Below, one piece after another: positions 1 to 44,039 of a stretch of 44,039 nucleotides of DNA. Each line of letters starts with the position of its first letter. Within the stretch, counting starts at the first letter, position 1. Below the pieces are notes generated by a model, which had not been told where the DNA came from, did no database searches, and worked only from the letters and a program-made list of their open reading frames with translations. A program made the position numbers and the translations under genes. This DNA comes from Alphaproteobacteria bacterium (GTDB taxonomy: Bacteria; Pseudomonadota; Alphaproteobacteria; Micavibrionales; Micavibrionaceae): positions 1 through 44,039 of the forward strand of contig JAIXWE010000011.1 in NCBI GenBank assembly GCA_027482195.1, given 5' to 3'.

Positions 1-350
1 GCCCATGTTTTGAGTGAGTTCGCACCGGGTGGTGGGTTCATCCATTCTAAACCCCCGCCACTGGGTGAGAAAATGCGACAGCGCGGACTAGTGCAATTGG
101 GATTTGTATATCCGGTTTGAACCGAATTTTCAAAGCTGATTTGAAATTTGCTAAATCCATTTGCGCGAACGCGCGCGACCGCATCACGAAACATATTTCC
201 TTGTTGAATAAGTTCCCCGGCCAAAATGTCGGCGCGCTCTTGGGATAAACCTTGCCCGCCCGTTCCGCGTGAAAGCGCAAAGCCCAACGCTGCAAACAAG
301 GCAACAGCCAAAAGAATATAAAAAAAGATGGAACCTTGCTGGTGTTTCAT
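1..350 (-). CDS. Prepilin-like / single-TM exported hypothetical protein (3' end truncated by window edge)
   Basis: Reverse-strand frame from ATG at 350: MKHQQGSIFFYILLAVALFAALGFALSRGTGGQGLSQERADILAGELIQQGNMFRDAVARV...; short N-terminus plus hydrophobic helix resembles a pseudopilin; runs off the window. Confidence 0.5.
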   Translation of the reverse strand, partial: MKHQQGSIFFYILLAVALFAALGFALSRGTGGQGLSQERADILAGELIQQGNMFRDAVARVRANGFSKFQISFENSVQTGYTNPNCTSPRCRIFSPSGGGLEWMNPPPGANSLKTW

Positions 351-359
351 ATGACCAGT

Positions 360-764
360 CTAACGCAAAAAGGAATGAAAATCACGCTCATGTGATTTCG
401 GAATATGAACCTCAATGACGGAAATTTTATGGTCAGCAAGGGTGAGCAAAATATCCCGCCCCGACCCAATCTCAACATCATCGGTGACGCCCAAGCCTAA
501 AACGGGGCACTCCAGCGCTTCACCTTTTCTTAAGCGATCTTCCACGCGTAAACGTTTGGCGCGGTTGCTATCGGAAAGCTCCTCAGCAGATTTAAGGGTT
601 CCGTCGGGCTTGATCCATTCATGGGCAAACAAGGATTTACGCCAGCTTTTCACAATTGGCTCAATGGCAATTTGCAGTGTGATAAATTTATCTTCCCGCC
701 CTTTAATGGCCGGATTGGTGATGAAATTAACCGCCACATGTGGTGGTAAGGAAGGTAAAGCCAT
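360..764 (-). CDS. Conserved hypothetical protein (134 aa)
   Basis: Intact ORF between neighbouring genes; plausible codon usage; no family recognised. Confidence 0.6.
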   Translation of the reverse strand: MALPSLPPHVAVNFITNPAIKGREDKFITLQIAIEPIVKSWRKSLFAHEWIKPDGTLKSAEELSDSNRAKRLRVEDRLRKGEALECPVLGLGVTDDVEIGSGRDILLTLADHKISVIEVHIPKSHERDFHSFLR

Positions 765-835
765 ATCACGCCCCTTATGGACAAGAATTTTACTTTACTA
801 TAAAAAGGCATAAGAAAAACTTAACAGTGAAACCC

Positions 836-1024
836 ATGGCCGCTTCTATTTCCTCCCCGTCATCCCCCCCCGAAATAATTCACGTGCCCCGCGATTGTGA
901 CCAGGTAAAATGCGATGGCGGCGGCGGAGCCTTAGGCCATCCCATTGTTTTTTATAGCTTTGATGGGCGCGATTCTGTGACATGCCGTTATTGCGACCGT
1001 GTTTTTGAAAAAACCAAATCTTGA
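836..1024 (+). CDS. Small zinc-finger domain protein (CHCC-type)
   Basis: 62 aa from ATG 836; ...VKCDGGGGALGHPIVFYSFDGRDSVTCRYCDRVF matches the C-H-C-C zinc-finger family found in alphaproteobacteria and mitochondria. Confidence 0.75.
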   Translation: MAASISSPSSPPEIIHVPRDCDQVKCDGGGGALGHPIVFYSFDGRDSVTCRYCDRVFEKTKS

Positions 1025-1118
1025 TTTTTTAACCAAGCTTCTTATATTTTAGAGAGAGTATTAGTGCTGGAAATCCGGGCTGATCAAAAATTTAACTTGC
1101 TCAACTGAGGAGTTTGCA

Positions 1119-1571
1119 ATGACAACACGTTTATCTTTATTTGATTCTCCCCTTTTCTTAGGTTTTGATCAATTTGAACGTACGTTGGACCGTGTGCGCA
1201 AAAGCACATCCGAAGGCTATCCCCCTTATAATATTGAACAAATTGGCGAACATGGCTTGCGGATCACGCTGGCTGTCGCAGGGTTCAGCTTGAACGATTT
1301 GGATATTCAGCTTGAACAAAATCAGTTGGCTATCCGCGGCAAACAAGAAGATGACGCCACACGCACGTATCTGCATCGCGGTATTGCGGCACGGCAATTT
1401 CAACGTAGTTTTGTTTTGGCAGACGGTATTGAAGTTCTGGGTGCGTCACTTGATAACGGCTTGTTGCACATCGATATGAAGCGAGTCGAGCCCGAAGTTA
1501 CCGCCCGCAAAATCGTCATCACCGCGCCGGGCCATGTTGACACATTGAAAATCAATGACGCAAACGCTTAG
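1119..1571 (+). CDS. Hsp20 family small heat shock protein (IbpA-like)
   Basis: PPYNIEQIGEHGLRITLAVAGFSLNDLDIQ... and RGIAARQFQRSFVLADGIEVLGASLDNGLLHIDM alpha-crystallin domain; RBS ggag upstream. Confidence 0.93.
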   Translation: MTTRLSLFDSPLFLGFDQFERTLDRVRKSTSEGYPPYNIEQIGEHGLRITLAVAGFSLNDLDIQLEQNQLAIRGKQEDDATRTYLHRGIAARQFQRSFVLADGIEVLGASLDNGLLHIDMKRVEPEVTARKIVITAPGHVDTLKINDANA

Positions 1572-1574
1572 TTT

Positions 1575-1859
1575 GTGATAGAATCATTTAAGAGGTTGAT
1601 GATGACACAAGACAATAATAATGATGTCGATCCAGATGCGCGTGCTTTTTTAAAAGCCTTGTCACCACAAGACTTTCTTGCTTTTGGCATGAATGAATTG
1701 GCTTATGTTGCGCCGCTTCAAGTGACGCATTTTGGTGTAACGCGCACGGCTTATGCCTTGCGTTCTGCGGATGGCGGGACGTTGATGGTCGCGGATCACC
1801 CGCATTTGGCGCTTGCTGCGGCGCGCCAACATGACATGGAAGCGATGATTCTTCATTAA
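1575..1859 (+). CDS. DUF1150 family protein (start may be 1599 or 1602)
   Basis: FGMNELAYVAPLQVTHFGVTRTAYALRSADGGTLMVADHPHLALAAARQHDM; DUF1150 genes commonly follow hsp20 in alphaproteobacteria. Confidence 0.8.
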   Translation: MIESFKRLMMTQDNNNDVDPDARAFLKALSPQDFLAFGMNELAYVAPLQVTHFGVTRTAYALRSADGGTLMVADHPHLALAAARQHDMEAMILH

Positions 1860-1907
1860 CCATTATTTTCTTGCCATTTTTGGGGTTGAGAATTTAAAAC
1901 CTCAAGA

Positions 1908-2732
1908 ATGAGTACTGAAAATATTTTAATCGCAACGCATCAGGGAAAAAGATGGGAGATGGAAGATCGCGCTTTTGCGTTTGTTTTTCCAACCCATGAT
2001 CTGCGCTCTCCAGAATTAGATCTCAAAGATTTTTTTGAGGCCGCACATAACGCAACCGAATCACACGAGTCCGGGGCAGTTTTAACTGCGCTTTTTTACC
2101 ACGCGGCAACTCATTCGGCCACGGTGGCACAATTGGGCGATTGCCGCGCTTATGTAAGTTCTGAGAATGGCAAGGGGGGCATGCAAAGTAAAAGATTGGG
2201 TGTCTCGCATACGCCAATCTTAAAATCTGAGAAAAAAACACTTCTTGAGCGCGGTGGTAAGTTGAATGAGACTGAAACAATGGTTTTATCTGATGACGCG
2301 CATGCCGAGGTGGGGGTGACCCGTGCGCTTGGTGATCATCGCTTTTCTTCTTTATCGCGGGTACCTGATATTTTTTCTGAAGCCTGCGGTGCTCTTCCGC
2401 GCCCATTTTATTTGATTGCGATGACGAATGGTTTTTTTATTGGCGGGCGACCAAAAATTACCCGTTATGATACAACCTTTTTGCAAATGTCGTGGGATGA
2501 GAATCCGGTAAAAGCAATGGCGCAAACATGTCTGGTTCAATCAAAGGGAATGGATAATATGGCGTGTGCTGTCACGAAAATTGATCATGATTTTGATCAT
2601 GATGTGTTGATGTTGGTGGTGGATGGGCATAATGGCGCGCAAGCCGCAGACACAATCATCGCCACTGCGCGCGAATTTTGTTTAAGCCGCTATACGAACG
2701 GGGTTGAGGTCTTGGAACACCGCCCGCAATGA
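1908..2732 (+). CDS. PP2C-like serine/threonine phosphatase with rearranged motif order
   Basis: MEDR near N-term, SGAVLTALFYHAATHSATVAQLGDCRAYV, GVTRALGD, GMDNMACAV; the DGHNG motif is at residues ~239-243, near the C-terminus. Confidence 0.75.
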   Translation: MSTENILIATHQGKRWEMEDRAFAFVFPTHDLRSPELDLKDFFEAAHNATESHESGAVLTALFYHAATHSATVAQLGDCRAYVSSENGKGGMQSKRLGVSHTPILKSEKKTLLERGGKLNETETMVLSDDAHAEVGVTRALGDHRFSSLSRVPDIFSEACGALPRPFYLIAMTNGFFIGGRPKITRYDTTFLQMSWDENPVKAMAQTCLVQSKGMDNMACAVTKIDHDFDHDVLMLVVDGHNGAQAADTIIATAREFCLSRYTNGVEVLEHRPQ

Positions 2733-3143
2733 CTCATCGGTTTCTTGCGTGCGCAAGGTTTGGCAAAGTTCTTCATCACGCAAAAGCCGCGTGATACGCG
2801 ACAGGCGTTGCAAATGTAAATTCCCATCATTTTCTGGGGAAAGAATGAGCGCGCAAATATCAATCGGGCGGCCGTCATCTGATTCCATCTCAATGGGTGA
2901 TTTCAGTGTTGTTAAAAGACTGACAGGCGTTGTCAGGGGTGTTGATTTGAGATGGGGAATGACAACGCCGCCGCCAATGGCTGAGCTTGATTGTTTTTCA
3001 AAATGCATCAGCTGGGCATAAACCCATGTCATATCAAGAGATGTTGTTGCTCCAATTTTCCACGATAATTGTTGCAACAGGTGTTCAAAATTATTGACCT
3101 GAAGTTGCGGCAAAAAATGCGTGAAGTAAGGATAATGTGACAT
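2682..3143 (-). CDS. ptsN: PTS IIA-like nitrogen regulatory protein PtsN (EIIA-Ntr)
   Basis: GGGVVIPHLKSTPLTTPVSLLTTLKSPIEMESDDGRPIDICALILSPENDGNLHLQRLSRITRLLRDEEL is typical EIIA-Ntr with the active-site His. Confidence 0.9.
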   Translation of the reverse strand: MSHYPYFTHFLPQLQVNNFEHLLQQLSWKIGATTSLDMTWVYAQLMHFEKQSSSAIGGGVVIPHLKSTPLTTPVSLLTTLKSPIEMESDDGRPIDICALILSPENDGNLHLQRLSRITRLLRDEELCQTLRTQETDESLRAVFQDLNPVRIAA

Positions 3144-3202
3144 TCCTGTGCGACCCCCCGAATCAGACTGAATGCAAAACTGAGCTTTGTGTATCTGAAA
3201 AT

Positions 3203-3230
3203 AAAAAAGGCTGCAAGCGCAGCCTTTTTA
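3203..3230. terminator. Bidirectional intrinsic terminator between hpf and ptsN
   Basis: aaaaaGGCTGC-aagc-GCAGCCttttt: 6-bp GC-rich stem with A/T tracts on both sides. Confidence 0.8.
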
Positions 3231-3252
3231 AAAAAACTCTTATGCAAAGGTT

Positions 3253-3855
3253 TTAGAGCTGAGCCGCGCCTTTTTCGTCCAATGGCTCCACCCAACCAAT
3301 ATTTCCATCATTGCGGCGATACACCATATTAATGGCATTGGTTTTTGGGTTGCGGAACAACAAAGCCGTTTGCCCTGCCAAATCTAAGCGCATGACCGCA
3401 TCGGAGACCGACATTTTTTGAATACGCATATCGGTTTCGGCAACCACCAAGGCGTCATCCCCAACCGGAATATCTTCCTCTTCCTCGTTGTCCGATTCAG
3501 CCAACACATAATCACGCGCCTTTGTGGTCTCGGCTTCGGGGAGATTTTCAATACGTTCATGATGATCACGCAAACGTGTTTTATAACGGCGCAATTGTTT
3601 GGCAATTTTATAGGCGGTTTCGTCAAAAGCCGCAGGAGCTTCGGGTGCAGTTGAGGTCGCCGACACCATAATATCTTTGCCAACACGTAACGAAATGTGA
3701 CACCGGAAAAAGCCATGTCCTTCTGGAGAGAATGTCACAACTGTGTCAAAAGCGCGGTTAAAATATTTCTGGTTGATATCTTGAAGTTTTGTTGCAACAT
3801 GAGTGCGCAGTGAGTCGCCAACGTCCATTTGCTTGCCGTGAACTGTTAATTCCAT
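3253..3855 (-). CDS. hpf: Long-form ribosome hibernation promoting factor HPF/RaiA
   Basis: MELTVHGKQMDVGDSLRTHVATKLQDINQKYFNRAFDTVVTFSPEG... and C-terminal FRNPKTNAINMVYRRNDGNIGWVEP domain. Confidence 0.94.
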   Translation of the reverse strand: MELTVHGKQMDVGDSLRTHVATKLQDINQKYFNRAFDTVVTFSPEGHGFFRCHISLRVGKDIMVSATSTAPEAPAAFDETAYKIAKQLRRYKTRLRDHHERIENLPEAETTKARDYVLAESDNEEEEDIPVGDDALVVAETDMRIQKMSVSDAVMRLDLAGQTALLFRNPKTNAINMVYRRNDGNIGWVEPLDEKGAAQL

Positions 3856-3907
3856 GATAAACTCCTATCATTTCTAAAGAGGATTATTTATTTTAACACT
3901 AAGACCC

Positions 3908-4729
3908 ATGAACGAAAACTTAAATCACACGAAAAAAGATCAAGATGTCATCGGAATTTTTGATTCCGGGTGTGGGGGCTTGACCGTGTTACGCGCATTG
4001 CAAGAAAAATACCCGCATGATTCTTATGTCTATGTCGGGGATCTGGCGCGCCTTCCTTATGGCACCAAAAGCCCTGAAACTGTGAAAAATTATTGTGTAA
4101 GCCTTACGAAATTATTGCTGAACTATCGCCTCAAAGCCTTGGTGATTGCCTGCAATACGGCGTCCACTTACGGGGCTCAAGCAGTGCAAGATTTATGTGG
4201 CTCTGTTCCGGTTGTTGAAGTGATTACGCCAGCCGCAAAAGCGGCGATGCTGCATACAAAGAATAATCATATTGCCGTGATCGCGACACAAGGCACAGTT
4301 TTAAATCACGCCTATCAACGTGAAATTCATCACCATAATCCGGATATCACGGTTACGGAGAAAGCATGTCAATTATTGGTTGCGTTGGCCGAGGAAGGAT
4401 GGGTCAAGGATGATATCGCGCGCGCCACATTGCGGCGTTATCTGGATCCGATTTTTGATGTTGCACATGCACCCGACACATTGATTTTGGGGTGTACCCA
4501 CTTCCCGCTTTTTGAAGATATTTTAAAAGACTATTTGGGTAAGGATATTCATCTGATTAACTCTGGTCATGCAACGGCCGCGGCACTTGATCTAATGCCA
4601 GCAACGACCGCGCCATCAACGCACTTCTTGGTTACGGACAGTGTTGATTCTTTTGTCAATAAAGGCGCACGGTTTTTGGGTAAGCCAATTGACAGACAGA
4701 ATGTTTATCTTACGGATATAACGGATTAA
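3908..4729 (+). CDS. murI: Glutamate racemase
   Basis: IGIFDSGCGGLTVLRAL, LVIACNTAST, LILGCTHFPLF motifs. Confidence 0.97.
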   Translation: MNENLNHTKKDQDVIGIFDSGCGGLTVLRALQEKYPHDSYVYVGDLARLPYGTKSPETVKNYCVSLTKLLLNYRLKALVIACNTASTYGAQAVQDLCGSVPVVEVITPAAKAAMLHTKNNHIAVIATQGTVLNHAYQREIHHHNPDITVTEKACQLLVALAEEGWVKDDIARATLRRYLDPIFDVAHAPDTLILGCTHFPLFEDILKDYLGKDIHLINSGHATAAALDLMPATTAPSTHFLVTDSVDSFVNKGARFLGKPIDRQNVYLTDITD

Positions 4730-6144
4730 GCTTGGCTTTTGCGAATGCGGTTTCGCTGAACAGATGAAGGGATGTTTAAGCTCTCGCGATATTTGGCAAC
4801 GGTGCGTCGTGCGATGGTAATGTTATATTCCGCCAATTTATCAACCAAATCATCGTCAGATAAAATAACATCGCCCTCGGCGTCGATTAAAGATTGAATA
4901 CGGGCCTTCACCGCTTCAGAGGATGTCGTATTCCCATCCGCCGTTTCAATGGAGGAAGAAAAGAAAAACTTTAATTCATAAAGTCCGCGTGGCGTGCCGA
5001 TAAATTTTCCGGTTGTCACGCGTGATACCGTGCTTTCATGCATATCAATTGCTTCGGCAATTTCGCGAAGCGTAAGCGGCTTCATGAATTCAATGCCGTA
5101 TAAAAAGAAACCATCTTGGCGTTCAATAATTTCACTTGCGACTTTTAAAATTGTTTGCGCGCGTTGGTCCATCGCCTTGACAATCCAATTCGCATTATGA
5201 AGCTGGCTTGTAATATATTCACGTTCTTTTGAATCTTTGCTGTGGGTTGTGACAAGGGTGTAATATTCTTGGTTCACCAAAACACGCGGCAAGGTTGCCG
5301 TATTAATTTCAACGCGATATCCCCCGCCTTGATCTTTGGGAAGGCGTTTCATCATCACGTCCGGAATGGCGGTTTGTGCCACGACATGATCAAATAATGC
5401 GGCCGGCTTTGGATTTAGCGCCTTAACTTCTTCCGCCATATCTTTGATGGCGGCTTCTGATACGTTACAAATTTTGCTTAAGGCCGCGTAATCATGCCGT
5501 GCCAATAAAGGAAGATTGGTCACAAATAATTCCATCACCGCGTCCCACTGGCCGCGCTCTTGAAGTTGAAGCATCATGCAATCTTGAAGATTGGTGGCAA
5601 AGATTCCGACCGGATCGCATTGACGCAAAAATTCAAGAACCGAATCAAGTCTCTCTGCTGAGCAGCCAATTTGTTCGGCCAGACTTTGTGTATTTTCACG
5701 CAGATATCCGGCTTCATCCAAGCGGTCAATTAACAAAGTGGCGATGGATCGATCAAGCGGCGGCAATTGGCTCACTGCAACCTGTTCCATTAAATGATCA
5801 CGTAAATTGGTGGGACGCGTAAGATTTGCACCAAATTCTTGCTCCTCATCCAAAAAATCATGCTGGTTTGAGGAGGTGCCCATATTGAATGCGGAGCCAG
5901 CGTCAAAATCATCATCCTGCGATGGTGATGGCGGGGTGGGGGTGTGATAATCCTCGTCGCTTTCTGGCTCTTCTGGATCAAGTTTTTCAAGAAGCGGGTT
6001 TTGTGCAAGCTCCGTTTCCAGCCATTCCTGAAGCTCTAAATTATTGAGTTGCAGCAATTTAATCGCTTGCTGCATCTGGGGTGTCATCACCAGATTTTGC
6101 TGTTGTTTGAGGTCTAAGGTCTGGAGAAGTTTTTTATCAGCCAT
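4726..6144 (-). CDS. rpoN: RNA polymerase sigma-54 factor
   Basis: LKQQQNLVMTPQMQQAIKLLQLNNLEL..., REIAEAIDMHESTVSRVTTGKFIGTPRGLYELKFFFSS, and RpoN box ARRTVAKYRESLNIP. Confidence 0.98.
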   Translation of the reverse strand: MADKKLLQTLDLKQQQNLVMTPQMQQAIKLLQLNNLELQEWLETELAQNPLLEKLDPEEPESDEDYHTPTPPSPSQDDDFDAGSAFNMGTSSNQHDFLDEEQEFGANLTRPTNLRDHLMEQVAVSQLPPLDRSIATLLIDRLDEAGYLRENTQSLAEQIGCSAERLDSVLEFLRQCDPVGIFATNLQDCMMLQLQERGQWDAVMELFVTNLPLLARHDYAALSKICNVSEAAIKDMAEEVKALNPKPAALFDHVVAQTAIPDVMMKRLPKDQGGGYRVEINTATLPRVLVNQEYYTLVTTHSKDSKEREYITSQLHNANWIVKAMDQRAQTILKVASEIIERQDGFFLYGIEFMKPLTLREIAEAIDMHESTVSRVTTGKFIGTPRGLYELKFFFSSSIETADGNTTSSEAVKARIQSLIDAEGDVILSDDDLVDKLAEYNITIARRTVAKYRESLNIPSSVQRNRIRKSQA

Positions 6145-6152
6145 AATTTATT

Positions 6153-6923
6153 CTATAATGAAAAGCCTTCACCAAGATAGACGCGGCGCACATCTTCATG
6201 ATCAACAATATGTTCGGGCGCACCTTCCGTCAAAACGGTTCCGTTATGAAGAATGTAAGCACGATCAACAATTTTTAAAGTATCGCGCACGTTATGATCT
6301 GTAATTAAAACGCCAATTCCGCGGTTTTTAAGATAACCAATGAGTGTACGAATATCATTCACTGCAATCGGATCGATCCCGGCCAAAGGCTCATCAAGCA
6401 AAATAAATTGAGGACGCGAAGCGAGGGCGCGCGCAATTTCCACACGCCGACGTTCGCCGCCGGAAAGTGCGATGGCGGGGGTGCGGCGCAAATGCGTAAT
6501 TGAAAACTCAACCAATAAATCTTCTAATAAGGTGTCTTGATCAGAAGGCGATAAATCCAAAGTTTGCAATACACCACGAATATTATCCTCAACCGATAGT
6601 CCACGAAAGATTGACGCCTCTTGCGGCAAATACCCAACTCCTAATCGCGCGCGCCGGTACATTGGCAAATGGGTGATCTCTTCCCCGTCTAAGGTAATCA
6701 CGCCGCTATCGGCTGTGACCAGTCCGGTGACGATGTAAAAACATGTTGTCTTTCCGGCACCATTCGGCCCCAATAAAGCGACCGCTTCCCCGCGGTTCAC
6801 ATTTAGCGAGACATCCCGAAGCACGGGGCGTTTTTTATAAGACTTGCTAATGTGGTGAACTGCCAAGCCGTTTGTTAAAGGGCGCAGATAGCGTTTTGGC
6901 GGCGTGGGCGGCAATTGTGACAT
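6153..6923 (-). CDS. lptB: LPS export ABC transporter ATP-binding protein LptB
   Basis: [57 protein letters not shown]. Confidence 0.97.
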   Translation of the reverse strand: MSQLPPTPPKRYLRPLTNGLAVHHISKSYKKRPVLRDVSLNVNRGEAVALLGPNGAGKTTCFYIVTGLVTADSGVITLDGEEITHLPMYRRARLGVGYLPQEASIFRGLSVEDNIRGVLQTLDLSPSDQDTLLEDLLVEFSITHLRRTPAIALSGGERRRVEIARALASRPQFILLDEPLAGIDPIAVNDIRTLIGYLKNRGIGVLITDHNVRDTLKIVDRAYILHNGTVLTEGAPEHIVDHEDVRRVYLGEGFSL

Positions 6924-6958
6924 TTCTTTAACTTAAGGAGATCGCTTCAAAAAAGCAA

Positions 6959-7771
6959 TCATGGCTTGGATGGCGGTGTCGGGCGTGGCACTGGGCTTTG
7001 TGAACCGGTATAAAACTTTCCGGTTACCCTTTGGTTGCCCTCTTTGGCGCCATACATTTTGCTCAGGCGCGTCGTTAAATCCATGGTCGCACGTGCCCCG
7101 TTTAAAATGTTCGGCCCTTGGGTCAAAGCTACATTTCCAATCAGCTCAACCGTTTTTTGTTGCGCATTATAAATCCCGCGGTTGCTTGTGGCTTTTTCCG
7201 TGGGGGTTGTGATGACAACATTTCCCATCGCTTCGGCGCGGCTTAAGGTTCGTTTGCCTGTTTGGTCTGTTGTCAAAAATGCGGTTACCTGATCCGCACT
7301 GAGTTTATTATTCTGGCTTGTGATAATCGGTGCGCCAATGGCGATAAATTTTCCATCATTCACAAAATATTCAAAACGTTCTTCGCATGTGATGATCATA
7401 TCTTCGCTTTGTAATTTCAAATCCCGGCCACTTAAAACGGCCTTGCCATCATCTAAAGTGTAAACAGCTTTTGCACCGATACCTTGCGATGTGCCCGAAA
7501 TAAGTTTCACATTTCCCTCAGCCGTGATGCGGTAAATTTCGTTGCGCCCATTACGGTCGCGATAATCGGCGGTCAAAAGATCGGCATGAACTTGGAAATC
7601 ACCTTGCTGAGCCACGGCATTTTTTCGTGCAAAATAACGCGTATTCGCACGATCCCATTCCAAAGCTTGATCCGCAGAAATTTCAAGCGGCGCTTGATCG
7701 GATGAAGGTGTTTGCGCGCGTGCTGGAAAAACACCACTCATAAGAATAAAAACAAGAAGTATAAATTTCAT
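6959..7771 (-). CDS. lptA: LptA/OstA family LPS transport periplasmic protein
   Basis: Signal peptide plus OstA-like repeats (LEISADQALEWDRANTRYFARKNAVAQQGDFQVHADLL); position upstream of lptB. Confidence 0.9.
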   Translation of the reverse strand: MKFILLVFILMSGVFPARAQTPSSDQAPLEISADQALEWDRANTRYFARKNAVAQQGDFQVHADLLTADYRDRNGRNEIYRITAEGNVKLISGTSQGIGAKAVYTLDDGKAVLSGRDLKLQSEDMIITCEERFEYFVNDGKFIAIGAPIITSQNNKLSADQVTAFLTTDQTGKRTLSRAEAMGNVVITTPTEKATSNRGIYNAQQKTVELIGNVALTQGPNILNGARATMDLTTRLSKMYGAKEGNQRVTGKFYTGSQSPVPRPTPPSKP

Positions 7772-7781
7772 CGGGTTATCC

Positions 7782-8486
7782 TCAACGATTATGAAGTGTC
7801 ATCTGACTTTTGCCAGTAAAAGAAATTGTTCCTTTCGCCCCATCCGCCATTAAACCTTCCGATTCAATGATGCCAATTGGCCCATGGCCTTGAACGGGGT
7901 CAACGGAGACAGCCTCTTGTGCGGTAATGCTAATCGCCAAACTGTTCATTGTTAGCTCATAACCATCATCATGAAAAAGCCGCACATGCCCGTAAAGTTT
8001 TAAGACTTGGTTGACCTGGTCAAATTCACCTTTGTCGGCTTTTGCGGCCAACCACGCGCCATCTTTTAAATTAATGTCGGCCGTGGGTTGATCGAGAATC
8101 ACAATGTTGAGATTTTCTTCGCTTTGAAAGGCTTTTTGGGCGGTAATCGTATAAGGCTGAAGATCTGAGTCTTTCGATTGAAATTTCGGATTGAGCAATT
8201 CATTACGCCCTTGAATTTCAGGTGCAAGCTCGGCGCGTGGCGGGGGCGGGGTCGTCATTTGTGTTTTGTCAGACCAAACCATCATCACAATAATTAACGA
8301 TACGGCCACCAAAGGAAGTGCAAGGCGTAAGGCTCTTACAAGATATGTGTTGCGGCGCGCACCCGATAAAATATGCGGCACATCTGTATCGGCTGTGCGA
8401 ATAAGTTTATCCAAGCCGTGATGCGAGGAAGTATCCTCACTTGATCCTTTGAAGTTAAGCCTTAATGGCATGGGCTTTTCACGCAA
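7782..8486 (-). CDS. lptC: LPS export system protein LptC
   Basis: Single N-terminal TM and LptC/YrbK-like periplasmic domain; between kdsD and lptA. Confidence 0.88.
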   Translation of the reverse strand: MREKPMPLRLNFKGSSEDTSSHHGLDKLIRTADTDVPHILSGARRNTYLVRALRLALPLVAVSLIIVMMVWSDKTQMTTPPPPRAELAPEIQGRNELLNPKFQSKDSDLQPYTITAQKAFQSEENLNIVILDQPTADINLKDGAWLAAKADKGEFDQVNQVLKLYGHVRLFHDDGYELTMNSLAISITAQEAVSVDPVQGHGPIGIIESEGLMADGAKGTISFTGKSQMTLHNR

Positions 8487-9486
8487 TTCCGGCGCGCAAT
8501 AATTCTTGCACGCGGATCATGCCAATTATTTTTTCGTCTTGTGTAACAACCAAAGAAGTAATGGGGTTTTTTGCTGACGTGATCATAAAATCCAACGCTT
8601 CGACCGCCAATAAATCGGGGGCAATGGTTCGCGGATTGTGTGACATAATGGTGTCAACGGATTTGCTCAATAAATCGGGTGACATGTGACGTTTTAAATC
8701 CCCGTCGGTAATAATTCCCAAAAGGCGATCTTGTGCATCGGCGATCAGGACGGAGCCAAGATTTTTTTCAGACAAAGCGATCAAGGCATGATCCATTTTT
8801 GTGCCAAGGCCCACAACCGCCAATTCTTCGCGCGGGATCATAAAATCAGAAACATGTTTTAATTTTTGTCCCAATTTACCACCGGGATGAAAAACACGAA
8901 ATTGTTCGGCCGTTAAATTCATGCGCTCCAAAAGGGCAATGGCCAAGGCATCCCCCAAAGCCATCATCATTGTTGTAGATGTGGTCGGAGCCAGCCCATT
9001 TGGGCACGCTTCCGGTTCGGGAGGAAGCAGTAAAACGAGTGACGCATGTTTCGCCAAACTGCTTTGTGCTTTGCTTGTCATCGCAATCAAGGGAATATCA
9101 AAGCGTTTCGCGTAAGCGATGATATCAGAAAGTTCAACATTTTCACCGGAGTTGGAGAGAAGGAGAATCACATCCTGATCGGTGATCATGCCCAAATCAC
9201 CATGGCTGGCTTCGCCAGGATGAATGTAATAAGACGGGGTTGCGGTTGATGCCAAGGTGGCGGCAATTTTGCGCGCCACATGCCCTGATTTGCCGATTCC
9301 GGCGACAATCAAACGGCCCGCATTTTTATCTTTCATGGCTTGAATGATTGTCACCGCTTGGGTGAAATTATGATCAAGGCTGCGTGCTAAATGCGCCAAC
9401 GCGTTGCTTTCATGATTTAAAACACGCTGTGCGACTTCTAAATCCTGTGGGGATTTTGTGGAAGTGAGTGGCAGGCTTTGAGTCAT
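8479..9486 (-). CDS. kdsD: Arabinose-5-phosphate isomerase (KdsD/KpsF/GutQ family)
   Basis: SIS domain GIGKSGHVARKIAATLASTATPSYYIHPGEASHGDLGMI plus C-terminal tandem CBS domains. Confidence 0.95.
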   Translation of the reverse strand: MTQSLPLTSTKSPQDLEVAQRVLNHESNALAHLARSLDHNFTQAVTIIQAMKDKNAGRLIVAGIGKSGHVARKIAATLASTATPSYYIHPGEASHGDLGMITDQDVILLLSNSGENVELSDIIAYAKRFDIPLIAMTSKAQSSLAKHASLVLLLPPEPEACPNGLAPTTSTTMMMALGDALAIALLERMNLTAEQFRVFHPGGKLGQKLKHVSDFMIPREELAVVGLGTKMDHALIALSEKNLGSVLIADAQDRLLGIITDGDLKRHMSPDLLSKSVDTIMSHNPRTIAPDLLAVEALDFMITSAKNPITSLVVTQDEKIIGMIRVQELLRAGIA

Positions 9487-9498
9487 ATTTTCTTCTTT

Positions 9499-10110
9499 TC
9501 AATGAGCAAAAATATCAAATTCATCCCAGCCAGCAAGATCAAGAGCCGCGCGGCTTGGCAAAAACTCAAAACACGCTTTGGCAAGATGGGCTCGGCCAAC
9601 CCGCCCTAACATCTCATCCAATTTTGTGCGCAATTGATGAAGATAAAGAACATCGCCGGCGGCATAAATCTTTTGCTCCTCGGTTAAGGTCGGGGCTCCC
9701 CAATCCGATGTTTGTTGATTTTTATTGACCTCAATGCTCAACAACTCGCGGCACAAATCTTTTAACCCATGTTTGTCGGTAAAGGTGCGCGCAAGACGTG
9801 ATGCAATTTTTGTACAATAAATTGATTTTAATTCTACTTCAAAATTCAGTTGAATAACCGCAACATCAAAGCGGGCGAAATGAAAAATTTTCTCAATTGA
9901 GTCATCGCTTAAGATACGGCGTAAGTGCGGGGCGGAAAAATCGCTGTTATCAAACTTGACCAAATGCGCGTGACCGTCGCCGCCGGATAGTTGCATGACA
10001 CATAAACGGTCACGATGTGGGTTTAATCCCATCGTTTCGGTGTCAATCGCCACCGAGGAACCAAAGGTAACGTGGGCGGGCAAATCATTGTGATAAAGAT
10101 GAATAGTCAT
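9499..10110 (-). CDS. Ribonuclease D-like 3'-5' exonuclease (short form)
   Basis: IDTETMGLNPHRDRLCVMQLS, DEDDy-type exonuclease with YAAGDVLYLHQLRTKL. Confidence 0.88.
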   Translation of the reverse strand: MTIHLYHNDLPAHVTFGSSVAIDTETMGLNPHRDRLCVMQLSGGDGHAHLVKFDNSDFSAPHLRRILSDDSIEKIFHFARFDVAVIQLNFEVELKSIYCTKIASRLARTFTDKHGLKDLCRELLSIEVNKNQQTSDWGAPTLTEEQKIYAAGDVLYLHQLRTKLDEMLGRVGRAHLAKACFEFLPSRAALDLAGWDEFDIFAH

Positions 10111-10157
10111 ACCCGAACCCTAGCGTTTTTTGATCATTTTTCCAAGGTTAAGTTAAG

Positions 10158-10244
10158 TGGTGCCCGAAAGAGGACTCGAACCTCCACGTCCTTGCGGACA
10201 CAAATACCTGAAACTTGCGCGTCTACCAATTCCGCCATCCGGGC
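10158..10244 (-). tRNA. tRNA-Leu (anticodon CAG), CCA encoded
   Basis: Reverse complement GCCCGGATGGCGGAATTGGTAGACGCGCAAGTTTCAGGTATTTGTGTCCGCAAGGACGTGGAGGTTCGAGTCCTCTTTCGGGCACCA folds as a class II tRNA; anticodon loop TTCAGGT. Confidence 0.95.
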
Positions 10245-10357
10245 TTTGGGATGTGAAAACTTGTGTTATCGATAGCGAAGATCGGGGTTTGCTGTCAAAT
10301 GCTATTTCATGCTTCGCCAGATTCCGTTATACTTTTCAAAACCTTGGGGATTTTTCC

Positions 10358-11176
10358 ATGAAATTATTGGTGATTGATCGGGATAGTTTGTCGGCACAAC
10401 TGATGTCTGCGCGACTGACGCCTTTGGGGCATGAGGTCGTGCATATTCCAGCGCGCCCCGAGGGGGTTGACCAATTGGTGCGTTCTGACTTTGACGCGGT
10501 GTTTATCGACCCATCACCACAGACAGATTTAAAGCCTTTGGTCGTGAATATTCGCCGGCAAATTCGTTACACACCTTATATGGTTTTGATGTCGGAAACT
10601 TTGGGCTGGCGTGATGCGTTGGCGCATGGCTTGAACGGGTTCTTGCAAAAACCATTAAGTGGCGAAGCTCTTGACCATATGGTTGAAAATGCCGGGCGGC
10701 TTTTAACACGTGTGCGGGCATTAAGTGCTGAGAATGAAGATTTCCCATCTGCTGGCGGCATTATCGCGAAATCAGCTTTTAATCAGTTGTTTTTATCCTG
10801 CATGGACCGGGCTGATCGTTATGGTGAAAGATCCTACGCCTTGTTTATTCATCTTGAAACTTACAAACAAATTGTTGCGGAGCGTGGGGCCTCGGTTGCT
10901 GACATTGCGGTGGCGGGTCTTGCGCAGCATCTTGTACGGCTGCGTCGTGTGTCCGATATTATTGGTCAAACAAAAACTCAAGAATACGCACTTTTGCTGC
11001 TCAGACCCCAAGATGAAAATGAACCCATTGAGGCCGCTAATCGTTTTGCGGATCAGCTTTCACACGCGCAAGACATTGCCAAAATTTGCGGCATGGGGGT
11101 GATATTAACCGTCAGCTTGATGGACCTTCCAACTGGTGCAGAAGTGGTGCGGCATGTGGTTACTCTGGCGGCTTAA
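10358..11176 (+). CDS. Response-regulator receiver protein with degenerate GGDEF-like C-terminal domain
   Basis: MKLLVIDRDSLSAQLMSARLTPLGHEVVHIPARPEGVDQLVRSDFDAVFID... receiver-like fold; C-terminal AFNQLFLSCMDRADRYGERSYALFIHLETYK resembles GGDEF without the signature motif. Confidence 0.65.
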   Translation: MKLLVIDRDSLSAQLMSARLTPLGHEVVHIPARPEGVDQLVRSDFDAVFIDPSPQTDLKPLVVNIRRQIRYTPYMVLMSETLGWRDALAHGLNGFLQKPLSGEALDHMVENAGRLLTRVRALSAENEDFPSAGGIIAKSAFNQLFLSCMDRADRYGERSYALFIHLETYKQIVAERGASVADIAVAGLAQHLVRLRRVSDIIGQTKTQEYALLLLRPQDENEPIEAANRFADQLSHAQDIAKICGMGVILTVSLMDLPTGAEVVRHVVTLAA

Positions 11177-11519
11177 TTGTTTGGTTTTTATTTTTTTGCT
11201 GACGGCGTGTGCCTCGACGCCGCCGGATCGTCCGGGCGTGCAAGAGGCCAAAGCCTGCATGAAAGCATTGCGTGAAAATCCGCGTGTTTTGCCCGGTTAT
11301 GTGATTGAAGCCTGCACAAATAACGGCGTTTGGGTTGTGATTGCCGAAGATGAAACCGGTATTCAAAAAGCGCAATTTGATTTTGTAAACGGGGAATATG
11401 CGGGTGTGGAAACAATGGGAATTCTTACCCCCGTGATGGAACTTGATCCAGATTTGGCGGAAAATTTTGCAAGCTTGCGACAAAGCTTGAACAAAGAATT
11501 GTTGGAAGAAAAATTATAA
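11136..11519 (+). CDS. Small lipoprotein (hypothetical)
   Basis: Signal peptide and lipobox LLTAC-AS; overlaps the preceding gene by 41 bp unless the start is 11154. Confidence 0.65.
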   Translation: MQKWCGMWLLWRLNCLVFIFLLTACASTPPDRPGVQEAKACMKALRENPRVLPGYVIEACTNNGVWVVIAEDETGIQKAQFDFVNGEYAGVETMGILTPVMELDPDLAENFASLRQSLNKELLEEKL

Positions 11520-12061
11520 TGACACGCTTTATCTTTTCTATTTTTCTTCTGTTTCTCACGGCCTGCGCCCCAGCGACTCCGCATGTGGCTGACACTGATC
11601 TTTTGATATTGGCGGATGATTACACACCGCCCGCGCAACCCTTTCAAAATACAACATCATCCCCTATCCCAGAGTCAGAGCCGATAAAGCAATCATCTCA
11701 AAAATCTCAAAAGCCTCAAAAGCCTGTTACGAAGACGGCCGCAAAACCCATTACAAAATCATCCCCAAAAACAAAACCAACCCAAGTAAAACCAATTCAA
11801 GAATGTGTAACGCCATCGCCGAATGAGGCTTTTCGTGTGGGTGAAACGGTGATGCTCAATATTGTCGGTGAAAAGGATTTATCAGGATTATATGTGATTG
11901 ATGAAGCCGGTTTTATAAGCTTGCCGCTCATTGGAAAAATTCCGGCCAAAGATTTGCTGCCCCCTCAATTGGCAACGCACATTACCAATTCTTATCGCAA
12001 CGGTTATTTGGTGAATCCGGTTGTGGCGGTGACCAAGGGCCCCTCTTGTGGGGTCAAATAA
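11519..12061 (+). CDS. Short polysaccharide-export (OPX/Wza-like) lipoprotein
   Basis: Lipobox LTAC-A, P/K/S-rich linker, then FRVGETVMLNIVGEKDLSGLYVIDEAGFISLPLIGKIPAKDL...YLVNPVVAV Poly_export domain. Confidence 0.8.
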   Translation: MTRFIFSIFLLFLTACAPATPHVADTDLLILADDYTPPAQPFQNTTSSPIPESEPIKQSSQKSQKPQKPVTKTAAKPITKSSPKTKPTQVKPIQECVTPSPNEAFRVGETVMLNIVGEKDLSGLYVIDEAGFISLPLIGKIPAKDLLPPQLATHITNSYRNGYLVNPVVAVTKGPSCGVK

Positions 12062-12065
12062 AATC

Positions 12066-13313
12066 ATGAAGCGTTTTTTTATTCTGATTATCGTCTCGCT
12101 TGTTATCGGCTTTGTGGCGGCGTTGTTTTTTAAATCAACGCACGAATTATCACCCGCTTCACCTACCCAGAATTTGCAAGCGTCATTACTGTTGGATCAA
12201 AAGCGATTGACGGAAATTGAGCGTAGTTTGCAAAACTCTGCCGCTGATTTGACATTTTTGCGTGACCCTCAACGGGCAAAAATTTTTGATACATACCAAG
12301 ATTTAATTTTACAACGTGAACAGCTTGCGGTGCGTTACGGCCCCCTTCACCCGGTTATGGCTGAGCTTAATCAAAAAATTGCGACAGCCCATACACAACT
12401 TCAAAGTGCGCGCCGTGCGTATTTTATGGGTTTGGAGCAAGAAAAACAAAGCTTACAGGGAAAAATTTCCCACACTAAAAGAACCATGTTGCAAAGCTCT
12501 GGGTCAACATCTTTGGCAACATATAATGTTGATGTTTTTTACAGTGCGCTTGTTTTCTTAGGTTTTTGTTTTCTTGTGGCCATGGGTTGTATAGTCTTTA
12601 AATATTATGTGGGATCTGTGAGGCATTTAAGTTCATTGGTTGCCCCTTATCATGTTCTTTCATTGGTGCGGTTGCCGCAACATATTCCGGCGCGTGATAA
12701 TTATGTGATAAATTTTCCGGCATCTTTATTCACCGAAAATTTACGCCGTGTGCAAGACGACATCACCCACTTAACAAAATATAATGAAAATACAAAACGT
12801 GCGGTGGTCATTGCCGGTGTGGGGGCTCAACAAAATATGGCCGTGGATGTTGCGGTGGGGCTTGCGCGTTTGGCGGCAAAATCAGGTCAACGCGTTATTA
12901 TTATCGAGGCCAATTTGCGCACACCCATGATGGCGCAATATCTTGATTCAAAAACACATAAAACCCTGACGGATTATTTGACCGGTCGCGCCAAACTTGA
13001 AGAATGCGTCGTGCGTGATGGGGCGCATCAACCTCATCGTCTTTATGCGTCACCAATTCCCTCCACTGCCGCCGATATGATGGCGGGTGAGAAAATGGCC
13101 ACACTTTTGGCATCCTTGCGGCAGATGTATGATCTGTGTCTTATTCTTGCGGCTGACCCTGTGGGGTTTACTGATTCACGGCTTTTGCTGGCTGAGTCGG
13201 ATATTGGCTTGGTTCTTATCGGCAAATATGAGCGCAGTTTTGAGGCCCAGCATCTGGCAAAATCATTCCAGCTTTTGGGCCGAAAGCCGGTTATGTTCGG
13301 GCTTGTCATCTAA
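12066..13313 (+). CDS. Wzz/BY-kinase-like polysaccharide chain-length/export protein with degenerate ATPase domain
   Basis: Two TM segments flank a coiled coil (GPLHPVMAELNQKIATAHTQLQSAR), followed by a CapB/CpsD-like domain; Walker motifs degenerate. Confidence 0.75.
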   Translation: MKRFFILIIVSLVIGFVAALFFKSTHELSPASPTQNLQASLLLDQKRLTEIERSLQNSAADLTFLRDPQRAKIFDTYQDLILQREQLAVRYGPLHPVMAELNQKIATAHTQLQSARRAYFMGLEQEKQSLQGKISHTKRTMLQSSGSTSLATYNVDVFYSALVFLGFCFLVAMGCIVFKYYVGSVRHLSSLVAPYHVLSLVRLPQHIPARDNYVINFPASLFTENLRRVQDDITHLTKYNENTKRAVVIAGVGAQQNMAVDVAVGLARLAAKSGQRVIIIEANLRTPMMAQYLDSKTHKTLTDYLTGRAKLEECVVRDGAHQPHRLYASPIPSTAADMMAGEKMATLLASLRQMYDLCLILAADPVGFTDSRLLLAESDIGLVLIGKYERSFEAQHLAKSFQLLGRKPVMFGLVI

Positions 13314-13342
13314 AGCATTGAAATATATTCACAATAAATTTC

Positions 13343-13378
13343 TTGACATACGAACAAAAAAAGAACATATTAGGAACA
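13343..13378 (+). promoter_or_regulatory. Putative sigma-70 promoter with LexA-type operator (GAAC-N7-GAAC-N7-GAAC)
   Basis: TTGACA (13343-13348), 17-bp spacer, CATATT (13366-13371); GAACA at 13352, 13363 and 13374, exactly 11 bp apart. Confidence 0.6.
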
Positions 13379-13490
13379 TAAACGCTCCATTTGCGCCTTG
13401 TCCCTTGTGGCGCTGATCGCGTTTTGTTCCCTGTCCTGTTTGATGCCCCGTATGCGCATTTTCCCCAATGCGTATGCGGGGTATTTTTTT
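13373..13490 (+). ncRNA. Candidate structured leader RNA or sRNA ending in an intrinsic terminator
   Basis: GGAACAtAAACGC (13373-13385) pairs with GCGTTTTGTTCC (13419-13430), enclosing GCGCC/GGCGC (13393-13397 / 13409-13413), followed by a terminator hairpin and T tract. Confidence 0.45.
13446..13490 (+). terminator. Strong intrinsic terminator-like hairpin
   Basis: CCCCGTATGCGCATT-ttcccc-AATGCGTATGCGGGG (15 bp including two G-T pairs) then TATTTTTTT. Confidence 0.85.
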
Positions 13491-13515
13491 AACCCTGATT
13501 TTTGGAGAAAGCCCG

Positions 13516-13851
13516 ATGTCCACTTTGTTGCCTGTTGATGAAAATACCAATCCCATCCAAGTTTTACGCTTACGTGATCTTGCAACTCACCGCATTACCG
13601 TTACCGCCGTTTCTGCCCGCACCAGCGTTGCCTTTAACCCCACCACCCGTGTTGTGACGTTGGTGGCGACAACGCCAATGTTCGTGCGTTTTGGTAATGC
13701 AACCGTGGCGGCTACGGTGACCGATCACTATATCCCCGCAAACGTGCCTTTCGATGTCGCTATTGGCGGTGATAAGAATGCCCAATTTACTTTTGTCGCC
13801 GCCATTCGCGCCGCGACGGATGGTGTTCTTTACATTTCTGAGAGACATTAA
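13516..13851 (+). CDS. Small phage-like protein (111 aa), possibly virion-associated or decoration-like
   Basis: ATG 13516 with RBS ggagaaa; ...TPMFVRFGNATVAATVTDHYIPANVPFDVAIGGDKNAQFTFVAAIRAATDGVLYISERH resembles small proteins from phage structural modules. Confidence 0.6.
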   Translation: MSTLLPVDENTNPIQVLRLRDLATHRITVTAVSARTSVAFNPTTRVVTLVATTPMFVRFGNATVAATVTDHYIPANVPFDVAIGGDKNAQFTFVAAIRAATDGVLYISERH

Positions 13852-13854
13852 ACG

Positions 13855-13928
13855 CAAAGCAAATTACAAATTTGTTTGTGAACTTAAATTTCAAAGCAAA
13901 TCGCAGATTTGTTTGTGAACTTAAATTT
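13855..13928. repeat. Two adjacent 37-bp direct repeats containing a palindrome
   Basis: CAAAGCAAATTACAAATTTGTTTGTGAACTTAAATTT (13855-13891) and CAAAGCAAATCGCAGATTTGTTTGTGAACTTAAATTT (13892-13928); 34/37 identical. Confidence 0.9.
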
Positions 13929-14533
13929 TAAAGCCGTGCACGTGAACGAAGTGCGGTAACAATTGTTCCGTCATCCAGATAATCCAACTCACCCCCCACG
14001 GGTACACCATGCGCAAGGCGTGTGATGGGAACGGAGAAAGGTGACAATTTATCTTGAACAATATGTGCTGTGGTTTGTCCATCAACGGTGGCGCTTAAGG
14101 CAAGAATAATTTCGCGGAAATCATGACGTGTGACGCGCTCAATTAATTGCGGAATGCGCAATTGCTCGGGTGTGATGCCGTCTAAGGCTGATACGACACC
14201 GCCTAAAATATGATAAAGACCTTTATAGGATCCGGTGCGCTCAATCGCCCATACATCTGCCACACTCGCGACCACACATAATAAATTGTGATCGCGGGTG
14301 GTATCGGCACAAATCCGGCATGGGTTAAGTGTATCAAGGTTTCCACAGATGTGACAGCTGGTGACATGTTCGGCCGCATCATCCATGGCGGTAATAAGGG
14401 GCCGCAAAACATCCATCTTATGTTCTAAAAGATAAAGGGCAACACGGCGTGCGGAACGTGGACCCAACCCCGGAAGGGTGGACAAATATTTAATCACCTG
14501 CTCAAGCGGTCCATGATCTTTACGCAGAGCCAT
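13928..14533 (-). CDS. recR: Recombination protein RecR
   Basis: LPGLGPRSARRVALYLL, CHICGNLDTLNPCRIC zinc finger, Toprim VVASVADVWAIERTGSYKGLYHILGGVVSALDGI. Confidence 0.97.
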   Translation of the reverse strand: MALRKDHGPLEQVIKYLSTLPGLGPRSARRVALYLLEHKMDVLRPLITAMDDAAEHVTSCHICGNLDTLNPCRICADTTRDHNLLCVVASVADVWAIERTGSYKGLYHILGGVVSALDGITPEQLRIPQLIERVTRHDFREIILALSATVDGQTTAHIVQDKLSPFSVPITRLAHGVPVGGELDYLDDGTIVTALRSRARL

Positions 14534-14536
14534 GGT

Positions 14537-15130
14537 TTAATTAAGGCCTTTGCGTTCAGGGTCACGATATACAAAAAGATCAGAGTTAAGTTTGACGCCA
14601 GATTGTACATCGTAAAGTTCAATCTCGGTGATCATCCCTTGGGCATCTTTGACGCGCCATTTTTTTAATTGAAAAGATGGGGTTTCCACAAAGCCCAACG
14701 TAATCGACCCGGCACCCGGTTGTGCGGCCTGCACCACATTCATCTGTAACAAACCACCACCGCGCATGACGCGGGTTACTTTAAGATCATCATCAAGTGC
14801 AATATCTTTACGCAACAAAAAATCTGCCAAAGTTTGGCTGATGGGGGCGTTGGATTGTTGTTTTAATTCGCCGTCGTAAAAATAAATGAATAAACCATCG
14901 GCCACGACAAAATCTTGTGAAGGCGCATCATATTGAAAGCGTAGCTTGCCAGGACGCGAAAGATAAAAATCACCACGCAGTTGCTTGCCGTCCGGTGCAG
15001 TTTGAATAAAGCGCGCTTGCACCGTTTTCAAATTCGCGAAGTAAGACTCGGCGCGCGTGATTTCCGGTGCTTTGGCGAAAGCAAGGCTGGGAAGAAAAAG
15101 CATCAAAAAGGTCAAAAGAATTTGTTTCAT
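14537..15130 (-). CDS. lolA: LolA-like outer-membrane lipoprotein carrier protein
   Basis: Signal peptide; YFANLKTVQARFIQTAPDGKQLRGDFYLSRPGKLRFQYDAPSQDFVVADGLFIYFYD. Confidence 0.92.
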   Translation of the reverse strand: MKQILLTFLMLFLPSLAFAKAPEITRAESYFANLKTVQARFIQTAPDGKQLRGDFYLSRPGKLRFQYDAPSQDFVVADGLFIYFYDGELKQQSNAPISQTLADFLLRKDIALDDDLKVTRVMRGGGLLQMNVVQAAQPGAGSITLGFVETPSFQLKKWRVKDAQGMITEIELYDVQSGVKLNSDLFVYRDPERKGLN

Positions 15131-15215
15131 AAGTTTTATCTAATGTTTTTGAAGTTAAAATCCAACTCTAAAGTCATTTTCTTGACAAGAAAACCTATTC
15201 TTGCGAAGAAAAGAG

Positions 15216-16061
15216 ATGCGTATTTTGACACCTCACTCTGATATTGGCTTTGCGAAAGCGTTTTTAGAGGCTTGCGATGCCCGCAACGCCGTCATAAACC
15301 AAGGTGTCACGGGCGTGCTTCATTACCCAAATCGCCAGCAAATGGGGCGTGATTATGGCCGTTTGCAGCGGTTCTTGCGCAATCACTTTTCACTTGCGGT
15401 TAACCCGCATGATACGGATGAGCCACGGGCGATCTTGCTGGTCTCGGGTCCAAAGAAAAAATTTGGCCTCGCTTTCTCGCAAAATCATGTGCAGAGTTTA
15501 TCGCGCAACAAAGCGGAAGAGTTTTTTGGGAAAGTGATGATCTCACAAGCACTTGCTTTGTCACATGCTTTTCCCGAATTTGATCCGGTGATGTGGCGCA
15601 TTTATGAAGGGGATCGCGGGCCGGTTATTGGTCGCCCCCATCTTGATAATGGAGTGCATCGAAAGGGATCGTTTGAGAAAATGAAAATCCTCGCAGAAAA
15701 ATTTGGTGTGACCACACGGCTTGATCACGTGCGTGAGGCGGGGGCGTTGAGTGCCACCATTTCCTTTGGGTCTTTGGGCACGGTTCTTTACCCAACAAAG
15801 CCCGATATGTTGGCTTTAAAAGACGGTGGGTTTGTAAGGGGTTTATACACTCATGCACAAAATGAGGCACCCAAAGGTCCGTGCATTGCCGTTGATGAAG
15901 GTGATGTTTGTGTGATGCGCGCCATTGCGGGATGGAATGATTCACCCGAAAAACTCCCCCAAGTCCACGCGCCTTACCATCATCATTTTGATGATGACCC
16001 GCCGATGAATCCGCGCGGTGCGCGAATCTCAGCTGTCGATTTTTCCTTGGTGCAGGGATAA
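15216..16061 (+). CDS. Hypothetical protein; possible double-stranded beta-helix / 2OG-Fe(II)-like fold
   Basis: Intact 281-aa frame from ATG 15216; HLD and later HHHFDDD...RGARISAVDF spacing is reminiscent of HxD...H...R. Confidence 0.55.
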   Translation: MRILTPHSDIGFAKAFLEACDARNAVINQGVTGVLHYPNRQQMGRDYGRLQRFLRNHFSLAVNPHDTDEPRAILLVSGPKKKFGLAFSQNHVQSLSRNKAEEFFGKVMISQALALSHAFPEFDPVMWRIYEGDRGPVIGRPHLDNGVHRKGSFEKMKILAEKFGVTTRLDHVREAGALSATISFGSLGTVLYPTKPDMLALKDGGFVRGLYTHAQNEAPKGPCIAVDEGDVCVMRAIAGWNDSPEKLPQVHAPYHHHFDDDPPMNPRGARISAVDFSLVQG

Positions 16062-16063
16062 AA

Positions 16064-18499
16064 TTAATACCGCCCCGAATGGTTGCCAACAAGCACTTCG
16101 CGTTTGCCGACATGATTGGCGGGACCCACCACGCCTTGCTTTTCCATCTCTTCGATAATGCGCGCGGCGCGGTTATAACCAATTTGCAAATGACGTTGAA
16201 TGAAACTGGTTGACGCTTTACCCTCGCGCGCAATGAGGGCCAACGCTTGATCATATAATTCATCACCTGAGCTTTGCGCGTCGGAACCTTCTTCCGCAAA
16301 AAGATCACCCTCGGTGATTTCTTCGAGGTAAGAAGGCTCCCCTTGTGCTTTGAGGAAATTGACAACCGATTCCACTTCTCCGTCACCGACAAAGGGGCCA
16401 TGAACACGCGTGATTCGCCCACCGGAAGCCATATAAAGCATATCCCCCATGCCCAATAAGGTTTCCGCACCACCTTCACCTAAAATTGTGCGGCTGTCGA
16501 TTTTTGATGTGACTTGGAAGCTGATACGCGTTGGGAAATTGGCTTTGATCACACCCGTGATGACATCCACCGATGGACGTTGTGTCGCCATGATCAGGTG
16601 AATGCCGGCCGCGCGCGCCATTTGCGCAAGACGTTGAATGGCAGATTCCACATCCTTGCCCGCCACCAACATCAAATCTGCAAACTCATCGACAATAACC
16701 ACGATGTAAGGAAGCTCGGTTAAATCAAGGGGTTGTTCTTCATAAACTGGTTTTCCGGTTTCGGGATCAAAACCAGTTTGAATTTTGCGCATCAACACTT
16801 CGCCTTTGCGGCGCGCTTCTTTGAGGCGTTGGTTATAACCATCAATGTTGCGCACACCCAATTTTGACATGTTGCGGTAACGGTTTTCCATCTCCTGCAC
16901 CACCCATTTTAACGCCACAACTGCGCGCCCGGGTTCGGTGACAACAGGGGCTAAAAGATGTGGAATATCGTCATAAACCGACAATTCCAACATCTTGGGA
17001 TCAATCATAATAAAGCGGCATTTTTCAGGAGGAAGACGGTAGAGGAGAGAGAGAATCATCGTATTCACAGCAACCGATTTTCCCGATCCGGTGGTCCCCG
17101 CCACCAACAAATGCGGCATGCGCGAGAGGTCGGCAATAATCGGTGCGCCGCCAATATCTTTGCCCAACACAAGAGGAAGTTTGGCTTGGGTCTTTTCAAA
17201 ATCGCGCCCTTCCAAAAGATCGCGCAAGAAAACGGTTTGGCGTTTTTTATTTGGCAATTCAATACCAATCACGTTGCGTCCAGGTACAACGGCCACACGT
17301 ACGGACACAGCCGACATGGAACGGGCGATATCATCCGATAAACCAATGACACGGGATGTTTTTGTACCGGGTGCGGGTTCCAATTCATACAATGTGACAA
17401 CGGGCCCCGGATGGATGGACGAGATATCACCCTTGACGTTATAATCTTGCAACACATTTTGAAGAAGTTCCGCATTGCGGCGTAGGGAATTTTCATCAAC
17501 ACGCTCTTCCCCTTTTGACTCAGGCACTTCGTCCAAAAGATCAAGCGGTGGCAATTCCCACGCTGTGGCTTCGCGCAGGTTTAATTTTTCTTGCTTGGGT
17601 GATTTTTTCTCAGGCTTTTCCTTCGCGGGTGATTTCTTGGGACGCACTACGGCGATATCTTGCTTTTTCGTGCGCAAGAAAGACGGCATGTTGGAATCAT
17701 CAAAATCCTCATCCTCGTCATCCTCATTATCTTCCTCTTCATCCTCATCCGGATCAAGATTGGGGGCGTTGCGGGTTTTGCGCCGTGTGAAACTTGGTGT
17801 TGTCTCCTCATGCGTGATTTTTTGGCGCAATAATTGCCACAAAGATGTGGCTCCCGATGCGGCGTGACTTCCCCCCGTTAAAACGGTTTCAATTAAAATG
17901 CGCCGTTCATCCGCGCGCATCGCCAAAGCAACATTCCACAAGAAAATACCAAGCGCAAAAAAGCTGAGTGAAATGACAAGTGTGCTAAGGGTATGGTTAA
18001 GAAAAGGGGAAACCCACCCATTGATAAGGTTGAACAACATAACCCCAACAATGCCGCCGCCATGAGATTGTGCAAGCCATCCGAAAGAAGGAATGACCAC
18101 GCAACCAACAGCACAAAACATCGTACTCAAGGTAAGGGTGAGGATACGCAAACTTAAGGGTGAAAAATCATTCTCACAAAAAATGCGATAACCCCACACG
18201 CACAACGTCACACCGATGATGAAGGAGGCCAAACCAAAAGTTTGCAATAACATATCGGCCGCATAAGCTCCATATAACCCCATCCAGTTTTGAATGTCGG
18301 GGGAGCTGGTCGATGTGTTGAGTGAAGGATCTGAAATTGTGAAACTTAAAAGGGAGAGAATCAAAAAACCACCCATAGCGAGAACCACCAAGGCTTTTGC
18401 TTCGCGGTAACGATTCGCAAAAAATTCTTGGAAGCCTTCCGGAAAAAATCCAAATAAGCGCGGAGCGGGAGAGGCGGTGCGGGGCATGATAAAATCCAA
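16064..18499 (-). CDS. ftsK: DNA translocase FtsK
   Basis: N-terminal TMs, acidic linker, LLVAGTTGSGKSVAVNTMILSLLYR Walker A, C-terminal gamma winged helix. Confidence 0.97.
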   Translation of the reverse strand: MDFIMPRTASPAPRLFGFFPEGFQEFFANRYREAKALVVLAMGGFLILSLLSFTISDPSLNTSTSSPDIQNWMGLYGAYAADMLLQTFGLASFIIGVTLCVWGYRIFCENDFSPLSLRILTLTLSTMFCAVGCVVIPSFGWLAQSHGGGIVGVMLFNLINGWVSPFLNHTLSTLVISLSFFALGIFLWNVALAMRADERRILIETVLTGGSHAASGATSLWQLLRQKITHEETTPSFTRRKTRNAPNLDPDEDEEEDNEDDEDEDFDDSNMPSFLRTKKQDIAVVRPKKSPAKEKPEKKSPKQEKLNLREATAWELPPLDLLDEVPESKGEERVDENSLRRNAELLQNVLQDYNVKGDISSIHPGPVVTLYELEPAPGTKTSRVIGLSDDIARSMSAVSVRVAVVPGRNVIGIELPNKKRQTVFLRDLLEGRDFEKTQAKLPLVLGKDIGGAPIIADLSRMPHLLVAGTTGSGKSVAVNTMILSLLYRLPPEKCRFIMIDPKMLELSVYDDIPHLLAPVVTEPGRAVVALKWVVQEMENRYRNMSKLGVRNIDGYNQRLKEARRKGEVLMRKIQTGFDPETGKPVYEEQPLDLTELPYIVVIVDEFADLMLVAGKDVESAIQRLAQMARAAGIHLIMATQRPSVDVITGVIKANFPTRISFQVTSKIDSRTILGEGGAETLLGMGDMLYMASGGRITRVHGPFVGDGEVESVVNFLKAQGEPSYLEEITEGDLFAEEGSDAQSSGDELYDQALALIAREGKASTSFIQRHLQIGYNRAARIIEEMEKQGVVGPANHVGKREVLVGNHSGRY

Positions 18500-18689
18500 C
18501 GTGCTTTAAAAAATACTCCTGAGTGTAGCTGGATTGCCGCTGCGTTTCAAGTTTTCCACATGCGACGGGCTGTCTGTGGATATTAAGGGATTGTTAAACT
18601 TTTTGCGGTCTGATGAGAGTACATCGTCAGGTCTTTGCACGCATCCCGCAAAGAACACGCACAAGAAAGTTTGTTCAAAGGAGTTGCCC

Positions 18690-19070
18690 GTGATCCACGC
18701 ATCTGGAGCGCGTCTGCCTTTTCATTCGCCCTCGCGCAGCGAATCTTTACCGGATAATTTTGCGATCTACACATTTCCGTTGGCTGAAAATATCAAGAAT
18801 GATGAGTTGGAGCCATGGCGGTTGCAACGTATCTGCACCGATGCGGGGCAAGCATTACAGGAAGCAAAACAGCTTTATAACACACGGCGTTTCGCCCGCA
18901 TTGAAGTACGCCGTCGTTACACCGATGACGGGACGGGCATTTTGCGCGATGAGCCAATTCAAGTTTTGGATATTCAGAAAAATAAACCACTTAAAGATGT
19001 CGCGGCAATTTTGATCACCGCAGCTTTATGTGTGTGCATCGCGGCCGGTTTGGTTTTACTGCGTTTATGA
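18690..19070 (+). CDS. Hypothetical protein with C-terminal TM helix
   Basis: Part of ORF 18534-19070; internal start ATC/GTG region near 18689 is uncertain; hydrophobic tail DVAAILITAALCVCIAAGLVLLRL. Confidence 0.45.
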   Translation: MIHASGARLPFHSPSRSESLPDNFAIYTFPLAENIKNDELEPWRLQRICTDAGQALQEAKQLYNTRRFARIEVRRRYTDDGTGILRDEPIQVLDIQKNKPLKDVAAILITAALCVCIAAGLVLLRL

Positions 19071-19094
19071 CTCTGCGCACGGAATTTTTACAGA

Positions 19095-19153
19095 CGAACA
19101 AATCTTTGATTTGCTCCTGATATTTTTCTATGCGAACAAATCTTTGATTTGCT
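19095..19153. repeat. Two copies of a short palindromic repeat (19095-19115 and 19133-19153)
   Basis: CGAACAAATCTTTGATTTGCT twice; CAAATC-TTT-GATTTG core shared with the 13855-13928 repeats. Confidence 0.85.
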
Positions 19154-19158
19154 TCGCG

Positions 19159-19332
19159 TTAATCTGGCAGCTCGCCGTTCGGGTCATGTTCGACCAGGTC
19201 GGCAACTTGTTGAAAAACGGCCGCATTTTCTTCCATCTGTTCTTTTAACGGCGGGTTTTGTTCACCCAAAGATTGAAAAAAAGTGGCCGCATCGCGTAGC
19301 AATTGTGCGGCAAGTTGAGCATGAGATGGCAT
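19159..19332 (-). CDS. Small hypothetical protein (57 aa)
   Basis: MPSHAQLAAQLLRDAATFFQSLGEQNPPLKEQMEENAAVFQQVADLVEHDPNGELPD*; below the ORF-track length cut-off; upstream aaggat RBS-like. Confidence 0.65.
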   Translation of the reverse strand: MPSHAQLAAQLLRDAATFFQSLGEQNPPLKEQMEENAAVFQQVADLVEHDPNGELPD

Positions 19333-19350
19333 GGATAATCCTTTCCAAGT

Positions 19351-20199
19351 TTAAGTTAATTTGCGAAACGCATGTGCGGGGTAAGTGCCCATAAAACGAA
19401 TATCTTTAGCAAAAAAAGTGAGCTCTTCGAGTGCCAAGTTTACATCCCGTGATGCGGGATGGCCAATGATTTCTGCATAAAACTTGGCTGTTTTGAACTG
19501 TGCGTCATGATAGCTTTCAAGCTTTACCATCTGAACCTTGTTTGTTGCAAAGCCGCCCAAAGCTTTGTAAAGCGCGGCCGGAATATTGCGGACAGCGAAA
19601 TGCAAGCTGGTTAAAACAGGGTGTGCGTTGTCATGATCCGGCATAAACGCCTCACGCGCAAGAACAACAAAACGCGTCATATTATCATGTGTGTCTTGAA
19701 CGGATGATTTAAGAATATCAAGTCCGTAAATCTCGGCCGCCAATGCGGGGGCAAATGCGGCTTTGGTCGGATCGTTCCACTGTGCAACATCTTGTGCCGC
19801 GCCGGCCGTGTCCGCGTGAATGTGAGGTGTTAATTTAAGTTCTTTGATGATATTGCGACATTGCGGCAAACCATGCACATGGGAATAAACATCACGGATG
19901 GTGTTGATTGTCGCGCCCTTTGGAGCCATAAGCGAAAACTCAATTGGCTGGAAATGCTCCGCAATAATATGAAAGGGGTAATCCGCAAAAAGCCTGTGAA
20001 CATCGGCCACACGCCCGGCAAGATTGTTGTCGACCGGAATGACGCCTAGATCGGCCGCGCCCGATTTTAAGGCTTCGAACGCATCTTCAAAGGTTAAAAA
20101 GGGCAAAGTTATCGCGTGCGGGTAAAGCATGCGCCGCACCCGATCAGAATTTGATCCCGCCACACCATTAATGGCAATTTTTTGGGGTTGAGGGGGCAT
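19351..20199 (-). CDS. pheA: Prephenate dehydratase
   Basis: GVIPVDNNLAGRVADVHRLFADYPFHIIAEHF and ACT-domain region (ESYHDAQFKTAKFYAEIIGHP). Confidence 0.93.
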   Translation of the reverse strand: MPPQPQKIAINGVAGSNSDRVRRMLYPHAITLPFLTFEDAFEALKSGAADLGVIPVDNNLAGRVADVHRLFADYPFHIIAEHFQPIEFSLMAPKGATINTIRDVYSHVHGLPQCRNIIKELKLTPHIHADTAGAAQDVAQWNDPTKAAFAPALAAEIYGLDILKSSVQDTHDNMTRFVVLAREAFMPDHDNAHPVLTSLHFAVRNIPAALYKALGGFATNKVQMVKLESYHDAQFKTAKFYAEIIGHPASRDVNLALEELTFFAKDIRFMGTYPAHAFRKLT

Positions 20200-20298
20200 G
20201 CGCGTAAACTCGGTCTCGACAATTCATCTCGATCTGGTGTAATTTCAAAACGACCATCACCATAAACCAATCCTTTTTATTGTCATACGGTTTTTTGC

Positions 20299-20991
20299 AT
20301 GAATATGAAGTTTAATGTTGCCTTTGCTGCTTTGCTCACCGCCGGAATTATTGCCATGTTGGCGGGTTTTATCTCTGGCAAACTCGTATCACCTGAGCGT
20401 CTTAAAGAAGATGCGGTCAAGGTCGAAGTTGCCGACACAGCCGCTGGTGGAGCGGCCGCACCCGCTATGCCCGAACCCATTTTGGCATTGATCGCCACCG
20501 CCGATATTGAGCGCGGCAAGGCGGTCGCCAAGGCGTGCGCCGCATGTCACCATTTTGAAAAAGGTGGACCGAATGGCGTTGGTCCCGGCATGTGGGGTGT
20601 TGTTGGAAATAAAAAACAAGTCCATGAAGGCTATGCCTATTCGGGTACATTAGATGATAATGGTGAGCCAGATTGGACGTATGAATCCCTCAACAAATTT
20701 TTGTGGAAGCCAAAGGCCTACGCGCCTGGCACAAAAATGAATTTTATCGGCGTGAAAAAACCTGAAGATCGCGCCGCGCTCATTGCGTATTTGCGCACAA
20801 TGGATGATGCACCCGAACCTCTTCCGACCGAGGCACAAATCGCGCAGGAACAAAAAGATTTAGCTCCTCCGGCTCCGGCGGCGGCTGAGGGTACGGCTGA
20901 AACAAAGACGGAAGAAAAGCCTGCAGAGACAAAATCTGATGCGAAGCCAGAAGTAACACCGGAAGAAAAGCCAGAAGTAAAAACACCTTAA
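20299..20991 (+). CDS. Membrane-anchored c-type cytochrome with Pro/Ala/Lys/Glu-rich C-terminal tail
   Basis: N-terminal TM, CAACH heme motif, GPGMWGVVG, YAPGTKMNFIGVKKPEDRAALIAYLRTM. Confidence 0.93.
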   Translation: MNMKFNVAFAALLTAGIIAMLAGFISGKLVSPERLKEDAVKVEVADTAAGGAAAPAMPEPILALIATADIERGKAVAKACAACHHFEKGGPNGVGPGMWGVVGNKKQVHEGYAYSGTLDDNGEPDWTYESLNKFLWKPKAYAPGTKMNFIGVKKPEDRAALIAYLRTMDDAPEPLPTEAQIAQEQKDLAPPAPAAAEGTAETKTEEKPAETKSDAKPEVTPEEKPEVKTP

Positions 20992-21001
20992 GCTTTAAAT
21001 T

Positions 21002-21448
21002 TTAAGCTTTCTGCGTCCATTTGCCGGCATCATCTTGTTGCCAATATGTCAGATTATGTGCTTGGTCTTTAAGCTGTTTCCAAAACCCGCGCGCGGCTTG
21101 CACTTGCGATTCATTTTGTCCTTCAAAAATGTGACAGACTAAATCAAAGCGGGTGCAATCCCCCCATGTTGCTTCGGGTAATATGAAGCAAGTTTGTGCG
21201 CTGTGTGTGTTCTCAAATTCATCGGTAATCAAAATGGGCGCAGATGAATTTTCATCACCTTTCGTTGCATGTGGTAAAAAACTATCGGGTTTTGTCATCC
21301 ACAACGCATCACTGATTTTTGGGAAAAGTGATTTATCCGATGCGACAATCACTGCTTTCTTGTCGCCCATCACGGCGCGTTCGGTTAAAATGGCAACCGT
21401 CTCATAAAGCGGTTTGCGGTTGAGATGATAAAAGCGAATATCACTCAT
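21002..21448 (-). CDS. holC: DNA polymerase III subunit chi
   Basis: MSDIRFYHLNRKPLYETVAILTERAVMGDKKAVIVASDKS...DALWMTKPDSFLPHATKGDENSSAPILIT. Confidence 0.92.
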   Translation of the reverse strand: MSDIRFYHLNRKPLYETVAILTERAVMGDKKAVIVASDKSLFPKISDALWMTKPDSFLPHATKGDENSSAPILITDEFENTHSAQTCFILPEATWGDCTRFDLVCHIFEGQNESQVQAARGFWKQLKDQAHNLTYWQQDDAGKWTQKA

Positions 21449-22433
21449 GAACTTTGTCTTTTTTATGCGGCGGCGGATAAATATGATGACATCCGTGAAT
21501 GTCTTCGACATGCCATTTATCGGCATTTAAACGCCGCACATAACTGTCGTTAATCGGCACTTTCCCATACCCACCCGGAATATCAAGCACATAAGTCGGC
21601 CAACACAGACCGGATATTTTTCCGCGCAATTCTTTCATCAAGCTCATGCCTTCTTCCATCTCAACACGGAAATGCGCGGTGCCATGAACCAAATCCGGAT
21701 GATGAAGATAATAAGGTTTCACATTATGCGCGACCAGGTTTCGGAATAATTTTTCCAAAATTTTTGCGTTATTGTTGATGCCCTTAAGAAGAACGGTTTG
21801 TGAGATGAGATTAATACCCGCTTGATGAAGGCTTTTTAACGCAGTAACCGCATCATCTGTCAGCTCATCCGGGTGATTAACATGCACGGCAAGATACGTC
21901 GCCTTTGACGATGTCAGTGCCTTGACCAATTCTGGTGTCACGCGTTTGGGGTCAACAACCGGCAAACGCGTGTGAAAACGTATCACGGAAATATGAGGAA
22001 TCGTGTTGATTTTTTCGATAAGGTTTTCAAGACGGCGCGGGGATAAAATCAACGGATCCCCGCCTGAGAAAATAACTTCCCAAATATTTTCATTCTCACG
22101 TAAGTAAGCAAGCGCCTCGTCAATATCTTTGTCATCCGCAACCGCGCCACCCTGACCCACGCGATCTTTGCGAAAACAAAAACGACAATATACGGCACAA
22201 TGATCTGTGGGAAGAAAAAGCACGCGATCGGGATAACGATGAATGATAAGCTTGCTTTTGCTTTTTGCCTCATCCCCAATCGGGTCACGCAAGGCTTGGG
22301 GATCGGGAAGATCTTCGTGATCACTTCGCACATATTGCAGCGCGATTGGATCATGAAGATCTTGGTCAATCTGCTCTTGTAAATAGATGGGAAGTTTTTT
22401 TACAAGCATTGTACTCATACAAATTTTACTCAC
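21441..22433 (-). CDS. KamA/EpmB family radical SAM lysine 2,3-aminomutase
   Basis: CAVYCRFCFRKDRVG (CxxxCxxC), SGGDPLILSPRRLENLIEKINTIPHISVIRFHTRLPVVDPKRVT, VLDIPGGYGKVP. Confidence 0.92.
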   Translation of the reverse strand: MSKICMSTMLVKKLPIYLQEQIDQDLHDPIALQYVRSDHEDLPDPQALRDPIGDEAKSKSKLIIHRYPDRVLFLPTDHCAVYCRFCFRKDRVGQGGAVADDKDIDEALAYLRENENIWEVIFSGGDPLILSPRRLENLIEKINTIPHISVIRFHTRLPVVDPKRVTPELVKALTSSKATYLAVHVNHPDELTDDAVTALKSLHQAGINLISQTVLLKGINNNAKILEKLFRNLVAHNVKPYYLHHPDLVHGTAHFRVEMEEGMSLMKELRGKISGLCWPTYVLDIPGGYGKVPINDSYVRRLNADKWHVEDIHGCHHIYPPPHKKDKVHE

Positions 22434-23956
22434 TCATAATGATCGCGGATCAGGCTGTTGAGAAGGCGCACACCATATCCACGCGCAAAGGGCACGGGGT
22501 GAACGGCCTTACCACCGCGTGTCATTGCTGTGCCCGCGATATCAATATGGGCCCACGGGCGTTTTGCGTCGATAAACTCCTCTAAAAATGCGGCGGCTGT
22601 GCAAGATCCACCCAGGCGGCCATTGCCAACATTTTTGATGTCCGCGAATACAGAATCCATTTCCTTGCGGAAATTGCTATCAACCGGCATGCGCCAGATT
22701 TTTTCACCCGACACCGCACTTGCGGCCGATAATTTTTGCCACAATTCATCGCTGTTGCTAAAGACACCCGCATAATCAGCACCAAGTGCAATCATGATTG
22801 CGCCGGTTAATGTGGCCAAATCCACAATCGCTTTCGGGTCATGTTTTTTCTGAATGTAAGAAAGAACATCCGCTAAAACCAAACGCCCTTCTGCATCCGT
22901 GTTCAAAATTTCCACCGTCTTACCGGAATAAGATGTGATGATGTCTTGCGGGCGCGTGGCCTCATCGGAAATTGCGTTCTCCGCCAAGGCGACAATCGCC
23001 ACAACTTGCGCTTTTGATTTGCGTGCGGCAATGACATGCATCGCCCCCACAACGGCGGCCGCACCGGCCATGTCCATCTTCATGTCCATCATGCCTTCGT
23101 AAGGTTTGACGTTCAGCCCACCTGAATCAAAGGTGATCCCTTTCCCCACCAAAGCAACTGGCTTTGTCATTTTTTTGGATTTTGGTTTTTTACCACCATA
23201 CCAACGCATAACAACCACACGCGGCAGATGTTCGGACGCATGACCCACCGCCATCACCAAGTTAAAACCTTGTTTCACCAATTGATCCGGCGAGAGAATT
23301 TCAACATCAACCCCCAAAGGTGTCAGGGTCGTTTTAATTTTTTTCGCAAAAGTTTCTGGATAAAGTTTATTCGGCGGCTCATTCACCAAATCGCGGGTCA
23401 GGCAAATGGCTTTGACTTCTTGTTCAATATTTTTAAGATGATTTGCCGCGCGTTTTTGATCTTTGATAATGACAGCAAGCGTTTGAAGCTTTGCGGTTTT
23501 CTCTTTTTTAAGTGTCGTTTTGTAATGATTGAATTGATAAGACCCTAAACGCATCCCGCTGACAACAGATCCTAAAAACTCAGAAGCGGAAAGATTTTCA
23601 CATTTCACTTCATCGGAATTTAAAAGAATAGCACGTTGTGCCCCATGTGCATTCAACGCTTGCAAAAGTTTACCACCCATTTCTTCCGTATCATGCGCGG
23701 TCACCGTTTTGACATCCCCCACACCCATAAGAATAACGCGCAGGTAAGGAGCCTTGGCAGACAACGCAATGGTCATAGCGTGACCGCTTGCGGCTTTAAA
23801 ATTCGGGTGAGTGCTTAATTGATGTTTCAAAATTCCACCCAATAACTGGTCCAATAACGCGCCCGCTTGGGTCAATTTCTTGTCATCAGCGACATATAAA
23901 ATGGCGGTATCCGCTTTGGCTTTGGTGGAAGTGGTGAGGTCAACGGTAAAGCTCAT
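22430..23956 (-). CDS. pepA: Leucyl aminopeptidase (M17)
   Basis: VGKGITFDSGG, NTDAEGRLVLADVL, DLATLTGA motifs. Confidence 0.97.
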   Translation of the reverse strand: MSFTVDLTTSTKAKADTAILYVADDKKLTQAGALLDQLLGGILKHQLSTHPNFKAASGHAMTIALSAKAPYLRVILMGVGDVKTVTAHDTEEMGGKLLQALNAHGAQRAILLNSDEVKCENLSASEFLGSVVSGMRLGSYQFNHYKTTLKKEKTAKLQTLAVIIKDQKRAANHLKNIEQEVKAICLTRDLVNEPPNKLYPETFAKKIKTTLTPLGVDVEILSPDQLVKQGFNLVMAVGHASEHLPRVVVMRWYGGKKPKSKKMTKPVALVGKGITFDSGGLNVKPYEGMMDMKMDMAGAAAVVGAMHVIAARKSKAQVVAIVALAENAISDEATRPQDIITSYSGKTVEILNTDAEGRLVLADVLSYIQKKHDPKAIVDLATLTGAIMIALGADYAGVFSNSDELWQKLSAASAVSGEKIWRMPVDSNFRKEMDSVFADIKNVGNGRLGGSCTAAAFLEEFIDAKRPWAHIDIAGTAMTRGGKAVHPVPFARGYGVRLLNSLIRDHYE

Positions 23957-24039
23957 GGTTTTTCTCTTGGTTTTGTAAAAAAATCAACGAAGATGAACCT
24001 AGCATTTACACATCGTTGCGCCAAGGGTAATGTCAAAAA

Positions 24040-25164
24040 ATGATATCTATTATTGACCGTTATGTGCTGCGGCAATTGACGTGGGCGATCCTTTTTATTG
24101 CCGGGGTTTTGACGGCTTTGGTGTTGCTCACGCAATCTATGCGCTTTTTGGAGCTCATTATTGGCGTCGGTGCATCCGGAGGGGCATTTTGGACGCTGGT
24201 GGCTTTGATCATTCCAAAGTTTCTTGAGATTATTTTGCCCCTGGGAATTTTGGCCACCATTTTATTTGTTTATAACCGCGCGATCATCGACAGCGAGCTT
24301 GTGGTGTTAAAAGCTTTAGGGTTTTCCTCGATGCGTCTTGCGCGTCCCGCTTTGATATTGGCGTTTTTGTGCATGATTTTTTTAATGATTGTGATGGTGT
24401 GGGTGGTGCCCGCCACAAACACGCAACTGAATCAAAAACGCCATAATTTGAATGCGCAAATGTCGGCGCTTTTGTTTCGCGAGGGTGTGTTTAATCAAGC
24501 GGGCAACGGCTTGATGGTTTATATTCGCACACGTGATGAAAATGGTGCGTTAAAGGGCGTGATTATTCATGATAAGCGCAACAAAGCCCAACTACCATCA
24601 ACCATTATTGCAAGCAAAGGTATGTTGGTCGCAACCCCGCAAGGCCAGCAAGTGATTGTTTCAGATGGCACACGCCAAGATTTTGACCCCAAAGCGCGCG
24701 TTTTGCGCCGTCTTGATTTTGCCCAATATACAATTGATATTCCCAATGAAATGACCCCGCGGGATCAACGTTGGCGTGAGCCGGATGAGCGATCTTTTAT
24801 TGAGTTGTTGCATCCGGATATGAATGATGTCGACACACAAAAAAATATCAATGCGATGCGTTTGGAGCTTCATAAGCGATTGGCTGTGCCGTTTCTTATT
24901 CCGGCGATGAGCCTTATTGCTTTGTGCGGAATTTTGCTCGGGCCCCTAGATCGGCGCGGACAAAGCAAACGTATTTTGGCAAGTGTTGCGGTTGCCGTCT
25001 TCTTTTATGCCTTTTATTTATTTGCTTATAATATCGGGCGTTCACATGGTGCGGGAATCTTTCTTATGTATGCGCTTCCCTTATGTGTGATTGTGATTGG
25101 GTTAGTATTTTTGAAGGGGTGGAATCATGTGCGCGTGGTTCCTAAAGTACAGGAACATTCATGA
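24040..25164 (+). CDS. lptF: LPS export permease LptF
   Basis: YjgP/YjgQ family; MISIIDRYVLRQLTWAILFIAGVLTALVLLTQSMRFLELI. Confidence 0.94.
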   Translation: MISIIDRYVLRQLTWAILFIAGVLTALVLLTQSMRFLELIIGVGASGGAFWTLVALIIPKFLEIILPLGILATILFVYNRAIIDSELVVLKALGFSSMRLARPALILAFLCMIFLMIVMVWVVPATNTQLNQKRHNLNAQMSALLFREGVFNQAGNGLMVYIRTRDENGALKGVIIHDKRNKAQLPSTIIASKGMLVATPQGQQVIVSDGTRQDFDPKARVLRRLDFAQYTIDIPNEMTPRDQRWREPDERSFIELLHPDMNDVDTQKNINAMRLELHKRLAVPFLIPAMSLIALCGILLGPLDRRGQSKRILASVAVAVFFYAFYLFAYNIGRSHGAGIFLMYALPLCVIVIGLVFLKGWNHVRVVPKVQEHS

Positions 25165-26273
25165 ATTTTGTCACATCCCTCACATCAACTTTGGCGCGTT
25201 ATTTGGCTAAAATTTACATGCTGAATGTGCTTGGCATGGCGGTTATTTTGTCGGGCGTTGTCTTTTTGTTTGATCTTATTGAGTTGCTGCGCCGTTCTGC
25301 AAAGGCGGGTGATGTGTCTTTGGGTATTGTTTTGCAAATGGGCATTTTGAAAATGCCTGAAATGCTTCAAATTATTGCACCCTTTATTATTCTCTTTGCC
25401 GCCTTGTTTACGTTTTGGCAATTAGCCCGGCGATCGGAATTGGTTGTCTTGCGCGCCGCCGGAATTTCGGCGTGGCAATTTCTTCTTCCCATTCTCACCG
25501 TGGCGGTAAGTTTGGGGGTTGTTTTCACGGCCGTGATTAATCCCGTCGGGGCTATTTTTTATGGTCATTACAGCGTTCTTGAAAGCCGTTATTTGAGCAA
25601 AAAAAATAGTTTTGTTGCCGTATTTGATGATGGTTTGTGGTTAAGGCAAGAACAAAAAGATAACAAAGGTTTGATTGTTATTCATGCGGAAGAGGTTGAT
25701 GTTGCGGTGTGGCGGTTGACGGATGTCATGGCACTTTACATTGATGAGGGTGGAAAACTTTCATATCGCCTTGATGCCGATGCGGCGGAGTTGAAAAAAG
25801 GGCAATGGATTTTCCGGGGTGTGACAGACAGCACTCTGGAATCCCAAACCCAACCACTTAAAATGGTTACAGTTCCAACCGATTTAACCGCACAAGATAT
25901 TGAAGATAGTTTTGCGCAACCCGATGCATTAGGGTTTTGGTCGTTGCCCAAAATGATTCATACACTGGACAGCACCGGATTCGATTCAACGCGCTTGCGC
26001 ATTCATTTTCAAAATCTTCTCGCAAAACCGTTTTTGTTCGCGGGGATGATTATTCTGGCTGCGATTGTTGCCTTGCGCCCCCAACGGGCGGGAAGCACAT
26101 TTTTATATATTATTTCAGGTGTTTTGGCCGGATTTGGGATCTTTTTTATCTCAAGCTTTTTGCAAGCTTTGGGCGGGTCGCACCAGATTCCGGTTTTTCT
26201 TGCGGCGTGGAGCCCCGCACTTTTGTGTCTTTTGTTTGGTGTCACCGCACTTTTGACCCAAGAAGACGGATAA
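25161..26273 (+). CDS. lptG: LPS export permease LptG
   Basis: YjgP/YjgQ family, overlaps lptF by 4 bp; LARYLAKIYMLNVLGMAVILSGVVFLFDLIELLRR. Confidence 0.94.
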   Translation: MNFVTSLTSTLARYLAKIYMLNVLGMAVILSGVVFLFDLIELLRRSAKAGDVSLGIVLQMGILKMPEMLQIIAPFIILFAALFTFWQLARRSELVVLRAAGISAWQFLLPILTVAVSLGVVFTAVINPVGAIFYGHYSVLESRYLSKKNSFVAVFDDGLWLRQEQKDNKGLIVIHAEEVDVAVWRLTDVMALYIDEGGKLSYRLDADAAELKKGQWIFRGVTDSTLESQTQPLKMVTVPTDLTAQDIEDSFAQPDALGFWSLPKMIHTLDSTGFDSTRLRIHFQNLLAKPFLFAGMIILAAIVALRPQRAGSTFLYIISGVLAGFGIFFISSFLQALGGSHQIPVFLAAWSPALLCLLFGVTALLTQEDG

Positions 26274-26463
26274 TATTTCATAATAACGTTGCGAATTTGT
26301 CACAGAGAAATGATTTTATTTTTCCCTTGCCTTGATCTAGAAATCGTTTAAGTCCTTATAATTGTTGTGCTTCGCAATAACTTTAATAGTTTTTTCATGC
26401 GCGTTTGATTTAATTTAAAAAGCGTGACTTTTATGTGACGTTTGTTCGAAAAGGGGTTTATGA

Positions 26464-27210
26464 ATGGCGTTTTCTTCTCAGCTTTCACGCTTTAAGTTTC
26501 TGGCTCTTGCCTGTGCTTCTGTTGTGGCTTTGTCGGCGTGTGGGACCGCAACGGGATCGGATATCGATGATCCGGCCGAAGGGCTTAACCGCGCAATTTT
26601 TAAATTCAATGACGCTGTTGATGAGGCGGTTTTGGAGCCGGTGGCACGGGGTTACCGTGCGGGCGTGCCAAAACCTGCACGTACTGGTGTGCGCAATGTG
26701 TTGCGCAACCTCGAAAGCCCCACTGTGGTTGCCAACAACCTTCTTCAAGGAAATTTGACCGGAGCCGGAGACGCAACAACACGCTTTGTGGCCAACACTT
26801 TGCTTGGTTTTGGTGGTTTGGTTGACGTGGCGGGGAATGAAGGTGTGCGTTACCGCGATGAAGATTTCGGCCAGACATTGGGTGTTTGGGGCGTTGGTAA
26901 TTCCCCTTACCTTGTTTTGCCAATCTTGGGCCCAAGTTCGGTGCGTGATGCAACCGGCATGGTCGTTGATGGTTTCACCGATCCTTTGAATTTGTGGTTA
27001 ATGAACACCGATCGTGAAGAATGGTTCTTTGCCCGCGTGGGTGTTGCCACAATTGACAGACGTGAAGAGCTTCTTGATGCGCTTGCGGATATCAAGAAAA
27101 ACTCGATTGATCATTACGCCGCTATTCGCAGTGCATACACACAACGCCGTGCGGCCGAAATCACCAATGGCGATGGTGGGGGTGATTCATCCTTGCCCGA
27201 TATTCCATGA
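26464..27210 (+). CDS. mlaA: MlaA/VacJ family outer-membrane lipoprotein
   Basis: Lipobox LSAC-G; DPAEGLNRAIFKFNDAVDEAVLEPVARGYRAGVPKPARTGVRNVLRNL. Confidence 0.95.
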   Translation: MAFSSQLSRFKFLALACASVVALSACGTATGSDIDDPAEGLNRAIFKFNDAVDEAVLEPVARGYRAGVPKPARTGVRNVLRNLESPTVVANNLLQGNLTGAGDATTRFVANTLLGFGGLVDVAGNEGVRYRDEDFGQTLGVWGVGNSPYLVLPILGPSSVRDATGMVVDGFTDPLNLWLMNTDREEWFFARVGVATIDRREELLDALADIKKNSIDHYAAIRSAYTQRRAAEITNGDGGGDSSLPDIP

Positions 27211-27237
27211 TCTGGTGATGCCAAATATTCGCAAAAA

Positions 27238-27260
27238 CCCGCCGCAAGGCGGGTTTTTTT
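27238..27260 (+). terminator. Intrinsic terminator after mlaA
   Basis: CCCGCC-gcaa-GGCGGG followed by TTTTTTT. Confidence 0.93.
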
Positions 27261-27362
27261 GATCTTTCTTGCTTTTAGGGTTGCACAACGACGTCTTTAC
27301 GGCGTAAAAAACGAAACCATTTGATAAATTATCGCGAATAAGAAGTAACAGAGGAAAAAAAA

Positions 27363-28052
27363 ATGACCATCGCCCGCTCCGCTTTAATTCTGACCTTGTT
27401 GTCAAGCTTGTCGTTTGCCCCAACATCTTTGCACGCGCAAGATCTGCGTGCCCCAAGTGTTGGCGGATCAATTTACATGGAAGTTGCCGAATCAGCCGCC
27501 CCGCAAAATCAACAAGCGGCCTTTAACTTTGTCAAAAGCATGACGGATCGTGGTTTGGCCTTCTTGGCAAATACGGAGCTGACCAAGGCTCAAAAATCAA
27601 ATGAATTCCGCAAGCTTTTGGAATCAAGCTTTGATCTTGACACAATTGGCCGCTTTGCTTTGGGGCGTTATTGGAACACCGCATCGCCTGCGCAAAAAAG
27701 CGAATATTCGAAGTTGTTTCGCAAGATGGTCGTCGATGTTTATACAAACCGGTTTGATGAATATAAAGGTCAAAAGGTTGAGGTGAAATCGTTTCGCCCC
27801 GTTGGTAATTCCGACACATTGGTGACATCGTTTATTGTTGCACCTTCGGGCGGCGATCCGGTTCAGGTGGATTGGCGCGTGCGCAACAAAGGCGGTTATT
27901 ACAAGATTGTTGATGTGATTGTTGCGGGTGTCAGCATGAGCGTGACACAACGCTCTGACTTTTCATCTGTTATCCAACAAGGCGGCGGTGATTTAGACGC
28001 TCTTTTGGCCAAGCTTCGCAGCGGAAGCTTGAGCAAAGAAAAGCAATCGTAA
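27363..28052 (+). CDS. mlaC: MlaC/Ttg2D family phospholipid transport protein
   Basis: FDLDTIGRFALGRYWNTASPAQKSEYSKLFRKMVVDVYTNRFDEYKGQKVEVKSFRPVG. Confidence 0.94.
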   Translation: MTIARSALILTLLSSLSFAPTSLHAQDLRAPSVGGSIYMEVAESAAPQNQQAAFNFVKSMTDRGLAFLANTELTKAQKSNEFRKLLESSFDLDTIGRFALGRYWNTASPAQKSEYSKLFRKMVVDVYTNRFDEYKGQKVEVKSFRPVGNSDTLVTSFIVAPSGGDPVQVDWRVRNKGGYYKIVDVIVAGVSMSVTQRSDFSSVIQQGGGDLDALLAKLRSGSLSKEKQS

Positions 28053-28061
28053 TTCATTTTA

Positions 28062-31000
28062 TTATTGAGGCTTTGCCATTTTACCGGCGGCTCCCGCCAA
28101 GCCTTGCAAGGCTTGCGCACCTTGTTGCAATCCACCTGTCACTTGTTGCGTGATTTGCGATCCGGCAATGGCTGTGTATTGCGTCAAGTTCTGAGCCGGA
28201 TCTTGGGTCATATCCGAGAAGGTCGATACAGAGGTCCCCATCCAACGCATAAGCTGATTGGGAATAAGGTCAATCAACTTAAAGGATGACAAGGCCATGA
28301 TGTAAAGAATAACCGCATACATCACGGTGAAGAAAAGTTGGTCGATGGGGCTTCGTACCATTTCTTCAACACGCACATTTCCTTCACCCGTTGGTTCATA
28401 CCCGGTCAAATTCCCAACCACCAGATCGAAAATATCATTTAACACGGCCGCCGATGCCGCAAAGATGGTCACGGCCGCCATTAAACCGAACAAAATTAAA
28501 ATTGGACGTAGGAAGATTTCGAAAATCATATAATAACCATTGGCCGCCGCATCACCCGGCAACCCATTTCCATCAATGCGCAAATGTGCCAACGCCCATA
28601 AAGGCACACCCACCATCGCTTCGAATACACCTTTCACCCAATTGCCCATAGCAAAGAAGAAATAGAGGAACGGCAAAAACGGAATCACATAGAATAAAAT
28701 AAAGCCGGCGGTGAGGGTAATGGTCGCGGCGGAGAAAAACAGACCGCTTACCGACATTGCCAAATTTCCAACGGCGTTTTGCTGGCCCAAGGCTGCGACG
28801 ATTCCACCTGCGGCACCGGCCATTCCTATCCCTAAGTTGCGGATGGTCGCTTCGATCAAACCTTTGCCAATTCCGACAAGTTGCGCCAAAGGATGCGCTT
28901 CACGGTTTTGCGGATCGCGCAGGTTAAACAAACCTTGAATCCCAAACAATGAGCGTATGGCATCCGACAAGACATTGCCAGTTTTGGGTTGGTAAATGCT
29001 GTTTTGCGCGGCGCGATACCAATCTTGATAAATTTTGTTAAGTCCATCTGCGTAAGCGATTTGTTCCGCGCCACCCAAATACATGGCACCACTTCCACCA
29101 CCCGTGGTTGGAGCAAATTGCGTTTCGGGATCAATTCCTTGATTGGTTTGGCGTTTAATGCGCAAGACATCTTCCATCAAAGCGGGCATACGTGATGGTG
29201 ACGGCACATTCCACGCAGCCCCCACCAAAGCCCCATTCATTTTTGCAATTTGATTATACCAGATGGCCGCACCACCCCATCCGCGCGCAATATTTTCGGG
29301 CGGTAAATCAAAGCGATACTCTTTTCCATCAATCGTGACAGATCCACCTTGAATCGCATTGCGTTGCGCGGCGACGGCTTTATTGAGAATGCTGGTGAGG
29401 ATAAGATCTTGTGAACTTAATCCCGAATATTTATCATAAAGACCGGCTGGGTTTTCACCATTGCCCACGCGATAAGCGGTTGAGGCATATTTGGGAATAG
29501 CCTCTTCCCTTGGTCCAATGGCTTGGGCAATTCTTTGCTTTTCCTCATCAGGAATGGAACAGGTTTTCTTTTCAATCACAAAGCTTAAAGCATGTTTCAA
29601 AAGAGCTTGGTCACCCGGGCGGCCGACAACAGGGGTTAACTTCCCGCTATCACACAAGGTATTTTGCGCATAATTTAATGTGGTTTTACCATCGGGGTCA
29701 GTATCACTTCCACCAAAATTGCCCCAAAGATGTTTTAATTGTGAAAAGTATCCTTCTTGGATAACCCGCGCACCCGGTTCAGTCAGAGCGGAGGTCGGTA
29801 AAACAATTTCGCCGCAACTTGGGTAAACATTTCCGGCAAATTGGCCATAGCTGCAATCACGATCGCCAAAGCGGATGGTGATGTCGCCATTGTTACTAAA
29901 GGCCAAGGCATCGTCATAGGATGCGGAAGACAGGCGCTTGGCATTTTTTGCAATGTCGCCGCCACTGCGCACAATCCACGCATCAACAAAAACATTTTCT
30001 TTATTGGAGTTGCATTTATTTGCCTCATCCGCTTGAGGAAGTGCGGAAGGGTCAATCGAGGTGATCGGGTCGGCAACAACGGCGGCGCTTGCTGAATCTT
30101 CCGTAAAGGCTTTGCATGCATGTGCCAATGACATGAATTGCAACATTCCCGCCACATCCGCATTTTGCGGCTTTACCACCAAATTATTGGCATTATTTTT
30201 CATTTCATCTTGAGAGACTTGAGAGAATAAAATCCATCCATTGGTCGCAAAATTTGAACCCCATTTCGCGGCATAAAGCGTGATATATTGCGCGGCGTTT
30301 AATCCGTTAGCGAGGGGGATCAGCAATCCAATCGCCATCACCAAACGAATGGGTGCCCAGACAGAATTGAAACGCTTCCCAAAAGGCACGCCGGTTTGGG
30401 CAGTTTCTGCAATAATCACCACAATAAAATAAAGAAACAGAAAAATACCAACAACCAAAAGTCCCATGCTGTAAAACTGGAACATGGCATGAAGAGCGTT
30501 GTGATAAGGCCACGGAAAAACCGGCGGCGTGTACACGGTTCCGGTTGGGGAGAAATCAAGCTGTAAATCTGCGGATGTGCCTGCACAGGGGCTTGTCATG
30601 GATACACAAGAATTAAAAATTCCCGGTACGCCAAACACCCGATCCATCATAATAAAGGCAAGATCTTGGCTGCCGCGCAGATATTCATTGACTTGAGGAA
30701 GCCCAAAAAATGCACCAAAGGCAAAAGCTTGGGGCATAAATAACGCAACCATAAAGACAAAAGCTTGGAGGATCAGCAAAACAAGCCCAAGCAGAAGGGC
30801 AAAAAAGATAATCACCTGATCAAGATTTTCTTTGCGAAAACGCAAATGGCGCGCGGCTTGGGAAACCACTTGGGCAATGGAATATTGGCCGATATTACCA
30901 GGGCTTAAGTAAGGGTGACCTTCGGGAAGAAGGCGCACACCGCGATAAACTTGGGCCATAAAAAATGCAAAATAACCAAAGCCGGAAAAGAAAAGCTCAG

Positions 31001-31097
31001 AGATGCGCGGCAAAATACGCGGCAAGGTCGCATATTTAACAACTTCCGCCACCCGAACTGATTTGGGGCGCAGTATGTTTGCAGTTTCCGCCGTCAT
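28062..31097 (-). CDS. DotA/TraY-like polytopic membrane protein (paralog 1)
   Basis: 1011 aa; large central soluble region and C-terminal TM block GFILFYVIPFLPFLYFFFAMGNWVKGVFEAMVGVPLWALAHLRIDGNGLPG. Confidence 0.82.
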   Translation of the reverse strand: MTAETANILRPKSVRVAEVVKYATLPRILPRISELFFSGFGYFAFFMAQVYRGVRLLPEGHPYLSPGNIGQYSIAQVVSQAARHLRFRKENLDQVIIFFALLLGLVLLILQAFVFMVALFMPQAFAFGAFFGLPQVNEYLRGSQDLAFIMMDRVFGVPGIFNSCVSMTSPCAGTSADLQLDFSPTGTVYTPPVFPWPYHNALHAMFQFYSMGLLVVGIFLFLYFIVVIIAETAQTGVPFGKRFNSVWAPIRLVMAIGLLIPLANGLNAAQYITLYAAKWGSNFATNGWILFSQVSQDEMKNNANNLVVKPQNADVAGMLQFMSLAHACKAFTEDSASAAVVADPITSIDPSALPQADEANKCNSNKENVFVDAWIVRSGGDIAKNAKRLSSASYDDALAFSNNGDITIRFGDRDCSYGQFAGNVYPSCGEIVLPTSALTEPGARVIQEGYFSQLKHLWGNFGGSDTDPDGKTTLNYAQNTLCDSGKLTPVVGRPGDQALLKHALSFVIEKKTCSIPDEEKQRIAQAIGPREEAIPKYASTAYRVGNGENPAGLYDKYSGLSSQDLILTSILNKAVAAQRNAIQGGSVTIDGKEYRFDLPPENIARGWGGAAIWYNQIAKMNGALVGAAWNVPSPSRMPALMEDVLRIKRQTNQGIDPETQFAPTTGGGSGAMYLGGAEQIAYADGLNKIYQDWYRAAQNSIYQPKTGNVLSDAIRSLFGIQGLFNLRDPQNREAHPLAQLVGIGKGLIEATIRNLGIGMAGAAGGIVAALGQQNAVGNLAMSVSGLFFSAATITLTAGFILFYVIPFLPFLYFFFAMGNWVKGVFEAMVGVPLWALAHLRIDGNGLPGDAAANGYYMIFEIFLRPILILFGLMAAVTIFAASAAVLNDIFDLVVGNLTGYEPTGEGNVRVEEMVRSPIDQLFFTVMYAVILYIMALSSFKLIDLIPNQLMRWMGTSVSTFSDMTQDPAQNLTQYTAIAGSQITQQVTGGLQQGAQALQGLAGAAGKMAKPQ

Positions 31098-31152
31098 CTT
31101 GTTACAACACCCTTAATCCCTTAAACACCGATTATGCCATCTTTAGATTACT

Positions 31153-31170
31153 AAAATTTTATTTAATTTT
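31153..31170. promoter_or_regulatory. Shared 18-bp AT-rich element upstream of DotA-like paralog 1
   Basis: AAAATTTTATTTAATTTT, identical to 37141-37158. Confidence 0.4.
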
Positions 31171-31206
31171 GTTTAATTTATCACAGTCCCCGTATGATTT
31201 GAAGCC

Positions 31207-33981
31207 TTACGCCTCTTCACCACCGTCTTTCGGCCTTTCATTGCGGGCAATGACCTGATTATTATGTTGGGCGTTCTGAGCCAGCTCCTCGGCTCTGCGC
31301 TCTTGCTGGATTGCAATTGGCACCGCAATGGCTTCGCCGGAAGCTTTGCCAAAACCTTGTGCCACACGCGCCAGATCATCACTCAACGTATAACCGGCAA
31401 TCCCCGTATATTGAACCATCTTGTCGGCAATAGGGGGTTCTTTCTCAGCAAATGAATTTACCTGAGACCCGATAAAACGCATGATGGAGTTGGGGATAAG
31501 GTCGATCAGCTTAAAGCACGACATCGCCATCATATATAAAAGCACCGCATACGCGACGGAATAGAAAAATTTATCAAAAGAATCACGGATGCTGGCAACA
31601 CTGTCTTGCGTCAGGCTTCCGTCATCATTTTGCGCGGGCGTGAAACCCACAAGGTTGCTTAGCACCAAGTCAAAAACAGAGTTTAAAACAACCACCAACG
31701 CCGTGAAGGTGATGAATGCGGCCATCAAACCGAACAACGTCATAATGGGGCGAAGCAGAATCTCAAGAAGCAGATAATATCCATTCGCAGCAGATTGCGC
31801 AGGAATTCCATCACCATCAATGCGAATATGTGCCAATGCCCAAAGAGGCACACCCACCAAAGCCTCGAACACAGATTTAACCCAGCGCGCTGCGGCAAAG
31901 AAGAAATATAAGAAAGGGATGAAGGGAATGATATAATAAAGGATAAATCCAACTGTTAAGCCGACAAGCGCAAAAGACATGAACATGTTCGAAGCCGACA
32001 TGGCGGCCGCCGACATAGATTGGAGTGACTCAGAGGTTTGAAATGCCCCCATCATACTTGACGCACCCGCAAGCAAGGATGTCGCACCCAAATACGTAAT
32101 GGTGCGTTCAATGATCCCGCGCCCAAGGGCCGCCATTTTCGCCAACGGGTGAACCCCATCATTTTCACGCAAATCCATCAAGGCTTTCGTGCCAAACATC
32201 ATGTGGAAAAGAGATGCAATCGGCCCACCTGACTTATTTGTTTTCTCGGCGGCTGTCGGGCTATCTTTCGCAAAGGTTTGAAACACACTTGCCAAGAAAG
32301 ACGCAATTTGATTGTTGGAATTGCTGTGCTCGGTCACTTTTGATGCTTCCCAACTTAAGGGGGCCCCACCTTTTATCTCGGGCACGAATTGCAATTCCGT
32401 ATCAATTCCCAATTGCGCGGTGATTTTCATGGATTTCACAAATTCCATGACCAAAGGATAAGAAGCGGGTTGCGGTAATGTTTGTGCCGCCGATGTCACC
32501 GCGCCGTTAATACCCGCAATTTTGTTAAACCACACGCCCCCACCGGCCCACCCCATATCCAAAATTTCTTGGGTCATGTTGATACTTCCCGCATTGACCC
32601 CTTGGGATTTTAATTGCGCAATCTGGTTTTTGACGAGGGCGTTTAATTGCGCCTGATAATTTTGGGCAATATCTTGGTAGTAAGCACGATTGGGTGTTGT
32701 GCAGGTTTCATCCCACGTGCCGGATACTTGAACACTGCATGGATCGCCTTTTTTCGTGAAACCATACGCCATGCGTTGGCCGAAATTTTTAAGTTCTTGA
32801 TCTTGGATCAAGCTTGTTAGCAAAAGATAGAAAACATTATAAAGCGCAAGCGCTTCGGTTTTCCGGCTTGGAATGGGAAGATTAATAATCCCGCAATAAG
32901 GTTTGATTTTTCCGGGATACCCTTCAGAGATTTTTGGATCATCAATACGCGCACCGAAAATAAAGCGAATATCTTGGCCCATATAAAATTCACGCGCATC
33001 CTTAAAACTTTGCCCCGAAAAGGGAATGGCCGAAGAACCCGATGCGGCTGTGCGCGCAAAATAAGGCTCAACCTTGATCCCCAATAATTGATCATAAATC
33101 GCAATACAGGCTTGGGTTAAAAACATTTGATTCAGCACAGGATCAAAATCTGCGGCTTTTGGCGCGGCAATCAATTCATTTGCGGGCGCGCCCAACGGAT
33201 TGGGACCCGATTTCGCATTGAACACAAGCCAGGCATTGGTGGCAAAACTTGATCCCCATTTTGCCATGTTCAAAACCATATATTGCCCGGCACTGAAGCC
33301 ATATCCCATCGGTACCAAAAGCAAAAGTGCAATGACAAGACGAATGGGGACATAAACCTCGGCAAAGCGTCCGCCAAAAGGTGATCCGGTTTGTGCACTT
33401 TCAAGAATCACAGCAATCAGAAAATAAAAAACCAAAAGCCCAGCAATGCACAACATGCCATAGCCGTAAAATTCAAATAAAATATGAAGTCCAACCATAA
33501 AGGCTGAGATATCACCGGCGGATTGTGGGGCGGCCGAAGATCCGAAAAAGCCGGGAATTTGAAACGTACGGTCCAACATCATCAAAGCCAAATCATTGGC
33601 TGGGCGTGGTGTTTGGAACATGCTTCCGAAAAATTGCGTGGCCTCAGCCGAATGGGTTATGGCCATGAAAATGATGCCCACCATCATCGCCAACAACAAA
33701 CCAATTCCCAAAAGGAAGGAGAGGTAAATAAAGATATGATCAAGATGTTTGCCATCAAAGCGCAACAAACGCCCCGACTCCGCCAACACATCGCGCACGC
33801 CATAACGGCCATAAGAGGCAGATAATGTCATCGGGTGACCGGCGGGCAAAAGCCGGCACAGACGAAAAATTTGCGCCATTAAACTCGCAAACCAAAAATC
33901 ATTTGGCGAAAAATCTTTGAGGCGCGGAAGAATTTCCGGCATCAAGCTGTAACGTGCGATGTCAGATCCGCGCGGTATCAT
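31207..33981 (-). CDS. DotA/TraY-like polytopic membrane protein (paralog 2)
   Basis: 924 aa; same architecture, GFILYYIIPFIPFLYFFFAAARWVKSVFEALVGVPLWALAHIRIDGDGIPAQSAANGYYLLLEILLRPI. Confidence 0.82.
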   Translation of the reverse strand: MIPRGSDIARYSLMPEILPRLKDFSPNDFWFASLMAQIFRLCRLLPAGHPMTLSASYGRYGVRDVLAESGRLLRFDGKHLDHIFIYLSFLLGIGLLLAMMVGIIFMAITHSAEATQFFGSMFQTPRPANDLALMMLDRTFQIPGFFGSSAAPQSAGDISAFMVGLHILFEFYGYGMLCIAGLLVFYFLIAVILESAQTGSPFGGRFAEVYVPIRLVIALLLLVPMGYGFSAGQYMVLNMAKWGSSFATNAWLVFNAKSGPNPLGAPANELIAAPKAADFDPVLNQMFLTQACIAIYDQLLGIKVEPYFARTAASGSSAIPFSGQSFKDAREFYMGQDIRFIFGARIDDPKISEGYPGKIKPYCGIINLPIPSRKTEALALYNVFYLLLTSLIQDQELKNFGQRMAYGFTKKGDPCSVQVSGTWDETCTTPNRAYYQDIAQNYQAQLNALVKNQIAQLKSQGVNAGSINMTQEILDMGWAGGGVWFNKIAGINGAVTSAAQTLPQPASYPLVMEFVKSMKITAQLGIDTELQFVPEIKGGAPLSWEASKVTEHSNSNNQIASFLASVFQTFAKDSPTAAEKTNKSGGPIASLFHMMFGTKALMDLRENDGVHPLAKMAALGRGIIERTITYLGATSLLAGASSMMGAFQTSESLQSMSAAAMSASNMFMSFALVGLTVGFILYYIIPFIPFLYFFFAAARWVKSVFEALVGVPLWALAHIRIDGDGIPAQSAANGYYLLLEILLRPIMTLFGLMAAFITFTALVVVLNSVFDLVLSNLVGFTPAQNDDGSLTQDSVASIRDSFDKFFYSVAYAVLLYMMAMSCFKLIDLIPNSIMRFIGSQVNSFAEKEPPIADKMVQYTGIAGYTLSDDLARVAQGFGKASGEAIAVPIAIQQERRAEELAQNAQHNNQVIARNERPKDGGEEA

Positions 33982-36900
33982 TTCTCTGGCCTCACATCTT
34001 CGCCTTGGCTTTTAAGATCGGCTAATTTTTGCTCTCGTTGCTGGCTGGCGTTTTTCGCATTTTGCTCGCTTAAAATATCACCCGCACTTTTGGGAATTTT
34101 ATAGACAGCATCAATCGCATCATCGGCCATTTTTTTGCCCAAAGTGAATGTGGGGATCGCGACCATAGATCCGACATTATCGACATGGTCATCGGCAATA
34201 TCACCCGGTCCGAAAGTTTGAACACCTGCTCCCGACCACCGCATGATTCCATCCGGAATAAGGTCAATCAATTTGAACGAAGCGGTACCGATCATGTAAA
34301 CGAGAATAATATACATCACCGTATAAAAGAATTGATCCAACACCCCGCGGGCATAAAGCATGACATCACGTGTATAGCCCGCATTATCAATATATTTGGG
34401 TGAATTCGGATCAGGTATAGTTTGCAAAGCAACACGATCAACACCGGTGATGTTGCCCGTGACCAAATCAAAAATTCCGTTCAAGGTGGCCACAGACCCG
34501 CTGAAAACCGCGAAGGCGGCAATCAAGGAAAATACGGTTAAGACGGGGCGAATAAAAATCTCAAGCAATAAGAAATATCCGCTGCTTGCCTCTTTGCCGG
34601 GAAATCCTTCGCCGCCAAGTTTAAGATGGGCAATCGCCCATAACGGCACGCCCACCAAGGCTTCGAAAATTGTTTTCACCCAACGTCCAACGGCGAAGAA
34701 GAAATACATGAACGGCATGAACGGAATCACATAATAGAGAAGCACACCAACAGACAAACCAACAAAGGCAAAATTAACAAACATTTTCGCAGCCATATAA
34801 CTGGCTTCCCCCAGCTCTTTAAATCCGGGTTTGCCCATGCCGTGCATAATCTGTGACAAGCCACCAAAGGCGGCCGCCCCGGCGGAGATCGTCAAATTCG
34901 ACACGGCTTTTTCAATCAAGGATTTCCCAAGTGCGGATAATGCCGCCAAGGGATGGGTTTCCGCGTTTTGCCGGAAATTAAAAATGGGCGAGGTTCCAAA
35001 GATGGCGTTGATGCCACGCAAAATGGGATTGCCATCATCAAAAACTTTTTCTTTGCCGAATAATTGCTCATTCTCGATCAAAGCTTGGCATGTTTTGTAA
35101 TAAACATCGGCTTGTTCTTGTTCAAACTGGCTGAAGGGCTTGCCGGCTTGGGCGGTGACTTGAGCCGCAGTTGACGGGTTGAACGGCGTACATCCCGCAA
35201 GCGTCATATTCGAATCCGTCATGGCTTTTTCGCCAGAGATTCGTTGCATCACATCCGGATAGCGCGTGATGGTCGGAAGCGCAAAGACGGCGGTGATCAT
35301 ATGTCCGTTAACTTCGGCAATACGGTTATACCAAACGCCAGCTCCGCCCCATCCATATTTTAAGAGTCCCGTATCAATTTCAAAGGGATCTTTTTGTCCC
35401 AAAGTTCCGTAGAAAAAGTCAGAGCGCGCAGCGACCGTGGTGTCAAAAGATTGCGCATATTTTCCGGTGTAATAATCCCACGCCGCCAAAGGCCCGATGC
35501 TGAAAATATATTTATATTTGGTCAATGTTGCTTGCCAAAATTCCGCGGGAACAGGTTGGGTGCAATCACCAATTTCGGGCGCGTCACTTCCGGAAACGTC
35601 TTGAATTTTATTGTCATTAAAATCATGCAAACAATAACTGTAACCTGGTTGATTGGCGGATGCGTTAAAGCTGCGAATCTCCTCACGCTTTTTTTGCGCT
35701 TGGGACATGTTGAGATACATGGTGCGGTTGATTGCTTCGGTCAAAAGATCTTGATCGCGATCCATTTGCCCATTGCGCAAAGGTACCAAATCATCAACCA
35801 AGCGCGCCACGGCAAAAAGATAAGCTTCTTGAACAAATTGTGATACCTGAGAGGATCCGGTTGAGGGGATAATAATCTCACCACATGCGGGATATACGCT
35901 TCCCGGATATTCCCCTTTATATTTATCGGCGCGAATGCCGGCAACAAGGCGAATATCACCACCTTGATAAAAATCTGTGAGACGTTTGAAAATTCCATCC
36001 GCACTTGAAAAACCATTGCGCGGACGAAAGGCCGCAATACTTTCATCGCCTCGGATGGCAAAGATACCGGGTACGGTTATTTTTGGCCCGGGATCATTTG
36101 GAGACGGTGTGTTGTAAGAAAAATCACTGTCGCTTTGCCCCAAAAGCCCAACATAATTGTTGTAAACGCTCATACAGGATCGGATCAAAAGCAATTGGCG
36201 GGTTAAATCACCATATTCTTTTTCCGGCAAACCCGGCTTGGAAACAAGATTGGTTCCCACCGATCCGGTTGGGTTGTTTCCGGTGGCTGTGTTGTAAACA
36301 ATCCACGCGTTGGTGGCGAGGCCTGATCCCATTTTCGCAACATAAAGGGTGATCCATTGCGCACTTGAAAACCCATAGGTGATGGGAATCATCAAACCTA
36401 AAGCCGCAACCACACGAAACGGAACCCACACATTTTGAAAACGTTGCCCAAAAGGTTTTCCTGTTACGGTGGTTTCCAAAACAACTTCGATCACCATGAA
36501 CAGAAAAATGACAATCGCGATTAGAAAAAGGGCGGCGTTGTAAAATCCAAAAAGACCGTGAAGTGCCACTTGGGTGACATTCGGGAAGGGGCCATATTCC
36601 GCCGCATTGGTTGTGACTTCGCTGTTAAAAAGCCCGGGAATTCCCAAGGTGCGGTCCATCATAATAAAGGCGATATCATTGGACGGGTCTTCGGTAAGAA
36701 AGAGATTATTGACGCTTAAGCCAAATTGCCCGGCAAAAGCGGGCGAGGTCAGGGCAAAGAAAATGAGGGAAGCGATATAAAGAAAAATAATCACCGTTCC
36801 GGAAAGAATGGCGAGATAAACCAAAATTTGATCGGCATGTTTCCACGACCATGTCAGATGATGGGCTCCAGCCGCCAAGACATGGCGCACGCCATATGTT

Positions 36901-37097
36901 CCAAAAAACCGGCGTTGCAGATAAGGGTGATCCGCCGGCAACAGACGCACCATTGCCATAATCAACGCCATATACCATGGCAAGGCCCCAAAGCCGGATA
37001 AAAATAAGCCACTTATCCGTGGCACAAGGCCCGGAAGTATGGCATATCCGACGGCTTTTTTAGCCGTAATCAAGGGTTTAACCACGACCCCTCTCAC
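33978..37097 (-). CDS. DotA/TraY-like polytopic membrane protein (paralog 3)
   Basis: 1039 aa; same architecture, GVLLYYVIPFMPFMYFFFAVGRWVKTIFEALVGVPLWAIAHLKLGGEGFPG; overlaps paralog 2 by 4 bp. Confidence 0.82.
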   Translation of the reverse strand: MRGVVVKPLITAKKAVGYAILPGLVPRISGLFLSGFGALPWYMALIMAMVRLLPADHPYLQRRFFGTYGVRHVLAAGAHHLTWSWKHADQILVYLAILSGTVIIFLYIASLIFFALTSPAFAGQFGLSVNNLFLTEDPSNDIAFIMMDRTLGIPGLFNSEVTTNAAEYGPFPNVTQVALHGLFGFYNAALFLIAIVIFLFMVIEVVLETTVTGKPFGQRFQNVWVPFRVVAALGLMIPITYGFSSAQWITLYVAKMGSGLATNAWIVYNTATGNNPTGSVGTNLVSKPGLPEKEYGDLTRQLLLIRSCMSVYNNYVGLLGQSDSDFSYNTPSPNDPGPKITVPGIFAIRGDESIAAFRPRNGFSSADGIFKRLTDFYQGGDIRLVAGIRADKYKGEYPGSVYPACGEIIIPSTGSSQVSQFVQEAYLFAVARLVDDLVPLRNGQMDRDQDLLTEAINRTMYLNMSQAQKKREEIRSFNASANQPGYSYCLHDFNDNKIQDVSGSDAPEIGDCTQPVPAEFWQATLTKYKYIFSIGPLAAWDYYTGKYAQSFDTTVAARSDFFYGTLGQKDPFEIDTGLLKYGWGGAGVWYNRIAEVNGHMITAVFALPTITRYPDVMQRISGEKAMTDSNMTLAGCTPFNPSTAAQVTAQAGKPFSQFEQEQADVYYKTCQALIENEQLFGKEKVFDDGNPILRGINAIFGTSPIFNFRQNAETHPLAALSALGKSLIEKAVSNLTISAGAAAFGGLSQIMHGMGKPGFKELGEASYMAAKMFVNFAFVGLSVGVLLYYVIPFMPFMYFFFAVGRWVKTIFEALVGVPLWAIAHLKLGGEGFPGKEASSGYFLLLEIFIRPVLTVFSLIAAFAVFSGSVATLNGIFDLVTGNITGVDRVALQTIPDPNSPKYIDNAGYTRDVMLYARGVLDQFFYTVMYIILVYMIGTASFKLIDLIPDGIMRWSGAGVQTFGPGDIADDHVDNVGSMVAIPTFTLGKKMADDAIDAVYKIPKSAGDILSEQNAKNASQQREQKLADLKSQGEDVRPEK

Positions 37098-37140
37098 TCC
37101 AGACTGGTTTTTCCAATCTTATTATACCTGCCAAATAGAT

Positions 37141-37158
37141 AAAATTTTATTTAATTTT
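37141..37158. promoter_or_regulatory. Shared 18-bp AT-rich element upstream of DotA-like paralog 3
   Basis: AAAATTTTATTTAATTTT, identical to 31153-31170. Confidence 0.4.
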
Positions 37159-37221
37159 ATAAGCTTAAGTGTATCACAAGCCTAAAGCCGGGGGAAGTTT
37201 TGCTTTTCTTTCAAGGAGTGT

Positions 37222-38901
37222 TTAAGCCGCGCGGGTGAGGGGTTTGTATTTAATCCGATGTGGTGTGTCGGCGTCTAAGCCTAAACGGCGTTTGCGGTCG
37301 GCTTCGTAATCCTCATAATTGCCTTCAAACCATACCACTTGGCTATCGCCCTCAAAGGCCAAAATATGTGTGGCGAGGCGATCCAAAAACCACCGATCGT
37401 GCGAGATCACAACGGCGCATCCCGCGAATTGTTCCAAGGCTTCTTCCAATGCCGATAATGTTTCGGTATCCAAATCGTTGGTCGGTTCATCGAGCAACAA
37501 AACATTCGCACCGGATTTGAGCATTTTGGCAAGATGCACGCGGTTGCGTTCACCGCCCGATAATTGTCCGACCTTTTTCTGCTGATCCGATCCTTTGAAA
37601 TTAAACGCCCCGACATAAGCACGCGAGGGCATCTCAATTTTACCCAATTTCAAAACATCCAATTCATCCGAAATTTCTTCCCACACATTTTTGTTGGGGT
37701 CGAGTGTGTCACGTGACTGATCCACATAACCAAGCTTGACGGTCTCGCCAACGCGGAAGGATCCGCTATCGGGTTGTTCCACTTCGGTGATCATCTTAAA
37801 CAGCGTTGTTTTACCTGCGCCATTCGGTCCAATGATACCGACAATGCCACCAGGTGGTAATTTGAAAGACAAATTCTCGATGAGGAGTTTATCACCAAAC
37901 GCCTTGCTGATATTTTGTGCCTCAACCACCACACCACCCAATCGCGGTGGGGTGGGGATGACGATTTGTGTGCGGTGTTGGGTTGTGTTTTCAGACTCCG
38001 CCAACATTTGTTCATAAGCCGCAATACGTGCTTTTGATTTCTTGCGTCGCCCTTCGGGAGATTGGCGGATCCATTCCAATTCCGTCGCCAAGGTTTTTTG
38101 GCGCGCATCTTCCGTTTTCGATTCTTGCTCAAGCCGTTTACGTTTTTGATCAAGATATGCGGAGTAATTTCCTTCATAAGGAATGCCGCGTCCACGGTCT
38201 AATTCCAAAATCCATCCGGTGACATTATCAAGGAAGTAACGATCATGGGTGACCATGATGACCGTGCCTTTGTAATCTTCCAAATGGCGTTGAAGCCATG
38301 CGACACTTTCGGCATCCAAATGGTTGGTCGGTTCATCCAACAATAATAAATCTGGTTTTTCGAGAAGGAGACGGCACAAGGCGACACGGCGTTTTTCCCC
38401 GCCCGACAATTTCGTTACATCTGCATCCGCTGGTGGGCAACGTAACGCATCAAGGGCGATTTCAATCGTGCGATCAAGTTCCCACCCTTCGGCCGCATCA
38501 ATTTTTTCTTGAAGATCACCCATCTCAGCCATGAGCGCGTCAAAATCGGCATCGGGTTCCGCCATCAATTCGCCGATTTTGTTATAACGCTCCACCATGT
38601 CTTTGATGGGTTGTAACGCGACCATCACATTCTCTAAAACATTTTTGGATGGATCAAGTTGGGGTTCTTGCGCCAAGTATCCGATACGCGCACCAGCCGC
38701 CGCCCACGCTTCGCCAACAAATTCTTTATCAATCCCGGCCATGATTTTCAAAAGGGTTGATTTTCCCGAACCATTTGGCCCCAAAACGCCAATCTTGACC
38801 CCAGGCAGGAAAGAGAGGGTAATGCCATTCAAGACGGTTTTCCCGCCCGCATAGGTTTTGGTTAATCCTTGCATCACGTAAACATATTGATAGCTGGCCA
38901 T
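37222..38901 (-). CDS. ettA: ABC-F translational throttle EttA
   Basis: [50 protein letters not shown], two ABC cassettes, [32 protein letters not shown]. Confidence 0.95.
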
Positions 38902-38981
38902 GCGCACTCTCCTTGATAGAATTGCTTTTAGCAGAGTATAATCCCCAAGATCAAACAGAAGATCACAAAAAAGAGGAATCG

Positions 38982-39725
38982 ATGACGGAGAAAAATATTG
39001 CTCAATCAGGGATAGACGACGCCAATCGGGACCGCGCGGCATTTTCGGGGCATGGTTCAGCGTTGGGGGCGGCCGGATTTATAGACCCGCAAGACCAAAA
39101 TAATAATACGGCGGAGTTTTTGGGCCGGCGCGGTGATGTTTTGGCAGTAACTCCACCGATAACTGGTTTTGACGAAATTCGCTTGGCGGCCGCCTGGGAT
39201 CATGCCGAACATGCCGATACCTCCTTTTTGGGAAAATTGCTGAAACGCAAAATGACGGTCGATATCGACCTGGATTTAGGTGTTTTGTATGAAATGAAAG
39301 ACGGGTCGCGCGGTGCGGTGCAGGCTTTTGGCAAATTGATGGGGCGGTATGATGAACCGCCCTTCATCGCTTTGTCGGGGGATGAGCGCACGGGGCGTGC
39401 GGATGGAGAAGACGAATATATCCGCATCAACGGCAAAGCGTGGCCGGATATTAAACGCATATTGACATATATCTATATTTATCGCGGTGTGCCGGATTGG
39501 GCGGGTGCGCGCCCACAAATTCAATTGCGCATCCCAAATCAAAAACCAATGGTTGTCACCTTGGCCTCGCACCACAAAACCAATGTCATTTGTGCCATTG
39601 CCGGGTTGGAAAATGTGCGGGACGGGATTCGCGTGACCAATTACACCGAATATTTCCCCGGACATGCGGAAATGGACCGTGCTTTTGGTTTTGGTTTGCA
39701 ATGGGAAACCGGGCGAAAGAGTTAA
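38982..39725 (+). CDS. TerA-like (TerD superfamily) protein
   Basis: [27 protein letters not shown]...[44 protein letters not shown]. Confidence 0.82.
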
Positions 39726-39789
39726 TTGATTTTAAGATGATTTTAATCTCGCCGTCCCATGCTACAGTAAGATAACAAAAGAGACTTTT

Positions 39790-40434
39790 ATGGCTGATAT
39801 CAAAGTAACATCCACCTCTCAGATCGCTGCGACATCTGATGATTCTGTTTTTCGCTTAAAGCGCGGGGAGCAAGTGAATCTGACCCGAATTGATCCGGCC
39901 TTGAAACAGGTGCATGTCGGCGTGGGGTGGGATGTTGTTGGTTTTGACACCGAAGCCCCCGATTTGGATTGCAGTGTTTTTTTATTGGACAAAAAAAACA
40001 AAACGCGCCGCGACGAAGATTTTGTTTTCTACAACAATGCAAAATCAGATGATGGATGTGTCGAACATTTGGGCGATAACCGCACCGGTGCGGGTGATGG
40101 CGATGATGAAACCATTCGCGTTAAGTTGGATGATGTCCCCTATGATGTACATCATATTATTTTTGTCATCTCAATTTACGATGCGGGTGTGCGTGGCCAC
40201 ACCTTTAAAAACGTGCGCAATTGCTTTTTGCGCATTGTCAATGAAGACACCAAGATCGAATTAATGCGCTTTAATTTGGATGTTGAATTTGAATCCGCAC
40301 CCAAGGCCACGGCCGTCATTGTTGGGTCATTGATGCGCGAAGGACAAAATTGGTTTTTTGATGGTATCGGCACGATGGAAGATGGCGGCCTTCCCAAAAT
40401 CGCCACCGATTACGGGATTACTGTTGCGACGTAA
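39790..40434 (+). CDS. TerD family protein
   Basis: DFVFYNNAKSDDGCVEHLGDNRTGAGDGDDETIRVKLDDVPYDVHHIIFVISIYDA is typical TerD with Asp-rich Ca2+ motifs. Confidence 0.92.
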   Translation: MADIKVTSTSQIAATSDDSVFRLKRGEQVNLTRIDPALKQVHVGVGWDVVGFDTEAPDLDCSVFLLDKKNKTRRDEDFVFYNNAKSDDGCVEHLGDNRTGAGDGDDETIRVKLDDVPYDVHHIIFVISIYDAGVRGHTFKNVRNCFLRIVNEDTKIELMRFNLDVEFESAPKATAVIVGSLMREGQNWFFDGIGTMEDGGLPKIATDYGITVAT

Positions 40435-40440
40435 GAACCC

Positions 40441-40947
40441 CTAAAACCCTTGGCCTTTTTTCATGTTGAGAAGCTGTGCAGGTTTGATTTTGGGTGATTT
40501 GCCGCCACCCGATCCGCGTTGATCACCAAAACGTTCTTTCGACCGCAAATGTTTTTCCAACATTTCTTCCATGTCGGGAACAAAACCTTGCTCAATTTGT
40601 GCCACCGTGGCACGGAATAAATTGCATGATTTTTCTTCCCAATCATAAATTTTATTATTCCAAAGCTCGTTTTGAATGCGCAAGGTTTTGACCGACCATT
40701 TGTCTTGAATATGCGGTGTGGCTTGCAACCATAAAATTTGTTCCACACTTGCGCCATTGGCACGTGGCGTGTCGTGAATAATTTGAATTTCGGCTTCTAA
40801 TTCATCCCCGTCTGTGTTCATGCGCACTTCGGCTGAAAGGGTTTGGCCTTTTGCGGAATCGGAGGCCGACCATGGCACAAGCTCATAAGGCCCCAAAACT
40901 TGGAAAGCCCCCAGCATCTCACACATTTCTTTTAAGGTTGCGCGCAT
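40441..40947 (-). CDS. Conserved hypothetical protein (168 aa)
   Basis: Intact ORF between terD and xseA; no family recognised. Confidence 0.65.
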   Translation of the reverse strand: MRATLKEMCEMLGAFQVLGPYELVPWSASDSAKGQTLSAEVRMNTDGDELEAEIQIIHDTPRANGASVEQILWLQATPHIQDKWSVKTLRIQNELWNNKIYDWEEKSCNLFRATVAQIEQGFVPDMEEMLEKHLRSKERFGDQRGSGGGKSPKIKPAQLLNMKKGQGF

Positions 40948-40967
40948 AAAACGAGTATATCAGAAGA

Positions 40968-42212
40968 TCATATTTTTTTCACGTTTATTTCCCCGTCTTG
41001 AAAAGAGAGGGTTAAAAGATCATCGCGCGCCGCCGCCGCTTGGGTGAGAATATGCCCGTTTTGGCGCACCACAGCAAAGCCGCGCTTAAGGGTTGATTTA
41101 TAAGATAATGTTTCCAGCATGCGGTGAAGATGGTGAATTTTTTGCTTTGATAGCTCTAATTGAGAGGTGGGCGGGTGAAGCCGCAAGGTGGTGCGTAAAA
41201 ATTTTTCCCGCGCGTTTGAGACCGCATGACGTAAAGCGGCGCGCAATTGATCTGTTAGGTGGTCAAGTTTTTGAACCCGTGTTTCAAAAAAGCGTAACGG
41301 ATCTTTAAGCCGAGTATGAACAAGGTCAAAATAGGATGATGAATCTTTTATCTTGCGTTGAAGTGCGCGTACCATGCGTATGGTGAAATCTTCAACCGTA
41401 AAGATAAGGCTTAATCGCTCCGGCAAGGCAAATTCGGCCGCCGCCGTTGGGGTCGGTGCACGAAGATCGGCGGCATAGTCAATCAAGGTTGTGTCCGTTT
41501 CATGCCCCACAGCGGAGATGATGGGAATGGGGCACGCGGCAACGGCACGTACAACATTTTCTTCGTTAAAGGGCATAAGATCTTCGAGCGATCCGCCGCC
41601 GCGCGCCACAATAATCACATCGGGGCGGATTTTCATTGGTGCAGAATGAAAGCCCGTAATTGCGGCGGCAATGTTATCGGCCGCCCCCACCCCTTGGACA
41701 TTCACCGGCCATACAAGAACATGACACGGAAACCGATCTTGAACGCGGTGTAAAATATCACGAATAACCGCCCCGGTGGGCGATGTCACAACACCAATAA
41801 TTTTGGGCAATGCGGGAAGGCTTTTTTTACGCGCGCTATCGAATAATCCCTCATTCGCAAGTTTTTTACGGCGATCCTCAATCAGCTTTAACAAGGCCCC
41901 TTCGCCCGCAAGCTCCATCTGCTCAATCACAAGTTGATAATTTGAACGTGCGGGGTAAGTGGTAATACGCCCCGTACAAATCACCTCCATGCCCATTTCA
42001 GGTTTAATGGATAATTTGGCCAGTTGGCCCCGCCAACACACAACGCTTAAAACAGAATCGGCGTCTTTGAGATCAGAATATAAATGACCAGAGCTATGAA
42101 TATTAACTTTGGAGAGCTCGCCGCGTACACGGATGCGCGCAAAAGATTGTTCCATCGTTTGTTTGATGGCTGTTGCGATTTCTGAAACACTGAATTCTGG
42201 AAGATTGGACAT
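40968..42212 (-). CDS. xseA: Exodeoxyribonuclease VII large subunit
   Basis: N-terminal OB fold RVRGELSKVNIHSSGHLYSDLKDADSVLSVVCWRG; VARGGGSLEDLMPFNEE; AVGHETDTTLIDYAADLRAPTPTAAAE. Confidence 0.97.
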   Translation of the reverse strand: MSNLPEFSVSEIATAIKQTMEQSFARIRVRGELSKVNIHSSGHLYSDLKDADSVLSVVCWRGQLAKLSIKPEMGMEVICTGRITTYPARSNYQLVIEQMELAGEGALLKLIEDRRKKLANEGLFDSARKKSLPALPKIIGVVTSPTGAVIRDILHRVQDRFPCHVLVWPVNVQGVGAADNIAAAITGFHSAPMKIRPDVIIVARGGGSLEDLMPFNEENVVRAVAACPIPIISAVGHETDTTLIDYAADLRAPTPTAAAEFALPERLSLIFTVEDFTIRMVRALQRKIKDSSSYFDLVHTRLKDPLRFFETRVQKLDHLTDQLRAALRHAVSNAREKFLRTTLRLHPPTSQLELSKQKIHHLHRMLETLSYKSTLKRGFAVVRQNGHILTQAAAARDDLLTLSFQDGEINVKKI

Positions 42213-42250
42213 GCTTTATTTTTATCAGAAAAACCTGTTAAATTAAAGCC

Positions 42251-44039
42251 ATGACACAGATTCTTTGGACATACCCTGAATTTCATTTACGCGATGAAGA
42301 ATTCTGCGTGCAGAATCTTTTGAAGTATCTTGATTGGGATGATGTGCGTGCGCGCCGCGTTTCTGAGAAGGCCGCCGCACTTATCACCATTATGCGTCAT
42401 GAAAAATCAAGTTTGGGCGAAATTGAAACAATGCTCAATGCTTACCCACTTCATACAGAAGAAGGTTTGGCGTTGATGACATTGGCGGAATCGGTTTTGC
42501 GCATTCCTGATAAGGATACATTAGATGAATTGATTGCTGAGAAATTATCGCAAGGTGCGTGGGACAAAGCGGGCGGCGGCGATATGTTCACCAACGCGGC
42601 CGGTACGGGCTTGGCGTTGGCTCATAAAACGCTCAACTCTATGTTGGGCGGAATGGGAAAGCCGGTTATTCGCAAAACAATCACCGAAGTTATTCGCCGC
42701 ATGGGCGGACAATTTGTTTTGGGTGAAACGATTGATGAGGCGATGAAGCAAGCGCGTGCTTACCACGCAAAAAAATACCGTTTGTCTTATGATATGTTGG
42801 GGGAAGGGGCGCGCACTTATGATGATTCCCGGCGTTATTTTGAATCTTATGCGACGGCGATTCAAAAAATAAGTGAGCAAGCTTTTGATTCTGATCCTTT
42901 AAAAAATCCAGGAATGTCGGTAAAGCTTTCCGCACTTCATCCGCGTTACACATGGTCGCGCGCACAAGATTGCGTGGCGTCTTTGGTAAAAGATTTGGTA
43001 GCTTTGGCGATGATGGCGAAAGATTATAATATCGCCCTTACGATGGATGCAGAAGAATCGGATCGTCTTGATTTATCTTTAAATATTTTTTCCCAAGTGC
43101 GCGCCGACCCGCTTTTACAAGGATGGGATGGTTTGGGCTTGGCGGTACAGGCCTATGATAAACGAGCCTTCGCGGTCATTGACGATATCGCAAAGCTGGC
43201 AAAAAAAACCGCAAGCAAGATTCAAGTACGCCTTGTAAAAGGCGCTTATTGGGATTCTGAGATAAAGAAAGCGCAAATGGCGGGCCTGCCTGATTACCCT
43301 GTTTTTACGCGCAAGGAAAATACGGATTTATCTTACCTTGCCTGTGCCCAAAAATTATTGTCTTTGCGAGATGTTCTTTATCCGATGTTTGCAACACATA
43401 ATGCGCATACGGCCTGTGCGATTATTGACATGGCGGGGAATGATCAATCGGGGTTTGAGTTTCAACGTCTTCACGGCATGGGTGAGGCATTGGGCGATAG
43501 GGTGGTGGAAAATAATCCGGTGACAATTTATGCCCCTGTGGGTGCTTATGCTGATTTACTGCCTTATCTTGTGCGCCGCATGTTAGAGAATGGAGCATCG
43601 ACATCTTTTGTTCAACATGTGCGTAATGAAAACATACCCTCACATGATTTGGCACACGATATTGTCGCCGCTATTCAAAAACAAAAATTATATCGCCATC
43701 CTTCCATTCCACTTCCAAAAACTATTTTCTCGAATCGCAAAAATTCCCAAGGTTTTGATGTGGCAGATGTACGTGTGCGCCAGGCTCTTCAGCCGCCCAT
43801 TAAAATTTTTGAGGAAGCGACCCCGTTGATTAAAGGTCAGCCAGTCAAGATGGGAAGTCCTTACACGCCGCATGCTCCTCACGATATCGGTTATAAGTTA
43901 TCTTCCGTATTTGTTTCATCGCCGGATCAAGTTGCAACCGCGTTTCATGTCGCGCAACGTGGCTTTGAAATATGGTCACAACAATCTGCATCAAAACGCG
44001 CCGAAGTTTTGAACAATATGGCGGATCGTCTTGAGGGTA
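42251..44039 (+). CDS. putA: Bifunctional proline dehydrogenase / P5C dehydrogenase PutA (C-terminus beyond window)
   Basis: Starts MTQILWTYPEFHLRDEEFCVQNLL; PRODH motifs ...NPGMSVKLSALHPRYTWSRAQ..., LTMDAEESDRLDLSLNIF, VRLVKGAYWDSEIKKAQ, GAYADLLPYLVRRMLENGASTSFV; open at window end. Confidence 0.93.
   Translation, partial: MTQILWTYPEFHLRDEEFCVQNLLKYLDWDDVRARRVSEKAAALITIMRHEKSSLGEIETMLNAYPLHTEEGLALMTLAESVLRIPDKDTLDELIAEKLSQGAWDKAGGGDMFTNAAGTGLALAHKTLNSMLGGMGKPVIRKTITEVIRRMGGQFVLGETIDEAMKQARAYHAKKYRLSYDMLGEGARTYDDSRRYFESYATAIQKISEQAFDSDPLKNPGMSVKLSALHPRYTWSRAQDCVASLVKDLVALAMMAKDYNIALTMDAEESDRLDLSLNIFSQVRADPLLQGWDGLGLAVQAYDKRAFAVIDDIAKLAKKTASKIQVRLVKGAYWDSEIKKAQMAGLPDYPVFTRKENTDLSYLACAQKLLSLRDVLYPMFATHNAHTACAIIDMAGNDQSGFEFQRLHGMGEALGDRVVENNPVTIYAPVGAYADLLPYLVRRMLENGASTSFVQHVRNENIPSHDLAHDIVAAIQKQKLYRHPSIPLPKTIFSNRKNSQGFDVADVRVRQALQPPIKIFEEATPLIKGQPVKMGSPYTPHAPHDIGYKLSSVFVSSPDQVATAFHVAQRGFEIWSQQSASKRAEVLNNMADRLEG

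Follow-up and report, generated by a model that had tools for sequence, protein, structure and literature searches.

The GTA of Caulobacter (CcGTA) works with RogA and GafYZ (PMC9632790, PMC11150451). RogA is a LexA-like HTH/S24 repressor of GTA activators that binds a region with GGAA-N4-TTCC repeats (PMC9632790). In the GTA cluster of Dinoroseobacter shibae, a LexA site was predicted in silico (PMC6473078). FpGTA of Faecalibacterium is a podovirus-like GTA-like element in separate operons, and it was reported as the first with podovirus-like morphology (PMC12946183). The alphaproteobacterial LexA regulon has the box GTTC-N7-GTTC before lexA and recA. In phage lambda, the pR' promoter gives the short, terminated 6S RNA ahead of a late gene, with Q as the antiterminator.

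We analyzed a stretch of 44,039 nt from a member of the Micavibrionaceae ("the window"), in which a promoter with LexA-type repeats precedes a 111-aa phage-type structural protein (P0001). The operators, their positions, their conservation, the shared cassettes, and the gene content are established by sequence evidence. We think it likely that the P0001 operator belongs to a domesticated podovirus (probably a GTA), one unit of which is under SOS repression and gated by a terminator; in this proposal, binding, damage induction, control by readthrough, particles, and DNA packaging are inferred.

Like CcGTA, the system has a LexA-like HTH/S24 repressor, a GGAA-N4-TTCC operator, dispersed loci, and terminators between promoter and genes. 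Unlike in CcGTA, structural promoters themselves carry the RogA-type site, and LexA would share control of them (binding is inferred). The D. shibae cluster is similar in its LexA site, but it is RcGTA-type and from another order, and no exchange between RogA and LexA is described in the sections of that paper that bear on it. FpGTA is similar in being podovirus-like and split among operons, but its host is Gram-positive, and the sections that bear on it describe no LexA/RogA cassettes. The resemblance to lambda is by analogy only: there is a promoter, a short terminated RNA, and then a late gene, but in contrast to lambda's Q, no antiterminator has been identified in the Micavibrionaceae set.

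Operator and promoter upstream of P0001

The features of the locus are:

13343..13348, + strand: -35 hexamer TTGACA (nearly all of the 101 orthologous promoters have TTGAC in this position)
13352..13366, + strand: predicted LexA box 1, GAACAAAAAAAGAAC, in the spacer, +9 from the -35
13363..13377, + strand: predicted LexA box 2, GAACATATTAGGAAC, overlapping the -10
13366..13371, + strand: -10 hexamer CATATT
13380..13397, + strand: conserved motif close to the transcription start, AAACGCTCCATTTGCGCC (about AACRCCANAATTGYRTC as family consensus), also seen in further cassettes of this genome and of the family
13380..13424, + strand: leader hairpin 1, from the fold of the leader
13442..13491, + strand: intrinsic terminator, a 19-bp stem (13442-13485) and U tract, from the fold
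13504..13507, + strand: Shine-Dalgarno GGAG, read from the sequence
13516..13851, + strand: P0001, 111-aa phage-type structural protein, all-beta and jelly-roll-like
13928..14533, - strand: recR (RecR/Toprim in Pfam), a convergent neighbor outside the P0001 unit

GAACA occurs at 13352, 13363, and 13374 with an exact 11-bp period, just as the original prediction had stated. The resulting triple, GAAC-N7-GAAC-N7-GAAC (13352-13377), is found once in the whole window, versus 0.01 expected. Lone GAAC-N7-GAAC pairs are not rare (3 found versus 1.33 expected per window), so the evidence lies in the triple, in where it sits on the promoter, and in its conservation. At TTGACA-N17-CATATT, 10 of 12 positions match the promoter consensus, and the GAAC array covers the spacer and the -10. 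The third GAAC half-site is also present at the orthologous promoter in genome G029.

The source assembly (1.8 Mb in 125 contigs) encodes RecA and a LexA whose S24 part is enough, by itself, to pass the NCBIfam lexA cut-off. In this genome, GTTC-N7-GTTC stands upstream of the genes for LexA, RecA, and a Y-family polymerase, which identifies it as the genome's LexA box. It has 19 copies genome-wide, which is fewer than the reversed control pattern (107). The operator at the P0001 promoter matches this lexA/recA box, which is identical to the box of the alphaproteobacterial LexA regulon; the difference is that in the source genome, the box also covers phage-type structural operons. Within the GTA-like reading as a whole, 13352-13377 is likely to be a LexA operator on the P0001 promoter, although LexA binding and damage induction are inferred and there are no binding or expression data.

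Thus, sequence evidence supports the original claim of a LexA-type operator over a promoter, and both of the checks that were suggested with it, the box upstream of lexA or recA in the same genome and its conservation at orthologues (see below), gave positive results. The locus had also been described as next to recR. recR is present, but it is convergent and is not co-transcribed with P0001, and the adjacency looks incidental.

P0001, its promoters, and its leaders across the family

P0001 has a match in 102 of 107 Micavibrionaceae genomes, nearly always as a single copy. (Most of these genomes were assembled from metagenomes, which makes an absence weak evidence.) Its predicted structure is confident (pLDDT 91.5), and it matches small uncharacterised tailed-phage proteins (E = 1.8e-8). 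There was no usable match in PHROG or Pfam, tblastn of P0001 against phages found nothing, and a fold search in the PDB gave no match below 1e-3. In G077 (L128 and L130), paralogues of P0001 are directly behind an ORF that, judged by eye, resembles a phage endolysin.

A perfect LexA box is present in 42 of the 101 orthologous P0001 promoters, versus 8 of 6,832 control windows, and in 40 of the 42-43 LexA-type promoters, the box sits at exactly +9, counted from where the -35 starts. A different element, the palindrome TAGGA-N6-TCCTA (with up to 2 mismatches), is found in 52/101 P0001 promoters and 63/6,832 control windows; its position is -14 in 30 of those 52. Neither operator is clear in about 8 of the 101. 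The window has no copy of the palindrome with up to 1 mismatch, but sister loci have it, and so do about half of the orthologues, a point that the original prediction had missed.

We considered whether the palindrome might be an alternative LexA box. We rejected this because recA keeps GTTC-N7-GTTC in several palindrome-type genomes, so the palindrome belongs to another regulator. Genera g3, g22, g23, and g31 each hold both LexA-type and palindrome-type promoters, which suggests, without a tree, that the operator has probably been exchanged repeatedly.

Across orthologues, the motif near AACRCCANAATTGYRTC sits ~33-60 nt downstream of the start of the -35. The whole leader in the window is predicted to fold stably (z = -8.0), and an intrinsic terminator is found in 88 of 101 orthologous leaders, compared to 20 of 202 shuffles (10%). 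The median distance from the U tract to the start codon is 33 nt. This leaves little room for another promoter, so we infer that the protein is probably made by readthrough. The original prediction had named a structured RNA and/or the 111-aa phage-like protein as the product: the protein is conserved across the family and the leader RNA is predicted to fold stably and to end at a terminator, but the terminator with the 19-bp stem (13442-13485) had not been mentioned. A search of Rfam over the whole window found only a tRNA. A GafZ-type antiterminator with DUF6456, which we take to be GafZ's domain, was found in 0/107 genomes, and the Caulobacter control was positive.

A dispersed podovirus-like gene set and a RogA-like regulator

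A sequence model of the cassette, from the -35 to the conserved motif, has matches in 105/107 genomes, mostly several per genome. Behind the best cassettes other than those of P0001 are capsid proteins, the portal operon, and a PG-binding protein. At portal promoters, GAAC-N7-GAAC lies behind the -35 in 23 of 30 genomes versus 0/115 controls, and these promoters usually have both the LexA box and the RogA-type palindrome. Of the capsid promoters examined, most have the RogA-type site and none has the LexA box. In the source genome, another cassette (L226:7678-9114) precedes a BMT5-like methyltransferase and an AlkB-like oxygenase; its promoter has the RogA-type palindrome at the equivalent place. 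A similar methyltransferase/oxygenase pair is behind a cassette in G002 (L234).

The portal operon belongs to a cluster on contig C9 of the source genome, which encodes TerL, the portal (PF12236), a T7-like scaffold (PF05396), the capsid (PF19821), tail proteins, and a GTA holin (PF11351). The cluster is divergent from an S24 repressor gene, is flanked by housekeeping genes (NhaA, isocitrate dehydrogenase, pyrE, and NAD kinase), and contains no integrase or replication genes, as judged on the C9 cluster only. The capsid is found in 92/107 genomes and the portal in 96/107, mostly as single copies, and divergence of the capsid is moderately correlated with that of RecA (Mantel r = 0.49, p = 0.001). 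The nearest capsid in phage collections is a 58% match from an unannotated faecal record, followed by a Pelagibacter phage (48%). The portal gene has an internal stop codon in G004, G009, G067, G084, and G104. With portal or capsid genes disrupted or absent in some genomes, decay of the element may be under way in part of the family.

This gene content meets criteria for a GTA: head, portal, terminase, and tail genes are kept vertically without integrase or replication genes (on C9 only), and the genes are dispersed over several host-controlled loci. P0001, present in 102/107 genomes, is no stray prophage gene; we place it in a dispersed, vertically kept podovirus-like set of the Micavibrionaceae. 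The original prediction had not recognized that a podovirus-like, GTA-like gene set has several such cassettes, its locus among them. We found no Micavibrio GTA in the open-access literature that we searched.

Membership in two known GTA types was rejected. The tail protein GTA_TIM (PF13547) of RcGTA-type elements, which include CcGTA, is absent from 106/107 genomes, and the one hit is from an assembly with 6% contamination. For a GafYZ-controlled GTA, the result was likewise negative, with DUF6456 absent from 107/107.

Many copies of TAGGA-N6-TCCTA contain GGAA-N4-TTCC, and the palindrome is over-represented genome-wide in the family and is found near RogA-like genes. We call it a RogA-type operator on the basis of the match to the published consensus and the gene adjacency only; there are no binding data. 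In the source genome, the candidate regulator is a 217-aa HTH/S24 protein that adjoins pyrE and is divergent from the portal operon. Caulobacter RogA reportedly lacks key cleavage residues. In contrast, the 217-aa protein has retained Ser, Lys, and Ala-Gly in alignment with those of LexA, as have 7 of the 19 RogA-like regulators examined; others are degenerate. If RogA is cleavable in this group, a promoter that swapped a LexA operator for a RogA one, or the reverse, would still respond to damage, but this is inferred. In seven genomes (L388, L392, L393, L394, L400, L402, and L405), a RogA-type HTH is fused to PyrE (orotate phosphoribosyltransferase), and all seven have RogA-type P0001 promoters.

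Proposed regulation and alternative explanations

We propose that LexA, bound over the spacer and the -10, would block the P0001 promoter, and that DNA damage would release it via RecA-stimulated cleavage of LexA. Transcription would first yield a short RNA that ends at the intrinsic terminator, ~30 nt before P0001, and making the protein would then take readthrough or antitermination. At the 5' end of the RNA, the conserved motif is likely to be a loading or control element. The sister promoters, for the capsid and the methyltransferase/AlkB pair, carry the RogA-type palindrome at the equivalent place.

Could the GAAC repeats be due to chance? About 1.3 pairs per window are expected anyway, but the expectation for the triple is 0.01, and the box has one fixed position in 40 genomes, so this is all but excluded. 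Another explanation is an ordinary podovirus prophage, or a defective one, with the LexA site serving plain prophage induction. This fits with the capsid's relatives in Pelagibacter and Vibrio phages and with the paralogues behind the endolysin-like ORF in G077 (by eye). However, the element is family-wide and mostly single copy, it has housekeeping flanks and no integrase or replication gene in the cluster of the source genome, and further cassettes are at unlinked loci. We consider a prophage to be unlikely.

It also seems unlikely that the product that matters is a short RNA, a small RNA that is induced by SOS and stops at the terminator, while the protein is made only by leakage. The terminator in 88/101 leaders, the very stable fold (z of -8), and the conserved 5' motif would favor this. 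But past the first ~20 nt, the leader is not conserved (there are DNA matches in only two other genomes, one of them at recA), the protein, by contrast, is kept in 102/107 genomes, and the same motif heads cassettes of structural genes. Least plausible, short of chance, is a particle that kills, or phage parts put to some use other than transfer. Evidence for packaging is indeed absent, but terminase, portal, and capsid are all kept, and a tail-only killer would need none of them.

Beyond the domesticated podovirus that we favor, a bolder reading is that this is an undescribed podovirus-type GTA that is core to the Micavibrionaceae and is jointly repressed by LexA and a RogA-like regulator. 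Their operators would be interchangeable on the same promoter, late genes would be gated by leader terminators, and a dedicated, unidentified antitermination factor would act at the 5' motif. We would not bet for or against this version. If true, the Alphaproteobacteria would gain a GTA-like lineage that descends from short-tailed phages and is tied directly to DNA damage, and this in the family to which the predator Micavibrio belongs. A promoter on which LexA and RogA operators have repeatedly replaced each other would be a natural experiment that shows how host stress circuits come to control domesticated phages. Terminator gating can be tested on the promoter-leader-terminator cassettes.

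Separately, on contig C10 of G000 (L227, ~2182-2217), four GAAC/GTTC half-sites lie directly before an ORF for a hydrophobic peptide of 30 aa, which is possibly an SOS-induced small membrane peptide.
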